This document shows, in pieces, positions 1-64,000 of a stretch of DNA of 64,000 nucleotides; the stretch's first letter is position 1, and every line of letters starts with the position of its first letter. This DNA comes from Opitutia bacterium (GTDB lineage Bacteria; Verrucomicrobiota; Verrucomicrobiia; Opitutales; UBA953). The position numbers and the translations under genes are program-made. Below the pieces are notes generated by a model. That model was not told the DNA's origin. It saw only the letters and a program-made list of their open reading frames with translations, and did no database searches. The stretch covers positions 372,001 through 436,000 of the forward strand of contig CANGFP010000001.1 of NCBI GenBank assembly GCA_947453335.1, given 5' to 3'.

Positions 1-2
1 TC

Positions 3-731
3 GCGAAGTTCGACGCCGCCGTGAAGCGCGGCGTGCCGATCGTCGCCACGCGCACCAGCACGCACGCCTTCGCGGGCATCCCGAAGGAGAGCGCTTTCGC
101 CGCGTACAACTTCAACGCCAAGGGCGGCTTCGGGAAGAACGTCCTCGGCGAGACCTGGGTCAGCCACTGGGGCAACCACAAGTTCGAGGCCACCCGCACG
201 GCCGTCGAGCCCGGCGCCGAGAAGTCCCCGCTGCTCAACGGCGTGGGCGTGGTCTTCGGCGACACCGACGTCTACGAGGCCTATCCGCCCGCCGACGCCA
301 AGGTGCTGTTCCGCGGCGTCGTCCTCAAGGACATGGACCCCAAGAGCCCGCCCAGCGAGCGCCGCAAGAAGCGTTCCACCGACAAGCAGGAGCAGGGTGT
401 GAACGAGCCCGCGATGGCCGTGGCCTGGACCCGCGAGATCAAGAACGACGCCGGCAAGGTGAACCGCATCCTCACGACCACGATGGCTTCCGCCAGCGAC
501 CTGAAGGACGAATCGCTCCGCCGCCTGCTCGTCAACGGAGTCTTCTGGGGTCTGCAGCTGGAAGTCCCGGCTTCCGCCGACGTGACTCCGCTGGTCGAGT
601 GGAAGCCCAGCAAGTACTCCTTCAACCTCTACCACAAGGGCCTCAAGTCGGCCGACTTCGCGGGCGTGCTGCCTGAGCCCGCCGTCGCTCCGGCCCCCGC
701 GCCGGCCAAGAAGCCCGCCGGCGCCAAGTAA
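3..731 (+). CDS. ThuA-like domain protein, 5'-truncated
   Basis: The reading frame is open from base 3 to the TAA at 729-731, so the gene starts before the window. A GTG at base 21 is an internal valine rather than a convincing start. The segment around VPIVATRTSTHAF matches the block in ThuA-like (trehalose-utilisation, glutamine-amidotransferase fold) proteins where a GLRTxTHAF motif follows the nucleophile-elbow region. WVSHWGNH, NGVGVVFGDTDVY and the late VNGVFWGLQLEVP also fit that family as found in Planctomycetes and Verrucomicrobia. The tail is Ala/Pro/Lys-rich. Family members are often secreted and linked to sugar dehydrogenases, but the substrate is unknown. The N-terminus and any signal peptide lie outside the window. 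A strong terminator follows. Confidence 0.75.
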   Translation, partial: AKFDAAVKRGVPIVATRTSTHAFAGIPKESAFAAYNFNAKGGFGKNVLGETWVSHWGNHKFEATRTAVEPGAEKSPLLNGVGVVFGDTDVYEAYPPADAKVLFRGVVLKDMDPKSPPSERRKKRSTDKQEQGVNEPAMAVAWTREIKNDAGKVNRILTTTMASASDLKDESLRRLLVNGVFWGLQLEVPASADVTPLVEWKPSKYSFNLYHKGLKSADFAGVLPEPAVAPAPAPAKKPAGAK

Positions 732-753
732 GCGCCGGTCGGCTGGCGGTGGC

Positions 754-785
754 GAAGGCGTCCCGGCAGGGACGCCTTCTTCGTC
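754..785 (+). terminator. intrinsic terminator of the ThuA-like gene
   Basis: A perfect 11-bp stem (754-764 with 769-779, arm GAAGGCGTCCC) with a GGCA loop is followed by a T-rich tract (TTCTTCGTCTTC). It begins 23 bases after the stop codon and runs into the 3' end of the convergent gene at 787. Confidence 0.8.
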
Positions 786-786
786 T

Positions 787-2610
787 TCAGATCCGGATCC
801 CGCGGCGCGACAGCAGCCGCACCAGCGCGTCGTTGTTGATCACGTGGGCGCCTTGGCGTTGGCAGGCGTCGCGCACCTCGGCGTCGTCCGACACGATGAA
901 CCACGGCGCGTCGACCGTCTTGTCCTTGGCGACGAGGTCCATCAGGTCGTGGTCGGCCTTCGCGCCGGCGCGGCTCGTCAGCATCCGGACGCGCGCGTTC
1001 GCGATCTTGGGCGCCGCGGTCTGTCCGTCGAAGCAGGCCCAGAGGTGCAGGCCGGTGCCGTCGTCCGCCAGCTTCTCCAGCAGGCCGATGAGGCGCTGCC
1101 GGGCGGCGAGGTCCACGATGAAGCGGGCTTCCCCTTGGGGGTTCTTCTTCGAGGGCAGCTTGAGCCCGAGGAACGCCTGCTGCAGGCACGTGAAGTTGTT
1201 GGCGTCGAGGCCGAGGCGGGCCTTCTCCCCGACCGCGAGGGCGCGTTCCAGGAGCGCCAGCGGGCCGACCTGCTTCTGTTCGTGGTAGAGGCCGTCGGCG
1301 AGGTAGGAGCGGCGTTCGTGCAGCTTGCGTCGGCAGAGGTCGGCGTGGCGGGAGTCGAGGAGGCCGGCCTGTTCCGAGGAGAGGCAGGCGGCTTCGATCG
1401 CCTTCAGCTCGTGCATCTCCGCGGCGTTGATGCGCGCGAAGAGGCGGCTGAGGGTCGGGTCGCTCGGGCCATCCCGTCCGTCGAGCGTGTGCCGGACCTT
1501 GTCGATGTGCTCGGAGATCCGCTGCTGGAGCTCCACGAAGGCGGGGGTGGGTTTGCCCGCCTTGCCTTGGTAGCCCAGGATCAGCTTCCGCATCTCCTCC
1601 ATCTGGGGCAACGCCTGCCGCAGCTCGTGCTCCTTGGCGAGGAAGGGGTCGGCGTCGCGCTGCACCTTGCGGGCCTTCTCGATCTCGTCCGTGGTCAGCT
1701 CGCGGATCCGGGCGACCTCCTCCGCCGCCGCGCGCAGGCGGCGGGCGTCGGCGAACCACGGCCGCAGCTCCTCGGACAGCAGTTCCTCCGCGATCTCCCG
1801 CGCGCGCCGCGCGACCTGTTCGCGGCCTTGGTCCACCTCGCCCTTGAGGCGGGCGTTGTCCTGCTCGAGCGCCGCCGCCTTGGCCTGGGCGGCGAGCAGG
1901 GCGGCCTCGAGCGCGGCCTTGGCCTCCGCGTGGGCGGCGCGTTCCTCGGTGAGTTCCGCGTTGAGGGCGGCGATCCGTTTCGCGAACCCTTCGGCCTCGT
2001 TCGCGTGGTGGCGGCGTTCGGCGTTGAGCTCGCGCTCGCGGGCGCCGAGGACGCGGTCGAGCTCGTCCTTCAGCTTCTGCGAGGAACGGTCCTCCTGGGC
2101 CTTGTCGGCCTCGTCCTCGGGCGCCGCGGCGGTTTTCGCGCCGACCTTGACGAGCAGGTCCTGGAGCGTCCGTCGGTCGGGCGAGGTCTCGGTGGCCTTG
2201 CCGGCCTGGGCGCATTCCGTGAAGGCTTCGGGCGGCAGGGCATCCTCCTTCTTCTCGGCCGCGGCGTTGCGGATCAGGCAGATCAGCGCGACGCGCGGGC
2301 CGCCGAGGACGGCGATGGTCTCCTTGAGGTTGGCGAGCAGCTTGTCCTTGGGCGCCGCCGTGGACAGTCCGGCCCAGGGCAGGTGCGCGACGACGTCGGC
2401 GGCGTCCTGCGCGAGCGCTTCGCCGCGCGCCTGCATGAGGCGCCTGGCGTTCTTGAGGAACTTGTCCTTGTGCCGCCAGCCGCCTTCGCAGCGGTTCGCG
2501 AAGGCGAGGAGGTGGCGTTCGGGGACCAGGGGCAGGTCGGCGACGAGCTGTTCGGTCAGGGTCTTGCGCGCGGTCGCCAGCAGTTCCTTCTTGTAGGCGT
2601 ATTGTCCCAT
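787..2610 (-). CDS. coiled-coil protein with C-terminal NYN/PIN-like nuclease domain
   Basis: A 607-residue cytoplasmic protein starting at ATG 2608-2610. Residues about 150-300 are a long Ala/Glu/Arg/Lys-rich coiled coil. The last 145 residues (463-607) look like a NYN/YacP-type PIN-like nuclease: GLDANNF near 467 resembles the first acidic strand (VDGxN), DGQ lies in the middle, KADHDLMDLV supplies central acids, and FIVSDDAEVRDACQRQGAHVI matches the last strand. PIN/NYN domains typically cleave RNA. The coiled coil may oligomerise it or bind a partner. The N-terminal part is unrecognised. It lies 76 bases downstream of panC on the same strand and is probably co-transcribed. The domain call is moderate; the cellular role is unknown. 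Confidence 0.65.
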   Translation of the reverse strand: MGQYAYKKELLATARKTLTEQLVADLPLVPERHLLAFANRCEGGWRHKDKFLKNARRLMQARGEALAQDAADVVAHLPWAGLSTAAPKDKLLANLKETIAVLGGPRVALICLIRNAAAEKKEDALPPEAFTECAQAGKATETSPDRRTLQDLLVKVGAKTAAAPEDEADKAQEDRSSQKLKDELDRVLGARERELNAERRHHANEAEGFAKRIAALNAELTEERAAHAEAKAALEAALLAAQAKAAALEQDNARLKGEVDQGREQVARRAREIAEELLSEELRPWFADARRLRAAAEEVARIRELTTDEIEKARKVQRDADPFLAKEHELRQALPQMEEMRKLILGYQGKAGKPTPAFVELQQRISEHIDKVRHTLDGRDGPSDPTLSRLFARINAAEMHELKAIEAACLSSEQAGLLDSRHADLCRRKLHERRSYLADGLYHEQKQVGPLALLERALAVGEKARLGLDANNFTCLQQAFLGLKLPSKKNPQGEARFIVDLAARQRLIGLLEKLADDGTGLHLWACFDGQTAAPKIANARVRMLTSRAGAKADHDLMDLVAKDKTVDAPWFIVSDDAEVRDACQRQGAHVINNDALVRLLSRRGIRI

Positions 2611-2686
2611 GCCCCTAGGTTGCCCGTCTGCCAGAGGTCGGCAAGCGCCGCCCGGCGACCCCAGGGGTTTTCCTCCCCCGCAAGGG

Positions 2687-3529
2687 TCAGAGCAGGGTGT
2701 TGTCGATCAGCCGGGTCGAGCCCAGCTGGCAGGCGATGGCCACGGCGCAGCGCCCCGGGGCGATCCGGTCGACCGGAGCCATCGTCTCGGCGTCCACGAT
2801 CCCCACGTACTGCACCCGGAGGGCCGGTTCGCCGGCCAAGCGCGCCGCGACCGCCGCGCGGACCCGGGCGGCGTCGGCTTCTCCGTCGGCGACCAGTCCG
2901 CGGGCGACCGCCAAGGCGGCAGGGATGGCCGTCGCGCGCAGGAGGTCTTCCGGGGAAAGGTAGCGGTTGCGGGAACTCATCGCCACGCCGTTGGGTTCGC
3001 GGACGGTCTCGTGCGCGACGATCCGGACCGGGAAATGCAGGTCGCGGACCATGCGGCGGATGACCGCCAGCTGCTGGAGGTCCTTCTGGCCGAAGACGGC
3101 GACGTCGGCCTGCACGGCGTTGAAGAGCATCGCGACCACCGTGGCGACGCCGCGGAAGTGTCCGGGGCGGAACTCGCCGCAGAGGCCGGCCGAGACGCCT
3201 TCCACCTCCACCCAGGTCGATGCGCCGGCAGGGTAGAAGTCGGCCGGGGTCGGGGCGAAGACGAGGTCGGCGCCGGCGGCGGCGCAGGCCGCGCGGTCCG
3301 CCTCGAACGTGCGGGGGTAGCGGGAGAAGTCCTCGTTGGGGCCGAACTGCGTCGGGTTCACGAAGATGGAGACGACGGTGAAGGTCGCCTCCTGGCGGGA
3401 GCGGGCGACCAAGGCGAGGTGGCCGGCGTGCAGGCAACCCATGGTCGGGACGAACCCGATGGTGCGCCCGGCGGCCCGGGCTTGGGCCACGGCGGCGCGG
3501 AGTTCCGGGATGGTGTGCGCGACCTGCAT
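2687..3529 (-). CDS. panC: pantothenate synthetase
   Basis: Joins D-pantoate and beta-alanine using ATP (pantoyl-AMP intermediate) in coenzyme A synthesis, in the cytoplasm. The 280-residue product matches the usual family length. Diagnostic segments are VPTMGCLHAGHLALV near residues 26-40 (the HIGH-like nucleotidyltransferase site), NPTQFGPNEDF, VFGQKDLQQ and SSRNRYLS. The frame stays open upstream to 3697, but the family N-terminus begins at MQVAHTIPELRAAV, so ATG 3527-3529 is chosen. The coiled-coil NYN gene follows after 76 bases. The gene diverges from xylA with 176 bases between the starts. panB and panD are not in the window. Confidence 0.95.
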   Translation of the reverse strand: MQVAHTIPELRAAVAQARAAGRTIGFVPTMGCLHAGHLALVARSRQEATFTVVSIFVNPTQFGPNEDFSRYPRTFEADRAACAAAGADLVFAPTPADFYPAGASTWVEVEGVSAGLCGEFRPGHFRGVATVVAMLFNAVQADVAVFGQKDLQQLAVIRRMVRDLHFPVRIVAHETVREPNGVAMSSRNRYLSPEDLLRATAIPAALAVARGLVADGEADAARVRAAVAARLAGEPALRVQYVGIVDAETMAPVDRIAPGRCAVAIACQLGSTRLIDNTLL

Positions 3530-3705
3530 CCCCGGCACGCTAGGAGCGCGGACCTCAGGCGCAAGGCGCAGTTGTTTCCTTCCGTCAGCTCCTCCGCCCA
3601 AGGTCGCATTAATACCACCTGCCGCGGTTTTTTGGCCCCCGGACGAAATACCCTCTTGGCAGTCGTCCGCCGAATCCCAAAGTCGGAAATCGCTCAATAA
3701 ACGCC

Positions 3706-5016
3706 ATGTCGCACTTCCCTAACGTTCCGGTCATTCAGTTCGAAGGACCGAAGTCCAAGAATCCTTTCGCCTTCAAGCACTACAACCCCGACGAAAAGGT
3801 CGGCGGCCAGAAGATGAAGGACCACATGCGTTTCGCCGCCGCCTACTGGCACGTGATGCGCAACGGCCTCTCCGACCCGTTCGGCGGCCCGACGGCCCTC
3901 ATGCCTTGGGACGACGGCTCCGAGTCCCTCGACAACGCGCTGCGCCGCGTGCCGGTGTTCTTCGAGTTCCTGGAGAAGTGCCAGATCGACTTCTACTGCT
4001 TCCATGACCGCGACATCGCCCCGGAAGGCGCGACGCTGACCGAGACGCACGCGAACCTCGCCCGCGTCACCAAGGAGCTGAAGGGCTACCAGAAGGCCAC
4101 GGGCAAGAAGCTCCTCTGGGGCACGGCCTGCCTCTTCTCGCACCCGCGCTACGCGCAGGGCGCGGGCACCTCGCCCAACGCCGACGTGTTCGCGTACGGC
4201 GCCAGCCAGGTCCGCCACGCGCTCGAGGCCACCAAGGCCCTCGGCGGCGAAGGCTACGTCTTCTGGGGCGGCCGCGAAGGCTACGCCACGCTGCTCAACA
4301 CGAACATGAAGCGCGAGCTCGACCACCTCGCCGCGCTCCTGCACCTCGCCGTCGACCACGCGAAGAAGATCGGCTTCAAGGGCCAGTTCTACATCGAGCC
4401 CAAGCCCCGCGAACCCTCGACCCACCAGTACGACTCCGATTCCGCGGCCTGCCTGAACTTCCTCCGCGAATACGGCCTGCTCAAGCACTTCAAGCTGAAC
4501 ATCGAGACCAACCACGCCACGCTCGCCGGCCACACGATGGAGCACGAGCTCGAGGTCGCCATCGGCGCCGGCGCGCTCGGCTCGATCGACGCCAACCGCG
4601 GCGACACGCTCCTCGGCTGGGACACCGACCAGTTCCCGACGGACCTCTACCTCACGACCAACATCATGCTGCGCGTCCTCAAGATGGGCGGCTTCACCAC
4701 GGGCGGCCTCAACTTCGACGCCAAGCGTCGCCGCGAGTCGCACGAGCCGGTCGACCTCTTCCACGCCCACATCGGCGGCATGGACGCCTTCGCCCGCGGC
4801 CTCAAGATCGCCCATGCGATCATCAAGGACGGCAAGATGGACAAGTTCGTCGAGAAGCGTTACGCTTCCTGGGACTCCGGCATCGGCAAGAAGGTCGAGT
4901 CCGGTAAGGTCACCCTCGCCCAGCTCGACGCCTACGCGCAGGGCATCCAGGCTCCGCGCCTCGCATCCGGCCGCCAGGAGCTGCTCGAGAACCTCATCAA
5001 CGAGTACATCCGCTAA
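3706..5016 (+). CDS. xylA: xylose isomerase
   Basis: Interconverts D-xylose and D-xylulose with two divalent metal ions, in the cytoplasm. The 436-residue protein has the length and N-terminal extension of class II xylose isomerases. Visible signatures are FHDRD (catalytic His100, Asp103), VFWGGREGY at 185-193, and FYIEPKP at 228-234 containing metal-binding Glu231 and Lys233, followed by [12 protein letters not shown] and [17 protein letters not shown]. The xylulokinase gene follows after 6 bases, so this is the first gene of a xylose operon. The 176-base spacer to divergent panC must hold its promoter; I could not identify a xylose-regulator operator there. Confidence 0.97.
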
Positions 5017-5022
5017 GCCCAT

Positions 5023-6552
5023 ATGGCGATCGTCCTCGGTCTGGACCTGTCCACGCAGAGCGCCACGGCGCTCGTGCTCGACACGCAAGCCGGCAAGACC
5101 TTGGCCCGCGCACGCGCGGGTTTCGGTCCCGACTTCCCGGGCCGGGGACATCCCGAGGGCTTCCTGCCCGGCGGGCAGGGCGGGGTGGTGCATGCGGACC
5201 CGTTGCTCTGGCTTGACGGCCTCGAGCTGGCGCTCGACCGCTTGGCGAAGCTGACCGACCTGTCGAAGGTCGACGCCGTCTCGGTGTCCGGCCAGCAGCA
5301 TGGCAGCGTCTACCTCGCCGACGGTTACCTCGCGGCCTTGGCCGATGGCGACCGTGCGAAGGCGTTGTCCGCCAAGTTCAAGCCGGTGCTGTCGCGCGCG
5401 ACCTCGCCGATCTGGATGGACTCCTCGACGACCGCGGAGTGCGCCGAGATCGCCGCCGCGCTCGGCGGCGACCAGGCCGTCTGCGACCTCACCGGCAGCG
5501 TGGCCACGCCGCGTTTCACCGGCCCGCAGATCCGCCGTTTCTTCAAGACCGACGCCGCGGGCTGGGCGCGCACGCGCCGCATCCATCTGGTCTCTTCGTT
5601 CTTCGCCTCGGTGCTCGCGGGCAAGGACGCCGCGATCGATACCGGCGACGGAGCCGGGATGAACCTGATGGACATCCGTAAGGGTGATTGGGCGCCGGCC
5701 GCCTTGGCCGCGACCGCTCCGGGCCTGGTGGACAAGCTTCCGCCGGTGCGTCCGGGGGCGACGGTCGCCGGGGCCATCTCCGCCTATTTCGTCAACCGCC
5801 ACGGCTTCTCGCCGAAGTGCCAGGTCGTCATCGGCACCGGCGACAACCCTTCCAGCCTCGTCGGCATGGGCGCCTCGAAGCCCGGTAAGGTCGTCATCAG
5901 CCTCGGCACGAGCGACACGCTCTTCGCCGCGATCGAAGGCATCCGCACCGACGGCGCGGGCCTCGGCCACGCCTTCGGCAATCCCCTCGGCGGCAGCATG
6001 AGCCTGATCTGCGTCCGCAACGGTTCGCTCGCCCGCGAGGCCATCCGCCGCGAGTGCGGGTTGGCCGATTGGACGGCGTTCGCCGCCGCCGTCGTCGCCG
6101 CGCCCGCCGCCCGCGCCGCGGTCCTGCCGATGGAAGAGACCGAGATCACACCGCGCCGCCCCGCCGGTCGCATCCCGTTCGGGGCGCCCGCGTCCGCTGC
6201 GACCTTGCCGCGCGCCGCCGTCGAAGGCCAGGCGCTCAGCCTGCGCCTGCACAGCCGCTGGGTCGGCACGCCGACCACGCAGCTGCTGCTCACCGGCGGC
6301 GCTTCCGAGAACCCCGCCGTGGCCCAGATCTTCGCCGATGTCTTCGGTGCCCCCGTGCTGCGCTTGGCTGTTTCCGATTCCGCCGCCCTCGGTGCCGCGT
6401 TGCGCGCCGCCCATGCCGCCTGTGGGGCCAAAATGGCCGATTTGGAGGCCGTTTTCTGCGCCCCGGCTCCTGGGATTGTCGCGCCTGAAGCCAGCCTGCG
6501 GCCGGCCTACGACGCTTTGGAGGCGGAACTCGCCAAGGCTTTGGTCAAGTAG
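5023..6552 (+). CDS. xylB: xylulokinase
   Basis: Phosphorylates D-xylulose with ATP to xylulose 5-phosphate, feeding the pentose phosphate pathway. The 509-residue FGGY-family kinase shows the N-terminal phosphate loop GLDLSTQS (residues 6-13), SGQQHGSVYL (89-98), IWMDSST (130-136), a TGDNPSSLVGMG segment, VISLGTSDTLF, and the C-terminal ATP-site motif LLTGGASENP. The ATG lies 6 bases after the xylA stop, so translation is probably coupled. Family members also act on other ketoses, but the pairing with xylA makes xylulose the best substrate call. Confidence 0.95.
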   Translation: MAIVLGLDLSTQSATALVLDTQAGKTLARARAGFGPDFPGRGHPEGFLPGGQGGVVHADPLLWLDGLELALDRLAKLTDLSKVDAVSVSGQQHGSVYLADGYLAALADGDRAKALSAKFKPVLSRATSPIWMDSSTTAECAEIAAALGGDQAVCDLTGSVATPRFTGPQIRRFFKTDAAGWARTRRIHLVSSFFASVLAGKDAAIDTGDGAGMNLMDIRKGDWAPAALAATAPGLVDKLPPVRPGATVAGAISAYFVNRHGFSPKCQVVIGTGDNPSSLVGMGASKPGKVVISLGTSDTLFAAIEGIRTDGAGLGHAFGNPLGGSMSLICVRNGSLAREAIRRECGLADWTAFAAAVVAAPAARAAVLPMEETEITPRRPAGRIPFGAPASAATLPRAAVEGQALSLRLHSRWVGTPTTQLLLTGGASENPAVAQIFADVFGAPVLRLAVSDSAALGAALRAAHAACGAKMADLEAVFCAPAPGIVAPEASLRPAYDALEAELAKALVK

Positions 6553-6633
6553 GCCTTTTGAGCGGTTTCCCGCATTGACCGCTTGAACAAAACGGGGGGA
6601 TGGGCTGACTAATAGGTCCCCAATCCCTCCGCC

Positions 6634-7701
6634 ATGTCCCAACGCCCCGTCACCCTCTTCACCGGCCAGTGGGCCGACCTCCCGATCGCCGAACTCCTGC
6701 CCAAGGTCAAAGCCATGGGCTACGAAGGCGTCGAACTCGCCTGCTGGGGCGATCACTTCGACGTCACCCGCGCCGTGAAGGAGAAGGGCTACGTCGAGTC
6801 CCTCTGGGCCCTCTTGGCCGAGCACGACCTCGGCTGCTGGGCGATCTCCGCGCACCTCGTCGGTCAGGCCACCTGCGACAACATCGACGAGCGCCACCAG
6901 AGCATCCTGCCCGCCCACGTGTGGGGCGACGGCAAGCCGGAAGGCGTCCGCCAGCGCGCCGCCAAGGAGATGGCGCTGACCGCCGAAGCGGCCCGCAGGT
7001 TCTTCGACGCCGGCAAGTCCTACATGGCCAAGAAGCCGAAGGGTTCGGGCAAGGTCGTCGTCAACGGCTTCACCGGTTCGTCCATCTGGCACGCGCTCTA
7101 CGCCTTCCCGCCCACCAACCAGGCCTTCCTCCAGAAGGGCTACGATGACTTCGCCAAGCGCTGGAAGCCCATCCTCGAGGCCTTCGAGAAGCACAACGTC
7201 TTCTTCGCCCTCGAAGTGCACCCGACCGAGATCGCCTTCGACATCGCCTCCGCGCAGCGCGCCCTCGAGGCCGTCGGCCACCACAAGCGCTTCGGCTTCA
7301 ACTACGACCCCAGCCACCTCGGCTACCAGGGCGTCGACTACGTGAAGTTCATCCGCACCTTCGGCAAGCAGATCCACCACGCCCACATGAAGGACGTCTG
7401 GTGGGGCCACGGCGACGGCACCGTCGGCGTGTTCGGCGGCCACACCGATTTCTGCGACGCCCGTCGCGCCTGGGACTTCCGCTCCGTCGGCCGCGGCGAC
7501 ATCCGCTTCGAGGACGTCATCGTCGCCCTGAACGACATCGGCTACGCCGGCCCGCTCTCCGTCGAGTGGGAGGACGGCCGCATGGACCGCTTCCATGGCG
7601 CCGCCGAGTCCTGCGCCTTCGTCAAGAAGCTCGCCTTCCCGACCAACAAGGTCGCCTTCGACGCCGCCTTCGACAAGGCCAAGCAGAAGGCCAAGAAGTA
7701 A
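6634..7701 (+). CDS. sugar phosphate isomerase/epimerase (TIM barrel, AP-endonuclease-2 family)
   Basis: A 355-residue cytoplasmic protein with no signal peptide. It has the xylose-isomerase-like TIM-barrel signature with four expected metal ligands in order: Glu in FALEVHP, Asp in NYDPSHLGY, His in [10 protein letters not shown] and Glu in SVEWEDG. Relatives isomerise or epimerise sugars, inosose or hydroxypyruvate-type substrates. It starts 81 bases after xylB and is followed by two Gfo/Idh/MocA oxidoreductases at gaps of 27 and 5 bases. This isomerase-plus-dehydrogenase grouping is typical of oxidative breakdown of sugars or cyclitols through keto intermediates. The exact substrate cannot be read from the sequence. 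Confidence 0.85.
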
Positions 7702-7728
7702 CCTCTCCGACCCTCACCACACACCGAC

Positions 7729-8811
7729 ATGGCAACCAAAGTAGGCATCATCGGAGCGGGCGGCATGCTCCAGTACCACGCCGCCGGCTTCAAGCAGGCC
7801 GGCGCCGAGATCGTCGCGATCGCGGATGCGGCCCCGGGCGCGGCCCGCAAGGCGGCCGACAAGTGGGGCGCCAAGCACGCCTATGAGTCCGTCGACGCGA
7901 TGCTCGCCGAGTGCAAGGAGCTCGACGCCGTCAGCATCATCGTCCCCAACAAGTTCCACGCCCCGTTGGCCATCCAGTGCCTCAACGCCGGCAAGCACGT
8001 CTTCTGCGAGAAGCCCCCGGCGCTCAGCTCGGCCGAGGTGCATGGCATCATCGCCGCGTCGCAGAAGTCCGGCAGGAAGGTGATGTTCAACTTCAACAAC
8101 CGCGCGCGCCCCGAGTCGCAGGCGATGATGAAGTACGTCGCCGCCGGCCAGGTCGGGAAGATCAACTCCGCGCAGGCGAAGTGGATCCGCCGCACCGGCA
8201 TCCCGGGCTTCGGCGGTTGGTTCACGACCAAGGAGCTTTCCGGCGGCGGTCCGCTCATCGACCTCCTCCACATGGTCGACCTCGCGATGTATTTCATGGG
8301 CTACCCTGAGCCGGCGCACGTCCTCGGCCAGACCTTCAACGACTTCATCGAAGACAAGTCCTTCAAGGGCCCTTGGGGCATCCCCGACCGCGTCGGCGGC
8401 GTCACCGACGTCGAGAACGCCGCCCACGGCTTCGTGACCTTCAAGACCGGCCAGGTCCTCACGCTCCAGGTCTCCTGGGCCGAGATGGTCAAGCGCGAGG
8501 AGGTCTCGGTCGTCTTCCAGGGCACCAAGGCCGGCGGCAAGGTCGAGCGCCTCTTCGGCATCGACGGCCTCGACAACACCGCGATCGACGCCTGCGAGCT
8601 CTACGTGCAGGAGAACGGCCACAGCGTGAACCGCTCCATCGTCACCCCGGTCTGCGAGGACATGGGCCGCATCGCCAGCGCCGCCAACTTCATCGACGCG
8701 ATCGAAGGCAAGGCCGCCCCGCTCAACACGCCGGAACAGGCCCTGCGCCTCATGCAGGTCATCGACGCGATCTACGCCTCGGCCAAGACCGGCAAACCCG
8801 TCTCCATCTAA
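7729..8811 (+). CDS. Gfo/Idh/MocA family NAD(P)-dependent oxidoreductase (first of pair)
   Basis: A 360-residue dehydrogenase. The N-terminal Rossmann motif is VGIIGAGGMLQYHAAGF. The family CEKP motif appears as CEKPPAL near residue 90, and its Lys is the usual catalytic residue. The later LIDLLHMVDLAMYFMG carries the Asp and His of the active site. The C-terminal half is the alpha/beta domain that shapes substrate choice. No export signal is seen, so it is probably cytoplasmic. It is the fourth gene of the xyl-linked unit and is followed after 5 bases by a second family member that is clearly different in sequence, suggesting sequential redox steps rather than a recent duplication. Confidence 0.88.
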   Translation: MATKVGIIGAGGMLQYHAAGFKQAGAEIVAIADAAPGAARKAADKWGAKHAYESVDAMLAECKELDAVSIIVPNKFHAPLAIQCLNAGKHVFCEKPPALSSAEVHGIIAASQKSGRKVMFNFNNRARPESQAMMKYVAAGQVGKINSAQAKWIRRTGIPGFGGWFTTKELSGGGPLIDLLHMVDLAMYFMGYPEPAHVLGQTFNDFIEDKSFKGPWGIPDRVGGVTDVENAAHGFVTFKTGQVLTLQVSWAEMVKREEVSVVFQGTKAGGKVERLFGIDGLDNTAIDACELYVQENGHSVNRSIVTPVCEDMGRIASAANFIDAIEGKAAPLNTPEQALRLMQVIDAIYASAKTGKPVSI

Positions 8812-8816
8812 GCACC

Positions 8817-9980
8817 ATGGCTTCACTCAATCGCAAGCTCCGCATGGGCATGGTCGGTGGCGGCCGCGGCGCCTTCATCGGCGGCGTGCACCGCATGGCC
8901 GCGGCCCTCGACGGCCAGATCGAGCTCGTCGCCGGCGCGTTCTCGTCGGACCCCGAGAAGTCCCGCCTCTCCGGCGAGGACCTTTTCCTCCAGCCCGACC
9001 GCGTCTACGCCTCCTACCAGGAGATGGCGAAGGCCGAGGCCAAGCGCCCCGACCGCATCGACTTCGTGTCGATCGTCGCGCGCAACGACATGCACTACCC
9101 GGTGGCCAAGGCCTTCCTCGAGGCCGGCATCCACGTCGTCTGCGAGAAGCCGCTGGCCTATTCGCTGGCCGAGGCCAAGCAGCTGCGCGCGCTCGCCAAG
9201 AAGAGCGGCCTCATCTTCGCGCTGACCCACAACTACACCGGCTACCCGATGGTCAAGGAAGCCCGGGCGATGGTCCGGGACGGTAAGCTCGGCAAGATCA
9301 ACAAGGTCGTCGTCGAGTACCCGCAGGGCTACGCGATCACCGCGCTCAAGTCCAAGAAGGACACCAAGATCTCCAACTGGCGCATGGACCCGACCCTCTC
9401 GGGCCTCTCGAACTGCGTCGGCGACATCGGCACGCACGCGGAGAACCTCGCGCAGTACATCACCGGTCTGGAGCTCGCCGAGGTCGCCGCCGACCTCAGC
9501 ACCTACATCCCCGGCCGTCCGCTGGACGACGACGCCAACATGCTGCTCCGCTACAAGGGCGGCGCGAAGGGCATCCTGCATTCCTCGCAGATCTCCACCG
9601 GCGACGAGAACAACCTCAACATCCGGGTCTACGGCACGCTGGCCTCGCTCGAATGGCACCAGGAGCACCCGAACGAGCTCGTCGTGAAGTTCGCCGAAGC
9701 CCCGCGCCAGGTCTGGCGCCGCGGCAACTCGTACAACGGCGCCGAGGCGAAGAAGTACACCCGCACGCCGTTCGGCCATCCGGAAGCCTTCATCGAGGCC
9801 TTCGCGAACATCTACCGGTCCGTCACCGAGGCCGTCCGCGACCGCCTCGCCGGCCGCAAGGCCCCGAAGGGCGGCTACGACTTCCCGACGATCGACGACG
9901 GCGTCACCGGCATGGCCTTCGTGGCCGCCGCGGTGAAGTCCTCGAAGGCCAACGCCCGCTGGACCAAGCTCGACGCCTGA
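8817..9980 (+). CDS. Gfo/Idh/MocA family NAD(P)-dependent oxidoreductase (second of pair)
   Basis: A 387-residue protein from ATG 8817. Key segments are the Rossmann-type MGMVGGGRGAFIGGVHRMA, the CEKPLA motif, and DIGTHAENLAQYITG containing the catalytic-region Asp and His. The C-terminal part (QISTGDENNLNIRVYGTLASLEW, then GHPEAFIEAFANIYR) resembles myo-inositol or keto-sugar dehydrogenase relatives in sugar-lactone clusters. The frame continues upstream into the previous gene, but the ATG 5 bases after its stop fits the family N-terminus. Last gene of the unit; a strong terminator follows 21 bases later. Confidence 0.88.
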   Translation: MASLNRKLRMGMVGGGRGAFIGGVHRMAAALDGQIELVAGAFSSDPEKSRLSGEDLFLQPDRVYASYQEMAKAEAKRPDRIDFVSIVARNDMHYPVAKAFLEAGIHVVCEKPLAYSLAEAKQLRALAKKSGLIFALTHNYTGYPMVKEARAMVRDGKLGKINKVVVEYPQGYAITALKSKKDTKISNWRMDPTLSGLSNCVGDIGTHAENLAQYITGLELAEVAADLSTYIPGRPLDDDANMLLRYKGGAKGILHSSQISTGDENNLNIRVYGTLASLEWHQEHPNELVVKFAEAPRQVWRRGNSYNGAEAKKYTRTPFGHPEAFIEAFANIYRSVTEAVRDRLAGRKAPKGGYDFPTIDDGVTGMAFVAAAVKSSKANARWTKLDA

Positions 9981-10001
9981 GGCGCGCGTCAGGCGCCCAC
10001 G

Positions 10002-10031
10002 AAGGCCCCGGGTTCCGGGGCCTTCTTATTT
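10002..10031 (+). terminator. intrinsic terminator of the xylose/oxidoreductase unit
   Basis: A perfect 10-bp stem (10002-10011 with 10015-10024, arm AAGGCCCCGG), a three-base loop, then CTTATTTG. It overlaps the last codons of the convergent tspO gene. Confidence 0.8.
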
Positions 10032-10511
10032 GTTGAGGGTGGCGATGGCCGAGTTCAGGGCGGTCGCGAAGAGGAGCCAGGCCAGGTGCGGGAACTGCAG
10101 GAAGGCGGCGAGGCGGTCTTGACGCCAGAGGTAGCGGATGAAGACGCCGAGCGCGCCGACGTAGAAGTAGATGACCCAGAGGGAGAGGTCGGGACGGTGC
10201 AGGGCGAAGAACACCGGCGACCAGGCCGCGTTGAGCAGGAGCATGAGGCCGAACGCGACCTTGGTCTTCAGCGCGTCCGCATGCGTTGAGCGCCAGACGC
10301 GCCACATCGAGACGGCCATGAGCACGTAGAGCGTCGTCCACGCCGGGCCGAAGATCCAGTTGGGCGGGTTGAAGGAGGGCTTGTTCAGGTGGGCGTACCA
10401 GGCCGGGATCTCCGACCGCGTGGCGGCCGCTCCGAGGCCCCCGATGGCCAAGGTCAGGATGAGCAAGCCGACCAGGATGGGCCAAGGACCGCGCGGGGCA
10501 GGGGATTCCAT
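10026..10511 (-). CDS. tspO: TspO/MBR family tryptophan-rich sensory protein
   Basis: A 161-residue five-helix membrane protein. PAWYAHLNKPSFNPPNW followed by FGPAWTTLYVLMAVSMW is the hallmark TspO block (helix 1-2 loop and helix 2), and NAAWSPVFFALHRPDLSL is the helix 3-4 block. Bacterial TspO binds tetrapyrroles and is tied to stress or light/oxygen sensing. The frame extends upstream to 10610, but ATG 10509-10511 gives the usual length and puts the first helix near the N-terminus. It is divergent from dapL and stands alone. No haem or carotenoid gene cluster is adjacent. Confidence 0.93.
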   Translation of the reverse strand: MESPAPRGPWPILVGLLILTLAIGGLGAAATRSEIPAWYAHLNKPSFNPPNWIFGPAWTTLYVLMAVSMWRVWRSTHADALKTKVAFGLMLLLNAAWSPVFFALHRPDLSLWVIYFYVGALGVFIRYLWRQDRLAAFLQFPHLAWLLFATALNSAIATLNK

Positions 10512-10608
10512 GCCCTCAGGATGGTCCGGGAAGGGGACGGCGCAAGGCCGACGGCGATGACCGCTTGCCATCGGCCGCATTCCCCCTCTTTTTCGAGGCC
10601 ACCTCGCC

Positions 10609-11853
10609 ATGTCCGACCCTTACATCCAGCAGCTCTTCGCCGAACGCATCGGCGGCGTCAATTACGGCAAGTCCACCGCGATCTACAAGTTCGAGAAGAT
10701 CAAGCGCGCCAAGGCCGCCGCCAAAAAGGCTAAGCCGGACGTCGCCCTGATCGACCTCGGCGTCGGCGAGCCCGACGAGATGGCGTTCCCGCAGGTCGTG
10801 AAGGCACTGCAGACCGAAGCCGCGAAGCCCGAGAACCGCGGCTACGCCGACAACGGCGGCGCGGACTTCAAGCAGGCCGCGGCGCGCTACATGAAGAACC
10901 TCTTCGGCGTGACCGTCGATCCCGACACCGAGGTCCTCCACTCGATCGGCTCCAAGGCCGCCCTTTCGATCCTCCCGGCCTGCTTCATCAACCCCGGAGA
11001 CTACGTCCTGATGACCGTCCCGGGCTACCCGGTCTTCGGCACGCACGCCAAGTACTACGGCGGCCTCGTCCACAACCTGAAGCTCACGGCCGAGAACAAC
11101 TTCCTGCCCGACCTTAAGTCCATCCCCGCCGACATCCTGGCCAAGGCCAAGGTCCTTGTCCTCAACTACCCGAACAATCCGACCGGCGCCTGCGCCACGC
11201 GCAAGTTCTTCGAGGAAGTCGTCGCCTTCGCCAAGCAGCACAACCTCGTCGTCATCCAGGACGCCGCCTACGGTTCACTCCACTTCGGCGCCGAACAGGT
11301 CTCCATCCTGCAGGTCCCGGGCGCGAAGGACGTCGCCATCGAGCTGCACTCGCTCTCGAAGAGCCACAACATGACCGGCTGGCGCATCGGCTTCGTCGCG
11401 GGCAACGCGCTCATCGTCCGCGCCTACGGCGACGTGAAGGACAACTCCGACTCCGGCCAGTTCCTCGGCATCCAGAAGGCCGGCGTGGCCGGTCTCGACG
11501 ATGCCTCGATCCCGAAGGCCATCGCGGCCAAGTACTCTCGCCGCATGGACAAGCTCGTCGGCGTCCTCGCCAAGCTCGGCTTCCAGGTCCGCAAGCCCGG
11601 CGCCGGTTTCTTCCTCTACATGCCCGCCCCGAAGTCCGCCACCGGCCCGTCCGGCACCGTGAGCTTCGACTCCGGCGAGGCCTTCTCGCAGTGGATGATC
11701 ACCGAGCACCTCATCTCCACCGTGCCCTGGGACGACTGCGGCTCGTTCGTCCGTTTCTCCGTGACGTTCGTCTCGGACAAGGGCGAGGCCGGTGAAGCCG
11801 AGGTCATCGCCGAGGTGGAACGCCGCCTTTCGGCTTGGAAATTCGCCTTCTAA
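10609..11853 (+). CDS. dapL: LL-diaminopimelate aminotransferase (class I/II PLP enzyme)
   Basis: Probably converts tetrahydrodipicolinate directly to LL-diaminopimelate with glutamate as amino donor, for lysine and peptidoglycan. The 414-residue protein is a fold-type I aminotransferase: GYADNGG (79-85), NYPNNPTGA with Asn190, DAAYGSLHF (Asp218, Tyr221), and the PLP lysine Lys251 in HSLSKSHNMTGWRIGF. The N-terminal IYKFEKIKRAK and LIDLGVGEPD blocks are those of DapL-type enzymes rather than aspartate aminotransferases. A DapL route is established in Verrucomicrobia. It is monocistronic, with its own long terminator. Another aminotransferase specificity cannot be excluded. Confidence 0.82.
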   Translation: MSDPYIQQLFAERIGGVNYGKSTAIYKFEKIKRAKAAAKKAKPDVALIDLGVGEPDEMAFPQVVKALQTEAAKPENRGYADNGGADFKQAAARYMKNLFGVTVDPDTEVLHSIGSKAALSILPACFINPGDYVLMTVPGYPVFGTHAKYYGGLVHNLKLTAENNFLPDLKSIPADILAKAKVLVLNYPNNPTGACATRKFFEEVVAFAKQHNLVVIQDAAYGSLHFGAEQVSILQVPGAKDVAIELHSLSKSHNMTGWRIGFVAGNALIVRAYGDVKDNSDSGQFLGIQKAGVAGLDDASIPKAIAAKYSRRMDKLVGVLAKLGFQVRKPGAGFFLYMPAPKSATGPSGTVSFDSGEAFSQWMITEHLISTVPWDDCGSFVRFSVTFVSDKGEAGEAEVIAEVERRLSAWKFAF

Positions 11854-11863
11854 GCCCGTTTTG

Positions 11864-11903
11864 GACCCCTTCCTTGTCGGATTGACAGGGGAGGGGGTCT
11901 TTG
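11864..11903 (+). terminator. intrinsic terminator of dapL
   Basis: A long stem of about 15 bp (11864-11878 with 11884-11899, one bulge, some G-T pairs) with a five-base loop, followed by TTTGG. It begins 10 bases after the dapL stop and separates it from tRNA-Phe. Confidence 0.7.
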
Positions 11904-11928
11904 GTCACCTTCGACCCCTAGTCAATTT

Positions 11929-12004
11929 GGCCGGATAGCTCAGTTGGTAGAGCAGACGCCTGAAGAGCGTCGTGTCGTTGGTTCGATTCCGACTCCGGCC
12001 ACCA
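11929..12004 (+). tRNA. tRNA-Phe (GAA)
   Basis: A complete 76-nt cloverleaf: acceptor GGCCGGA/TCCGGCC, anticodon stem GACGC/GCGTC enclosing loop CTGAAGA (anticodon GAA), and T arm GTTGG-TTCGATT-CCGAC. CCA is encoded at 12002-12004. Confidence 0.97.
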
Positions 12005-12095
12005 CTTCAAACCGGCCCGCTTGAGTTCCTCAGGCGGGCCGGACCTTTGGTTGGGGGAACTTGCGCCCGACCGCGCGCAGGCCCAGATTGGCCGC

Positions 12096-13061
12096 ATGCC
12101 CCGACGATGTCTCCTGCTCGGCTTGCTTGCCTGGTTGCCGCTCGCGGCCTGCTCGGCTGAGCCGGCCAATGCGCGCGTCGACATGGCCGACCCCAAGGCC
12201 TTCCATGACATCCAGTCGGCGGTGAACGCCGTGCCTCCCGTCCAGGGCCGCGCCTCCCGGTGGGTCATCGACGTGGCTCCCGGCGTGTATGCGGAGCGCG
12301 TGCGCATCCCGCGCGAGGCCGGCCCCATCCTCCTGCGCGGAGCCGGTGCCGAACGGACGAAGGTCGTGGTCGAGCGCAACGCCAACGACCTCGACCCGTC
12401 TGGGAAACCTGTCGGTACCTTCGAGTCCGGCGTCTTCCGTGTCGATGCTGACTCCTTCGAGGCGCAAGGCCTGACCATCGAGAACGCCTCCAGGAAGGTC
12501 GGGCAAGCCGTCGCTGTGCGGCTTGACGGCGACCGCATCGTCTTCCGCCAATGCGCCGTGCTGGGCCGGCAGGACACGCTGCTCGTCAACAAAGGCCGGC
12601 ATTACTTCGAGCGCTGCGCGATCGCGGGGACGGTGGATTTCGTCTTCGGAGCCGCGACGGCCTATTTCGACCGCTGCGACATCCGCATCCTCGGCAAAGG
12701 GTATGTCGCGGCCCCGTCGACGCCGCTGGAACAGCCTTTCGGATTGGTCTTCGTGGATTGCGATGTCGGCCTGCAAGCCGAGCACGGGGTGCAGGCCTAT
12801 CTGGCGCGGCCGTGGAGGGAGCATGGCGCCGCGCTCTTCCTGCGTTGCCGCCTGGGGGCCTGCGTCCGCAAGGAAGGCTGGGATAATTGGCGCAACCCGG
12901 AGCGGGAAAAGACCGCGCGATTCCAGGAGGCGGAGTCGACCGGCCCGGGTGCGGAACAGGCCGCCCGGGTCAAATGGGCCAAGCCTCTCGCCGCCGCCGG
13001 GGGCATCGCCCCCGCCAAGGTCTTGGGCGGAACCGATGCCTGGGATCCCGTGACGCGCTAG
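12096..13061 (+). CDS. pectinesterase-family lipoprotein
   Basis: De-esterifies methylated pectin if it follows the carbohydrate esterase family 8 pattern. The 321-residue product from ATG 12096 starts with a lipoprotein signal (lipobox LAAC, Cys19), so it should be membrane-anchored outside the cytoplasm. All family catalytic positions are visible in the right order: Gln137 (GQAVAVR), Gln159-Asp160 (GRQDTLL), Asp181 (GTVDFVFG), and Arg238/Trp240 (YLARPWREHG). The fold is a right-handed beta-helix. The frame extends 25 codons further upstream, but that would bury the signal peptide. The gene is alone; no pectate lyase is adjacent. It converges with the next gene, one base apart. Confidence 0.92.
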   Translation: MPRRCLLLGLLAWLPLAACSAEPANARVDMADPKAFHDIQSAVNAVPPVQGRASRWVIDVAPGVYAERVRIPREAGPILLRGAGAERTKVVVERNANDLDPSGKPVGTFESGVFRVDADSFEAQGLTIENASRKVGQAVAVRLDGDRIVFRQCAVLGRQDTLLVNKGRHYFERCAIAGTVDFVFGAATAYFDRCDIRILGKGYVAAPSTPLEQPFGLVFVDCDVGLQAEHGVQAYLARPWREHGAALFLRCRLGACVRKEGWDNWRNPEREKTARFQEAESTGPGAEQAARVKWAKPLAAAGGIAPAKVLGGTDAWDPVTR

Positions 13062-13062
13062 C

Positions 13063-13815
13063 CTAGCGGTTGAAGAGCAGGCGCATCAGCGAGAACCGTT
13101 CGCCATGCGCGAGCTCCGCCGGGGGCGCGGCGTCCACGCCGGACTCCACGAGCGTGATGGCCTTCTCCTCTTCGCGGACCTTGTCGCCCTTGATGGTCTT
13201 CTCGGTCCACTTGGCCTGGACCACGCCGAAGGGCGTCGACTCGTCGCGCCAGACCGTGCCGCGGAGGATGATCGTCTGTTTCTTCACGAACGGCGGGTCG
13301 ATGATGGTGTACGATTCCATCTTCAGTCGGAGGCAACGGAAGGTCCGCGCCCCCAAGGCCAAGCTCTCGGCCTCCGCCGTCTCCGCCGCGAGCGTGTTGG
13401 TCGTGCGGTAGCCGGCCTTGCTTGCGAGCGAGGCGACATCTTCAGGCAGCATGTGCCAAGGCCCCTTCACGGGTTCCGAGAAGAGGATCTCCGCCGCCGA
13501 CTCGAGCAGCTTGTTCGCGCCGGCGCGGTCGAGGTCCTTGGGGACGAGGAAACGCAGCGGCGCCTTGTGGCTGGAGCCCAGCCAAGCGACTGGCTCCACG
13601 CTCAGCCAGACATGGGGCTTGTCGCCGACCTTGCCGCCGTCGCGCACGGACAGCTTGATGCGCGTGGCTTCGGCGTCGGGTTCCGGCGCGGTCTTCCGGA
13701 TGTCGTAGGTCGCCCAAGCGCCGGGTGCGGGCAGTTTTTCCGCGAAGATGTTCCATTGGGCATGGGCGCAGGCCGAGCCGCAGAGCAGGGCGAGGAGGCC
13801 GAGGAAGTTCCGCAT
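13063..13815 (-). CDS. secreted protein of unknown function
   Basis: A 250-residue product with an N-terminal signal peptide (hydrophobic stretch LGLLALLCGSACAHA, likely cleavage near residue 19). The mature part is rich in beta-prone segments: WATYDIRKT, HVWLSVEPV, TFRCLRLKMESY, TIILRGTVWRDESTPFGVVQAKW. The closing GTVWRDxxxPFGVVxxKW pattern resembles the end of lipoprotein-carrier-like or DUF domains in which a half-barrel holds a lipid, but I cannot assign a family. There are no catalytic motifs. It is convergent with the pectinesterase and divergent from the cimA leader region, so it is transcribed alone. Confidence 0.7.
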   Translation of the reverse strand: MRNFLGLLALLCGSACAHAQWNIFAEKLPAPGAWATYDIRKTAPEPDAEATRIKLSVRDGGKVGDKPHVWLSVEPVAWLGSSHKAPLRFLVPKDLDRAGANKLLESAAEILFSEPVKGPWHMLPEDVASLASKAGYRTTNTLAAETAEAESLALGARTFRCLRLKMESYTIIDPPFVKKQTIILRGTVWRDESTPFGVVQAKWTEKTIKGDKVREEEKAITLVESGVDAAPPAELAHGERFSLMRLLFNR

Positions 13816-13920
13816 ACGGTCATTTTCTTCAAAAAAGAGGGGTTTTGGCGAGCCGAGTCTGCGCCCGCCGCCTTTGCCTTTGACTCAGGAGGGCCTTTTC
13901 CTTGGAGTTTGCCTTCACCC

Positions 13921-14004
13921 ATGGAAACCGCGGCCCAGTCCCAGACCCTTCCCCTCGCGGGCGGTCGCGCCGTCATTCCTGCGATTATCATCATCGGGCT
14001 CTAA
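13921..14004 (+). CDS. candidate isoleucine-rich leader peptide of cimA
   Basis: A 27-codon ORF (ATG 13921, TAA 14002) lies just upstream of the citramalate synthase gene and in a different frame. Its end reads VIPAIIIIGL: four consecutive Ile codons (ATT ATC ATC ATC, 13984-13995) just before the stop, plus another Ile, a Val and a Leu. Citramalate synthase is the first enzyme of the threonine-independent isoleucine route, so runs of Ile codons are what a transcription- or translation-attenuation leader would need. A GGAG at 13904-13907 is a possible, rather distant ribosome site. Three stem-loops follow (13995-14057). Expression is untested; the call is inference. Confidence 0.6.
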   Translation: METAAQSQTLPLAGGRAVIPAIIIIGL

Positions 14005-14061
14005 GCCCGCTGAACGGCTCGCCCTTGGCGACTTCCCGTTCCGCGGCGCCCGGAACGGCGA
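13995..14061 (+). promoter_or_regulatory. stem-loop array between the Ile-rich leader and cimA
   Basis: Three consecutive hairpins are readable: CGGGCT/AGCCCG (13995-14000 with 14004-14009, overlapping the leader stop codon), TCGCC/GGCGA (14019-14023 with 14027-14031), and CGTTCCG/CGGAACG (14037-14043 with 14051-14057). A second GGCGA at 14057-14061 could pair with the same TCGCC, giving a mutually exclusive fold. The last hairpin lacks a clean U tract, so control at translation or by Rho is as likely as intrinsic termination. Confidence 0.45.
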
Positions 14062-14093
14062 CTCCCCTTATCCTCCTTTCCTCCCCCACCACC

Positions 14094-15650
14094 ATGGCAC
14101 GAAAAATCGAAATCTACGACACCACCCTCCGCGACGGCTCGCAGGGGCTGGGGATTCATTTCTCGGTGGCCGACAAGCTGCGCGTGGCCCAGGAGCTCGA
14201 ACGATTCGGCGTCGCCTACATCGAGGGCGGCTGGCCGGGCTCCAATCCGCGCGACATCGAGTTCTTCCATGAGGCCCGGAAGCTCAAGTTCAAGCACGCC
14301 AAGCTCGCGGCCTTCGGCTCCACCCGCAAGAAGGGCATCCGCGCCTCCGAGGACGCCCAGGTCAAGGGCCTCCTCGAGGTCGAGACCCCGGTCGTCACGA
14401 TCTACGGCAAGACCTCGGCGCTGCACGTCCGCGAGGTCCTGCGCTGCACGCCCGAGGAGAACCTCGCGATGATCGCCGACACCGTCGCCTTCCTCAAGTC
14501 CCACGGCCGTGAGGTCGTCTACGATTGCGAACACGCCATCGACGGCTGGAAGGAGGATCCGGCCTACGCCGCGGCCTGTTTCCGCGCCGCCGCCGAGGCC
14601 GGCGCCTCGCGCATCGTCCTCTGCGACACCAACGGCGGTTCCCTGCCCGACGAAGTCGCCGAAGCCACGCGCCACGCCCGCGCCGCCGTCAAGGCCGCCA
14701 TCGGCATCCACACGCACGACGACTCCGGCCTGGCCTTGGCCAACGCCTTGGCCTCGCTGGACGCAGGCGCCGTCCACGTGCAGGGCACGATGAACGGCAT
14801 CGGCGAGCGCACCGGCAACTGCGACCTCACGGCCGTCATCCCGGTCGCGCAGATCAAGCGCGGCTGGAGCTGCGTCCCCGCCGCTTCGCTGAAGCGCCTC
14901 ACCGCGCTCTCCCGCTTCGTCGACGGCGTCACGAACCAGGCCCCCGATCCCCGTCGTCCGTGGGTCGGCGCCGCCGCGTTCGCCCATAAGGGCGGTACGC
15001 ACGTCGACGCCATCCGCAAGTTCTCCGCCGCGTACGAGCACGTGGACCCGTCCGCGGTCGGCAATTCCCGCGACGTCCTCGTCAGCGACCAGTCCGGCCG
15101 CAGCAATCTGCTGCTCAAGGCCGCCGAGCTGGGCATCGAGCTCGACAAGGACGCGCCCTCGACCCGCGTGGCGCTCGACGAGCTGAAGAAGCTCGAGCAC
15201 AAGGGCTGGAGCTTCGAGGACGCCGACGCCTCGCTCGCGCTGCTTCTCCGCAGCCACATCGGCAAGGCCGCCGCCGTTCCCTTCGAGGTCGTCAAGTACC
15301 ACATCTCGGTCCAAGGCGGCCTTAAGGACGCCTCCTGCGAGGCCACGGTCCGCGTGCGCATCGACGGCAAGGAATCCCTGACCGTCGCCGAAGGCGAAGG
15401 TCCGGTCCACGCCCTCGACCAAGCCTTGCGCGAGGCCCTCGTGAAGGCCTTCCCGAAGCTCAAGAAGGTGCATCTCGCCGACTACAAGGTCCGCGTGCTC
15501 GCCGGCCAGGACGGCACGTCCGCGCAGACCCGCGTGGTCGTCCGTTCCAGCGACGGCGCCCGCTCGTGGGGCACGGTCGGCGTCAGCGCCAACCTCGTCG
15601 AGGCGTCCCTGCGCGCCATCGTCGACGGCTACGCGTACGCGCTGTCCTGA
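14094..15650 (+). CDS. cimA: (R)-citramalate synthase
   Basis: Condenses pyruvate and acetyl-CoA to citramalate, giving 2-oxobutanoate for isoleucine. The 518-residue cytoplasmic enzyme has the alpha-isopropylmalate/homocitrate synthase TIM barrel: IYDTTLRDGSQG (residues 6-17), the citramalate-type GGWPGSNPRDIEFF, LCDTNGGSLPDEV, HTHDDSGLA (metal His-x-His) and GTMNGIGERTGNCDL. The C-terminal part (from about residue 400) is the LeuA-type allosteric domain for feedback control. ATG 14094 gives the family N-terminus; the frame is open further upstream but lies across the leader. The GWPGSNP block and the Ile-rich leader both favour citramalate over isopropylmalate synthase. Confidence 0.92.
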   Translation: MARKIEIYDTTLRDGSQGLGIHFSVADKLRVAQELERFGVAYIEGGWPGSNPRDIEFFHEARKLKFKHAKLAAFGSTRKKGIRASEDAQVKGLLEVETPVVTIYGKTSALHVREVLRCTPEENLAMIADTVAFLKSHGREVVYDCEHAIDGWKEDPAYAAACFRAAAEAGASRIVLCDTNGGSLPDEVAEATRHARAAVKAAIGIHTHDDSGLALANALASLDAGAVHVQGTMNGIGERTGNCDLTAVIPVAQIKRGWSCVPAASLKRLTALSRFVDGVTNQAPDPRRPWVGAAAFAHKGGTHVDAIRKFSAAYEHVDPSAVGNSRDVLVSDQSGRSNLLLKAAELGIELDKDAPSTRVALDELKKLEHKGWSFEDADASLALLLRSHIGKAAAVPFEVVKYHISVQGGLKDASCEATVRVRIDGKESLTVAEGEGPVHALDQALREALVKAFPKLKKVHLADYKVRVLAGQDGTSAQTRVVVRSSDGARSWGTVGVSANLVEASLRAIVDGYAYALS

Positions 15651-15677
15651 ACATCCCTAGACGGATTGACTGCCCTT

Positions 15678-15711
15678 GGGGGCGGGGTTGGATGTCCTCC
15701 GCCCCGCCCCC
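15678..15711 (+). other. G/C-only hairpin abutting the esterase start codon
   Basis: GGGGGCGGGG (15678-15687) is perfectly complementary to CCCCGCCCCC (15702-15711). The 3' arm ends one base before the ATG at 15712. The stem would occlude the ribosome landing zone of the following gene. There is no U tract, so it is not a simple terminator for cimA. Confidence 0.6.
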
Positions 15712-16725
15712 ATGCGTTTCTTGATCCTCCTCCTCGCCGCCGCCGCGGCTTCCGCGGCCGACCAGTCCAAGCTCCGCATCTACGAGCTCGGTGAGGCGGG
15801 CAAGCCGGCCCAGCTCGCGGACCTGCCCCGCCTGCGCGCGGCGCAGAAGGACAAGGTGTTCACGGCGGAGATGCCCAATCCGGTCTTCCGCCTGAGCGAC
15901 CTCCCGTTCCTCGGCGAAGGCCGAAAGGAGAAGCTCGACCTCTATCTGCCCAACGGCCCGGAGCGCAAGGACCGCCCCGCCGTCGTCTTCATCCATGGCG
16001 GCGGCTTCACCGGTGGCGACAAGGCCGAGCAGCGCTCCAGCAGCGTCAGCGCCGACCTCGCGCGCGCCGGCTACGTCGTCGTCAGCTGCAACTACGTCCT
16101 CGGCGCTAAGTCGAAGGACGGCGTCTGGCCCCGCAACATCGCCGATTGCCGCGAGGCCGTCCGCTGGGTGCGCGCGCATACGGTGGAGCTCGGCGTGAAT
16201 CCTGACAAGATCGCCGTCGCCGGCGGTTCCGCGGGCGGCTACCTCGCGCTCATGGTCGGTCTCTCCGACGACCGGACCGGCCCCGGGGGCGACCCTCAGG
16301 CCAAGGTTCCGGCCAAGGTCTCCGCGGTGATCGACATGTATGGCGTCGTGAACTTCTCCAAGCACGGCAAGGGTGACGTGCCCGGCGCGACTCCCGCCCA
16401 GCAGGCCGCCTTCCTGCCCGAGAACCAGTGCGACCCGCAGGACCCTCCCGTGCTCATCCTGCACGGCACCGCGGACACGACCGTGGACCTCCAGCAGTCG
16501 AGGGACATGGCCGCGGCCTTGGCCAAGGCCAAGGTCCCCCACGAGCTCATCGTCGTCGACGGGGCGCCCCATACCTTCGACCTGCACCCCAAGGGCTCGG
16601 GCTGGACGCGCACGGCCCTGCGTTGGGCGGAGAACGGCAACGAGACCCGCGTGGTCAGCAAGGGGGACCGCGCCGACCTCGCCGAGCCGACCTTGGATTT
16701 CCTCTCGCGGACGATCGGGAAGTGA
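15712..16725 (+). CDS. secreted alpha/beta hydrolase (carboxylesterase/BD-FAE-like)
   Basis: A 337-residue protein with a signal peptide (MRFLILLLAAAAASA, cleavage near residue 16), so it is exported. Alpha/beta-hydrolase features in order are the oxyanion motif HGGGF, the nucleophile elbow AGGSAGGYLAL (Ser in GGSAGG), the acid region LHGTADTTV and the catalytic His in GAPHTFDLH. The HGGG plus GxSxGG combination is that of carboxylesterases and xylan acetyl esterase/feruloyl-esterase-like proteins. The natural ester is unknown; deacetylation of plant polysaccharides would fit the window. The start is preceded by a perfect G/C hairpin. The stop abuts the stop of the convergent NYN gene. Confidence 0.85.
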   Translation: MRFLILLLAAAAASAADQSKLRIYELGEAGKPAQLADLPRLRAAQKDKVFTAEMPNPVFRLSDLPFLGEGRKEKLDLYLPNGPERKDRPAVVFIHGGGFTGGDKAEQRSSSVSADLARAGYVVVSCNYVLGAKSKDGVWPRNIADCREAVRWVRAHTVELGVNPDKIAVAGGSAGGYLALMVGLSDDRTGPGGDPQAKVPAKVSAVIDMYGVVNFSKHGKGDVPGATPAQQAAFLPENQCDPQDPPVLILHGTADTTVDLQQSRDMAAALAKAKVPHELIVVDGAPHTFDLHPKGSGWTRTALRWAENGNETRVVSKGDRADLAEPTLDFLSRTIGK

Positions 16726-17883
16726 TCAGGCGCCGGGCTGGGCGCTCTGCGGCGCGCCATCGGCGCCCGGCTTCAGCTTCGCCATGACCGTCGAGCCCTG
16801 CAGCTGCACCTCGAAGCGGCCGGTGTCCTCGAGCATGCGGTAGAACTTCGCGTAGCGCGGGGCGTTGGCCTCGAGCCCAGGGTGCTCCTGCAGCAGGAAC
16901 TTCTTGATGATCTCGACCTTCATCCATTCGCCTTCGGGCGCGAGCCCGGTGGCGACGTCGACGAGCGCGTCGATGATGTCCTGGCGGGCCAGCAGCTGCT
17001 GGCGGCGTTCGATGGCTTCGGAGTTGGCCTGGAAGGCGTGGGCCTCCGCGGCGGCGCGCGCTTCGCGGTTGGCGGCTTCCTTGCGTTCCGGGCGCTGGCC
17101 GCGCGGTTCGCGGGCCGGCTTCGGTTCGCGCGGCGGCTGGGCCGGGCGCGCGGGGCGGGCGTCGCCGAAGCGCAGGTCGGGCAGCTTCTGCTCGAACGCG
17201 GCGAGCAGTTCGAGCGCCTTGACCTTGGTCTTGGGCGTCAGCTCGCGGATCGCCTGCGCCAGCAGGGCGAGCGCGGCGCGCGGGTCGGACTTCGCGGCCT
17301 CCTCGGCGTCCATGCGGGCGCGGAGTTCGGAGAGGTTCAGGTAGTGGTGGGCCGTGGAGCGGAGCGCCTTGTGCGTGCGTTCGCCCATGACCACGATGCG
17401 GACCCCGAGGCGCTTGGCGTCCTCGACCACGGGCGTGAAGTCGCTGTCGTTGGTGACGAAGATGAGGGTCGTGGGCGGGTTGGCCCCGGCCATGAGCTTC
17501 ACCGCGTCGATCGTCAGGCGCATGTCGGCCGCGTTCTTTCCGGGCGTGTAGCTGCGCTGGTCGACGAGCTCGAGTTCGGGCCAGTCCTGGGCCGCGGCGC
17601 GCCAGCCGCTGAGGCGACCCTGGAAGTCGCCGTAGGCGCGGGCGGAGGCGATGGGCGTCTCGCCGATGAAGCGTCGCAGGGTGGGGAGGTGCTGGTGGGA
17701 GACGTTGTCGGCGTCGATCAGCAGGCCGATGCGCTGGCCCTGCTGGCCCTTGGCGGCCTCGGGCGTGGACGTCGAGGCGGCGTCGGCTTGGCGGCGGGGC
17801 GCGCGGCCTTTGGAGGTGCGCTTGGAGGGCTTGGCGGAACGGCCGCGGGGTGCGGAGGGTTTCTTGGACGAAGGACGGGCCAC
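16726..17883 (-). CDS. NYN-domain RNase-like protein with OST-HTH/LOTUS-type C-terminus
   Basis: A 385-residue cytoplasmic protein. After a very basic, low-complexity N-terminus (residues 1-45), residues 50-200 form a LabA/DUF88-type NYN domain: IGLLIDADN (Asp57, Asp59), KNAADMRLTIDAVKLM (Asp120, Asp126) and FVTNDSDFTPVV (Asp146, Asp148), giving the full acidic metal site expected of an RNA-cleaving enzyme. A Pro/Arg/Lys-rich linker leads to a C-terminal helical/winged region (about 300-370, WMKVEIIKKFLLQEHPGL then YAKFYRMLEDTGRFEVQ) resembling OST-HTH/LOTUS RNA-binding domains. The role is probably RNA turnover or regulation. Monocistronic by position. Confidence 0.8.
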   Translation of the reverse strand: MARPSSKKPSAPRGRSAKPSKRTSKGRAPRRQADAASTSTPEAAKGQQGQRIGLLIDADNVSHQHLPTLRRFIGETPIASARAYGDFQGRLSGWRAAAQDWPELELVDQRSYTPGKNAADMRLTIDAVKLMAGANPPTTLIFVTNDSDFTPVVEDAKRLGVRIVVMGERTHKALRSTAHHYLNLSELRARMDAEEAAKSDPRAALALLAQAIRELTPKTKVKALELLAAFEQKLPDLRFGDARPARPAQPPREPKPAREPRGQRPERKEAANREARAAAEAHAFQANSEAIERRQQLLARQDIIDALVDVATGLAPEGEWMKVEIIKKFLLQEHPGLEANAPRYAKFYRMLEDTGRFEVQLQGSTVMAKLKPGADGAPQSAQPGA

Positions 17884-18236
17884 GGGAGGAAGGAAAGGTT
17901 CGTCCTATCCCTGTCGGCAAGGCGTCCCCTCGACAATGCGAAACAGCCCCGCGGGCCATTTCCCCGCTTCTGCTGGCGTTTCCACGCGTCCCGCGCCCCG
18001 CCGGCAACGCCGGGCAAGGTCGCCGAGCCTCTTGGGTCTGCTCGATCGGGTCATCGACCAGGCGCATCCGCCGTCTCGAAGCCGTATGGTTTCGCCCGCC
18101 GTTTTCGTCGATGCGTGCGCGTGCGGCGTCCCCGGGTTTTCCGATAAACGATGCGGCGGCCGGCTCCTCCGCTCGCGAGCGATATCCGCCGAATAATATT
18201 CTTGGAACAACCAGTTATCTGCCTTGTTAAAAACAT
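17884..18236. other. 353-base intergenic stretch without a recognisable gene
   Basis: This spacer separates the divergent NYN gene and the secreted NlpC-like gene. Several overlapping ORFs exist but none shows a family motif or convincing start. The last 60 bases before 18237 are A/T-rich (AATAATATT, TTGTTAAAAAC) and probably hold the promoter of the downstream gene. No riboswitch, tRNA or repeat was recognised. Confidence 0.5.
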
Positions 18237-19397
18237 GTGAATCAAGGCTTCGCATCTCTCGCCGCCTGCGGCGCGCTCCTCCTCGCTCCGTGGGTGGCCA
18301 TGGCCGCGCACGAGGAGCCGGTGTGGAAGGCGAAGCCCGGCCCGTGGGGCGACCTCGAGGTCCGCACGGTCTACCTCGAGGCCCCCGATACGCTGTTGGC
18401 GGCCGTCGCCAAGCCCAACTCCGTCACCCGCTGGGTCTTCGAGCAGACGACCGAGACGGCGGTCCGGGACCTGCTGAAGCGCTGCGAAGTCCCGGCCGCG
18501 GTCGTCGAGCGGCTGCTGGCGCCGGCGCGCCGCGTGCTCAACGGCAACGTCGTCAGCCTCTACCCTTCGGTCGACGACCTCGTCGCCATCCCGCCCGCCG
18601 CGCGTTCCGCCCTCTACCAGGAACTCGCGAAGTCCGGTGCCAACGAGTACCAGCGCGACCCCGTCTACATCCTGGGCGGCGACCTCGACGATTGGCTCAT
18701 GGACGCAGGCCTCAGCGATCCGCAGAAGGAGCTCTTCCGCCGGCTTGTCTGGAAGCGCGGGGACGCCATGGTCTTCAGCGACATCCAGGCCTTGCTGACC
18801 TTGGCGAAGAACTCCGACGAGGTCCGCACGACCTTCCGCGCGGTCACGCGCGTGCGCAGCCTGGTCGTGGAGCTCCAGCTGCCGCTGAAGACGGACCGCC
18901 GCCAGTTCATCGAGTACTGGGCGGCCGGTCAGACGGACGCCCCGCGCCTGACCTTCATCAGCGCCATCACGCAGCGTCGCGCCCCGCAGACGGTGGACAT
19001 CACGCACTTCCTGCCCTCGCTCATGCGCCAGCGGGCGTACACCTTCCCGGAGATGGAGCTGGGGCTCAAGGGGCGCTTCCCCGATTGCCATTGGACCTCC
19101 CTCAACTTCTTCAACCTCGTCCCCAAGGACTACTACCTCGACACCCGCCTCGCGGCCGCGCAGCTGGTCGAGAACTACGCCGCCGTCGAGCCGCCCTACC
19201 ACTACGGGGACGTCCTCTGCTTCCTGGAGGGAGGCGAAGGCCTGCACACCTGCGTGTACATCGCCGACGACATCGTCCTGACCAAGAACGGCGACAGCAT
19301 CCTGGCGCCGTGGGCCCTGATGCAGGTCAAGGACGTCGAGTCGATCTATCGGCGCTCGTCCGGCACCCGCATCCAAGGCTTCCGGCTGAAGCGTTGA
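18237..19397 (+). CDS. secreted protein with NlpC/P60-like (papain-fold) C-terminus
   Basis: A 386-residue product from GTG 18237 with a signal peptide (LAACGALLLAPWVAMA, cleavage near residue 23). Most of the protein is unrecognised and helical, with a VxxLYPSVDDLVAIPP segment. The last 90 residues carry a papain-like pattern: Cys in FPDCHWTSLNFFN, GDVLCFLEGG, then GLHTCVYIADDIVLTKNG, which matches the His-containing strand (HVAIYLGDD-VFTKNG) of NlpC/P60-type amidases and peptidases. A cell-wall or protein-processing hydrolase is therefore plausible but unproven. The ATG two bases earlier is followed at once by TGA, so GTG is the start. A tRNA-Arg gene lies on the opposite strand just downstream. 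Confidence 0.65.
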   Translation: MNQGFASLAACGALLLAPWVAMAAHEEPVWKAKPGPWGDLEVRTVYLEAPDTLLAAVAKPNSVTRWVFEQTTETAVRDLLKRCEVPAAVVERLLAPARRVLNGNVVSLYPSVDDLVAIPPAARSALYQELAKSGANEYQRDPVYILGGDLDDWLMDAGLSDPQKELFRRLVWKRGDAMVFSDIQALLTLAKNSDEVRTTFRAVTRVRSLVVELQLPLKTDRRQFIEYWAAGQTDAPRLTFISAITQRRAPQTVDITHFLPSLMRQRAYTFPEMELGLKGRFPDCHWTSLNFFNLVPKDYYLDTRLAAAQLVENYAAVEPPYHYGDVLCFLEGGEGLHTCVYIADDIVLTKNGDSILAPWALMQVKDVESIYRRSSGTRIQGFRLKR

Positions 19398-19407
19398 GGC
19401 GTGGCGC

Positions 19408-19479
19408 TGTCCCCGGCGGGAATCGAACCCACATCCTCGGTTTAGGAAACCAATGTTCTATCCGTTGAACTACGGGAAC
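19408..19479 (-). tRNA. tRNA-Arg (CCT)
   Basis: A 72-nt cloverleaf on the minus strand: acceptor GTTCCCG/CGGGGAC, anticodon stem TTGGT/ACCGA with loop TTCCTAA (anticodon CCT, reading AGG), T loop TTCGATT, discriminator A. CCA is not encoded. A short CGGACT/AGTCCG inverted repeat lies just upstream at 19481-19498. Confidence 0.93.
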
Positions 19480-19571
19480 GCGGACTCCATCTAGTCCGCC
19501 GCCGTGGCCCCGGGCAAGCCTCCATCGGCGGGGCGGCTTGACTCCGGCCTGATTAAGGCGAATTTGGCCGC

Positions 19572-20615
19572 GTGAGCAGCTTGTTCCTCCTGGCCGACGC
19601 GCCGCTGGCCATCCCTGGTTGGGCTTGGGCCGCTTTCCTGGCTTTCGTCGGCGGCATGCTGGCCTTGGACCTAGGCGTCTTCAGCAAGAAGGAGCAGGCC
19701 CCGAGCTTCCGCAAGGCGGTGGCCTGGTGCTTCGTCTGGACGACCTTGGCAGTCGCCTTCGCCTTCCTCCTGAGCGCTTGGCGCGGGGCCGAGGACGCCG
19801 AGCTCTTCGCCGGCGGCTACGTCCTCGAGCTGGCGCTGTCGGTCGACAACCTCTTCATCTTCATCCTCGTCTTCGCGCATTTCGGCATCCCGGACCGCCT
19901 GCAGCATCGCGTGCTCTTCTGGGGCATCCTCGGCGCCGTGGCCATGCGCGCGCTCTTCATCCTCGTCGGCGTCGCCGCCGTCGACCGGTTCGGCTGGCTC
20001 CTGCCGCTCTTCGGGGCGTTCCTGCTGTTCACGGGCATCAAGCTCGCCTTCGCCCATGACGATGAGGAAGGGAAGGGCGTCGAGGAAAACTTCATCGTCC
20101 GGCTGGCGCGCCGCTGCATCCCGCTGACGCCGCGCCTGCACGGCAACGCGTTCTGGACCGTCGAGCATGGCCGCCGCGTGTTCACCCCGCTCTTCCTGGT
20201 CCTGCTCGTCGTCGAGGGTACCGACCTGATCTTCGCCCTCGATTCGATCCCCGCCGTGCTCGGCATCCTGCCGACCGACATGCCCGTCGAGGAGCGCCGG
20301 TTCATCGCCTTCACGTCCAACATCTTCGCGATCATGGGGCTCCGCTCGATGTACTTCGCGTTGAGCGGCTTCATCCGCTTCGTCCGTTTCCTCAAGCCGG
20401 CGCTGGCCTTCATCCTCGTGTTCATCGGCCTCAAGATGGTGCTGCCTTGGGCCGCCGCGGTCGGCCAGCCCGCGGGGCAGGTCGCCGGCTGGGTGCCCCG
20501 CGCGCTGGTGCACGACGGCGCGGTGCACCTGCCCACGCAGGCGTCCTTGGGCGTCATCGGGGTGATCCTCGCCGTCGCCATCGCCCTCTCGGTGGCCTTC
20601 CCGAAGAAGGACTGA
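19572..20615 (+). CDS. TerC/Alx family integral membrane protein
   Basis: A 347-residue multi-spanning inner-membrane protein (about eight or nine helices) from GTG 19572. Family marks are MLALDLGVFSKKEQAPSFRKAV near the start, YVLELALSVDNLFIFILVFAHFGIP with the conserved membrane Asp, and VVEGTDLIFALDSIPAVLGI, followed by TSNIFAIMGLRSMYF. TerC/Alx proteins are implicated in tellurite resistance and in manganese export or metal loading of exported proteins. I looked for a yybP-ykoY-type manganese riboswitch in the 92 bases upstream and did not see one. The ABC exporter gene starts 45 bases downstream. Confidence 0.93.
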   Translation: MSSLFLLADAPLAIPGWAWAAFLAFVGGMLALDLGVFSKKEQAPSFRKAVAWCFVWTTLAVAFAFLLSAWRGAEDAELFAGGYVLELALSVDNLFIFILVFAHFGIPDRLQHRVLFWGILGAVAMRALFILVGVAAVDRFGWLLPLFGAFLLFTGIKLAFAHDDEEGKGVEENFIVRLARRCIPLTPRLHGNAFWTVEHGRRVFTPLFLVLLVVEGTDLIFALDSIPAVLGILPTDMPVEERRFIAFTSNIFAIMGLRSMYFALSGFIRFVRFLKPALAFILVFIGLKMVLPWAAAVGQPAGQVAGWVPRALVHDGAVHLPTQASLGVIGVILAVAIALSVAFPKKD

Positions 20616-20660
20616 CTTTTTGGTGTTTCCTCCCGACGTCGGCCCCGCCACGCTGGGGCC

Positions 20661-22463
20661 GTGTTCAACCGTCGCTACAGGCCGTATCTGGTCCACCTGA
20701 ACGGCAGCCGGCTCCTTTTGGCGTTGGCCATCCTGTTCGGCGTCCTGTTCGCGGCCAGCAACGCCCTGGGCATCCCGTTCCTGGTCGGCAAGGTGCTGCC
20801 GGCGGTCTTCGGGTCCGAAGCCCAGCGCGCCGCGCCTTTGTTGACGTTCCCGGCTTGGCTGGGCTGGGCGCCGCTGACCTTGCCCAGGGGCCATGAGGTC
20901 GCGTTCGCGGTGGCGTTCCTGCCGGCCGTCTTCCTCCTGCGCGGCGTCTCGGAGTTCCTGTCGGGCTACTTCCTGAACCTCGCCGGCCTCCGGGTCGTCG
21001 AGTCCGTGCGCCGCGCGGTCTTCGCCAAGCTGCAGCGCCTGCACCTCGGCTTCTTCGGGAAGCTGCCGACCGGCGACCTGCTGCAGCGCGTGATCGCCGA
21101 CGCGAACTCCGTCCGCCTCGTGCTCGTCGACATCTCGAACGACCTCCTGGTGCAGCCGCTCACGATGCTCTTCGCGGTGGGCTACGTGGTCTGGCTCTGC
21201 GTGTCCAAGCCCGACGGGTTCTGGTTCCTCGGCTGCCTGCTGGTCGTGCCGGGCGCGGTCTTCTTCGTCCGCTACATCGGCATGGCCATTCAGAAGCGGG
21301 CCCGCGCCGGCCTGCTCACCTCCTCCGACCTCAACGGGATCGCGGTCGAGAACCTGCAGGCGGCCCGCGACGTCCGCGCCTACGGGCTGCAGGCCCGCGA
21401 GTGCGCGCGCTTCGACGCCGCGAGCCAGGAGGGCCTGCGCATCCAGGCGAAGCTGGTCCGCTACGAGAAGGCGCTTTCGCCGCTGCTCGAGATCTCCGCC
21501 GCCTGCGGCATCGCGTTGGCCATCGGCGTCGGCGCCGGCATCGGCTTCCGCTTCGAGGAGCTCCTCGCCCTCATCACCGCCTTCTACATGGCGTACGGGC
21601 CGATCAAGCGCATCGGCTACGTCAACAGCCGCATCAGCATGGCCGAGCCCGGCCTGGAGCGCCTCGCCGAGGTGCTCGAAGCCAAGGTCGAGGTGGACGA
21701 CGCTCCCGACGCCCGCGCCCTGGGGCGCGTGCGGGGCGACCTTTCGCTCGACCGGTTGACGTTCGCCTACGGCCAGGAGCCGGTGCTCCGCGACGTCACG
21801 CTGCGCATCCCCGCCGGCCAGTCCGTCGCGCTGGTCGGCCCCAGCGGCGCGGGCAAGAGCACCTTCGTCAACCTCGTCCCGCGCTTCTTCGATCCGCAGC
21901 AGGGCTCGCTCCAGGTCGACGGCCTCGACCTGCGCGCCGTGCGGCAGGCCGACCTGCGGGCGAACATCGCCTTGGTCTCGCAGGAGCCCGTGCTCTTCAA
22001 CGAGACCATCGCCGAGAACATCCGCCTGGGCCGCCCCGCGGCGACCGATGCCGAGGTCCGCGAGGCCGCCCGCCTCGCCGGCGCGCTGGAGTTCATCGAA
22101 GCCCAGCCGCAAGGCTTCGCGACCTTGGTCGGCGAGCGCGGCTCGCGGCTCTCCGGCGGCCAGCGCCAACGCGTCTCGATCGCCCGCGCGTTCCTCAAGG
22201 ACGCCCCGATCCTCATCCTCGACGAGGCGACCTCGGCCCTCGACACCGACACCGAGCGGAGCATCCAGCATTCGTTGGCGCAGCTGATGAAGGGGCGGAC
22301 CACGCTGATCGTGGCCCATCGTTTCTCGACCATCCGCGACGTCGACCGCGTGCTCGTCTTCGACGGGGGGCGCATCGTCGCCGACGGGCCGCGCGAGGAG
22401 GTCTACCGTTCCAACGAACTGTTCCGCCGGCTCTGGGACAACCAGGCCCAAGGCATCGGCTGA
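20661..22463 (+). CDS. ABC exporter, MsbA-like (fused membrane and ATPase domains)
   Basis: A 600-residue half-transporter from GTG 20661. Residues 1-340 form a six-helix type-I exporter domain. The nucleotide-binding domain follows: Walker A VGPSGAGKST, Q-loop LVSQEPVLFNETI, signature LSGGQRQRVSIARA, Walker B PILILDEATSALD, and H-loop VAHRFSTI. The domain order and the GFFGKLPTGDLLQRVIADANSVR coupling segment resemble lipid A/lipid flippases (MsbA). The next gene is a heptosyltransferase-like glycosyltransferase whose ATG overlaps the stop by one base (TGATG), which supports a lipopolysaccharide or lipid export role. A drug or peptide exporter cannot be excluded. Confidence 0.87.
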   Translation: MFNRRYRPYLVHLNGSRLLLALAILFGVLFAASNALGIPFLVGKVLPAVFGSEAQRAAPLLTFPAWLGWAPLTLPRGHEVAFAVAFLPAVFLLRGVSEFLSGYFLNLAGLRVVESVRRAVFAKLQRLHLGFFGKLPTGDLLQRVIADANSVRLVLVDISNDLLVQPLTMLFAVGYVVWLCVSKPDGFWFLGCLLVVPGAVFFVRYIGMAIQKRARAGLLTSSDLNGIAVENLQAARDVRAYGLQARECARFDAASQEGLRIQAKLVRYEKALSPLLEISAACGIALAIGVGAGIGFRFEELLALITAFYMAYGPIKRIGYVNSRISMAEPGLERLAEVLEAKVEVDDAPDARALGRVRGDLSLDRLTFAYGQEPVLRDVTLRIPAGQSVALVGPSGAGKSTFVNLVPRFFDPQQGSLQVDGLDLRAVRQADLRANIALVSQEPVLFNETIAENIRLGRPAATDAEVREAARLAGALEFIEAQPQGFATLVGERGSRLSGGQRQRVSIARAFLKDAPILILDEATSALDTDTERSIQHSLAQLMKGRTTLIVAHRFSTIRDVDRVLVFDGGRIVADGPREEVYRSNELFRRLWDNQAQGIG

Positions 22464-23470
22464 TGCGGATCCTGGTGGTCAAGTTCTCCGGCCTGCGCGG
22501 AGCCCTCGCCTCCACGGCATCGTTCCGTTCGCTCAGGGAGCGCCATCCGGCGGCCGCGGTCACCTTCGTGACGGCGCCCGGCGGCGAGGCCGGTCTGGAG
22601 GGCTGCCCCGTCGTCGTGGAACCTGTCGGATTCGATCCGTCCGCCGGCCTGCTCGATTCGTGGGCGATGCTCAACCACCTGCGCCGCCAGCGTTTCGACG
22701 TCGCTGTCGCCCTCGGCGTGGACCCGCTGGCGCGGCATCTCGTCGCGTGGAGCGGCGCCGACCGCCGGGCCTGCGCGGGCGCCCCTGCCATCCATCTGCG
22801 CCCTTGGTTCCATCAGGTCGTTACGGGCTCGGTCGTCGATCCGCACGAGGCCTCGCGCGACCACGCGGTGATGGCCGCGGTCTTCGGCCTGACGCACGAG
22901 GTGCCGGGCCTGTGGTACGCGGCTTCGCGCATGGAGGAGCATGGGCTCCTCGTCGAGCCGCGCCGCTACGCCGTCATCCATCCCGGCGCCTCCCGTGACG
23001 ACCAGATGTTCGAGATCGACAAGTGGGCGAAGGTCGCGCGCGAGCTCGTCGCCAGCCGACGGGTCGACCGGATCGTGGTCTCGGCGGGCAAGTCGTCGTC
23101 CGAACGCATCCTCGCGGAAGCGCTGTGCGGCCTCATCGGGCCCGTGGCCCAGTCGACGCGCGGCGCGTTGGCCGTGCCGCAGCTGGCGCGCCTGATCCAG
23201 GGCGCCCGGTTGTTCCTCGGCGCCGATTCCCCCGTCCTGCAGCTGGCGGCCGCCGTGCACACGCCCGTCGTCGGCGTCTTCGGGCCCTCGGACTACATCC
23301 GTTCCCGTCCGTGGGGCGTGCTGCACCGGATCGTCCGCATCGACACGACCCCGTTCGAGGGCGAGCCGGCCGAGGATTACCGCCGCCGCATGGACCGGGC
23401 CTTGGCCCGGATCAGTCCGGAGCAGGTGGTGCGGGCGGCGGAAGAGGTCCTGCAGCTGAGCGCTCCGTGA
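22463..23470 (+). CDS. glycosyltransferase family 9 (heptosyltransferase-like)
   Basis: A 335-residue cytoplasmic protein. The N-terminus MRILVVKFSGLRGALASTASFRSLR and the middle RRYAVIHPGAS(x8)KWA are the two nucleotide-sugar/acceptor blocks of family 9, followed by RLIQGARLFLGADSPVLQLAAAVHTPVVGVFGPSD, the GxDSxxxHxAAA-like block (here DSPVLQLAAA). Such enzymes add heptose or similar sugars to the lipopolysaccharide core. The start overlaps the ABC exporter stop, so translation should be coupled. The usual His in DSxxxHxA is replaced (Gln-Leu), hinting at altered activity. It is followed by an FAD enzyme 43 bases later. Confidence 0.85.
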   Translation: MRILVVKFSGLRGALASTASFRSLRERHPAAAVTFVTAPGGEAGLEGCPVVVEPVGFDPSAGLLDSWAMLNHLRRQRFDVAVALGVDPLARHLVAWSGADRRACAGAPAIHLRPWFHQVVTGSVVDPHEASRDHAVMAAVFGLTHEVPGLWYAASRMEEHGLLVEPRRYAVIHPGASRDDQMFEIDKWAKVARELVASRRVDRIVVSAGKSSSERILAEALCGLIGPVAQSTRGALAVPQLARLIQGARLFLGADSPVLQLAAAVHTPVVGVFGPSDYIRSRPWGVLHRIVRIDTTPFEGEPAEDYRRRMDRALARISPEQVVRAAEEVLQLSAP

Positions 23471-23513
23471 CGCGTTCGCTTGACCCGTGGCCACGGCAGG
23501 GGACTGTAGTCCC

Positions 23514-24935
23514 GTGAGCGTCGCCAGCACCCACTACGATGCGGTCATCATCGGCGCCGGCATGTCCGGCCTCGCCGCGGCCGTCCGTCTGGGCATGTTC
23601 GGCCAGAAGGTGCTGCTGCTGGAGCGGCACAACGCGCCGGGCGGCCTCAACTCCTTCTACGCGCGCGGCCGCCGCAGGTACGACGTCGGGCTGCACGCGT
23701 TGACGAACTGGGTGCCCGAAGGCGCCAAGGGCGCGCCGCTGGTCAAGCTCATGCGGCAGCTCCGCATCCGCCGCGAGGAGCTCGACCTCTGTCCGCAGGT
23801 CGGCTCCCGCGTGACGATGGCCGGCCGCCACCTCCGCGTGAACAACCGCTTCGAGGACTTCGAGGCGGACGTCGCGCGGGAGTTCCCTCGCGCCATCGAC
23901 CGCTTCCGCGCGCTCGACGCCTACCTCTCCGGCTTGGACGAGGCCGCGCTGGAGGCGTCCGGCGGTTCGGCCCGCGCGTTGCTCGACGAACGCCTCGGCG
24001 ACCCGCTGCTCCGCGACATGCTGCTCCTGCCCACCTGCTTCTACGGGAGCGCCGTGGAGGACGACATCGACGTCCCGCAGTTCGCCGTGATGTGGCGCTC
24101 GCTGTTCAAGGAAGGCTTCGCGCGGCCGTTCGTCGGCGTCCGCCAGGTGCTCCGCCTCCTCGTCGACCGCTGCCGGGAGCATGGCGTCGAACGCCGCATG
24201 AAGTGCGGTGTCCGCCGGCTCGAGGTGCGCGGCGACCGGGTCGCGGCCATCCTGCTGGACGACGGCACCGAAGTCACCGCGGAGCGCGTCTACTCCTCCG
24301 CGGGGGCCGTCGAGACCCTGCGGCTCCGGTCGGACCAGGCCCCCGTCGCCGGCGCCGCGGAGATCGGTCGCCTCGGCTACGCGGAGACCATCGCGACCTA
24401 CGAGCCGACGGCTTTCGCGGGGTTCGGCTGGACGGACACCATCGTGTTCTTCTGCGATGACGAACGCTTCCGCTACCGCGCGCCGGCAGACCTCGTCGAT
24501 CCGCGTTCCGGCGTGGTCTGCATCCCCAACAACTACCGGTACGGCGCCGGGCGGACGATGGACGAGGGTTGGCTGCGCGTCACGGCGTTGGCCAACCACG
24601 ACGCTTGGTGCCGGCTGCCCGAGCCAGACTACCTGGCCCGCAAGCAGGAGTGGTGCGCCCGGCTCAACCGCGTCGCCCGCGCGCATCTCCCTGCGGTCGG
24701 CGACGCCGTCCACGACGCGGCCCTGACCTCGACCGACGTCTTCACGCCCCGGACGGTGCGCAAGTTCACGGGCCACCTCAACGGCGCCATCTACGGGGCC
24801 CCCGCCAAGCGCCGGGACGGTCGGACCGACGTCTCCAATCTCTTCCTGATAGGCACGGACCAAGGGTTCCTGGGCGTCACCGGCGCAATGCTTTCTGGCA
24901 TTTCCATGGCCAACCTGCATGGTCTGAAGGCCTGA
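23514..24935 (+). CDS. FAD-dependent oxidoreductase, phytoene desaturase/retinol saturase-like
   Basis: A 473-residue protein. The N-terminal dinucleotide-binding motif is AVIIGAGMSGLAAAVRLGMFGQKVLLLERHNAPGG, followed by the CrtI-type GLNSFYARGRRRYDVGLH. The C-terminal FAD block NLFLIGTDQGFLGVTGAMLSG closes the Rossmann-like domain. Family members desaturate, isomerise or saturate polyenes such as carotenoids. No other carotenoid gene is near, so the substrate is open; a lipid linked to the adjacent exporter is possible. I prefer GTG 23514, with AGGGGA about 10 bases upstream, over the in-frame GTG 23487. The MFS gene follows after 10 bases. Confidence 0.82.
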   Translation: MSVASTHYDAVIIGAGMSGLAAAVRLGMFGQKVLLLERHNAPGGLNSFYARGRRRYDVGLHALTNWVPEGAKGAPLVKLMRQLRIRREELDLCPQVGSRVTMAGRHLRVNNRFEDFEADVAREFPRAIDRFRALDAYLSGLDEAALEASGGSARALLDERLGDPLLRDMLLLPTCFYGSAVEDDIDVPQFAVMWRSLFKEGFARPFVGVRQVLRLLVDRCREHGVERRMKCGVRRLEVRGDRVAAILLDDGTEVTAERVYSSAGAVETLRLRSDQAPVAGAAEIGRLGYAETIATYEPTAFAGFGWTDTIVFFCDDERFRYRAPADLVDPRSGVVCIPNNYRYGAGRTMDEGWLRVTALANHDAWCRLPEPDYLARKQEWCARLNRVARAHLPAVGDAVHDAALTSTDVFTPRTVRKFTGHLNGAIYGAPAKRRDGRTDVSNLFLIGTDQGFLGVTGAMLSGISMANLHGLKA

Positions 24936-24945
24936 CCACGACCCC

Positions 24946-26208
24946 ATGAGCCAGCCCGATTTCTCGTCCACCCCGCGTCCGTTGTGGAAGGACCTCCTGC
25001 ATCCGGCGGTCATCGTCGGCGCGCTCGGCTACTTCGTCGACATCTACGACCTCACGCTCGTGATGGCCGTGAAGAAGGACAGCCTCGCCGCGTTCCACGT
25101 GGTCGGCGACCCCGCGCCGTTGTCCGACCCGCTCAACTGGCAGATGTTCGGCATGCTGCTCGGCGGCCTCTTCTTCGGGGTGCTCGCGGACCGCATGGGT
25201 CGCCTGACGACCCTGTTCGGGTCCATCCTCCTCTATTCCCTGGCCAACATCGCGAACGGCTTCGCCCAGAGCCTGGAGGTCTACTCCGCCTGCCGTTTCG
25301 TGGCCGGCCTCGGCCTCGCCGGCGAGCTGGGCGGGTGCATCGCCCTGGTCTCCGAGGTGCTGCCGAAGGAACGCCGCGGCTACGGTACGGCCTTGGTCGC
25401 CGCCATCGGCGTCTTCGGGGCGGTCGTCGCCGGCGCCGTCGCGGAGTACGTGACCTGGCAGACCAACTACTTCATCGGCGGCGGGCTCGGCCTCTGCCTG
25501 CTCTTCGCGCGCGTCAGCGTGCAGGAGTCGGGCATGTACCAGCACGCCAAGGAATCCGCCGGCGAGGGCCAGGTCGCGCGCGGCGATTTCTTCGCGCTCT
25601 TTACCGCCCGCGACCGCTTCGGCCGCTACCTCCGCTGCATCCTCATCGGCCTGCCCACCTGGTACATGATCGGCATCCTCGTGTCGAAGTCCGAGGTCGT
25701 GTTCGCGAAGGCCAGCCTCGTCGAGGGCATCAAGGCCAACCGCGCCGTCGCGGTCTTCTACCTCGGCCTGACCTTCGGGGACCTCGGCAGCGGTCTCCTG
25801 AGCCAATGGCTCCGGTCGCGGCGCAAGGTCGTCGCCGCCTTCCTGGCCGTGAGCGCCGCCTGCGTCGGCGCCTACCTCTACCTCGCCACGGGTTGGTCCG
25901 CCTCGGCCTATTACGGCCTGATCTTCGTGATGGGCCTCGGCATGGGCTATTGGGCCTTGTTCGTCACGATCGCCGCCGAGCAGTTCGGCACGAACCTCCG
26001 CGCCACCGTCGCGACCACGGTGCCGAACGTCGTGCGCGGCTCACTCTTCGTCATGTCCTTCGTCTTCGCCCAGCTCGGCCTGCGCGGATGGACGCCGACG
26101 GCGGCCGCCTTGCTCCTGGGCGTCGGCTGCTTCGGCGCCGCGTTCCTCGCCCTGTGGTGGATGGAGGAGACCTTCGGCAAGGACCTCGACTACCAGGAAC
26201 TCAGGTGA
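24946..26208 (+). CDS. MFS transporter (metabolite:H+ symporter type)
   Basis: A 420-residue, 12-helix inner-membrane carrier. The loop 2-3 signature is GVLADRMGRLTTLFG, and GLGLAGELGGCIALVSEVLPKERRG is the helix 4-5 motif of the sugar/metabolite-proton symporter branch; GYFVDIYDLTLV is helix 1. Substrate is not predictable. It is the last gene of a four-gene run (exporter, glycosyltransferase, FAD enzyme, MFS) with short spacing, and it converges with the formylglycine-generating enzyme, four bases apart. Confidence 0.88.
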   Translation: MSQPDFSSTPRPLWKDLLHPAVIVGALGYFVDIYDLTLVMAVKKDSLAAFHVVGDPAPLSDPLNWQMFGMLLGGLFFGVLADRMGRLTTLFGSILLYSLANIANGFAQSLEVYSACRFVAGLGLAGELGGCIALVSEVLPKERRGYGTALVAAIGVFGAVVAGAVAEYVTWQTNYFIGGGLGLCLLFARVSVQESGMYQHAKESAGEGQVARGDFFALFTARDRFGRYLRCILIGLPTWYMIGILVSKSEVVFAKASLVEGIKANRAVAVFYLGLTFGDLGSGLLSQWLRSRRKVVAAFLAVSAACVGAYLYLATGWSASAYYGLIFVMGLGMGYWALFVTIAAEQFGTNLRATVATTVPNVVRGSLFVMSFVFAQLGLRGWTPTAAALLLGVGCFGAAFLALWWMEETFGKDLDYQELR

Positions 26209-26212
26209 CGCG

Positions 26213-27283
26213 TCACCTGGCCGCGGCCGGCGCCGGCCGGTCGGCCACGCAGCGGAAGCCCACGTGGTTGGTCGACGTCAGGATGTCGAGGCCTTGGCGG
26301 GAGCCGACGCGGAAGCGGAAGCAGTAGCCGACGTCGCACAGCCAGGAGCCCCCGCGGATGACGTGCTGGCCGAAGCCCGTCTGCTCGGGGTCGAAGCCGA
26401 TCGCAGGCCCCAGCGGGTTGGCCGCCGGCGAGACCTTGTAGAAGTCGGGGTGGTACCAGTCTTCGCACATCTCCCAGACGTTGCCCGCGACATCGTAGAG
26501 GCCGTAGCCGTTGGGCGGGTAGGACTTGACCGGCGCGACGGCCGTGAAGCCATCGGCGCCGGTGTCGGTGGCGGGAAACGTCCCTTGCCAGTGGTTGCAC
26601 ATGTACTTGCCGTTCGGGCGCTCTTCGTCGCCCCAGACGTAGGGCTTGTCCTTGAGGCCCCCGCGGGCGGCGAATTCCCATTCGGCTTCCGTCGGGAGGC
26701 GCTTGCCGGCCCAGGCGGCGAAGGCGTGCACGTCTTTCCAGGTGACGCAGATCACCGGGTGGTTCATCCGCGCCGCGATGGAGGAGCCCGGGCCTTCGGG
26801 CGTGCGCCAGGTGGCGCCGGCGGTGAACTTCCACCACGGCAGGTTGCCGCCGGTTCCGCATTGGAAGGGGTCGACTCCTTCGACGCGCCTGAAGATCAGC
26901 GAGCCGCCCTTCAGGTATTCGGCCGGAGCGTTGGGGAAGTCGGTCGCGCTGAGGTCCTTCTCGGCGTCGGTGACGTAGCCCGTGGCCTTCACGAACGCCG
27001 CGAACTGGGCGTTGGTGACTTCCGTCTCGTCCATCCAGAAGCCCTTGACCTGCACGACGTGCGCGGGGCTCTCCTCCTTGTGCTTGTCGTCGACGTTGCC
27101 GGTCCCCATGCGGAATTCGCCGCCGGGGATCCAGACCATCCGGCAGACCTGGGTCGGGTCGGGGGTCGGGTCGCCGGCGAGGAACCAATAGAGCCCGAGG
27201 GGCAGCAGCATGAAGAAGGCCGTCGCCCAGATGAGCAACGTCCGGGCCTGGCTGGCGGGGGTCGGGGCGGTGGGTGAATCCAT
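26213..27283 (-). CDS. membrane-anchored formylglycine-generating enzyme (FGE/SUMF1)
   Basis: A 356-residue protein. Residues 15-36 (LLIWATAFFMLLPLGLYWFLAG) form a transmembrane or uncleaved signal helix, so the catalytic domain probably faces the periplasm. The rest is a full FGE-sulfatase domain from MVWIPGGEFRMG (49-60) through KRLPTEAEWEFAARGG to GFRC. Both active-site cysteines of true FGE are present with the same spacing as in human SUMF1: Cys316 in RGGSWLCDVGYC and Cys321. Most bacterial SUMF1-like proteins lack this pair. The activity would convert a sulfatase Cys to formylglycine. No sulfatase gene lies in the window. Confidence 0.85.
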   Translation of the reverse strand: MDSPTAPTPASQARTLLIWATAFFMLLPLGLYWFLAGDPTPDPTQVCRMVWIPGGEFRMGTGNVDDKHKEESPAHVVQVKGFWMDETEVTNAQFAAFVKATGYVTDAEKDLSATDFPNAPAEYLKGGSLIFRRVEGVDPFQCGTGGNLPWWKFTAGATWRTPEGPGSSIAARMNHPVICVTWKDVHAFAAWAGKRLPTEAEWEFAARGGLKDKPYVWGDEERPNGKYMCNHWQGTFPATDTGADGFTAVAPVKSYPPNGYGLYDVAGNVWEMCEDWYHPDFYKVSPAANPLGPAIGFDPEQTGFGQHVIRGGSWLCDVGYCFRFRVGSRQGLDILTSTNHVGFRCVADRPAPAAAR

Positions 27284-27398
27284 GGGGCAGGGAAGGGGAT
27301 AGCCGCGGCCGCGTGGGCGGTCGACCCTTTCTTATTTCCGGTGTTCGGTCCGATATCGCCTCGCCCTTGGCCGCCGGGGGGCTTTAGGACTCCGCATC

Positions 27399-27968
27399 AT
27401 GAGCTCGACCCAAGAAGAAGTCCTCCAGATCTTCCGCGACTCCCGCGCCCTCCTCACCGGCCATTTCGTCCTCCGCTCCGGCCTGCACAGCGGGCATTTC
27501 TTCCAGTGCGCGCAGGTCTGCCAGTACATGGACAAGGTCACGCGCCTCATCGAGCTCCTCCGCCCGAAGCTCGCCGCGCATCCGTGCGACGTCGTCCTCG
27601 CGCCGGCGATGGGCGGTCTGGTCGTGGGGCAGGAGCTCGCCCGCCAGCTCGGCGTCCGCTTCATCTTCGTCGAGAAGGAGAACGACCGCCTCGTCCTGCG
27701 CCGCAACTTCACCTTCCGTCCCGGCGAGCGCGTGCTGATCGCCGAAGACGTCGTCACCCGCGGCGGCCGCGTCCAGGAGTGCCTCGACATCGTCCGCCAG
27801 CAGGGCGCCACGGCCGTGGCCGTGACGAGCCTCGTCGACCGCTCAGGCGGCCAGACCAAGTTCACCGTACCGTTCATCTCCCTCTTGGAGCTGACCTTCC
27901 CGACCTACCCCGCGGACCAGGTGCCGGCGGACTTGGCCAAGCTCCCGGCGACCAAGCCCGGTTCGTGA
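27399..27968 (+). CDS. pyrE: orotate phosphoribosyltransferase
   Basis: Makes orotidine 5'-phosphate from orotate and PRPP in pyrimidine synthesis. The 189-residue protein shows ALLTGHFVLRSGLHSGHFFQC (orotate side), VLAPAMGGLVVGQELARQLG, FVEKENDRLVLRRNF (flexible catalytic loop), and the PRPP motif RVLIAEDVVTRGGRVQE. The length is normal for the short bacterial form. It stands alone between the divergent FGE gene and yidC. A 10-bp stem-loop 20 bases downstream may end the transcript. Confidence 0.95.
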   Translation: MSSTQEEVLQIFRDSRALLTGHFVLRSGLHSGHFFQCAQVCQYMDKVTRLIELLRPKLAAHPCDVVLAPAMGGLVVGQELARQLGVRFIFVEKENDRLVLRRNFTFRPGERVLIAEDVVTRGGRVQECLDIVRQQGATAVAVTSLVDRSGGQTKFTVPFISLLELTFPTYPADQVPADLAKLPATKPGS

Positions 27969-27988
27969 GTTTCCGCCCCTGATGGCGC

Positions 27989-28015
27989 CTTCCCGGGCCA
28001 AAAACGCCCGGGAAG
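27989..28015 (+). terminator. stem-loop after pyrE, possible terminator
   Basis: CTTCCCGGGC (27989-27998) pairs with GCCCGGGAAG (28006-28015) around a CAAAAAC loop. The following bases (CCTTCTG) are only weakly T-rich, so termination efficiency is uncertain. Confidence 0.45.
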
Positions 28016-28079
28016 CCTTCTGCCCGCCTTGTGCCTTGCACCCGGCGGGGCTCTTCCCTACGCCAACCATCGACTTTCC

Positions 28080-29837
28080 ATGGACCGCAAGAACCTCTTT
28101 CTAGGCCTCGGCTGCATCTCGCTGGCCCTGTTCCTGTTCATCTACACCGCCCCCAAGCCGGCGGCCCCGGCCGCCCCGGCCCTCGTCGAAGGCAAGATCT
28201 CGGCCGTGAAGCCGGCCCCGGCCTTGGCCCCCGCCGCGACCACGGTCGGCGGCGCCGCCGCCGCGGCCATCCCGGCCGCCGCCGCCCAGCGAGTCACCTT
28301 GGAGAACGGCCTCATCAAGGTCACCTTCACCTCCCGCGGCGGCGCGATCGAGAAGGTCGAGCTGCTCAAGCAGTCCGCCGACACCGAGCGCAAGGCCAAC
28401 GTCGTCTTCAACGACCGCAACGACGAGGCCGCGTTGGCGCTCGGCGTGCGCAATCCGCTGACCAACCGCGTCGAGCCCGTCTACACGGCCTTCGCCCCCG
28501 TCGTCGACGCCGCGGCCCGCCGCGTCACGTTCACCGGCGCGCTCGCCGACGGCACGCAGGTCGTGCGCACCTTCTCCCTGAACGCCGGCGACAAGGAAGG
28601 CGACGAGCCTTACGCCATCCGCTTCGCCACGAAGCTCACGCCCGCCAAGGCCGGCGTCGCCGCGACGCGCGTCTGGTTCTCGACCGGTTGCTGGGGCTTC
28701 ACGACCGGCGACAGCGCGCACCAGTACATCTCCGTCCTCGCCCATGACGGCGACGACCTCACGCGCGTCGGCACCGAGGTCTTCAAGGATTCCAGCGGCT
28801 TCTTCGGCCTCGGCGCGCGCAAGGCCGAGCTCGAGCACCCGGCCGCCACGGTGGGCAAGCCCTACCAGTGGGTCTCTTCCGGCAACCAGTTCTTCGCCTC
28901 CATCGTCCACGTCGACGCCGCTTCCCGCGGCACGCGCTCGGAGATCCTCGCGCGCCCGGTGGACTTCGCCAAGGACGTGCACGGCATCCAGGCCTTCGCC
29001 TACTGGGAGAGCCCCGTCGCCGGCGACGCCACCATCACGACCGAAGGCGCCTTCTTCGTCGGCCCCAAGGAATACGCCCGCGTCTCGGCCCTGCCCGACG
29101 GCCAGGTCGCCGTCCTGCAGTTCTCGAAGATCCTCGGCTTCATCTCCTTCGGCGCCATCTGCAAGCTCCTCCTCGCCTGCCTCGGCGGCGTGCATGCGCT
29201 GCTGACCTGGACCGGCGCCTGGTCCTGGGGTTGGGCCATCGTCGTGCTGACCTGCCTCATCAAGCTCATCACCTGGCCCCTCACCGCGGCCCAGCAGCGC
29301 AGCGCGCTCAAGATGCAGCAGTTCGCCGGCCCGATGAAGGAGCTGCGCGAGAAGTACAAGGACAACTCCGAGAAGCTGAACAAGGAGATGATGAAGCTCT
29401 ACCAGGAGCACAAGATCAACCCCTTCGCCGGCTGCCTCCCGATCCTCATCCAGATCCCCGTCTTCTTCGGCCTCTACACCGCCTTCCAGACGACCGTCGA
29501 GCTGCGCCTCGAGTCCTTCCTCTGGATCCATGACCTCGCCGCGCCCGACACCGTGTTCTCCGTCGGCGGCTTCGGCGTGAACCTCCTCCCGATCCTCATG
29601 GGCGTCACCATGTGGATCTCGATGAAGATGACCCCGAATCCTTCGGCCGACGACACCCAGAAGACCATCATGTACACGATGGCGCTGGTCTTCCCGGTCA
29701 TCTGCTACTCGCTGCCCGCGGCCCTGCCGCTCTACATGACGGTGCAGAACCTGCTGACCATTTTGCAGGCCAAGCTCACCAAGAACCCCACGGCCGAGGT
29801 CGTGGTGGAGGCGCGTCCCAAGAAGGCCAAAGGCTGA
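28080..29837 (+). CDS. yidC: membrane protein insertase YidC
   Basis: A 585-residue insertase for inner-membrane proteins, alone or with Sec. It has the Gram-negative form: an N-terminal anchor (NLFLGLGCISLALFLFIY), an Ala/Pro-rich linker, a large periplasmic beta domain (about 75-360), then the conserved core starting at WSWGWAIVVLTCLIKLITWPLT. The core contains the helical hairpin KMQQFAGPMKELREKYKDN and INPFAGCLPILIQIPVFFGLYTAF, and it ends in a basic tail (RPKKAKG). ATG 28080 fits the family start. yebC follows after 23 bases. rnpA, rpmH and trmE, often near yidC, are absent here. Confidence 0.95.
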   Translation: MDRKNLFLGLGCISLALFLFIYTAPKPAAPAAPALVEGKISAVKPAPALAPAATTVGGAAAAAIPAAAAQRVTLENGLIKVTFTSRGGAIEKVELLKQSADTERKANVVFNDRNDEAALALGVRNPLTNRVEPVYTAFAPVVDAAARRVTFTGALADGTQVVRTFSLNAGDKEGDEPYAIRFATKLTPAKAGVAATRVWFSTGCWGFTTGDSAHQYISVLAHDGDDLTRVGTEVFKDSSGFFGLGARKAELEHPAATVGKPYQWVSSGNQFFASIVHVDAASRGTRSEILARPVDFAKDVHGIQAFAYWESPVAGDATITTEGAFFVGPKEYARVSALPDGQVAVLQFSKILGFISFGAICKLLLACLGGVHALLTWTGAWSWGWAIVVLTCLIKLITWPLTAAQQRSALKMQQFAGPMKELREKYKDNSEKLNKEMMKLYQEHKINPFAGCLPILIQIPVFFGLYTAFQTTVELRLESFLWIHDLAAPDTVFSVGGFGVNLLPILMGVTMWISMKMTPNPSADDTQKTIMYTMALVFPVICYSLPAALPLYMTVQNLLTILQAKLTKNPTAEVVVEARPKKAKG

Positions 29838-29860
29838 TTTTCACCCACCCCCATATCCCC

Positions 29861-30601
29861 ATGTCCGGTCATAGCAAATGGCATACGACGAAGCGGCATA
29901 AGGCCGTCATCGACGCCAAGCGCGGGAAGATCTTCTCCGTGCTGGCCAAGGAAATCACCCTCGCGGCCCGCGCCGGCGGCGGCAACCCCGAGAGCAACGC
30001 CCGCCTGCGCACCCTGATGGACAAGGCCCGCGCGGCCAACATGCCGTCGGACAACATCAAGCGCGCGGTGCAGAAGGGCACCGGCGAGATCCCCGGCGTC
30101 GTGTACGAGGAGATCACCTACGAGGGTTACGGCCCCGGCGGCGTCGGCCTCATCGTCGAGGTCACGACCGACAACAAGAACCGCGCCGCCGCGGAGGTCC
30201 GCCAGGCCTTCGGCGACAACGGCGGCAACATGGCCCAGACCGGCGCCGTGTCGCACAGCTTCCAGCGCAAGGGCCAGGTGCTCATCTCCGCCGGCCAGAT
30301 CGGCGAGGACCAGCTCATGGAGCTCGCGCTCGAGGCCGGCGCCGACGACGTCGTCAACAACGGCGACCACTTCGAGGTGCTGTGCCCCATCGGCGCCTAC
30401 GACGCCGTGGCCAAGGCCCTGCAGGAGAAGAACCTGAAGCCTGAATCGAGCGAGATCGCCTACGTCACGAGCATCCCGGTGCCCGTGTCCGACGCCGCCG
30501 TCGCGAAGCAGGTGCTGGAGCTGATCGACGCCCTCGAGGCGCTCGACGACGTGAAGGCCGTGCACGGCAACCACGAGATCGACGACAAGTTCCTCGGGTA
30601 A
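29861..30601 (+). CDS. yebC: YebC/PmpR family regulatory or translation-associated protein
   Basis: A 246-residue cytoplasmic protein with the family opening SGHSKWHTTKRHKAVIDAKRGK, then the central NMPSDNIKRAVQKGTGE and YEGYGPGGVGLIVEVTTDNKNR, and the C-terminal LELIDALEALDDVKAVHGN block. Family members act as DNA-binding regulators, and more recently have been tied to easing ribosome stalling at proline stretches. The upstream gene yidC is 23 bases away; a strong terminator follows 31 bases after the stop. ruvC/ruvA, common neighbours elsewhere, are not here. Confidence 0.95.
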   Translation: MSGHSKWHTTKRHKAVIDAKRGKIFSVLAKEITLAARAGGGNPESNARLRTLMDKARAANMPSDNIKRAVQKGTGEIPGVVYEEITYEGYGPGGVGLIVEVTTDNKNRAAAEVRQAFGDNGGNMAQTGAVSHSFQRKGQVLISAGQIGEDQLMELALEAGADDVVNNGDHFEVLCPIGAYDAVAKALQEKNLKPESSEIAYVTSIPVPVSDAAVAKQVLELIDALEALDDVKAVHGNHEIDDKFLG

Positions 30602-30632
30602 CCGGATTTCCGGCTTCCCAGCGGACGAGCTT

Positions 30633-30665
30633 GAGGCCACCCTTTCGGGGTGGCCTCTTCTTCGT
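30633..30665 (+). terminator. intrinsic terminator after yebC, overlapping the Nudix start
   Basis: A perfect 10-bp stem (30633-30642 with 30648-30657, arm GAGGCCACCC) and a TTTCG loop, followed by TTCTTCGTCTTC. The GTG start of the Nudix gene (30650) lies inside the 3' arm. Confidence 0.8.
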
Positions 30666-31141
30666 CTTCCCGTTCCGGCCCACCTACCGTCCGCACCGCG
30701 GCCCGCGCGGTCATCCTCCGCGACCAGGAGCTCTTGGTCGTGCGGGTGCGGACGGATGAAGGCGAGTTCCTCGTCCTCCCCGGGGGAGGGCAGGAGCATG
30801 GCGAGACCTTGACCGACACCGTCCGCCGCGAGGTGCTCGAGGAACTCGGGCTGAGGGTCGTCCCCCAGGGGCTGGTCTATCTCCGGGAATACGTCGGCAA
30901 GAACCATGGCATGCGCCGGATCCACGGGCGCTTCCATCAGGTCGAGGCCGTCTTCCACTGCGCCTGCGAGGATTTTTCGCCCATCGGCGGCGGCCGGACC
31001 ACCGACCGTCGGCAGGTCGGTTTCGAGTGGATTCCCTTGGGGAAACTGGCGGATTACCCCCTTTCCCCGCAGGGCTTGGGCGCCATCATCGCCCGTTCCT
31101 TGCAGGATGGTTCTGCCCGCTATCTGGGGGATGTGCACTGA
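30650..31141 (+). CDS. Nudix hydrolase
   Basis: A 163-residue cytoplasmic pyrophosphohydrolase. The complete Nudix box runs over residues 46-68 (GGQEHGE, then RREVLEELGL, with catalytic Glu61, Glu64 and Glu65). The substrate is probably a nucleoside diphosphate derivative; HGRFHQVEAVFHC and GFEWIPLGKL are the flanking strands of a generic MutT-like fold. The only in-frame start is GTG 30650, since a TGA at 30632 closes the frame, and it sits inside the yebC terminator hairpin. Expression by readthrough would therefore unfold that hairpin. Confidence 0.85.
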   Translation: MASSSSSRSGPPTVRTAARAVILRDQELLVVRVRTDEGEFLVLPGGGQEHGETLTDTVRREVLEELGLRVVPQGLVYLREYVGKNHGMRRIHGRFHQVEAVFHCACEDFSPIGGGRTTDRRQVGFEWIPLGKLADYPLSPQGLGAIIARSLQDGSARYLGDVH

Positions 31142-31190
31142 AGGCTTGCCAGAGGCCGTTCGGTTTGCTTTGTTCCCCTTCCGCTTTTTC

Positions 31191-32725
<1,535 letters not shown>

Positions 32726-32742
32726 CCCTTCGCCCGTCTCCG

Positions 32743-32781
32743 CCGACCAAGGGCCGCCCGTGAGGGCGGCCCTTTTTGTTT
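32743..32781 (+). terminator. intrinsic terminator of eno (repeat copy 1)
   Basis: A perfect 9-bp stem (32751-32759 with 32764-32772, arm GGGCCGCCC), GTGA loop and TTTTTGTTT tail. The 38 bases from 32743 to 32780 match 37611-37648 downstream of the autotransporter at 37 of 38 positions; the single difference is in the loop. Confidence 0.9.
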
Positions 32782-32794
32782 ATCGACGAAACCA

Positions 32795-32815
32795 GTCTTA
32801 TCCGGCGGATAAGAC
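32795..32815. promoter_or_regulatory. perfect palindrome, candidate operator of the autotransporter promoter
   Basis: GTCTTATCCG (32795-32804) is followed by one central G and the exact reverse complement CGGATAAGAC (32806-32815). A possible -10 box TATATT begins two bases later at 32818, with GTCTTA (32795-32800) at the -35 position with 17-bp spacing. A homodimeric regulator bound here would cover the core promoter. No regulator gene is adjacent. Confidence 0.55.
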
Positions 32816-32888
32816 GCTATATTGTTTTTATTAATGGTTCGACCCGAACCTCGGTCGGTGTCAGGTGTCTAGGTATAACACTCTACCT

Positions 32889-35800
32889 ATGCTCAAAACC
32901 AAGCAACTGACCAAGTCCCTCCTCGCCGCCGCCGCCGCGCTCGTCGTGGCCGCCCCTCTCGCCAAGGCCTATGACGCCTCGTCCTGGAACACCACCGTCT
33001 ACGGCAGCGGGTCGACCTACTCCGCTGGCCCTGTCTATACCGGTGGCGGCCAATGGAACGGCGGCGTGAGCAGCTCCATCGACAGCCTCTTCGGCGGCTC
33101 GATGGACCTCAACCTCGTCTACTCCGGTCTCTATAACGTCAGCGGAAATGTGGCCTGGTCCAACAACCGTTACGGCTCCAGCACCCCGGACTGGGCCCAG
33201 GTCAACTTCCAGATCAACGGTGTGACCCAACAGCAGAACACCTACCCGTCCGCGGCCGACTACAGCTGGCGCAGCAACGCCTACTTCCTCCCGATCGACA
33301 ACGCCACCGTCCGCGTCAACTGGGCCCTCGCCGGCGACAACGGCACCTACGTCAACGCTGGCTACTACATCCTGACCGAGCGCAACGTCCAGGTCGCCCG
33401 CACCGGCGCCGGCCTCAACGGCCAGTCCGCGACCTCCGCCTTCGCCATGGACAACCAGGCTTACGGCAGCAACTACGCTGTCTACTCCAGCCGCAACGTC
33501 CTCCCCACGGCCGCGCTCTACGATTCCAACAACGCCGCCGTCGTCGGCTCGGTCGTCCGCAACGGCAACATCCAGCTCGGCAACCTCGGCTCATACGACG
33601 GCCTCTTCGCGAAGGACGCGGGCTGGCTCGACGTCCGCGGCTCGCTGACGATCTCCTCCAGCCTCGGCCAGCTCTATATCCGCGACGCCGAAGTCACCTC
33701 CACCGTCTTCACCGACAACAACACCTACGGTTCCGCCCAGGCGCGCACCCAGGGCAACTTCTTCTTCGACTCGGGCATCCTGTCCGTCCGCAACCGCTTC
33801 GCCCAGGACATGTACGTCTCCGGCGGCCAGACCGTCGCCTTCCGTGACGGCGCCGTCAACGCGAGCAGCCTCTTCCTGGATGGCCAGGGCTACCGCAACG
33901 GCACCGGCGCCTTCGGCTCCCTCCGCAGCATCAGCGGCAACAACGTCCAGAACGGCGAAATCGGCATCGGCTGGAACGGCAACGACTCCACCATCGGCGT
34001 CGACGCTGGCTCCACGCTGACCATCAACGGCACCATCAACTCGGTCAACGGAGCCGGCTCCAGCGGCGGCAATTCTTTGGTCTTCAACGTCGACGGCCAG
34101 CTCAACCAGAACGGCGCCATCGCCAGCGGCGTGAGCAACCTCACCAAGAACGGATCGGGAGATGTCCGTTTGAGTGCGGTCAACACTTTCGGCGGCAACC
34201 TCTACGTGCAGTCCGGTAGCGTGACGGTTGGCAACGTCGGCGCCCTTTCTGGCGCTACGGTCGACGTCGATAGCGGCGCCGCGCTGGTGTTCGATGCCGG
34301 CGATATGACCGTTGGTAACCGCATCCAGATGGCGTCCAACTGGGGGTCGCAGCCTTCCACGCTGCGGGTGGCCAGCGGCAACGTCGTGGCGAATAACGTC
34401 TCCATGTGGGGCATGATGATGATGTTTGGGAACGACCTGGCCAGATTCCAGACCGATGCGAACACTTCTTTGGATTTATCCACCCAGGACCCCGAGTGGC
34501 ATCTCCATGCTGGTTTGGCCTTCGTGACCGCAGCGGGCTCGTTCATCAACGTACATGACATCTTGTTTGTGCATGACGATATCACCAAGTCCGGCGCCGG
34601 CGTCCTCCACTTGCACACCCCGAATTCAGCGATCTTCACGATCGCCGCCACCCAGGGCTCCATCGTGTTCCATGACACCTACGACACTTACGGCTGGGGC
34701 ATGTCCTTTAGCGAGTCCGCGGTCGCCAGCGGAGCCTCGTTCGTGTTCGACGCGGGTTCCAACGCCAGCTCCATCGCTTTCTCGGGGCCGCTGCGCATCG
34801 CCGGCTCTGGCGATGCCTATAACGGCTATCTCGGCGCCATCCATAACGCCGTCGGCAGCAACACGGTTGCTTCCGACATCACCGTCACGGACTCGGCTGT
34901 GGTCTACGCGGCCAACTCCTCTTCGCTGACCCTTTCCGGCCTCATCAACGGCACCGGCAACGACCTCACGCTGCGCGCCTCTTCGGCCGCCGCGGGCGCC
35001 AGTTACGGAACCATCACCCTCTCGGGTAATGTCTCGAACCTGGATACCTTGGTGAAGACCGGCAATGGCGTGGCCATCCTGTCCGGCAGCAACGGCATCG
35101 CCGAGGTTTCCGTTCAGGCCGGTTTGCTCGTCGCCGCCAGCAATGGCGCCTTGGGTTCATCTGCTTCTGTGGCTTCCGGTGCGTCCCTCGTGGTCACCGC
35201 CGCCAACGCCCATGGCGACATCACGCTCCTCGGCACGGACGGCTTCGGTTCCCATGCCTACATGAACGGCGTCAACTTCCGTTCCCTGAACTTCACCGGC
35301 AACTCCGGTCAGGACGGCACGATCACGCTGACCGCTGACGCCCACATCGCTAAGATCACCGGCGCCGCCAACACGGCTACGATCGCCGGCAACATCACCT
35401 CGTCCGCCTCGGTCGCTCCGACCCTCGCGTTCCACGTCGACGCCGGCACGCTGGCCGTCTCCGGCAACATCGGCTCTTCGGTCGGCGCCATCACCAAGTA
35501 CGGCAACGGCACCACGCTCGCGGTCTCGGGCAACATCAACACGACGGCCGACCTCAGCGTCGCCGAAGGCACCGTCGCCCTCTCCGGCACGGCCGCCAAC
35601 GTCAACGTGAACATCGCCTCCGGCGCGACCCTCGCGATCAACGCCAGCAACGTCTTCAACGGCGGCGCCTCCTCCGGCCTGACCCTCGTCGACGTCGCCT
35701 CCGGCGGCAGCCTCGTCCTTGGCGCCAACGGCAGCACCGTCACGGACACGATCCTCAGCCTCACCGGCTCGGGCAACGTCAGCCTCCTCCACGGCTCCAC

Positions 35801-37598
35801 GCTCAACGTCCTCAGCGGCAACTACACCGGCGTGGTCCAGAGCAACGGCTCCCTCGTCAAGGACGGCGCGTCCAGCACGACGCTGCTCCTGACCGGCGCC
35901 AGCACCTACCTCGGCGGCACCACCGTTCAGGGCGGCACGCTCAACCTCTCCAACGTCGGTTCCCTGACCTCGAACGTCGTGGTCGCCAACGGCGGCGTCT
36001 TCGTCGCCAACGGCCACGTCCTCGCCGACATCCCCGACGCCATCGACGGCAACGTCACGGTCAACGCGGGCGGTCGCCTCAAGGGCTCCGGCGTCATCGC
36101 CGGCGGCGTGACCAACTCCGGCGTCGTCGCCCCGGGCAACTCGCCTGGCGTCCTCACCGTCAACGGCGCCTACCTCGAGTCCGGCACGCTGCAGGTCGAG
36201 ATCGGCGGCACGGCCGGCGCGGGCGTGAACCCCAACGGCTTCGACCAGATCCACGTCACGGGCGGCAACTACACCATCACCGCCGGCGTCGCCACGCTGG
36301 AGCTGAGCAAGTACAACGCCTTCGAGCCCGCCCGCCGCGACAGCTTCCTCGCCGTCAACGTGGATGCTCCGCACTCGATCGTCGGCACGTACCACACCCT
36401 CAACCGCTCGTCCTTCTCGACGCAGCTGTTCTTCGACCACTCGAACGGCAAGGTCTACGGCTCCGGCCTCACCGAAGCCCAGACGTTCGCCGAGTACGGC
36501 CTGGCCAACGCCAACCGCCGCGCGGTCGGCTACGCCCTCTACCAGGACGGCCTGATCACCGCCGCGACGGTCAAGAACGGCGCCGGCTCGGCCACCTCGG
36601 CCAAGGCCTTCGTCAACGGTTCGACCGACCTCGGCGCCGCCGTCGAGTCCCTGCTCCTCTCCGCCGATCCGGCCACGGTCCTCGACGCGCTTTCGCCCGA
36701 GGCCTACGCCGGTCTCGGCGACGCCGCCGGCCGCATCTCCCGCGCGCACTTCAGCACGCTGGGCTCGGCCCTCAACGGCGCCAACCAGACCTGGGACTTC
36801 TCGGTCGGCTACACCGACCAGCGCTTCCGCACCGGCACGTCCACGACCTCGTTGGACCAGCAGATGACCGATTCGTCGACCCACGTGTCGGCGAACAAGG
36901 CCTTCGGCGCCGACTGCGGCCTCGCCGTCCTGCTCTCCGATGAGCGCGGTCACGTCAACGCCAGCAACTTCGCCGGCAGCATGACTGGCTGGTCCGCCGG
37001 CATCGCGGGCTCCTACCGCAGCAAGGACTGGAACTTCCAGGTCGGCTACGTCCACACCAACGGTTCCGCCGACGTCGTCCGCAACGGCGCCGCCGCCAAC
37101 GACATCGCCGTCCGCGCGGACAGCGTCCAGCTCACCGTCACCCCGGTGGCGAAGGTCGACCCGAAGGCCACCTACGTGCTGACCCCGTACGCCTCGCTCG
37201 TCTACACCCGCACCAAGTCCGACGCCGTCACCGAGTCCTCCCCGGGTGCGAACCTGAAGGTCGACGCGATCTCGGCGGATTCGGTCTACGCCGAACTCGG
37301 CGCTAACCTGGCCGGCAAGTTCATGCCTGACCTGCAGTGGAACCTCTCCGCTGCCCTGGCGACCTCGCTGAACGGCTCGCAGACCGACGTGACGGCCCGC
37401 TTCGCCGACGCCGGCGTCGGCGCCACGGCCTTCTCCGTCCGCTCCGGCGGCGTGCACGGCCTCGAGGCCAAGCTGGGCGCCAACCTGGTGAAGGACTTCG
37501 GCGCCAACACCCGTGGCGAGATCGGCGTGCAGGGCGAGGTCGGTTCGAACTTCTCGAACGCCCTCCGCTTCGACGCCAAGGTCTCCAAGCGCTTCTAA
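32889..37598 (+). CDS. autotransporter (type Va) with large repeat-rich passenger
   Basis: A 1,569-residue surface or secreted protein. Signal peptide: basic MLKTKQLTK, hydrophobic SLLAAAAALVVAAPL, cleavage after AKA near residue 27. The passenger is Gly/Asn/Ser/Thr-rich and predicted beta-helical, with passenger-associated transport repeats such as TYLGGTTVQGGTLNLSN near residue 1006 and GVVAPGNSPGVLTVNG near 1070. The autotransporter beta-barrel covers about 1300-1569 and ends in a terminal Phe (KVSKRF) for BAM recognition. ATG 32889 is preferred over GTG 32865 because it gives a normal signal peptide. No catalytic motif is seen, so adhesion or a structural role is likely. The middle third (about 34150-35170) uses many more T- and G-ending codons than the flanks. 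Confidence 0.9.
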   Translation: MLKTKQLTKSLLAAAAALVVAAPLAKAYDASSWNTTVYGSGSTYSAGPVYTGGGQWNGGVSSSIDSLFGGSMDLNLVYSGLYNVSGNVAWSNNRYGSSTPDWAQVNFQINGVTQQQNTYPSAADYSWRSNAYFLPIDNATVRVNWALAGDNGTYVNAGYYILTERNVQVARTGAGLNGQSATSAFAMDNQAYGSNYAVYSSRNVLPTAALYDSNNAAVVGSVVRNGNIQLGNLGSYDGLFAKDAGWLDVRGSLTISSSLGQLYIRDAEVTSTVFTDNNTYGSAQARTQGNFFFDSGILSVRNRFAQDMYVSGGQTVAFRDGAVNASSLFLDGQGYRNGTGAFGSLRSISGNNVQNGEIGIGWNGNDSTIGVDAGSTLTINGTINSVNGAGSSGGNSLVFNVDGQLNQNGAIASGVSNLTKNGSGDVRLSAVNTFGGNLYVQSGSVTVGNVGALSGATVDVDSGAALVFDAGDMTVGNRIQMASNWGSQPSTLRVASGNVVANNVSMWGMMMMFGNDLARFQTDANTSLDLSTQDPEWHLHAGLAFVTAAGSFINVHDILFVHDDITKSGAGVLHLHTPNSAIFTIAATQGSIVFHDTYDTYGWGMSFSESAVASGASFVFDAGSNASSIAFSGPLRIAGSGDAYNGYLGAIHNAVGSNTVASDITVTDSAVVYAANSSSLTLSGLINGTGNDLTLRASSAAAGASYGTITLSGNVSNLDTLVKTGNGVAILSGSNGIAEVSVQAGLLVAASNGALGSSASVASGASLVVTAANAHGDITLLGTDGFGSHAYMNGVNFRSLNFTGNSGQDGTITLTADAHIAKITGAANTATIAGNITSSASVAPTLAFHVDAGTLAVSGNIGSSVGAITKYGNGTTLAVSGNINTTADLSVAEGTVALSGTAANVNVNIASGATLAINASNVFNGGASSGLTLVDVASGGSLVLGANGSTVTDTILSLTGSGNVSLLHGSTLNVLSGNYTGVVQSNGSLVKDGASSTTLLLTGASTYLGGTTVQGGTLNLSNVGSLTSNVVVANGGVFVANGHVLADIPDAIDGNVTVNAGGRLKGSGVIAGGVTNSGVVAPGNSPGVLTVNGAYLESGTLQVEIGGTAGAGVNPNGFDQIHVTGGNYTITAGVATLELSKYNAFEPARRDSFLAVNVDAPHSIVGTYHTLNRSSFSTQLFFDHSNGKVYGSGLTEAQTFAEYGLANANRRAVGYALYQDGLITAATVKNGAGSATSAKAFVNGSTDLGAAVESLLLSADPATVLDALSPEAYAGLGDAAGRISRAHFSTLGSALNGANQTWDFSVGYTDQRFRTGTSTTSLDQQMTDSSTHVSANKAFGADCGLAVLLSDERGHVNASNFAGSMTGWSAGIAGSYRSKDWNFQVGYVHTNGSADVVRNGAAANDIAVRADSVQLTVTPVAKVDPKATYVLTPYASLVYTRTKSDAVTESSPGANLKVDAISADSVYAELGANLAGKFMPDLQWNLSAALATSLNGSQTDVTARFADAGVGATAFSVRSGGVHGLEAKLGANLVKDFGANTRGEIGVQGEVGSNFSNALRFDAKVSKRF

Positions 37599-37610
37599 GC
37601 GCCGCCTCGT

Positions 37611-37648
37611 CCGACCAAGGGCCGCCCGCGAGGGCGGCCCTTTTTGTT
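37611..37648 (+). terminator. intrinsic terminator of the autotransporter (repeat copy 2)
   Basis: A perfect 9-bp stem (37619-37627 with 37632-37640) with GCGA loop and TTTTTGTT tail, starting 12 bases after the stop. It is a one-mismatch copy of the eno terminator at 32743-32780. Confidence 0.9.
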
Positions 37649-37750
37649 GGCCGGGTTCCCTGGGGCCGTTCCAGGTCGGCGGACGCTGGTTTGCGGGTTC
37701 ATTGCCGGGCAAGGACTTGCCCTCCCTCGTCGGCGAAGTAGGTTGGCCGG

Positions 37751-38668
37751 GTGCGCCGGTTCCTGCTGAGTTGCCTGCTGGTCCCTTGGGTCCTTGCCGC
37801 TGAGCCGGCTGTGGGGCGTTTCTTCGTGCTGGGTGATTGGGGGTGGGCCGATCCCGAGCTCGAACGTCGCTACTCCTTGGTGAAGCAGAACGCGGACCTG
37901 CAACGGTCCGTCGCGCAGGCGATGGCCGCGCAGGCGGCCCGGGAGCCCATCGCGGCCGTCCTGACCACGGGGGATAACTTCTATCCCAACGGCGTGCAGT
38001 CGGCGGAAGATCCGCGGTGGGCGAGCTCCTTCGAGCAGGTCTATGCCGCGCCTTCGTTGCAGGTCCCGTGGGTCGCGTCCTTGGGCAATCATGACCACGA
38101 TTCGACCGCCCAAGCCGAGATCGACTACGCCGCGAAGTCGAAGGGGCGCTGGGTCATGCCCTCCCGCTATTACACGCTGCGCTTCCCGGCGCAGGATGTC
38201 CGCGTCATCGTGCTGGACGCTTGTTCGCTGAGCCCGGCCTGGAATCGCCGCTACTTCAGCGCCGAGGGAGAGAAGGAGACCGCTGCGCAATGGGCATGGA
38301 TCGAGGCGGAGCTGGCCCAGCCCGCCCGGTGGAAAGTCGTCATCGGACATCTGCCGATCCGCGACCATGGTTTCCATGCCAAGGAGCCGGAGTACGTCCG
38401 ACGGCTTGCCCCGCTGCTCGAGAAGCATCATGTCCAGCTGTACCTGAACGGCCATGACCACCATGCGGAGCTGGTGAAGGAGAAGGGCGTCGCCTACGTC
38501 ACCTGCGGCAACGGCTCCGACCTTTATCCGATCGGTTCCGGTCAAGGTTCCGAGTTCATCGGGGCCTATCCGGGCTTCACGGCCTTGGACTTCGGCCCCG
38601 AAGAGCTGACCATACGTTTCTTCGACGCCGACGGCAAGGTCCGCCACCGCGCCGTCCATGCCCGCTGA
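37751..38668 (+). CDS. secreted metallophosphoesterase (purple/tartrate-resistant acid phosphatase type)
   Basis: A 305-residue exported phosphatase from GTG 37751, with signal peptide FLLSCLLVPWVLAAEP. The binuclear metal-site motifs occur in order: GDWGW (Asp), TGDNFYPNGV, LGNHDHD, VIGHLPIRDHG and LYLNGHDHH. The GDNFYPNGV and NGHDHH forms are those of type-5 acid phosphatases. It should release phosphate from phosphomonoesters outside the cytoplasm. The AGE-family epimerase gene starts 21 bases after its stop, so the two may be co-transcribed, though the functional link is unclear. Confidence 0.88.
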   Translation: MRRFLLSCLLVPWVLAAEPAVGRFFVLGDWGWADPELERRYSLVKQNADLQRSVAQAMAAQAAREPIAAVLTTGDNFYPNGVQSAEDPRWASSFEQVYAAPSLQVPWVASLGNHDHDSTAQAEIDYAAKSKGRWVMPSRYYTLRFPAQDVRVIVLDACSLSPAWNRRYFSAEGEKETAAQWAWIEAELAQPARWKVVIGHLPIRDHGFHAKEPEYVRRLAPLLEKHHVQLYLNGHDHHAELVKEKGVAYVTCGNGSDLYPIGSGQGSEFIGAYPGFTALDFGPEELTIRFFDADGKVRHRAVHAR

Positions 38669-38689
38669 GGGCCCTGCGTTGACCTAAGG

Positions 38690-39910
38690 GTGGATTCCGC
38701 CTACACCCTAGGCGTGACCCCTTACCTGCAGCAGCGCCGTCCTGAACTCCTGAAGGCCTATCGCGACGGCCTTTTGGACGATGTGATCCCCTTCTGGCTC
38801 AAGCATGGCCTTGATCGCGCGCATGGCGGCATCCACACCGCGCTCGGCCGCCGCGGCGAGCTGCTCGATTCCGACAAGTCCGTCTGGTTCCAAGGCCGCG
38901 CCGCCTGGACCTTCGCCACGCTCTACAACACCGTCGAGCCGCGGCCCGAGTGGCTGGAGGCCGCGCTGTCCTGCGGCAACTTCCTGCACGACCGCTGCGC
39001 CGACCTCACCGGTAAGCTGCACTTCACCGTGACCGGCGAAGGCGATCCGCTCCGCATGCGCCGCTACGTCTTCAGCGAGTGCTTCGCGGCCATCGCGTAC
39101 GCGTCGCTCTTCCATGCGACCGGCGAGGGCAAGTGGAAGGAACGCGCCATCGCGGCCTTCGACCTTTTCCTCAAGTTCAACCGCGAGCCCGGCCATATCG
39201 TGCCCAAGACCTCGCCCGAGACGCGTCCGATGAAGGGTCTCTCGCCGCTGATGATGACGCTCGTGACCGCGCAGGACATGCGCGCCGACCTCGGTGACGT
39301 CTTCGTGCGCGGCAAGACGCTGACGCAGTGGGCCGCCGAGGCCATCGCGGAGATCCGCGCCGATTTCGTGAAGCCCGACCTCAAGGCCGTCCTGGAGGTC
39401 GTCGGCCCGAACGGCGAGATCTACGACCACTTCGACGGTCGCCTGCTCAACCCCGGTCATTCCATCGAAGCCGCTTGGTTCATCCTCCGCGAGGCGCGTC
39501 ATCTCGGCGACGAGTCGATGAAACGCCTCGGCCTCGACATGCTCGATTGGATGTGGGCCCGGGGCTGGGATCGCGAGCACGGCGGCATCCTGTACTTCGT
39601 CGACCTCCATGGGAAGCCGATCCAGGAGTACTGGCACTTCATGAAGTTCTGGTGGCCGCACAACGAGGCCATCATCGCAACGCTCATGGCGCATGTGATG
39701 ACGGGCGATCCGAAGTACGCCGAGATGCACCGTCAGGTCCATGACTGGTCCTATGCCCACTTCCCCGATCGCGAGTGCGGCGAGTGGTACGGCTACCTCG
39801 ACCGCGAGGGCCGACCGACGACCGAGCTCAAGGGCAACATGTGGAAGGGGCCGTTCCATATGCCGCGCCAGAAGCTCGTCTGCTGGCAGCTCTTGGAGGG
39901 CTTGGGCTGA
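38690..39910 (+). CDS. N-acylglucosamine 2-epimerase (renin-binding-protein type)
   Basis: Interconverts N-acetylmannosamine and N-acetylglucosamine. The 406-residue (alpha/alpha)6-barrel protein has AGE/RnBP blocks: WLKHGLDRAHGGIHTALGR, KSVWFQGRAAW, FSECFAAIAY, NPGHSIEAAWFILREARHLGD, GGILYFVDLHGKP, KFWWPHNEAIIA, EWYGYLDREGR and KGPFHMPRQ; the conserved His residues of NPGH and WWPH are retained. With the neighbouring lyase this gives Neu5Ac to ManNAc to GlcNAc without ManNAc phosphorylation, as in Bacteroides NanE. GTG 38690 is the first start; a GTG at 38714 (residue 9) is possible. No signal peptide, so cytoplasmic. Related cellobiose or mannose epimerase activity is less likely in this context. 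Confidence 0.87.
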   Translation: MDSAYTLGVTPYLQQRRPELLKAYRDGLLDDVIPFWLKHGLDRAHGGIHTALGRRGELLDSDKSVWFQGRAAWTFATLYNTVEPRPEWLEAALSCGNFLHDRCADLTGKLHFTVTGEGDPLRMRRYVFSECFAAIAYASLFHATGEGKWKERAIAAFDLFLKFNREPGHIVPKTSPETRPMKGLSPLMMTLVTAQDMRADLGDVFVRGKTLTQWAAEAIAEIRADFVKPDLKAVLEVVGPNGEIYDHFDGRLLNPGHSIEAAWFILREARHLGDESMKRLGLDMLDWMWARGWDREHGGILYFVDLHGKPIQEYWHFMKFWWPHNEAIIATLMAHVMTGDPKYAEMHRQVHDWSYAHFPDRECGEWYGYLDREGRPTTELKGNMWKGPFHMPRQKLVCWQLLEGLG

Positions 39911-39911
39911 G

Positions 39912-40619
39912 ATGGCCTTCGCCGGATTCGAGCCCTGCGTCGGCTGCGGGCGTGGCATCCCGGTCGACCGGTTCGTGGACGGCAAGGCCGCTTGTCCGTG
40001 GTGCGGGACGGTGCAGGACGAGGGCGGTGAGCAGGTCGTGGTCGCGCCCGCGAAGCCGTTGGGCCGCCACCCCAAGGTCACGGAACGAGACGAGGGCGCG
40101 GAGCGCGTCTTCGTCACTCGCCAGGGGTCATGCTTCGGGTGGTTCTGGCTCGTGTTCACGACCGTCCACTGCGGGTTCATGTTCTACGGCTTGGTCCATG
40201 GCCAGGTGCATTCCGGTCGCCATGGCCCCGTCATCGCGAACCCGTCGTTCTGGCATTACCTGGGCTTCGCGGCTTTCTACTCCATCTTCTTCGCGGTGGG
40301 CTTCGCGTTCACCCTCAGCAGGTACACCATCCGCCTGCGTGACGACCTCATCACCGTCCGTTACCGGCTTTTTCCCTTCGTCGGCTGGACCTGGCGTCTG
40401 GCCGCGGCTGAGACCGTGCAGGTCTCGCTGGCCTTCCGGGGGGCTCGCTCCAACGGTCGCGCGGAGAAGGCCATCGTCCTCGTCTCCGGCGGCAAGGAGA
40501 TCAGCTTCGGTTCGTTCCTCGAGGATGGTGTGAAGCAGCACCTCGCGTCCTCGATCGACGCCTTCTACCACGAGGCGCCCGGAGCCACCGCCGACTTCAT
40601 TCCCGGACCATCAGCCTGA
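39912..40619 (+). CDS. zinc-ribbon membrane protein of unknown function
   Basis: A 235-residue product starting one base after the epimerase stop. Four cysteines at 9, 12, 28 and 31 (CVGC and CPWC) form an N-terminal zinc ribbon. Two hydrophobic helices follow (about 78-98, WFWLVFTTVHCGFMFYG, and 112-132, FWHYLGFAAFYSIFFAVGF). After them comes a soluble domain with beta-strands (YTIRLRDDLITVRYRLFPF, then VQVSLAFRG) that resembles bacterial PH-like domains. Function unknown. The last 23 bases overlap the convergent sialate esterase gene. Confidence 0.7.
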   Translation: MAFAGFEPCVGCGRGIPVDRFVDGKAACPWCGTVQDEGGEQVVVAPAKPLGRHPKVTERDEGAERVFVTRQGSCFGWFWLVFTTVHCGFMFYGLVHGQVHSGRHGPVIANPSFWHYLGFAAFYSIFFAVGFAFTLSRYTIRLRDDLITVRYRLFPFVGWTWRLAAAETVQVSLAFRGARSNGRAEKAIVLVSGGKEISFGSFLEDGVKQHLASSIDAFYHEAPGATADFIPGPSA

Positions 40620-42117
40620 ACGGGCCCGCGGGACGCCCGGAACGGTCGACGAGTCCGGCCTGGGCGTCCATCCGCCAGGCGTAGCGGACTTCCGCGATGC
40701 GGCCTGCCGCGTTCAGGTGGAGTTCCTGATCCTTGGCCTCCCAGGAGCTGGCCGACGCGAAGACCGTCTCGCCTTCGCGGCGGACCTCGAACGACGGCGC
40801 GGCCGAGGTCGCGGCCTTGATGCCGTCGGGCGCGCGGAAACGGATGCGGACGCCTTGCGACGTGCGTTGCGCGTCAAGGGCGACCGGGCCTTCGGCGACA
40901 AGGTCCTTGCGGCCATAGAGGTCTCGCAAGGCGAGCGCGGCGAGCCGTTCGCCGACCGCGGACTTGTTGCGGGGATGGACGTCCTTGGCCGCGCCGAGGT
41001 CCAGGGCCACCGCCATGCCCGTATGCGGGATCTCGGTCGTCAGCCGGCGTTGCACCTCGCGGAATTCGGGCCAGAACCGCCGCGCGGGTTCGTTGATCGA
41101 GGGTAGCTGCACCCAGTAGAAGGGCAGGTCAGGCTGCTGCCAGCGTCCGCGCCAATCCGCGACCAGCAGCTTCATCAGCGACCCGTATTCGTCGACGTCC
41201 TCGGTGCGGATCGCGTTGCTCTCCCCTTGGTACCATAGGACTCCTTTGAGCGGGAATGAAGTGATGCCGGCCGGTCCGGCGGCCCATGCGAAGCCCGGCT
41301 TGTACCCGTGGTTGGGACCGCAGTCATCGCCCGGCGCATCGGCGGCCTTGCCGAGGTGCTGTTGGCCGCGGAGACGCACGAAGCTGCCTTCGATGCTTTC
41401 GTTGGTGAGCCAATTGCCGGCGACCTTCTTGCGGAACGTGGCGTCGCCGGCGAGGGCCTCGCGGCTGATGAACGCTTCGATCGGGGCGCCGCCGACCGCG
41501 TAGTTGACGAGCCCGACGGGCAAACCCGTTTCCGCGGAGAGGCGCTTGGCGAAATAGTAGCCGACGGCGGTCGTCGGCGCGGCGGTCTTGGGCGTGCAAG
41601 GCTCCCACCGCCCGGCATAGAAGCCGCGCGTGGTCATTCGCGCGACCGTGGCCGCATCCAGCGGCGCGCCGGAGCGGTATTGGCCGGCGAAGCTATGGTT
41701 GCGGATGCGGACCAACGGGAGGATCGCCTGCGGCAGTTCCTGTTTGGCCTCGGCGTCCCGGCTGAGCGGGAACTCCATGTTGGACTGGCCGGCGCAAAGC
41801 CATACGTCCCCGATGAGGATGTCGCGGATGACGGCGTCGGGCTGTCCGGCTTCTTGGGCCGTGAGCGTCGTCGGCTTTGGGTCGGCAGCCCGGGCCGCAA
41901 AGGTCTGCTGCCAGCGGCCGGCCGCATCGGCCTCCACCTGCGCGGACTGGTCTCCGAGCCTGAGCGTGATGCGGCTGTTCGGCTGGGCGGTGCCGCGGAC
42001 CCGGATCGGCCGGTCGCGCTGCAGCACCATCCCGTCGCCGAACCAAGGGTCGAGCTCGGCGGCCGGCGATAGCGCGGCGACGAGGCATAGCCCAAGGCTC
42101 AGCGACGCGCGGTTCAC
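40597..42117 (-). CDS. sialate O-acetylesterase (SGNH hydrolase)
   Basis: Removes O-acetyl groups from sialic acids so sialidase and lyase can act. The 506-residue protein has a short signal peptide (SLGLCLVAALSPAAE), a beta-rich N-terminal domain (HGDG-like WFGDGMVLQRDRP), and the SGNH catalytic core: WLCAGQSNMEFPL with nucleophile Ser112, NYAVGGAPIEAF, VLWYQGESNA, and DVHPRNK carrying the catalytic Asp/His. This is the domain order of the sialate esterase family. Its ATG overlaps the sialidase stop by four bases (ATGA), so the two are translationally coupled. It is the last gene of the nan run. Confidence 0.92.
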   Translation of the reverse strand: MNRASLSLGLCLVAALSPAAELDPWFGDGMVLQRDRPIRVRGTAQPNSRITLRLGDQSAQVEADAAGRWQQTFAARAADPKPTTLTAQEAGQPDAVIRDILIGDVWLCAGQSNMEFPLSRDAEAKQELPQAILPLVRIRNHSFAGQYRSGAPLDAATVARMTTRGFYAGRWEPCTPKTAAPTTAVGYYFAKRLSAETGLPVGLVNYAVGGAPIEAFISREALAGDATFRKKVAGNWLTNESIEGSFVRLRGQQHLGKAADAPGDDCGPNHGYKPGFAWAAGPAGITSFPLKGVLWYQGESNAIRTEDVDEYGSLMKLLVADWRGRWQQPDLPFYWVQLPSINEPARRFWPEFREVQRRLTTEIPHTGMAVALDLGAAKDVHPRNKSAVGERLAALALRDLYGRKDLVAEGPVALDAQRTSQGVRIRFRAPDGIKAATSAAPSFEVRREGETVFASASSWEAKDQELHLNAAGRIAEVRYAWRMDAQAGLVDRSGRPAGPFRLMVRE

Positions 42118-43244
42118 TTCCCTTCGAGGTGGGTGTCGGTGATGGTCCGGAACAGCACCACGGAATTGCTGTTAGGCTCGTAGAGGACCCCGATGTCGGC
42201 GCCGACCTTGGCCATCGAACTGTAGGCGAACGGACCAGGGAAGAGCAGGGTGGACTCCGCCCAGGTCTTGCCGCCGTCGTCGGAGCGTCGCAACGTGCCG
42301 TTGGCGCGGCCCTTGCCGGCGGGGTTCAGGAAGAAGACGGCGGGCTTCCCTGCGACCGTCGCCGAGAGCAGGCAGCCTTGGCAGGTGGGCTCAGGCAGGG
42401 CGGCGTCATCGGCGGCCTTGGACCAGGTAGCCCCGCCATCCGCCGACCAGGAGGTCTTGCGCAGAGGCGTGCCCTTCCACCGGCGCGAATTCAAGTAGAG
42501 CGAACCGTCGGCGGTCTCGGCCACCTGGACCTCGTTGAGCTGCAGGTTGGCCTCCTGCGGCACTTCCTGTCCGCGCTTCCATGTTTTGCCCGCGTCGTCG
42601 CTGTAGGCGACCCAGTTGACGAAGTTGCGCTTCTGGTCCTGCGAGTTGAAGGGGATCACCAGACGGCCGGCGAAACGACCTTTCTGCAGCTGGATGCCGA
42701 CGCCGGGGCCGGACGCGCACGTCACGGCGTTCTCGGGCTTCAGTTCGGCGCTCACATCGACGGCCTTGGACCAGGTCGCGCCTTCGTCGTCGGACGACAC
42801 GTACTTCAGGCGGTTGCCCTTGGGGTCCTTCGGTCCGACGGGCAGCCCGCCGAACTCCTTGCCCCCGGCGGGGAAGGTCTGGAAGAAGAGGAACACACGA
42901 CCGCTCTTGGCGTCCTGCACGAGGCAGGGGTTGTTGCAGCTGTCGTCGCCCTGTTCGTACGCGAGCGCCGGCTTGGACCAGGTCTTGCCTTGGTCCTTCG
43001 AGACGGCGAACACGAGGTCGTTGCCGGCCTGGTCGGTGGCCTTGTCGCGACCTTCGGCGGCCGCGATGAGCGTGCCCTTGACCGTGGCCAGCAAGGCGGG
43101 GATGCGGATGGAGCCGTAGGGGGCGCCCTTGGGCGAAGCGACCTTCTTGGCCTCGAAGACGACCACGGCGGGCGCCTCCGCGGGTTGGGGGGCGGCGGCG
43201 AGACCGACCGAGAGGATGAGTCCGAGCGTGATTAGTCTTTCCAT
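42114..43244 (-). CDS. exo-alpha-sialidase (neuraminidase)
   Basis: Cleaves terminal sialic acids from glycans. The 376-residue exported enzyme has a signal peptide (LITLGLILSVGLAAAP) and a six-bladed propeller. The N-terminal arginine motif is YGSIRIPAL (Arg47), and AAAEGRDKATDQAGNDLVF carries the Asp that acts as acid/base. Five Asp-boxes are visible: SKDQGKTW, SDDEGATW, SDDAGKTW, SADGGATW and SDDGGKTW. FAYSSMA supplies the likely nucleophile Tyr with its partner Glu in LNEVQVAE. It overlaps nanA by 13 bases and the esterase by 4 bases. Length is typical for a sialidase without carbohydrate-binding modules. Confidence 0.93.
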   Translation of the reverse strand: MERLITLGLILSVGLAAAPQPAEAPAVVVFEAKKVASPKGAPYGSIRIPALLATVKGTLIAAAEGRDKATDQAGNDLVFAVSKDQGKTWSKPALAYEQGDDSCNNPCLVQDAKSGRVFLFFQTFPAGGKEFGGLPVGPKDPKGNRLKYVSSDDEGATWSKAVDVSAELKPENAVTCASGPGVGIQLQKGRFAGRLVIPFNSQDQKRNFVNWVAYSDDAGKTWKRGQEVPQEANLQLNEVQVAETADGSLYLNSRRWKGTPLRKTSWSADGGATWSKAADDAALPEPTCQGCLLSATVAGKPAVFFLNPAGKGRANGTLRRSDDGGKTWAESTLLFPGPFAYSSMAKVGADIGVLYEPNSNSVVLFRTITDTHLEGK

Positions 43245-44146
43245 GAGAAGTAGCCGATGGCTTCAAGTTCGCCGAGCATAGCCTGCACGCCCGCGGCGTC
43301 GGGGTTGGCGTTGGGCAGGCGGGCCGGTCCGACGGGCACGCCGAGGTGCGTCATCAGGGCCTTGGCGCAGCCCATGTAGCCGCGCTTCGCCACGATGCGG
43401 ATGACCTGCATCATGCGGTCCTGCTCGAGCTGGCAGGTCGCGAGGTCGCCCTTGGGGAAGGCCGCCATCATGCGCTGCAAGGGTCCCGGGACGAAGTTGT
43501 AGGTGCTGCCGACGCCGCCTTGCGCGCCCATGGCGAGGGCCGAGAGGAAGTACTCGTCGATGCCCCACGGCAGGTCGAATTTGCCGCCGTCCAGGCGCTT
43601 GCCGAGCAGGTAGGTGCCGAGGTCGGGGTTGGAATACTTCACGCCCGCGAGGGTCGGGATGCGCTGGGCGGCGAGCTTGAGGAAGTCGTCGACCGGGAAG
43701 CTGATGCCGGTCAGCGGCGGGATGTCGTAGTAGTAGAAGGGCAGCTCTGGCGCGGCGGCCGCGACCTGCGCGCAGCAGGCGACGAGGTCCTCGAGGTTGC
43801 GCGGCTTGAAGTAGGACGGGGCGATCATCGAGACCGCGCTGGCCTGGTTGCGCTGCGCCTGCGCCGCGAGGGCCGCGGCGTCGGCGAGGCAGTTGGCTCC
43901 GACGTGCACGACGACCTTGATGCCGCTCGACTTGGAGACGGCCGCCCAGCGGTCGCCGAGGGCGAGGCGTTCGGTCAGCTGCAGCGAGACGCTTTCCCCG
44001 GTGGTGCCGCCGATGAACACGCGGTCGATCTTGCGCGCGAGCAGGTGCGCAGCCTGCCGTTCGACGACGGCGAGGTTCAGCGAGCCGTCGGCGTGGAACG
44101 GCGTGTGGGTGGCGGGGCAGAGCCCGTGGAACTTGAAGGCGGACAT
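43232..44146 (-). CDS. nanA: N-acetylneuraminate lyase (DHDPS/NAL family)
   Basis: Splits N-acetylneuraminate to N-acetylmannosamine and pyruvate in the cytoplasm. The 304-residue TIM-barrel aldolase has the GGTTGES substrate-carboxylate loop (46-52), FYYYDIPPLTG with Tyr140, the Schiff-base Lys170 in LAGVKYSNPD, and GVGSTYNFVPG near 210. The YYxIPxLTG and STYN forms point to neuraminate lyase rather than dihydrodipicolinate synthase, as does its position between the transporter and sialidase genes. The start is 11 bases after the MFS stop. Confidence 0.93.
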   Translation of the reverse strand: MSAFKFHGLCPATHTPFHADGSLNLAVVERQAAHLLARKIDRVFIGGTTGESVSLQLTERLALGDRWAAVSKSSGIKVVVHVGANCLADAAALAAQAQRNQASAVSMIAPSYFKPRNLEDLVACCAQVAAAAPELPFYYYDIPPLTGISFPVDDFLKLAAQRIPTLAGVKYSNPDLGTYLLGKRLDGGKFDLPWGIDEYFLSALAMGAQGGVGSTYNFVPGPLQRMMAAFPKGDLATCQLEQDRMMQVIRIVAKRGYMGCAKALMTHLGVPVGPARLPNANPDAAGVQAMLGELEAIGYFSWKD

Positions 44147-44157
44147 GGGAAGGGGGA

Positions 44158-45393
44158 TCAGCGGCGCAACGAGGCGTCAGGACGGATGCAAAGGACGACG
44201 CCGACCGACAGCAAGGCAATCGCCGCGAAGGCGCCGAAGATGATATTGAGCGGTATATGAGCGTCCCGCATCAGGCCGAAGCCCCAGTCGGCCAGGCCGC
44301 CGCAGCTGATGCTGGCGAGGTTCATGAGCCCGTAGCCGGTCGCGCGCAGCTCGGGCCGCACGAGCTGGCAGAGGATGGGCATGTTGTTGCAGTCGAAGAA
44401 GCCCCAGCCGAGCCCGAACAGGATGAGGAACCCGATGGCCACGGTGAGGGTCGCGGCGTTGCCGACGCCGAAGAGCGCGGGCAGGAAGAGCATCATGCCG
44501 AGCGCGCTGACGAAGATGCGCCCGCGGTCCGTCCGCCGCATCCAGCGGTCGGCGAGCCACCCGCCGATACCCACGCCGAGGAGCGAGGCGATCTGGACGT
44601 AGAGCACGGCCGAGACGCCGGCTTTGCCCTGGCCGAGGCCGAACTGCTCGCGGAGGATGTCAGGCATCCAGTCCTTCACGACCCAGCCAGCCAGCGCAGG
44701 CAGGGTGAAGTAGAGCACGAGCAGTCGGAACCCCGGGTTGGCGAGCAGCTCGCCGAACGCCGGCAGGAACTTGGGCGATGTTCCGGCGGCGGCGCGCTCG
44801 GGCGGGTCGCGCAGGAGCAGGAAGAGCGGGAGCGCGTAGAGCACGCCGACGGCGCCGCACCAGTCGAAGGCCGTGCGCCAGCCGATGTCCGGGCTGTCCG
44901 CGGCGTAGCCGGCGAAGCCGCCGAGGATGACGCCGACATAGATGCCCATCTGGTGGAAGCCGACCGCGCGGGAGCGCGTCGCGCCGAGATGGAAGTCGGT
45001 GATCAGCGCCAAGGCCGCCGGGATGTAGAACGCTTCGCTGACGCCCATGAGCGCGCGGGCCGCGAGCAGCTGATGGAAGCCGTGCACGTGCCCCATGTAC
45101 CACGTCGTCGCCGACCAGACCAGCAGGCTGGCGCAGATCACGTTGCGCCGGTTGAGGCGGTCGGAGAGGAATCCGCCCAGGGGGCTGAGGAACGCGTAGA
45201 CCCATTTGAAGGAGCCCAGGACCAGGCCCCAGTTGGCCTTGTTGCCGATGTCGGGGAGGTCGGCCATCATCGACCCCTTCATCGCCGCGAGCATCTGGCG
45301 ATCGAGGTAGTTGAGCAGCGCCACCGGCACGAGCAGCGCGACGACCAACCAAGCGGTCCGCGGCAGGGCCGATGCCTCGTCGTGCCCGTTCAT
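44158..45393 (-). CDS. MFS transporter, candidate sialic acid permease
   Basis: A 411-residue, 12-helix carrier from ATG 45391-45393. Helix 1 is LLVPVALLNYLDRQML, the signature loop is GFLSDRLNRRNVI, and the helix 4-5 region is ALMGVSEAFYIPAALALITDFHLGATRSRAVGFHQMG, as in anion:cation symporter-like permeases. The longer upstream frame would cross into the neighbouring gene and is not used. The start overlaps the exported mutarotase stop by four bases. By position it should bring sialic acid into the cell, like Bacteroides NanT; the sequence alone does not prove the substrate. Confidence 0.85.
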   Translation of the reverse strand: MNGHDEASALPRTAWLVVALLVPVALLNYLDRQMLAAMKGSMMADLPDIGNKANWGLVLGSFKWVYAFLSPLGGFLSDRLNRRNVICASLLVWSATTWYMGHVHGFHQLLAARALMGVSEAFYIPAALALITDFHLGATRSRAVGFHQMGIYVGVILGGFAGYAADSPDIGWRTAFDWCGAVGVLYALPLFLLLRDPPERAAAGTSPKFLPAFGELLANPGFRLLVLYFTLPALAGWVVKDWMPDILREQFGLGQGKAGVSAVLYVQIASLLGVGIGGWLADRWMRRTDRGRIFVSALGMMLFLPALFGVGNAATLTVAIGFLILFGLGWGFFDCNNMPILCQLVRPELRATGYGLMNLASISCGGLADWGFGLMRDAHIPLNIIFGAFAAIALLSVGVVLCIRPDASLRR

Positions 45394-46445
45394 CGGAGCT
45401 TCGCCGGGATGCTCCAGCGCGTGCAGGCGGGCGTCCGGACGCCGGGGCGCGTCTCGCCGCTGATGGTCACGAGGTCGTCGCCCAGCCGCAGCAGCGGCGC
45501 GGTCGCGACGGGATGCGGCCACGTGTCCACGACCTGGGTCTCGAAGGTCTCGGTGTCGACCATGACGATCCGGGCCGTCTGGCCGGGGTGCGTGGCGGGC
45601 GGTTTGCCGTAGTGGCCGCCGTCGTCGCCGCCGACGAAGAAGAGGTGGTTGCCGGTGGCGACGCCCGGTCCGGCGCTTGCGGCTAGCGGTGCGGCGAGCG
45701 CATGGAAGCGCGTGCCTTGCCCGTTCTGCGCCGAGTAGGTGAGCGCGTCGCGGTAAGTGCGCACGGGTTTGCCTTGGTCCGCCGAAAGCGCGCAGCCGCC
45801 CAGCCAGACCGTCGTGCCGTTCTCGTCGGCCCCGACGAGCGGCAGGATGCGCGCGTATTCCTCCTTTTCGTCGGTGGACCTCCAGCCGGCCGTCGGATGC
45901 GCGAGGTCCAGCACGGTCGTCGTGGCGAGCGCGGAGGTGGCGTTGGCGCTCAGCGTCCCTCCGGTCAGCGCGAGCCGGGTGCCGACCACGAAGCAGCCCG
46001 CGTACGCGCGCGGTTCATGGAGCTTGGGGCCGAAGGGGGCGCAGGTGCCGTCGAGGCGCGCGACGATGACTTCGGCGAGATGCCCGTCGGCGTTGCAGCC
46101 GCCCGCGATGACGAGGCCGTCGCGCGCGGGCGTCGCGGCGAAGCCGGCGTAGGCGTTGGGCGTAGGGAGCTCGCCGACCTTTCGCCACGACCACTTGCCG
46201 TCCGTCTTCTTCAGCAGGAAGACGTGCTTGTAGAAGACCTTCACGCCGCCGTCCCACGGCATCTTGTCAGGGAAGTTGCTGCCGCCCGCGGCGAGGATGA
46301 CCTCTTGGCCGTCCGCGTCCTTGAGCACCGCGGCCATCATGCCTGCGCGCCCGAGCGGATCCGGCAGGTCCGGCAACGCCTCCGCTGCCACCAAGCGGAG
46401 GGCGAGGCAGAGCAGGGCGAAGGCGCGAACGGTGGACAGGGGCAT
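45390..46445 (-). CDS. nanM: exported NanM-like N-acetylneuraminate mutarotase (Kelch)
   Basis: Speeds conversion of the alpha-anomer released by sialidase to the beta-anomer. The 351-residue Kelch-type propeller has a signal peptide (AFALLCLALRLVAAEA), so it acts in the periplasm. AAGGSNFPDKMPWDGGVKVFY is the hallmark NanM block, with further Kelch blades LVIAGGCNADG, LALTGGTLS, VWLGGCALS and FFVGGDDGGHY. The order of blades fits the cyclically permuted mutarotase subfamily. It overlaps the transporter gene (ATGA). A second, signal-less homologue lies 51 bases upstream. Confidence 0.87.
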   Translation of the reverse strand: MPLSTVRAFALLCLALRLVAAEALPDLPDPLGRAGMMAAVLKDADGQEVILAAGGSNFPDKMPWDGGVKVFYKHVFLLKKTDGKWSWRKVGELPTPNAYAGFAATPARDGLVIAGGCNADGHLAEVIVARLDGTCAPFGPKLHEPRAYAGCFVVGTRLALTGGTLSANATSALATTTVLDLAHPTAGWRSTDEKEEYARILPLVGADENGTTVWLGGCALSADQGKPVRTYRDALTYSAQNGQGTRFHALAAPLAASAGPGVATGNHLFFVGGDDGGHYGKPPATHPGQTARIVMVDTETFETQVVDTWPHPVATAPLLRLGDDLVTISGETRPGVRTPACTRWSIPAKLR

Positions 46446-46496
46446 GTCGGGGGTACCTGTAGATACCGCCCCGACGAAGGCCTGCCAGCCTAAGCG

Positions 46497-47471
46497 TTAT
46501 TCCTCGCGGCCCAACCAGCCTTCGGAGGAGCGCATGCAGGGACGGATCTCGCCGTTTACGACCGCAATCCCTCCATTCCACTTCGCGCAGCCCGTCGTCA
46601 GCAGGGCCGCCGGCGCCTCGCCGGCATCCTGCCACGCATCGAGCGTCTTGTCGTACGCCAGGATCTTCTTGGAGAAACCCGGATGCTTCGCGGCTTCGAC
46701 CTTGCCGGCCAAGCTGCCGTCGTCGCCGCCGATGAGCAGCGCTTGTTCGCCGACAAAGGGGCAGGGTGTCGGCGCGGCCGCGATGGGGCGAGGCAGGGCC
46801 GCGATTCGGCGCCATTCCTTGCCGAGCGTGAAGGCGTGGCAATCGGTGAGGTATTCGCGTTCGGCGCCCTTCGCGCCAGCCGTGAGTGCGACGCCGCCGA
46901 AGAGGAAGAACGTGTCCTTCGTGCCGGCGGCCTGCGCGAGCATGCGGCCCGAGCCGGCCCAGAGCGGAAGTTCCTTCCAGCCGCCGGTGAGGTTCGCGAG
47001 GTCGATGGCGTAGGCCGTCGAGGACGCCGCGGTGGCGTCGGGGCGTTCGGTGCCGCCGGCGACGATGACCTTGCTGCCGACGAGCGCGCCGGCCGCGTAG
47101 GCGAGCGGTCGAGGCAGGAAGGGGAAGGGACGCACCTTGAGCTCGCCGTCCTCGACGCTGAGCACGTAGCAGTCCTGGTAATGGCGTTCGGCGTTGGCGC
47201 CGCCGATGGTCAGCAGGCCTTGGCGGATGGAGATGCCGACGCCGTAGCCGATCGCGCGGGGCAGCTTGCCGAGCGCGGTCCACTTGCGGTTGCGCGGGCC
47301 GATGGAGTACACGGTGTCGTGCCAGGCCTTGGCGCCGCCTTCCCAGGCGGGCTTCGTCGGGAAGTTTGAACCCCCGGCCATCAGCAGCAGGTCTCCGGAG
47401 GTGCCGAGGAAGGCTCCACCGACGCCCGGGGCGTTGGGAGATTCAGGGATCCGGGTCCAGCGCATCGACAT
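46497..47471 (-). CDS. NanM-like mutarotase paralogue lacking a signal peptide
   Basis: A 324-residue Kelch propeller, the first gene of the minus-strand nan unit. The hallmark LMAGGSNFPTKPAWEGGAKAWHD is present, followed by LLTIGGANAERHYQDCYVL, VIVAGGTERPD, FFLFGGVALTAG and LLIGGDDGSLAG. The N-terminus MSMRWTRIPESPNAP shows no signal sequence, so the product is predicted cytoplasmic unless the true start lies elsewhere; no upstream in-frame extension with a hydrophobic stretch is seen. It may act on intracellular sialic acid or a related keto-sugar. Identity to the exported paralogue appears low outside the motifs, so this is an old duplication or separate acquisition. Confidence 0.83.
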   Translation of the reverse strand: MSMRWTRIPESPNAPGVGGAFLGTSGDLLLMAGGSNFPTKPAWEGGAKAWHDTVYSIGPRNRKWTALGKLPRAIGYGVGISIRQGLLTIGGANAERHYQDCYVLSVEDGELKVRPFPFLPRPLAYAAGALVGSKVIVAGGTERPDATAASSTAYAIDLANLTGGWKELPLWAGSGRMLAQAAGTKDTFFLFGGVALTAGAKGAEREYLTDCHAFTLGKEWRRIAALPRPIAAAPTPCPFVGEQALLIGGDDGSLAGKVEAAKHPGFSKKILAYDKTLDAWQDAGEAPAALLTTGCAKWNGGIAVVNGEIRPCMRSSEGWLGREE

Positions 47472-47588
47472 GACGACATAAGCAAGACACGGCGTCGTGG
47501 CCTGTCCAGAGCTTAGCCGAGGTTTCTCCCGAGTTTGCTAGGGTATTCGGTGGTTTTGCGGGGGTCGGTCCGTCGCGATGGGTTTTGT

Positions 47589-47594
47589 TTGACA
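47589..47594 (+). promoter_or_regulatory. possible -35 box of tRNA-Asn
   Basis: A perfect TTGACA lies 40 bases before the tRNA 5' end. The best -10 partner (TTCATT, 47614-47619) is 19 bases away and weak, so only the -35 element is supported. Confidence 0.3.
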
Positions 47595-47634
47595 GCCTTG
47601 CCCGATTATTGCCTTCATTCAGGTCCTTTCGCAC

Positions 47635-47709
<75 letters not shown>

Positions 47710-47725
47710 GAAAGGGTCCTTTGCG

Positions 47726-47760
47726 CGGACCGACCTCCTTGGGTCGGTCCGTCTGCTTTC
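47726..47760 (+). terminator. intrinsic terminator of tRNA-Asn
   Basis: A perfect 10-bp stem (47726-47735 with 47742-47751, arm CGGACCGACC) with loop TCCTTG, then TCTGCTTTC. It sits 16 bases after the tRNA. Confidence 0.75.
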
Positions 47761-47807
47761 ACCTTGTCCTTGACCACGGAGGCGGTTGCGGGAGGATGCA
47801 AGCCACC

Positions 47808-47927
47808 ATGGGCCAGCAAACCAACAAGATCATCAAGCGTCGTCGTCGTCGTGCTTATCTCGAGCGCAAGAAGGAGCGGATCAAGGCCGCCCGCGTCGCC
47901 GCCAACAAGAAGAAGTCCAAGAAGTGA
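47808..47927 (+). CDS. 39-residue highly basic small protein
   Basis: ATG 47808 to TGA 47925-47927. The product opens MGQQTNKIIKRRRRRAYLERKK and ends in KKKSKK; about half of its residues are Arg or Lys, and it is likely helical. A GGAGG at 47791-47795 lies 12 bases upstream; an in-frame ATG at 47796 would leave no spacing. I have the impression that very similar short basic proteins recur in Verrucomicrobia, which would suggest a nucleic-acid- or ribosome-associated role, but this is recollection rather than proof. The lipoprotein gene begins 14 bases after its stop. Confidence 0.7.
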   Translation: MGQQTNKIIKRRRRRAYLERKKERIKAARVAANKKKSKK

Positions 47928-47941
47928 AGCGGAGGGGTGGC

Positions 47942-48439
47942 ATGGCCTGCTGGCAGGCCGCGCTCATCGCGCTGGCCCTGACCGCCTGCGACACCCCGCC
48001 TCCTTCCGCAGTCGAGCTCCCCGGGGTAGCCTATGTGCACCCGTTGCGGCGCTCCGAGGCCGACGTGGCCCGCGCTTCCGAGGCGTTCTACGCCAAGGAG
48101 ACCCACGGTCAGGACGTCGTCTTCCGGACGACCGAGCACGAGCGGGCAGGTTATTATTTCTACACCAAGTTCGACCTGGAGCCGCCGGAGGGCGCCCGCA
48201 TCGTGCTTGAGGTGGTCCGCACGGAGGCCGCGCCACCGGAGCGTTTCGTGTTCGCCACGACGATGCGTCCGAAGTTCCCCGTCGGCGAATACGTCATCGG
48301 TTTGACCGGTAAGGAAGCCGGTGACGCCCGTTGGGTGCCCATCGCGTGGCGCGTGTCCTTGGTCGATGCCCAGGGCAAGGTCGTGGCGTCGACGCACAGC
48401 TTCCTCTGGGGCTCGCCCACGGACCTCATCCGTCGCTAG
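47942..48439 (+). CDS. small lipoprotein of unknown function
   Basis: A 165-residue product with a lipoprotein signal (QAALIALALTAC, lipobox LTAC, Cys16). The mature domain is a beta-sandwich-like sequence: FRTTEHERAGYYFYTKFDL, GARIVLEVVRTEA, RFVFATTMRPKFPVGEYVIGLTG, and ARWVPIAWRVSLVDAQGKVVAS. No family is recognised and no catalytic residues stand out. ATG 47942 has a GGAGGGG 6 bases upstream; a GTG overlapping the previous stop (47924) is the alternative. It lies between the basic small protein and the DNA glycosylase, three bases from the latter. Confidence 0.7.
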   Translation: MACWQAALIALALTACDTPPPSAVELPGVAYVHPLRRSEADVARASEAFYAKETHGQDVVFRTTEHERAGYYFYTKFDLEPPEGARIVLEVVRTEAAPPERFVFATTMRPKFPVGEYVIGLTGKEAGDARWVPIAWRVSLVDAQGKVVASTHSFLWGSPTDLIRR

Positions 48440-48442
48440 GTC

Positions 48443-49390
48443 ATGACGCCTTGCGCTTGGTCCGCCTGGCGTCCGCTGCGGTTGGTCGAGCCGGTGCCGG
48501 TCGGCACCTTGCGAGAGCAATTGGATGGCGGGCAGTCGTTCCGTTGGTCGGTCGATGAGGACGGTGCCTGGACAGGTGTCTTCGGGTGTACGCTCGCCGG
48601 GTTGCGCGGCACGGACCGCGGATTGGAATGGCGCGGTCTCGTCGGGGTTGACGGCACCGAGGCGGCGCTGCTGCGATATCTCGACGCCGACGGCACGCAG
48701 GCGAAGCTGACCGACGCCCTGCCGTGGCGGTCCGACGGGGTCTTACTCGCGGCGATCGCCGCCCATCCCGGGCTGCGCATCCTGCGTCAGGACCCGCAGG
48801 AGGCGCTCATCGGTTTCCTCTGCAGCTCGAACAAGCGCATCCTGCAGATCCGGCAGATGGTCGCGCGCTTGGCCGAGTCGCTCGGCGATCCGCTCGGCGG
48901 CGGCCACCACGCGTTGCCCAGCTGGTCGCAGTTGGCGGCGGCGAGCGAGGCGCAGCTGAAGGCCTGCGCTTTGGGGTATCGCGCCGCTTTCCTGCGCGGC
49001 ACGGCTCGGCGTCTGCTCGCCCGACCGCGTTGGGCGGAGGAGTTCGCGGCCTTGTCCACCGCGGAACTCCTCGCCGAACTGCAATCGCTGCCCGGCGTCG
49101 GCCCGAAGGTGGCCGCGTGCGTGGCGCTTTTCGGTTTCGGAAGGTTGGAGAGCTTTCCCGTCGACACCTGGGTCGTGCAGGCCTTGGCCGGCGCCTATGG
49201 TTTCCATGGTTGGGCGCCCGCGCGGCTGGAGGAGTTCGGACGCGCGCACTTCGGGCCGGCTGCCGGCCTCGCGCAGCAATACCTCTTCGCGGCCGCGCGC
49301 GCCGACGTCCTGCCGATGCCCTTCCGGGCCGAAGCGTCCTCGCCTAAGCCGGTACGCCGCCCCAAGTCGCGCGCACGACCTCGTCGGTGA
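48443..49390 (+). CDS. ogg: 8-oxoguanine DNA glycosylase (OGG1-type)
   Basis: Excises 8-oxoguanine and nicks the strand as a beta-lyase. The 315-residue protein follows the eukaryotic OGG1 layout: an N-terminal domain with GGQSFRW (29-35), FLCSSNKRILQIRQMV, GYRAAFLR, then the helix-hairpin-helix-GPD motif LPGVGPKVAACVALFGFGRLESFPVDTW. Catalytic Lys222 and Asp241 are 19 residues apart, the same as human Lys249/Asp268. A basic tail follows. The start lies three bases after the lipoprotein stop. Its 3' end overlaps the convergent ABC ATPase gene by 47 bases, an unusually long overlap. Confidence 0.9.
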   Translation: MTPCAWSAWRPLRLVEPVPVGTLREQLDGGQSFRWSVDEDGAWTGVFGCTLAGLRGTDRGLEWRGLVGVDGTEAALLRYLDADGTQAKLTDALPWRSDGVLLAAIAAHPGLRILRQDPQEALIGFLCSSNKRILQIRQMVARLAESLGDPLGGGHHALPSWSQLAAASEAQLKACALGYRAAFLRGTARRLLARPRWAEEFAALSTAELLAELQSLPGVGPKVAACVALFGFGRLESFPVDTWVVQALAGAYGFHGWAPARLEEFGRAHFGPAAGLAQQYLFAAARADVLPMPFRAEASSPKPVRRPKSRARPRR

Positions 49391-50045
49391 GCGTCTGGGC
49401 CGGAGTCCCGACGGCGACCAAGCGGCTTTCCTGCAGCACGAGGACACGGTCGCAGGCGCGGGCCCACGCGAGGTCGTGCGTCGCGAGCAGCACCGCGGCG
49501 CCGGCTTGGGCGGAGGCGCGGACGGCGCGGGCCACGAGCTCGGACCGGCAGAGGTCCAGCGCCGTGGTCGGTTCGTCGAGCAGCAGCGCCTTGCCGTAGG
49601 CGTCGCCGAGCGCGGCGAAGGTCACGCACAGGTGCGCGGCTTTGCGTTCGCCGCCGGACAGGCGCGAGAGCCGTGCCCGGAACTTGTCGCCGAGGCCGAG
49701 TCGGTCCAGCCAGAGGCGGAAGGCCTGCGGGTCCGGCGAGATCTCGCCGAGTTCCTCGACGGTGAAGTCCCAGGCCGACTGCGGGTGCTGCGGCGCATAG
49801 GCCAAGCGGACCGACAGTTGCCCGGCCGCCGCCTTCCGGGGGTCGACGCCTGCGAGCGAGAGTTCGCCCGTCGCGGTCGGCAGCAGGCCTGCGCACGCGC
49901 GGAGCAGCGTCGTCTTGCCGGCGCCGTTCGCGCCGACGACCGCGACGACCTCGCCGGCGGCGACGGAGAGCGCGACGCCGTCCAGCGCGGCGCGGCCCGC
50001 GAGGTCGACGGAAAGCCGCAGGGCCTGGAGCAGGGCGTCACTCAT
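49344..50045 (-). CDS. ABC importer ATPase (FecE/BtuD-type)
   Basis: A 233-residue nucleotide-binding subunit with Walker A VGANGAGKTT, Q-loop AYAPQHPQSAWDFTV, signature LSRLSGGERKAAHL, Walker B KALLLDEPTTALD and switch LLATHDLAWA. It pairs with the FecCD-type permease whose 3' end overlaps its start by 8 bases, so the complex imports a siderophore, haem, cobalamin or a similar metal chelate. It is slightly short for the family, consistent with a compact ATPase. The 3' end overlaps the DNA glycosylase gene on the other strand. Confidence 0.9.
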   Translation of the reverse strand: MSDALLQALRLSVDLAGRAALDGVALSVAAGEVVAVVGANGAGKTTLLRACAGLLPTATGELSLAGVDPRKAAAGQLSVRLAYAPQHPQSAWDFTVEELGEISPDPQAFRLWLDRLGLGDKFRARLSRLSGGERKAAHLCVTFAALGDAYGKALLLDEPTTALDLCRSELVARAVRASAQAGAAVLLATHDLAWARACDRVLVLQESRLVAVGTPAQTLTDEVVRATWGGVPA

Positions 50046-50982
50046 GGCGGCGGGAGGCGATCCAGACGAACGCGGGCGCGCCCAGCAGCGCCGTCATGGC
50101 GGCGGCCGAGAGCGGCGCCTGCGTCCACAGCGAACGGCCCAAGGTGTCCGCGAGCAGGAGCAGCCCGCCGCCCAGCAGGCCGGCGAGCGGGAGCATCGCG
50201 CCGTGGCGCGGACCGACCAAGGCTCGCGCGAGGTGCGGCGCGAGCAGGCCGATGAAGGCGACCTGGCCGACGAGGCAGGTCGCGGCGGCCGCGGCCAGCG
50301 CGGTGAGCAGGACGCCGTGGCGACGGGCGGCGTCGACTTCGGTGCCGAGGCACCGCGCCGTGTCCTCGCCGAGCGCGAGGCGGTCGAGCGCGCCGGCTTG
50401 GGTGAGCAGGAGCACGCTGGCGCTGAGGCAACCAAGGATCGGCGCCCACGCGAGCTCGAGGGTCGCGCTGCCCAGCCAATCACCGGCGGCGCCGTTGACC
50501 AGCACGTCGCGGGCTTCCGGGAAGCGCGCGGCGACGACGAGCGTGCCCGCGGCGGTGAAGGCGTTGAGTCCGAGGCCGGCGAGGAGCAGCTGGGCGGAGG
50601 AGCGGCGCCCTGCGGCCAGCATCAGCACGCCCGAGGTGGCCAGCGCGCCGCCGAAGGCCGCGGCCGGCAAGGTCCACCGGTGGTTCCAGGCGAAGTCGGC
50701 GCCGCCTGCGAGCAGCAGCGCGATGCCGAGCAGCGCGCCGCCGAACACGCCGGTCAGGCCAGGGTCGGCCAAGGGATTGCGGAACACGCCCTGCTGGTTC
50801 GCGCCGCCGAGCCCCAAGGCGCAGCCGGCGGCGAGCGCCGCGAGCACGCGCGGGAGGCGGAGCATCAGCAGCTCGCCGTTGGCCCCCCAGCCGAAGCCGG
50901 CTGAGCCGCACGCCAAGGCCCCCAAGGCCAGCAGCGCGAGCAGGCAGGCCGCTAGGCCGAAGGTTCCGGCGCGACGGTCCAT
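50038..50982 (-). CDS. FecCD-family ABC importer permease
   Basis: A 314-residue inner-membrane subunit with about ten helices. The family block RLPRVLAALAAGCALGLGGANQQGVFRNPLADPGLTGVFGGA is complete, as is the late LVGQVAFIGLLAPHLARALVGPRHGAMLP. These permeases carry vitamin B12, haem and ferric siderophores. No periplasmic binding protein or TonB receptor lies next to the pair; the upstream gene on the same strand is an AsmA-like protein whose stop directly abuts this start. The substrate cannot be assigned. Confidence 0.92.
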   Translation of the reverse strand: MDRRAGTFGLAACLLALLALGALACGSAGFGWGANGELLMLRLPRVLAALAAGCALGLGGANQQGVFRNPLADPGLTGVFGGALLGIALLLAGGADFAWNHRWTLPAAAFGGALATSGVLMLAAGRRSSAQLLLAGLGLNAFTAAGTLVVAARFPEARDVLVNGAAGDWLGSATLELAWAPILGCLSASVLLLTQAGALDRLALGEDTARCLGTEVDAARRHGVLLTALAAAAATCLVGQVAFIGLLAPHLARALVGPRHGAMLPLAGLLGGGLLLLADTLGRSLWTQAPLSAAAMTALLGAPAFVWIASRRHE

Positions 50983-53900
50983 CTACTTCTGGAAAAGGAG
51001 GTCGAGCGGACTGCGCGGCTTCGGGGCCGCGTCGCCCTTGGGCGCCGTCGCGCGCTCGGGCTGCACGGTGTTCTGGTCCTTGTAGCTCGCTCCGGATCGG
51101 ATGTTGCTCACGGCGCTCTGGAGCCGTTCGGCGAGGTCGTTCTTCAGGTTGTTGAGCGAGCCCGTGAACTTCACCCCCGGCCCCTTGGTGGTGCCGTCGG
51201 CCGCGGCCACGCCGTCCGCGAAGCCCAACAACGCGAAGTGCTGCGCGTAGTCGCCTTTGCCGCGGAGCTCGGCCTGCAGGGACAGCGGCCAGTCGGCGAA
51301 GGCCAGCTGCGGCTGCGCCCCGATCTGGCCGAGCGCGTTGAGCGTCAGCTCCGCGTTCGCCACCTCCGCCTTCGTGATCTTGATCGTCCCGTCGGGCATG
51401 CGTTGCGCGAGGAACTCCGCCTTGTCGTACTGGAAGTTGGCCAACGACTTCTGCAGCTTGCCCACGGCCGAGACCGCGGCGCCGATCTTGGCGATCTTCT
51501 CGCCCTGCTGCTGGTTCTTCGTGAGCACGCCCGCGAGCACCGCCAGTCCGCCGACGACCTCCGCCGTGTCGCCGGCCGTGTTGGCCGTGGCCGCCAGCGC
51601 GCCGTCCTTGCCGCCGAACGCCTGGATGCGGCCGCCTTGTGAGGTCAGGCCCGCGTTGAGGTTCATCTTCGCCGCCAACGCGTCGAGGTTGCCCGAGACC
51701 CCTTCCGCCGAGGCCCAGGCGTCCGCTTTGCCGTCGACGAACTCGCGGAGCGCGGGGAAGGCCGCCGCGACCGAACCGAAGTCGAACTTCGTCAGCGTGA
51801 CCTTCGACGTGAGCACGTACGGACCTCCCGCGGTCGCAGGCTGGAAGCTGAGCCGGCCGCCGCCGCCCAGCGTTCCTTCCGCGACCTTGCCTTGGACCTT
51901 GGACAGCGTGACCTGCTCCTCGGCGACGTCGACCTGCAGCGAGACCTCGCGCGCGACGATGCCTTTCGCGTAGGCCTTGCCGATGCGCACGAGGGCCTGG
52001 CCGGATTGGTTGTGCCAGAGCGGCGCAGCGTCCTTGGCCGTGCTCGGGGCGACGGGCTTGTCGGTGGCTTCGGGGTCGGCCTTCGCGAGCAGCGCGAGGA
52101 GATCGTCCCCGACCACGTTGGGGAACTCAGCGAGCACCTTCCAGTCGGTGCGCTCGCCTTGCTTGACCTGCCTGACCTGCACGCGCCCCTCGGAGATGCC
52201 GTCGGCTTCGATGCGGACGCGTCCCGTGGCTTCCATGCCTTGCGGCCGCGGCGTATAGCTGCCGTCGAACGTGGCGGACTTGATGCGGCCTTCGCGGCCT
52301 TTGAGCGCGATCTCCTTGAGGGTGAGCCCGGCCTTCACGTCGCCCGTGGCCGACATGTCGGCGGTGGCGGCGTAGGTGCCGGTGGCGATGCTCGCGAGGG
52401 CTTCGGCGAACGGCTGTTCCGCCATGGCCCCGAGGTTGCCCTGCAGGCGCATGGTCGTGGGCGCCGCCTGCAGGCCCCAGGAGAGGTCGCCGGCCGCCAG
52501 GATGCGGCCCTTGTTCGCGAGCTTCGCTTGGCTGAAGGTCAACGTGCTCGCCTTGTCGCCGAAGCTGAGGTCGAGCCCGGCCGCGAGGTCGCAATGGTCC
52601 ACCCAGAGCTTGCCGCGCCAGCTGACGCTGGTGTCGACGAAGGCCACGGGCGCGCCTTCGGTACGCACGAACAACCCGCCGGACTTGAAGCCGACGACGA
52701 GGTCGGCGCGGTCGAGGTTGCCCGAGAGCTTGAGGCCGGGGACCAAGGCGGCGAGCGATTCGAGCGGCAGCTTGGCCGCGTTGGCCTCGGCGAGCACGCC
52801 GCTCGGACGTTCGCCGGAAAACGGGAAGGGCTGGCGCAGCCTGAGGTTGAGCAGGTTGTCGCCGCCGCGCGTGATGCGGGCCTCAAGCGCGGAGAGCGCG
52901 GCCGGCCGGCCGGCCTCGGCGCCGAGCGCGGCCTTGGCGAAGACGCGGATGCCCGCGAGCTTGTCCTTCGGCAGGTCTTCCCAGCCCGGTTGCGCGGCCA
53001 GTTCGGCGATGCCGACCTGCGCGTTGGCGTTCACCGTCCAGGCGCCGTCCTTGCCGGGCCTGATGACGGCGTCGCCGGCGGCGATCTGGCCGGCCGCGGA
53101 ACTCAGCGAGAACGGGGCGATGAAGATGGCGCCGCCTTCGGAGCGCAGAGGCAGTTGCGCATCGACCTCCTGCAGGAGCACCTTGCCCTCGCGTTCCAGG
53201 GTCAGGCCCGTGAAGGCGTGCGTCTTCAGCGTGGTGATGGTCGGTTCGCCTTTCGCCAGCGCGAGCTCGGCCTCGCCGGTCCAGCGGCCGGCGGTGGCGG
53301 TCATCTTGGCCAGCGCGAGGAAGGGCGTGAGCGAGACCAGGTTCGCGTCGCGGGCCGTCAGCGTCAGCGCCAGGTCTTCGGGGAGCCTGCCGTCCGCGAG
53401 GTGCAGCGGCTTGGCGAGCACGACCGAGATCCCGTTGCCGGAGACGTCGAACCGTTCGACGTCGAGGTCGGCGGACGCACCGCGGGCCTGGGCCTTGATC
53501 GTCCAGGCCGAAGCCGTGCCGCGCGGGATCGCTTTCGAGAACTTGGCGAGGTCCGTCCACGTCGCCTTCAGGTCGGTCTGCGCGGACCAGGTGCCGGCGA
53601 GCGGTGCGGCCTGCGCCTTCACCACTCCGTTCAGCTGGCAATCGGGCAGGCTCGAGCTGAGGATGCCGAAGCTGTTGGGGTCGACGTCGAGGCGCACCTC
53701 GAGCTGGAGGGCGCCTTGGTCGATGGCGCCTTCGAACTTGGCGGCGGAGCGGTTGGCGGCGTCGCGGATGAGCCCGTTGAACGCCAGGGGTTTGCGGGCC
53801 TCGTGCTGCGCGTGGAACTCGAGGCCCATGGAGCCGGCCGCCAGCGGGCTGTCGTCCTTGGCGACCATGCGCAGGTCCAGCGCCTCGACGTCTTCGGTGA

Positions 53901-54540
53901 GCTGCTCCAGGGTGAGGCCGGCTTGGCCGAGTGGCCGACGCAGCGTGCCTTTCAGGACGATCTCGCCGCGCGGGCGGGTGAGCGTGTTGCCGACCTTGAA
54001 GCCCGGCCAGGTCACGCCGGCCCGGAGCGAAAGCGCGCCGGCGGAGTCGAGCCCCTCGCCGACCGTGTTGAAGCGAACCTCCTGGCCCTCGGCGAGGGTG
54101 ACGCGGCCGTTGATGGAGTAGGGGCCCACCTTGAAAGCCGGCAATCTACCAGGGACCGAAGTAGTAGCCTGGGCCATCGGCTCGGCTTTGGCGGGTCGCC
54201 GCGCCGATAGGTCGAGGTCGAGCCCGCGGACCGCGATCTTCTCGAGCGTGTAGGTGCCGAGGACGGAAGCCACCACGTCGGCCTTGCCTGTGGCGCTCGC
54301 CAGCTTGATTTTCGTGCCGTCTTCGAGCGTCAGGTCGACCGCGAGGACCTCGAACGTCCCGTCGAGCGAAGCGGATACCTTGCCGATGGCGCCCTTGACG
54401 TTGGCCTTGGCGAGGGCTTCGGCGACGCGTTTGCCCAACGGGTCGGGTTTTAGTTCGGAGTCCACCCAGAGGACGGCCCCTCCGAGCAGCAGGACAAGGG
54501 CACCGAGGAACCAAAGACTAAGGCGAAGCGCGCGGGGCAT
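50983..54540 (-). CDS. large AsmA-like membrane-anchored envelope protein
   Basis: A 1,185-residue protein: one N-terminal transmembrane helix (LRLSLWFLGALVLLLGGAVLWV), then a very long repetitive beta-strand region in the periplasm with many alternating hydrophobic segments (for example LKLSGNLDRADLVVGF, GKVAEGTLGGGGRLSF, ALRGKGDYA-like). This is the pattern of AsmA/TamB/YhdP-type bridge proteins that carry phospholipids between membranes or affect outer-membrane assembly. The C-terminal part has a helical insertion (VLTKNQQQGEKIAKIGAAVS). ATG 54538-54540 puts the helix at the start. The permease gene follows with no spacing. Specific role unknown. Confidence 0.72.
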   Translation of the reverse strand: MPRALRLSLWFLGALVLLLGGAVLWVDSELKPDPLGKRVAEALAKANVKGAIGKVSASLDGTFEVLAVDLTLEDGTKIKLASATGKADVVASVLGTYTLEKIAVRGLDLDLSARRPAKAEPMAQATTSVPGRLPAFKVGPYSINGRVTLAEGQEVRFNTVGEGLDSAGALSLRAGVTWPGFKVGNTLTRPRGEIVLKGTLRRPLGQAGLTLEQLTEDVEALDLRMVAKDDSPLAAGSMGLEFHAQHEARKPLAFNGLIRDAANRSAAKFEGAIDQGALQLEVRLDVDPNSFGILSSSLPDCQLNGVVKAQAAPLAGTWSAQTDLKATWTDLAKFSKAIPRGTASAWTIKAQARGASADLDVERFDVSGNGISVVLAKPLHLADGRLPEDLALTLTARDANLVSLTPFLALAKMTATAGRWTGEAELALAKGEPTITTLKTHAFTGLTLEREGKVLLQEVDAQLPLRSEGGAIFIAPFSLSSAAGQIAAGDAVIRPGKDGAWTVNANAQVGIAELAAQPGWEDLPKDKLAGIRVFAKAALGAEAGRPAALSALEARITRGGDNLLNLRLRQPFPFSGERPSGVLAEANAAKLPLESLAALVPGLKLSGNLDRADLVVGFKSGGLFVRTEGAPVAFVDTSVSWRGKLWVDHCDLAAGLDLSFGDKASTLTFSQAKLANKGRILAAGDLSWGLQAAPTTMRLQGNLGAMAEQPFAEALASIATGTYAATADMSATGDVKAGLTLKEIALKGREGRIKSATFDGSYTPRPQGMEATGRVRIEADGISEGRVQVRQVKQGERTDWKVLAEFPNVVGDDLLALLAKADPEATDKPVAPSTAKDAAPLWHNQSGQALVRIGKAYAKGIVAREVSLQVDVAEEQVTLSKVQGKVAEGTLGGGGRLSFQPATAGGPYVLTSKVTLTKFDFGSVAAAFPALREFVDGKADAWASAEGVSGNLDALAAKMNLNAGLTSQGGRIQAFGGKDGALAATANTAGDTAEVVGGLAVLAGVLTKNQQQGEKIAKIGAAVSAVGKLQKSLANFQYDKAEFLAQRMPDGTIKITKAEVANAELTLNALGQIGAQPQLAFADWPLSLQAELRGKGDYAQHFALLGFADGVAAADGTTKGPGVKFTGSLNNLKNDLAERLQSAVSNIRSGASYKDQNTVQPERATAPKGDAAPKPRSPLDLLFQK

Positions 54541-54583
54541 GGGACGATGCCACCAGATTGTCCGCCTCCCGGATACGGGCAAC

Positions 54584-54615
54584 AAAAAGCCCGGTGGATT
54601 TAGGGTCCACCGGGC
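54584..54615 (-). terminator. intrinsic terminator of the VWA gene
   Basis: On the minus strand a perfect 10-bp stem (54589-54598 with 54606-54615, plus-strand arm GCCCGGTGGA) is followed by TTTTT (54584-54588). It lies 24 bases after the VWA stop codon. Confidence 0.85.
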
Positions 54616-54639
54616 CGGGAAACGGCTGCCAGGATGGGC

Positions 54640-56001
54640 TTAGGCCTGGGGCGGTTGCGGGCGCTGCCTCGTGCGCTGGCCGGCGGCGAGCTTCTTGCGG
54701 ATGTAGAGTTCCTTCTCGGCCTCGGACGCCGCGTCGAACACGCCGGAGTTCTCGGCCACGTTCGTCGAGCGGATGGAGCGGGTGAAGCTCCGGCTGGCGT
54801 AGCGCATCTCCTTCATCGCCATGACCTCGTCCTGGTCGAGCAGTTCGCGCAGGTAGGCGACCTTCTGGCGGGCCCACGAGGACAGCCCCGGCAGCTGGCT
54901 GAGCTCCAGGAACTTCTGCTTGGCCGCCGCGAACTGACCGGAGCGCAGCAACGCTTCGATGGCCTCGATCTGCTCGGCCGTCACCGCCTCGCTGACAGCC
55001 GCCGCGACGTTCTCGTCGCCTGGCGACGTGCTGAACGCGGCGAGGTCGAGTTCGGGCAAGGCGAGGATCTGCGGCCCGTAGGCCACCGCGGCGCCCTCCT
55101 TGGTCACGGCCGTGAAGTTGACCGCGAGCAGGGAATCGGCCTTGGCGGCGGCGCCGACCTTGAGTTCGACCACCGCCGTCAGCGCGGCGCCCCAGGGCAG
55201 CGTGCCGAGGTCGCGCGTTCGCGTCACGCCATCCTCAAGCAGCTCGCCGAGCAGCCGGGCCTGGACGTCGCTTCCGCCTTGGATGGCCAGCTTGACCTGA
55301 CGCAGGAAGGTATTGGACAGGATCGCGAACTGCTCCTCGAAGGCCTCGGAGAGGTCGGCGGCCGTCTGGCCGAAGTTGGCGGCGCCTTCCCCCGCCTTGG
55401 CCATGCCGGTCAGGAGCGCCTCGTTGAAGCCATGGCCGAGACCGACCGTGGAGGTCGTGATGCCGGCGCCGGCGGCCTTGGACACGTGCGCGCAGATCTT
55501 GGCCGCGTCGACGAGCCCGTGGTTGGCCTGGCCGTCGGTGAGGAGGATGACGCGGGCGATGCGGTCTTGCTTCATGAACGGCGCGAGCTGCTTCACGCCT
55601 TCCTGCCAGCCATCGAAGAGGGCGGTGGAGTTGCCGGCTTCGATCCGGCGGATGCGGGCGGGCAGGTCCTGGGCTTCCCCGACCGAGATGAGCGGCTGGA
55701 CGACCTCGACTTTGTCGTCGAAGGCGACGATCGCGATACGGTCCAAGGGGCGGAGGCCCTGCACGATGAGGACGGCGCTCTCGAGGGCGGCCGTCAGCGG
55801 GGCGCCGCTCATCGAACCCGAGCGGTCGATGACGAGGGCAAGGTCGAGGGGGGCGCGCACCGTGCTGGCGGTCTCTTCGGAGGCCGGGCGGGCCGGGGCG
55901 ACGATCCGCACCAAGACGTGGGTCGCTTCGGCCGCGGCGCGAAGGAAGCCCTTCTTGACGGGCAGGATTTCGATGGAGGGAGAGAGCTTAGGAGTGGTCA
56001 T
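54640..56001 (-). CDS. von Willebrand factor A (VWA) domain protein
   Basis: A 453-residue cytoplasmic protein without signal peptide. Residues 50-230 form a VWA domain with an intact metal-ion-dependent adhesion site: DRSGSM (Asp59, Ser61, Ser63), NSTALFDGW and LLTDGQANHG. A beta-sandwich-like middle (LGTLPWGAALTAVVELKVG) follows, then a helical C-terminus with TAEQIEAIEALLRSGQFAAAKQKFLELS, ending Arg/Pro/Gln-rich. VWA proteins usually mediate metal-dependent complex assembly. A MerR-like gene lies 95 bases upstream on the same strand, so the pair may form one unit. ATG 55999-56001 is preferred to the GTG six codons upstream. Confidence 0.83.
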   Translation of the reverse strand: MTTPKLSPSIEILPVKKGFLRAAAEATHVLVRIVAPARPASEETASTVRAPLDLALVIDRSGSMSGAPLTAALESAVLIVQGLRPLDRIAIVAFDDKVEVVQPLISVGEAQDLPARIRRIEAGNSTALFDGWQEGVKQLAPFMKQDRIARVILLTDGQANHGLVDAAKICAHVSKAAGAGITTSTVGLGHGFNEALLTGMAKAGEGAANFGQTAADLSEAFEEQFAILSNTFLRQVKLAIQGGSDVQARLLGELLEDGVTRTRDLGTLPWGAALTAVVELKVGAAAKADSLLAVNFTAVTKEGAAVAYGPQILALPELDLAAFSTSPGDENVAAAVSEAVTAEQIEAIEALLRSGQFAAAKQKFLELSQLPGLSSWARQKVAYLRELLDQDEVMAMKEMRYASRSFTRSIRSTNVAENSGVFDAASEAEKELYIRKKLAAGQRTRQRPQPPQA

Positions 56002-56096
56002 GGGAAGACCACCATGCACAGGCTCACTAAACTGTCAACACCACCAGAGTATCTTTTTTATTAATAACACCAAGGAGCGACTGTCTGGAATCTAAA

Positions 56097-56930
56097 TCAA
56101 GGCCTTAAATAACTGTCTTTCAATGCTTTACGGAATTTTTCGACCAATCCGTCCAGTTCTTCTTCGGTTGGGCGACCTCGACTGTCAACGTGGAAGGAAG
56201 CTTCGCACCAGTGAGAAAGGCGGAGTCGCGTCCAGCGCTCCCGCTTTGGTTCCTCCCCGCGGGAGGTAGGGTGGAAGGCCAGCAACTGCTGGTATAGTTC
56301 GCGGACTTCCTGGTCCAGGTCGGGCCGCATGGATTCCTTGACGACCATCTTCCGGAAGAGGACCGCGGGGATCGTGGAATCGGAAAGTTCGCGGAGCTGC
56401 TGATGGGTCTCCTGGGCGAAGCGGCTTTTGCGCTGGAGCGCCGGGCCTTCGGAGTACTCGGCCACGCTGTCGCCCGCGGAGGCGGCTTGACTGAAGCGCC
56501 GGTCGAGGGAGCGATGCACGATCGGGCGGGCGTGGCCTTCGGACTCCTGCTGCGTGGCGGTGCGGAAGAAGAGCCGCTCCGCTTCGTTGGGCTGGGCCAA
56601 TTCGTCGATCAGGTCGTCGAGCTTGGCGACCTTGGCGTTTTCCTTCAGCAGGTTGCGGATGCGGTCGAGTTCCCAGCCGCGCTCGGCCAGGAGCCGGGCC
56701 AGGAGCAGCTGCCGGACCTGGAGGCTGCCGTAGTTCGCCTTGCGACGGTCGTCGTTGGCTCGTTCCGGCTTGGAGATGATGTTCTCGTAGGTGTAGAAAC
56801 GCACCAGCCGCTCGGTCGCCCGGTGGCGTTCCCCGAAGCCGAGGGCCTGGAGCTTGTCCGAGACGTGGAGCGCCAGTTCCTCGGCGGTCCCCAGGAAGTC
56901 GTTTCCTATCTGCGCGGAAATCTTTAGCAT
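56097..56930 (-). CDS. MerR-like helix-turn-helix protein
   Basis: A 277-residue cytoplasmic protein. Residues 40-97 (RLVRFYTYENIISKPERAN, then YGSLQVRQLLLARLLAERGWELDRIRNLLK) fit the MerR DNA-binding wing-plus-helix pattern in which LRYY, GLI, YG and the GxSLxxI helix are recognisable. The remaining 180 residues are polar and helical with no recognised sensor domain. It probably regulates itself and the adjacent VWA gene. ATG 56930 is chosen; an in-frame TTG at 56978 preceded by AAAGGA would add 16 residues. A relatively A/T-rich region flanks it on both sides, unlike most of the window. Confidence 0.6.
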   Translation of the reverse strand: MLKISAQIGNDFLGTAEELALHVSDKLQALGFGERHRATERLVRFYTYENIISKPERANDDRRKANYGSLQVRQLLLARLLAERGWELDRIRNLLKENAKVAKLDDLIDELAQPNEAERLFFRTATQQESEGHARPIVHRSLDRRFSQAASAGDSVAEYSEGPALQRKSRFAQETHQQLRELSDSTIPAVLFRKMVVKESMRPDLDQEVRELYQQLLAFHPTSRGEEPKRERWTRLRLSHWCEASFHVDSRGRPTEEELDGLVEKFRKALKDSYLRP

Positions 56931-57029
56931 GTCGTTCTTTACGGACAGCAAGGTGTCAGCATCGCCCGTGGCCTGCAATCCTTTAACTGTGGTTTGTTAA
57001 CACCGGAGGCCGAGGGCTGGTGTCCGGAC

Positions 57030-57062
57030 AAAAAAACAGGCCGTCCATCGCTGGACGGCCTG
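57030..57062 (-). terminator. intrinsic terminator of the first ammonium transporter gene
   Basis: On the minus strand a perfect 11-bp stem (57037-57047 with 57052-57062, plus-strand arm CAGGCCGTCCA) is followed by seven T (57030-57036). It begins 26 bases after the stop codon. Confidence 0.92.
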
Positions 57063-57087
57063 GAGGCCAAGACCCTGTCGAGGGGGC

Positions 57088-58638
57088 TTAGGAGTTGTGG
57101 CTGTAGCCTTCTTCGCCGTGGTCCGAGATGTCCAGGCCGCGGGCTTCTTCTTCCTCCGTCGGGCGCAGGCCGAGGGTGGCCTTCAGGACGTAGGCGATGA
57201 CCGCGGTGGCCAGCAGGGAGAGCACCAGGGTGATCGCGATGGCCTTGAACTGCTCGGTGAGCAGCGTCTTGCCGACGACGTCCTTGAGGTTCGTGGCCAG
57301 GTTGCCGTTGGCGTCGTGCGTCGCGAGGATGCCGGTGAGGATCGCGCCCAAGGTGCCGCCGACCGCGTGCACGCCGAAGGTGTCGAGCGCGTCGTCGTAA
57401 CCGAGCTTGGCCTTCAGGTAGACCACCGCGAGGAAGGGCACCACCCCGGCGAGCACGCCGATGAGGACCGCGCCCGAGGCGGACACGAAGCCCGTGGCGG
57501 GCGTGATGACGACCAGGCCGGCGACGGCGCCCGAGCAGAAGCCCAGGATGCTGGCGTGCTTACGGGTGATCCATTCGAGGGCGGCCCAGGTGAACGCGCC
57601 GACCGCGGCGGCGAGCGTCGTGGTGGTGAAGGCCTGGGCGGCGACGCCGTCGGCGGCGAGGGCCGAGCCCGCGTTGAAGCCGTACCAGCCGACCCAGAGC
57701 ATGCCGGTGCCGACCGCGCAGAGCACCATGCTGTGGGGCGTCATGGACTTCTTGCCGAAGCCCAGGCGCGGTCCGAGGATGATGCAGAGCAGGAGCGCGG
57801 ACCAGCCGGAGGTCATGTGGACCACGGTGCCGCCGGCGAAGTCGATCGCCTTGATGGTGGCCTTGGCGTTCCAGACGCCGTTCATGTCGCCGGTGATGCC
57901 CCAGACGGCGTGGGCCATCGGGAAGTAGACCAGGAACATCCAGATCGCGGAGAAGAGCATCAGCGCGGAGAACTTCATGCGTTCGGCGATCGCGCCGACG
58001 ATGAGCGCCGGGGTGATGATCGCGAACATGAGCTGGTACATCGCGAAGACGTTCTGGGAGATCCAGTAGGCGTAGTCCGTATTGGGCGCCGAGGTCACGC
58101 CGTTGAAGAAGAAGAACTCGCTGCCGCCGAAGACGTGGCCGAGGAACGTCCCGTCAAAGCTCTTCCCGAACACGAGCGAGTAGCCGACCGCCCACCAGAG
58201 GACGGCCACCAGGCCGGCGAGGCCGAAGCACTGCGCGACGACCGAGAGGACGTTCTTCGCGCGGACGAGGCCGCCGTAGAAGAGGAAGAGGCCGGGGAGA
58301 GTCATGAAGAGCACCAGCGCGGCGCAGATCATCATGAAGCCGTTGTGGCCGGGGCCGGTGGAGCTGGCCGCCGGCGTCGTCAGGCCCGCCGGGATGGTGG
58401 CGTTGCCGTCCTTGTCCTTGGGACCAACCTTCAGCACGGCGGTCGGGTCGCCGTTGCCGAGGTAGGCCTCCAGGCCCGCGATGCGCTGTTCAAGCGTCGG
58501 GGCAGGCGGTGGCGGCGGAGTCTTGGCGGCTTCGGCCGTCGGGGCGGCCGCCGGCGCGGGCGTGCCTTCCGCAGCCGACGCCCAGAAGGGCGCCGCCGCG
58601 AGGGCGAGGAGGGTGAGCGTGCGAAGCAGGGAGTTCAT
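57088..58638 (-). CDS. amt: ammonium transporter with signal peptide and N-terminal extension
   Basis: A 516-residue Amt/MEP/Rh channel. A cleavable signal peptide (LLRTLTLLALAAAPFWASA) is followed by an Ala/Pro-rich linker and a short helix (LEQRIAGLEAYLG) before the 11-helix core. Core marks are FMTLPGLFLFYGGLVRAKN, AERMKFSALMLFSAIW, FAGGTVVHMTSGWSALLL with the pore His, and DALDTFGVHAVGGTLGAILTG with the second His. The cytoplasmic tail ends GLRPTEEEEARGLDISDHGEEGY. It follows a second amt gene by 132 bases and has its own sigma-54 promoter 15 bases before the ATG. glnK/PII is not adjacent. Confidence 0.93.
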   Translation of the reverse strand: MNSLLRTLTLLALAAAPFWASAAEGTPAPAAAPTAEAAKTPPPPPAPTLEQRIAGLEAYLGNGDPTAVLKVGPKDKDGNATIPAGLTTPAASSTGPGHNGFMMICAALVLFMTLPGLFLFYGGLVRAKNVLSVVAQCFGLAGLVAVLWWAVGYSLVFGKSFDGTFLGHVFGGSEFFFFNGVTSAPNTDYAYWISQNVFAMYQLMFAIITPALIVGAIAERMKFSALMLFSAIWMFLVYFPMAHAVWGITGDMNGVWNAKATIKAIDFAGGTVVHMTSGWSALLLCIILGPRLGFGKKSMTPHSMVLCAVGTGMLWVGWYGFNAGSALAADGVAAQAFTTTTLAAAVGAFTWAALEWITRKHASILGFCSGAVAGLVVITPATGFVSASGAVLIGVLAGVVPFLAVVYLKAKLGYDDALDTFGVHAVGGTLGAILTGILATHDANGNLATNLKDVVGKTLLTEQFKAIAITLVLSLLATAVIAYVLKATLGLRPTEEEEARGLDISDHGEEGYSHNS

Positions 58639-58652
58639 GGCATGCCCCCTTT

Positions 58653-58669
58653 CGCAACGGCCGTGCCAA
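58653..58669 (-). promoter_or_regulatory. sigma-54 promoter of the downstream amt gene
   Basis: Minus strand TTGGCACG, four bases (GCCG), TTGC: a match to the -24/-12 consensus with the required GG-N10-GC spacing. The ATG at 58638 begins 15 bases after TTGC, so transcription would start about four bases before it. Points to nitrogen control. Confidence 0.85.
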
Positions 58670-58770
58670 TCGTCCGCCGCCCGGACACGCCGCTCATTTT
58701 GGCTAAAATGCGGCTGGCTCCGGCGCGTGGCTTGCCTCTTTTCGGGCAAAACGCTGGCCGCTGAGGCTCC

Positions 58771-60051
58771 TCAGTGCACCTGGTAGCCTTCTTCGCCGTG
58801 GTCGGCGATGTCCAGGCCCTGGGCTTCCTCTTCCTCCGTCGGACGGAGTCCGATGGTCTTCGCGACGAACTTAGCGAGGAGCCAGGTGACGCCCAGCGAA
58901 AGCAGGACGCACAGGAGCATCGCGAGCAGCTGGCCGCCGAGGAGGCCGTGGCCGACCAGCGCGCCGCCGGCGGCGTTGGCCGTGGGGCTCATCAGGAGGC
59001 CGGTCGCCAGCGCGCCCAAGGTGCCGCCGACGCCGTGGACGCCGAAGGTGTCGAGCGCGTCGTCGTAGCCGAGCTTGCCCTTGAGGACGGAGCAGGCCCA
59101 GTAGGAGATGCCGCCCGCGAGCGCGCCGATGAGCACCGCGGAACCGCCGGAGACGAAGCCGGCCGCGTTGGTGATGGTGGCGAGGCCGGCGATCGCGCCG
59201 GAGCAGAGCCCGAGCACCGACGGCTTGCCGCGGTGCAGCTTCTCGACGAGCGCCCAGACGAACGTCGCGGCGGCGGCGCCGAGGGTCGTGGTCAGGAAGG
59301 CCTGGACGGCGATGCCGTCGGCGGCGAGGGCCGAGCCGGCGTTGAAGCCGTACCAGCCGGCCCACAGCAGCCCCGTGCCCAGCACGCAGAGCACCATGCT
59401 GTGCGGCGGCATCGCGCGCTTGCCGAAGCCGGCGCGGGGACCCACGAGGACGCAGAGGAGCAGGGCGGACCAGCCCGAGGTCATGTGCACCACGATGCCG
59501 CCCGCGAAGTCGGCGGCCTTGAAGGCGGCCTGCGGGTTGGCGAGGCCGGCGAAGTCGCCCGTCTGGCCCCAGACGGCGTGCGCCACGGGGTAGTAGACGA
59601 GGATCGTCCAGAGGAAGGAGAAGACCATGACGGCCGAGAACTTCATGCGTTCGGCGACGGCGCCGATGATGAGCGCCGGCGTGATCGCGGCGAACATCGC
59701 CTGGAAGAGCGCGAACGCGCCCGAGGAGATGCGGGGTTCGTAGCTGCTCGCGTCGGCGCCCAGGCCGGCGAACCCGAGATGCTCCGCGCCCCCGAACACG
59801 TGGCCGAGGAGGCCGCCGCCGAAGCTCTTGCCGAAGACGAGCGAGTAGCCGCACGCCCACCAGAGCAGCAGGCCCATCGCGGTGAGCGCGACGCATTGCG
59901 CGGCGATCGAGAGGACGTTCTTGGAACGCACGAGGCCGCCGTAGAACATGAACAGGCCAGGGATGCACATCAGCAGCACGAGCGCGGCGCTGACGAGGAC
60001 CCAGGCGTTGTCGCCTGCGGTGACGGTGGTGACGGCGATGGAATTGAGCAT
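58771..60051 (-). CDS. amt: ammonium transporter (short form)
   Basis: A 426-residue Amt/MEP/Rh family channel without the long extension of its neighbour. The 11-helix core shows LLMCIPGLFMFYGGLVRSKN, AERMKFSAVMVFSFLW, FAGGIVVHMTSGWSALLL and DALDTFGVHGVGGTLGALATG, so both pore histidines are kept. The tail GLRPTEEEEAQGLDIADHGEEGY is almost the same as that of the second transporter, which points to a shared cytoplasmic partner such as a PII protein. It is transcribed first in the pair, from its own sigma-54 promoter, with no detectable Shine-Dalgarno site. Confidence 0.94.
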   Translation of the reverse strand: MLNSIAVTTVTAGDNAWVLVSAALVLLMCIPGLFMFYGGLVRSKNVLSIAAQCVALTAMGLLLWWACGYSLVFGKSFGGGLLGHVFGGAEHLGFAGLGADASSYEPRISSGAFALFQAMFAAITPALIIGAVAERMKFSAVMVFSFLWTILVYYPVAHAVWGQTGDFAGLANPQAAFKAADFAGGIVVHMTSGWSALLLCVLVGPRAGFGKRAMPPHSMVLCVLGTGLLWAGWYGFNAGSALAADGIAVQAFLTTTLGAAAATFVWALVEKLHRGKPSVLGLCSGAIAGLATITNAAGFVSGGSAVLIGALAGGISYWACSVLKGKLGYDDALDTFGVHGVGGTLGALATGLLMSPTANAAGGALVGHGLLGGQLLAMLLCVLLSLGVTWLLAKFVAKTIGLRPTEEEEAQGLDIADHGEEGYQVH

Positions 60052-60065
60052 GTTGGTCGTTTATC

Positions 60066-60082
60066 AGCAACTTGCGTGCCAA
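60066..60082 (-). promoter_or_regulatory. sigma-54 promoter of the upstream amt gene
   Basis: Minus strand TTGGCACG, four bases (CAAG), TTGCT: a full consensus match with GG-N10-GC spacing. ATG 60051 begins 15 bases after TTGC, the same distance as at the other amt gene. The predicted transcript leader is about four or five bases. Confidence 0.88.
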
Positions 60083-60152
60083 TTTTTGACCACAGGGGCC
60101 AAGTCGCTTGCTTTCGAATAAATCGGAGGCAACATCCCAGACACCCCTTCCG

Positions 60153-61046
60153 ATGATGCCTAAACTTACGCATTATGCCTTACTTTCGGCAGCCGCTTTT
60201 GCGGCTTTGCGCGCCGACGAGCCCGCGGCGAAGCCGTGGGTCCTCCTCGCGGATTGGCAGACCCGGAGCGCGGAAACGGTTTCGCATGCCGGCGGGACCA
60301 CGGGCACCTTCGGTCGTTCGCGCGCCGGAGCCGAGGCGATCTGGACCTCGCCCACCGCGGCGTACGACCTGGAATATTACCGCTACCGCAACGACTTCAC
60401 CGGCGCGATCAAGGGCACCGATCGCTCCTATGGCGACACGACGGACCTGATGCTCACCGGTTTCCGCCAGTGGGATTGGAACGCGAAGTATTCCGTGCAG
60501 GCCATCTACGCCTTGGAATCCGCCGCGGAGGAAGGTGTCGGATTGTCGCGCGGTTTCCGTTGGGGCCTGGGCGGGGCCGCGCGTTGGCGGCCCGATGCCG
60601 AGACCGACGTCGCGCTGGGCGTCATGTTGGAGGACCGCTTCGAAGCCGGCGTCCTTCCGATCCCCTACCTGAAGGCCGTCTGGCGTCCCTGCCAGGCCGC
60701 CGAGGTCGAGCTCCGCGCGACGGGCCTGCAGAACGGGCTCATCGTCCGCGCCTACCTGACCGAGGACAAGGCCACGCGCGTCGATTTCTCGGTGATGTAC
60801 GAGACGCTCACCTTCCGGCTGCGGGACAGTTCCACCTACGGCGGCCGGGCCGTGGCGATCGGCGAAGTGCCCGTGCGCGTCGGCGTCACGCAGTTCCTTG
60901 AGCGCAGCGGGACCTGGTTCGTGCAGGGTTCGTTCGAATGCGTGCCGTTCTCCCGCCACTCGTTCATGCACGATGGCGAGACCCAAGCCGTCTTTCAGCC
61001 GGCGTCGGCCTGGGGGTTCAACGCCCACGTCGGCGCGCGCTTCTGA
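60153..61046 (+). CDS. outer-membrane beta-barrel protein of unknown function
   Basis: A 297-residue exported protein from ATG 60153 with a signal peptide (MMPKLTHYALLSAAAFAALRA). The mature part is a series of amphipathic beta strands (YDLEYYRYRNDFTG, DLMLTGFRQWDWNAKYSVQAIYAL, ATRVDFSVMYETLTFRLRD) and ends in AHVGARF with a terminal aromatic, as expected for BAM-dependent barrels. GVLPIPYLKAVWRP resembles a block in DUF6268-type barrel proteins, but I cannot confirm the family. It is divergent from the amt genes with 101 bases between the starts. A conduit or sensor role is unknown. Confidence 0.7.
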   Translation: MMPKLTHYALLSAAAFAALRADEPAAKPWVLLADWQTRSAETVSHAGGTTGTFGRSRAGAEAIWTSPTAAYDLEYYRYRNDFTGAIKGTDRSYGDTTDLMLTGFRQWDWNAKYSVQAIYALESAAEEGVGLSRGFRWGLGGAARWRPDAETDVALGVMLEDRFEAGVLPIPYLKAVWRPCQAAEVELRATGLQNGLIVRAYLTEDKATRVDFSVMYETLTFRLRDSSTYGGRAVAIGEVPVRVGVTQFLERSGTWFVQGSFECVPFSRHSFMHDGETQAVFQPASAWGFNAHVGARF

Positions 61047-61056
61047 GCCGCCGGCG

Positions 61057-61122
61057 TCAGAGCTCGCGCGCGGCGAGCACGTGCAGCGCGATGACCAGGC
61101 CTAGTCCGAACAGCGTCAGCAT
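61057..61122 (-). CDS. possible 21-residue membrane micropeptide
   Basis: ATG 61120-61122 lies six bases after the stop of the 77-residue gene on the same strand and is followed by a short, strongly hydrophobic ORF (LTLFGLGLVIALHVLAA), ending in TGA. Its close spacing is consistent with coupling, but an ORF this short can occur by chance. Confidence 0.3.
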   Translation of the reverse strand: MLTLFGLGLVIALHVLAAREL

Positions 61123-61128
61123 GGTGGT

Positions 61129-61362
61129 TCAGGCGGCGGTTTCCTGCCTGCCGAGGATCGCGTCCCGGCGGACGAGGGCTTCGGCGAGCTCCCGGGTGCG
61201 CAGCGAGCGGCGGACCCTCGCCTTCGTGCGGGTGTCGGGGTGGATGGTGTAGTGGATCCACCAGGTCCCGTTGTTGTTCCAGAGATGGTGCAACGGGTTG
61301 GCGGCCTCGACCCGGATCGAGAGGCGGGGGGCGGGCGGGATGCTGTCGGCGGTGTTGATCAT
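61129..61362 (-). CDS. 77-residue basic protein resembling an integrase arm-binding segment
   Basis: ATG 61360-61362 to TGA 61129-61131. NNNGTWWIHYTIHPDTRTKARVRRSLRTRELAEALVRRDAIL resembles the N-terminal three-stranded arm-binding region of tyrosine recombinases (W-x-V/I-x-Y, then R-x-R-x-SLxTxxxxEAxxRR). No catalytic domain follows, so it is either a free-standing small DNA-binding protein or a relic. I have the impression that similar short proteins occur in other Opitutaceae. It lies between an outer-membrane gene and tRNA-Leu, a typical integration neighbourhood. Confidence 0.55.
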   Translation of the reverse strand: MINTADSIPPAPRLSIRVEAANPLHHLWNNNGTWWIHYTIHPDTRTKARVRRSLRTRELAEALVRRDAILGRQETAA

Positions 61363-61635
61363 GGCGTGCGTCCAAGGTGGCGCGCAGCACGATCGACTCC
61401 GGGTGGAGGATGATTTGTGGCCGGTCGGGCCCTCATCTCAGGATGGTTCGTCCTGATGACCACCGCGGCCCGGGAAGGGCTCGGTTGGTGCAGGGTCGGC
61501 GGGGAAGCCGACCTTGCTCGTGATGCGTCTGCTAAGGAACATCGCCGAGGTTGGCGCCTGCTCGCCGGCTGGCAAGCCTGGCCTGCGCCGGTCCGTGTCA
61601 TAGATGACGGCAGGGCGGCGGAACCATCACGCAAG

Positions 61636-61719
61636 TGCCCGGGAAAGGACTCGAACCTTCACGCCTTTAGAGGGCGGCGGATTTTGAGTCCGCTGCGGCT
61701 GCCATTTCGCCACCCGGGC
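61636..61719 (-). tRNA. tRNA-Leu (CAA)
   Basis: An 84-nt class II tRNA on the minus strand: acceptor GCCCGGG/CCCGGGC, anticodon stem GCGGA/TCCGC with loop CTCAAAA (anticodon CAA), long variable arm CGCC-CTCTAAA-GGCG, T loop TTCGAGT, discriminator A. CCA is not encoded. Confidence 0.95.
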
Positions 61720-61793
61720 GGCTTGCGTGGGGCATTCATTCCGCTCCGCGCGACGCCCGCAAGAAAAACCGTCGCGCGCGGACCGCGCCAAAC

Positions 61794-61821
61794 AAAAGAG
61801 GCGCCTCGGATGAGGCGCCTC
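61794..61821 (-). terminator. intrinsic terminator of the HU gene
   Basis: Two copies of the self-palindromic arm GAGGCGCCTC (61798-61807 and 61812-61821) form a 10-bp stem, followed on the minus strand by TTTT (61794-61797). It starts 22 bases after the stop codon. Confidence 0.85.
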
Positions 61822-61843
61822 TCGTTGACGGAGTAACCGGAGA

Positions 61844-62131
61844 TTACTTGGCGCCGAGGATCGCGTCCTTCGCGGCCTTGGCCACGCGGAACTTCACGAC
61901 CTTCTTGGCCTTGATCTGGATGACTTCGCCGGTGGCAGGGTTGCGACCCTGGCGAGCCTTGCGGTGGACGAGGACGAGCTTGCCGAGGCCGGGGAGCGTG
62001 AAGGAGTTCTTCGCGTTCTTGTAGGCGAGGGCGGCGATGATCTCGAGGATCGCGACGGCCTGCTTCTTGCTGATCTCGGCCTTCTCGGCGATGGCAGCGG
62101 CGATTTGGGACTTGGTGAGGGCTTTGGACAT
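61844..62131 (-). CDS. hup: HU-family histone-like DNA-binding protein
   Basis: A 95-residue nucleoid protein. The N-terminal dimer helices (LTKSQIAAAIAEKAEISKKQAVAILEII) are followed by FTLPGLGKLVLVHRKARQGRNPATGEVIQIKAKKVVKFRVAKAAKDAI, which contains the HU signature GRNPATGE with the DNA-intercalating Pro at the arm tip. It has the normal length for HU. Monocistronic: its terminator follows directly, and a TACTAA at about 40 bases upstream of the ATG is a possible -10 box. Confidence 0.95.
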   Translation of the reverse strand: MSKALTKSQIAAAIAEKAEISKKQAVAILEIIAALAYKNAKNSFTLPGLGKLVLVHRKARQGRNPATGEVIQIKAKKVVKFRVAKAAKDAILGAK

Positions 62132-62311
62132 GGTGTTTATGGGTTGGTGTGCAGTGATGCGGGTCTATTTAGTATCGAACCGCGTGCTGAAAACCAGCGA
62201 AAAATATAGGTATCTTCAAGGTCGCGGTTCGCCCCGCCGCGCGTGGCGCCGGTCGAAAAAACTTTCAGTCGGTTGGCGTGTCTGCCATAAGACCGCTCAC
62301 CCCCGTTCCCC

Positions 62312-63616
62312 ATGAAGCCCTCGTCCCTCGCTCCCGTCCTGTTGGCCGCCGTCCTCGCCCTGGCACCGCTCCGCGCCGACGACACCGTCGCGGTCGAGGC
62401 GGCCTTCCCCGGTCTGACCTTCAGCTTGCCGGTCGCCCTCGCTCCTTACCCGGGGAAGCGCGACGTCCTCTTCGTGGTCGAAAAAGGGGACCCGGATCCG
62501 GCGGCCAAGAACAGTTTCCTGGGCGGCCGGATCCAGATGATCGAGGGCGTCGGCTCCGGTCAGCCCACCAAGCGGGCGGTGTTCCAGCTGCAGGTCAAGG
62601 ACGGCAAGTTCGAGGCCGGCGGCGAGTGCGGCCTGCTGGGTTTCGCCCTCCATCCCGATGTCGAAAAGAATCGCCAAGTATTTGTCTATTATAGTCTTAA
62701 GATTAACGGTAAGCTGCATCAGCGCCTTTCCCGTTTTCTGGTTTCCGAGGGACAGCCTTTCAAGATCGACCCTGATTCCGAGCAGCCGCTGATGACGCAG
62801 CTCGACCCTGCCTCCAACCATAACGGGGGTGACGTCCACTTCGGCCCGGATGGCTACCTGTACTTCAGCTGCGGGGACGGCGGCGCCGGTGGCGACGCCT
62901 TCAACAACGCCGGTTTCATCAACAAGGGTTTCCATGCCGCCGTCTACCGTATCGACGTGGACAAGAAGCCCGGCAGCGTCGCCCCCAACCCCCATCCCTC
63001 GGTCGTCGTGGACGCCCAAGGGCAGGCCTTCTACGCCATCCCGGCGGACAATCCCTTCCTCAAGGCCACCTCCCACCGCGGACAGGCCCTTGAGCCCAAG
63101 TCGGTCCGGACCGAGACCTGGGCCACCGGCCTACGCAACCCCTGGCGCTTCTCCTTCGACCCCAAGACGGGGGCCTGCTTCGCCGGGGACGTCGGCCAGA
63201 ACCTCTTCGAGGAGGTCGACATCCTCGTGGCCGGCGGCGACTACGGCTGGAGCGAGGTCGAAGGCCTCCACGTCTACAACAAGAAGGACGCGAGCGCCAA
63301 GCAGGCTCCGGCCAAGCCCGCCCCTGCCTCCGCCTTCGTCGCCCCCATCTACGAATACGACCGCAAGCTCGGCAACTCGGTGACCGGCGGCGTCTTCTGC
63401 CGCAACGACCGCACCCCGGCCATCCGCGATGCGTATGTGTTCGGCGACTACGCCTCCGGCCGCCTCTTCGCCCTCCGGGAGAAGGACGGCAAGTGGGCCG
63501 CCGAGGTCATCGCCAAGGACATGACCATCTCCGCCTTCGGCAACGACCCCGCCAACGGAGACGTCCTGTTCGTCACGTTGGCCGGCCAGCTCAAGCGCCT
63601 CGCGCCCAGGAAGTAG
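62312..63616 (+). CDS. PQQ-type glucose/sorbosone dehydrogenase-like protein
   Basis: A 434-residue secreted six-bladed propeller with signal peptide SLAPVLLAAVLALAPLRADD. Family blocks are GECGLLGFALHPDV, YYSLKINGKLHQRLSRF, SNHNGGDVHFGPDGYLYFSCGDGG with the catalytic His region, GLRNPWRFSFDP (Arg binding the cofactor), AGDVGQNLFEEVDIL, GGDYGWSEVEG, and GGVFCR near the end. It would oxidise a sugar in the periplasm with a quinone cofactor; PQQ synthesis genes are not visible. A sugar-isomerase gene starts 5 bases after the stop. A short A/T-rich stretch (62661-62722) uses rare codons. Confidence 0.88.
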   Translation: MKPSSLAPVLLAAVLALAPLRADDTVAVEAAFPGLTFSLPVALAPYPGKRDVLFVVEKGDPDPAAKNSFLGGRIQMIEGVGSGQPTKRAVFQLQVKDGKFEAGGECGLLGFALHPDVEKNRQVFVYYSLKINGKLHQRLSRFLVSEGQPFKIDPDSEQPLMTQLDPASNHNGGDVHFGPDGYLYFSCGDGGAGGDAFNNAGFINKGFHAAVYRIDVDKKPGSVAPNPHPSVVVDAQGQAFYAIPADNPFLKATSHRGQALEPKSVRTETWATGLRNPWRFSFDPKTGACFAGDVGQNLFEEVDILVAGGDYGWSEVEGLHVYNKKDASAKQAPAKPAPASAFVAPIYEYDRKLGNSVTGGVFCRNDRTPAIRDAYVFGDYASGRLFALREKDGKWAAEVIAKDMTISAFGNDPANGDVLFVTLAGQLKRLAPRK

Positions 63617-63621
63617 CTCCG

Positions 63622-64000
63622 ATGGCGACGCGCCGCGATTTCCTGCGCACCACCAGCGCCGCCTTGGCCGGCCTGTGGGCCGGCGACGCGCTGGGCGCGA
63701 CGCCCGTCGCCGGAGCCGCGCCGGAGGTCAGCCTCTTCACGAAGCATCTGATCGGCCTGTCGCACCGCGATCTCGCCGCCGCCGTGGCGCGCATCGGCGT
63801 GTCGAGCATCGAGGCGCCCGTCCGTCCGGGCGGGCATGTCCTGCCCGCGCAGGTGGAGGTCGAGCTGCCGAAGCTCGTCGACGCCCTCGCGGCCAACGGC
63901 GTCTCGATCTCGATGCTGACGACGGGCATCAACGAGGTCGCCGACGCGACGCGCACGGAGGCCGTGCTGCGCACGGCGAAGGCCTTGGGCATCCCGCGCT
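63622..64000 (+). CDS. Tat-exported sugar phosphate isomerase/epimerase-like protein, 3'-truncated
   Basis: Only the first 126 residues are in the window. The N-terminus carries a twin-arginine signal (MATRRDFLRTTSAALAGLWAG), so the protein is exported folded, usually with a metal. The following EVSLFTKHLIGLSHRDLAAAVARIGVSSIEAPVRPGGHVLPAQVEVELPKLVDAL is the first strand-helix unit of a xylose-isomerase-like TIM barrel (AP-endonuclease-2 family). It starts 5 bases after the sugar dehydrogenase stop, so the two are probably one operon for periplasmic sugar oxidation and isomerisation. Confidence 0.82.
   Translation, partial: MATRRDFLRTTSAALAGLWAGDALGATPVAGAAPEVSLFTKHLIGLSHRDLAAAVARIGVSSIEAPVRPGGHVLPAQVEVELPKLVDALAANGVSISMLTTGINEVADATRTEAVLRTAKALGIPR

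Follow-up and report, generated by a model that had tools for sequence, protein, structure and literature searches.

For the ilv, leu, trp and his genes, attenuation by leader peptides is a classical mechanism (PMC10272879, PMC1262725). In a survey from 2010, leader-peptide systems were described as having been shown earlier only in Proteobacteria and Actinobacteria, and the survey itself added cases from Firmicutes (PMC2965389). No report of leader-peptide control of cimA, or of any such control in Verrucomicrobia, was found in the papers searched, most subscription journals lying outside the search, and a comparison of the leader described here with Rfam 15, T-box included, returned nothing above threshold. 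The window, the whole 64-kb stretch of DNA that was analysed, comes from an uncultured genus of freshwater bacteria in the Opitutales and carries a short isoleucine-rich ORF upstream of cimA, which probably belongs to an attenuator of the ribosome-mediated kind, sensing charged tRNA-Ile and controlling this gene. The features of the locus are the following:

13872..13886, + strand: promoter-region element CTTTGCCTTTGACTC, containing a -35-like TTGAC; putative promoter role
13921..14004, + strand: leader-peptide uORF, METAAQSQTLPLAGGRAVIPAIIIIGL*, 27 codons; found in all 44 genus leaders
13984..13995, + strand: four tandem Ile codons, ATT ATC ATC ATC, the proposed stall site, with GGG CTC TAA next
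14094..15650, + strand: cimA, citramalate synthase, 518 aa, ATG at 14094; the presumed regulated gene

The 27-codon ORF, its four consecutive Ile codons near the stop and the gap of 89 nt between the end of the uORF and the cimA ATG were reported in the first-pass annotation, and all were confirmed to the exact coordinate. Its choice of cimA as the controlled gene is also supported, the product scoring 650.9 bits against the curated model TIGR00977 (cut-off 450), which identifies it as a citramalate synthase, and the leader being found only before cimA. The locus thus shows two hallmarks of attenuators, namely tandem codons for the regulated amino acid within a short ORF and a downstream gene that makes the amino acid (Ile) encoded by the codon run. 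Since the neighbouring ORF 5' of the leader (13063-13815) lies on the minus strand and is divergent, the leader is part of the cimA promoter region. The segment 14000-14100 folds better than 200 of 200 dinucleotide shuffles (z -2.87); the folding of a longer segment that includes the uORF is not exceptional by the same measure (z -0.71).

The element at 13872-13886 sits about 40 nt 5' of the uORF across the genus and has a core, CTTTGACTC, that is near-invariant in the genus alignment; there is one exact copy of CTTTGCCTTTGACTC in the window, and one per cimA locus in nearly all members of the genus. No clear -10 was seen beside it, and a sigma-70 consensus search of the leader region gave no match, so that a sigma-70 consensus promoter before the leader was rejected as a candidate. 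The strong conservation of CTTTGACTC, upstream of the leader, could mean that the region is preserved as a promoter or other DNA-level element, with an ORF that arose by chance and no RNA regulation; this explanation is hardly credible, as it does not account for the conservation of the reading frame, the wobble changes in the Ile codons, the compensatory changes in the stems and the switch logic, all of which are set out below.

A whole-genome search yielded a same-genus set of 55 genomes, from 44 of which the cimA upstream region was extracted (leaders L016 and L022 are counted among the 44). In these 44 leaders the uORF always starts with ATG and always has 27 or 29 codons, with an additional in-frame ATG upstream in one leader (L002). 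The peptide ends Ile-rich (IIIIG, IITIIG, IIGIIG), less markedly so in a few cases (IITTLG and KITILG, for instance); four Ile fall within the last eight codons in 29 of 39 distinct uORF versions, and some lineages have only two or three there. Ile codons are divided almost evenly between ATT (71) and ATC (70) in the genus uORFs, which means that the wobble base varies while the amino acid is kept. Leaders of the window's clade, those with 27 codons, show coding selection on the uORF frame, its N/S ratio over the last 11 codons being 0.44 as compared with 2.3 and 50 for the two alternative frames; for the clade with 29 codons the frames were not separated by this test. In 45 of the 45 genomes whose cimA has its 5' end intact, a covariance model of the leader detected a single strong copy, always 5' of cimA; in the remaining ten genus genomes, which gave no strong match, cimA is unmatched or is a fragment lacking its 5' end. 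With this model no second strong copy was found elsewhere in the genus genomes, no convincing match in other genera of the same family (one hit had an E-value of 0.099) and none among 388 sampled Verrucomicrobiota outside the genus. The leader is real and its conservation far beyond chance, and the test set beforehand by the first-pass annotation, that an Ile-rich ORF and hairpins be conserved in close relatives, was passed in 45/45 genus genomes, together with compensatory changes in hairpin A and in the inner stem described below.

Conservation of the peptide could also reflect an arrest peptide, in which the ribosome would stall on a specific amino acid sequence instead of sensing charged tRNA. 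As this would predict, AQS, GRA and PA, which lie outside the run of Ile, show a fair degree of conservation; the N-terminal half and the residues next to the Ile run vary (IIII, IITII, IIGII, KITIL), while an Ile cluster 5' of the hairpin persists, and sequence-specific stalling is accordingly improbable compared with the sensing of charged tRNA-Ile.

Several RNA structures were predicted between the end of the uORF and cimA, the percentages of paired cells having been computed over 31 distinct leaders:

13995..14009, + strand: hairpin A (1:2), CGGGCT-cta-AGCCCG, spanning the uORF stop codon; 94.6% of cells paired
14007..14046, + strand: 2:3 structure, CCGC.GAACGG (14007-14017) with CCGTTC.GCGG (14036-14046); antiterminator-like, putative ON state; 98.4% of cells paired
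14019..14031, + strand: inner hairpin TCGCC-ctt-GGCGA, inside the 2:3 loop; 5/6 pairs changed on both sides
14036..14058, + strand: hairpin C (3:4), CCGTTCCG-....-CGGAACGG; putative OFF state; 95.2% of cells paired
14059..14070, + strand: spacer and U stretch, CGACTCCCCTTA, its U's 10-12 nt past hairpin C; not a U-tract

Strand 1 (CGGGCT, 13995-14000) holds the last uORF codons and pairs with the start of strand 2, and strand 4 (CGGAACGG, 14051-14058) is the alternative partner of strand 3. The core of the arrangement is a conserved switch, GAACGG / CCGTTC / GGAACGG, in which 14012-14017 and 14051-14058 compete for 14036-14041, so that the 2:3 and 3:4 structures are mutually exclusive, with a layout as in the trp and ilv attenuators. 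Taken together, 2:3 with the inner stem has 91.3% paired cells and hairpin A with the inner stem and hairpin C has 90.3%, against 24-49% in slid controls. Hairpin A shows one pair with a compensatory change, from C-G to G-C. The 2:3 and 3:4 helices are near-constant and show no double changes, 3:4 having a change from U-A to U-G in eight leaders; being too constant for double changes, they are not backed by covariation, which supports hairpin A and the inner stem, and they rest on conservation plus the switch logic. It had been suggested at first that TCGCC switches between two copies of GGCGA; the second copy is not conserved and this pairing is specific to a few species.

The effect of the ribosome was modelled by folding each leader with the ribosome footprint masked, the 3' edge being placed at P-site +15; footprint edges were assumed and folding was computed at equilibrium. 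A ribosome placed on the stop codon gave 3:4 in 44/44 leaders and 2:3 in 0/44, and one stalled on the last Ile codon made 2:3 dominant in 38/44. When a switch was defined as a difference in 3:4 between the two states above 0.5, it was predicted for 39/44 real leaders, against 73/880 (8%) of controls in which the stretch from the stop codon to strand 3 (region 2) had been shuffled. Five of the 44 leaders fall below this threshold; in the AT-rich leader L003, hairpin C is retained even in the stalled state. Prediction and conservation thus agree on mutually exclusive structures placed so that the position of the ribosome could decide between them, as is expected of an attenuator, and the predicted switch follows the logic of trp and ilv attenuation. 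The isoleucine leader peptide and the attenuation logic put forward in the first-pass annotation are in this way backed by both conservation and predicted switching.

On these grounds (conservation, alternative structures, predicted switching and the nature of the target gene) we infer stalling and a direction of control. Under Ile shortage, a ribosome on the uORF would stall at the Ile codons just 5' of hairpin A, covering strand 1 and freeing strand 2, so that 2:3 would form, hairpin C would be blocked and cimA would be expressed. When Ile is ample, the ribosome would reach the stop codon and cover strand 2, hairpin C (3:4) would form and cimA expression would be cut. Cells of this genus can probably sense isoleucine shortage by means of the cimA leader. 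The regulatory IlvA domain PF00585 was found in 0/55 genus genomes, by a model blind to IlvA forms that do not carry this domain, and its absence is consistent with cimA being the entry step to Ile in the genus.

The step by which hairpin C would reduce expression is less certain. There is no U-tract directly 3' of hairpin C, as already remarked in the first-pass annotation, and the leader does not fit the strict definition of a trp/ilv-type intrinsic terminator. Such terminators are in use elsewhere in the genus: nine U-tract hairpins, most with long stems, were counted in the 64-kb window against 0-3 in shuffles, and a leuA-like gene of the genus has a conserved U-tract terminator just upstream; no Ile leader was seen at leuA in the genus.

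A Rho-dependent mechanism was one of the two options offered in the first-pass annotation. The leader tail before cimA averages 52% C and 5% G, and such a C-rich, G-poor stretch could act as a Rho site hidden or exposed by the leader. Pyrimidine-rich start regions are also found 5' of leuA in the genus, and Rho itself was not detected: its RNA-binding domain (PF07497) was found in 0/55 genus genomes, a set in which 22 reach 90% completeness or more, and TIGR00767 at E<=1e-40 had no match in the seven genus genomes tested, against 162 of 177 sampled Opitutales. The genome of the window is only 63% complete, and the result is the same among the near-complete genus genomes (0/22). The failure to find Rho in the genus led to the rejection of Rho-dependent control of the leader, which is very improbable. 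In the sister genus g5 (G074), Rho was likewise undetected by TIGR00767; it is present in g3 and g4, which belong to the same family.

The other option, a translational output, would keep the same Ile switch, with hairpin C or 2:3 altering ribosome loading at the pyrimidine-rich cimA start. It would agree with the finding of neither U-tract nor Rho and with the position of hairpin C, which ends 22-50 nt from the cimA AUG, and it has a parallel in the actinobacterial ileS T-boxes, predicted to sense tRNA-Ile and act on translation (PMC1262725). Against it, neither 2:3 nor 3:4 covers the cimA start, and the predicted accessibility of positions -20 to +15 of cimA is 0.73 in the stalled state vs 0.75 at the stop; by folding prediction no leader is clearly more accessible at the cimA start when stalled. 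No SD is evident at the cimA start and none is sequestered, and sequestration of the start site was rejected, given the lack of a predicted change in accessibility between the two states. The UUU near hairpin C, moreover, keeps its spacing to the hairpin and not to the AUG. A translational output is for these reasons a rather unlikely rival.

This short U run bears directly on the alternative of an output at transcription. T occupies offsets 11-13 after hairpin C in 71-92% of distinct tails, and the UUU stands at a fixed distance from hairpin C (sd 1.7), whereas its distance from the AUG varies (sd 6.1). It lies 10-12 nt beyond the hairpin C stem, a distance similar to the 11-12 nt that has been reported for pauses stabilised by a hairpin (PMC12288461), and this fixed spacing hints at an RNA-polymerase pause or a suboptimal terminator. 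Because no U-tract, no Rho and no predicted change at the start site were found and the U run is fixed to the hairpin at pause-like spacing, we lean towards transcription arrest or suboptimal termination. The chances are about even that, as the output, transcription is arrested or terminated early at hairpin C through a U-poor, pause-like signal, instead of a canonical U-tract or Rho. A more specific proposal, made tentatively, is that a pause-type hairpin at a fixed spacing of 10-12 nt from a short U run arrests RNA polymerase according to the position of the ribosome, on a platform that uses neither U-tract, Rho nor start-site sequestration, in a lineage that has lost Rho. A U-less cimA attenuator is relevant to the ways in which premature termination may come about, and the 44 aligned leaders offer a well-conserved test case of an attenuator without a U-tract in bacteria seemingly without Rho.

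Ile-rich leaders of other kinds were found elsewhere. In f14, another family of Opitutales, unrelated uORFs rich in Ile stand before cimA, such as MKATIIIAAIITIARLPGQVDAA (L163) and MFPSIIIAAIIIIARRPGQVNSA (L210), and these leaders have classical terminators, for example CCCCGGGC-ACAAACT-GCCCGGGG-TTTTTT. A model built from them finds similar leaders (for example MNQRAIIIAAIIIRPHSGRRRMAV) before ilvA-like genes, for which NCBIfam gives threonine ammonia-lyases as the best matches, at scores below the cut-offs; in L217-L221, L223, L225 and L227 of this family, the U-tract Ile attenuators before ilvA-like genes are related in sequence to those at cimA. A MAQRTITHIGIAIIIITGVSPGG uORF with a U-tract terminator precedes cimA in an Acidobacteria MAG (L120), and an Ile-rich uORF ending in ...SRIIIIGPPRVR lies upstream of cimA in a Sumerlaeaceae MAG (L095). 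In the sister genus g5, where cimA is very similar to that of the window, the Ile uORF was not found; L198-L202 and L205 of this genus share a GGCAAG..CTTGCC-like hairpin just 5' of cimA. As the f14 leaders (at cimA and ilvA-like genes) and that of L120 carry Ile uORFs, it is probable that the entry step of isoleucine synthesis is under the control of Ile leaders more widely, and that the genus of the window has an unusual U-less variant of this control. Unrelated Ile leaders before the same gene, cimA, either arose separately or diverged beyond recognition. cimA, together with threonine ammonia-lyase in related families, thereby joins the genes under probable Ile leader-peptide control.

Compared with known systems, the Bacillota leu and ilv T-boxes (PMC12452182) resemble the cimA leader in sensing the charging of a branched-chain amino acid tRNA, but they bind the tRNA directly and have no leader peptide, and the cimA leader has no T-box match. 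The candidate leader peptides of the Mycobacterium cys operons (PMC1262725) share with it a codon run and the lack of a recognisable U-tract terminator; conserved hairpins were not found there and Rho was invoked, whereas the cimA leader has conserved hairpins and Rho went undetected in its genus. The f14 leaders likewise combine an Ile-rich uORF before cimA with a stem that competes with a downstream hairpin, but differ in their strong CCCCGGGC..GCCCGGGG-TTTTTT intrinsic terminator, in their unrelated peptide and RNA and in having region 2 inside the uORF. With the trp, his and ilv attenuators, among them ilvL of the E. coli ilvGMEDA operon and the 'ilvB-II' uORF of Corynebacterium ilvBNC (PMC10272879), the cimA leader has in common tandem codons for the end product in a short ORF, mutually exclusive 2:3 and 3:4 structures and a location upstream of a gene for making that amino acid; it is unlike them in its target, cimA, in having no U-tract after 3:4, in its sequence and fold and in matching no Rfam family. 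As modelled here, the cimA leader would act by a mechanism like that of a leader-peptide attenuator, while standing outside the strict U-tract terminator class.
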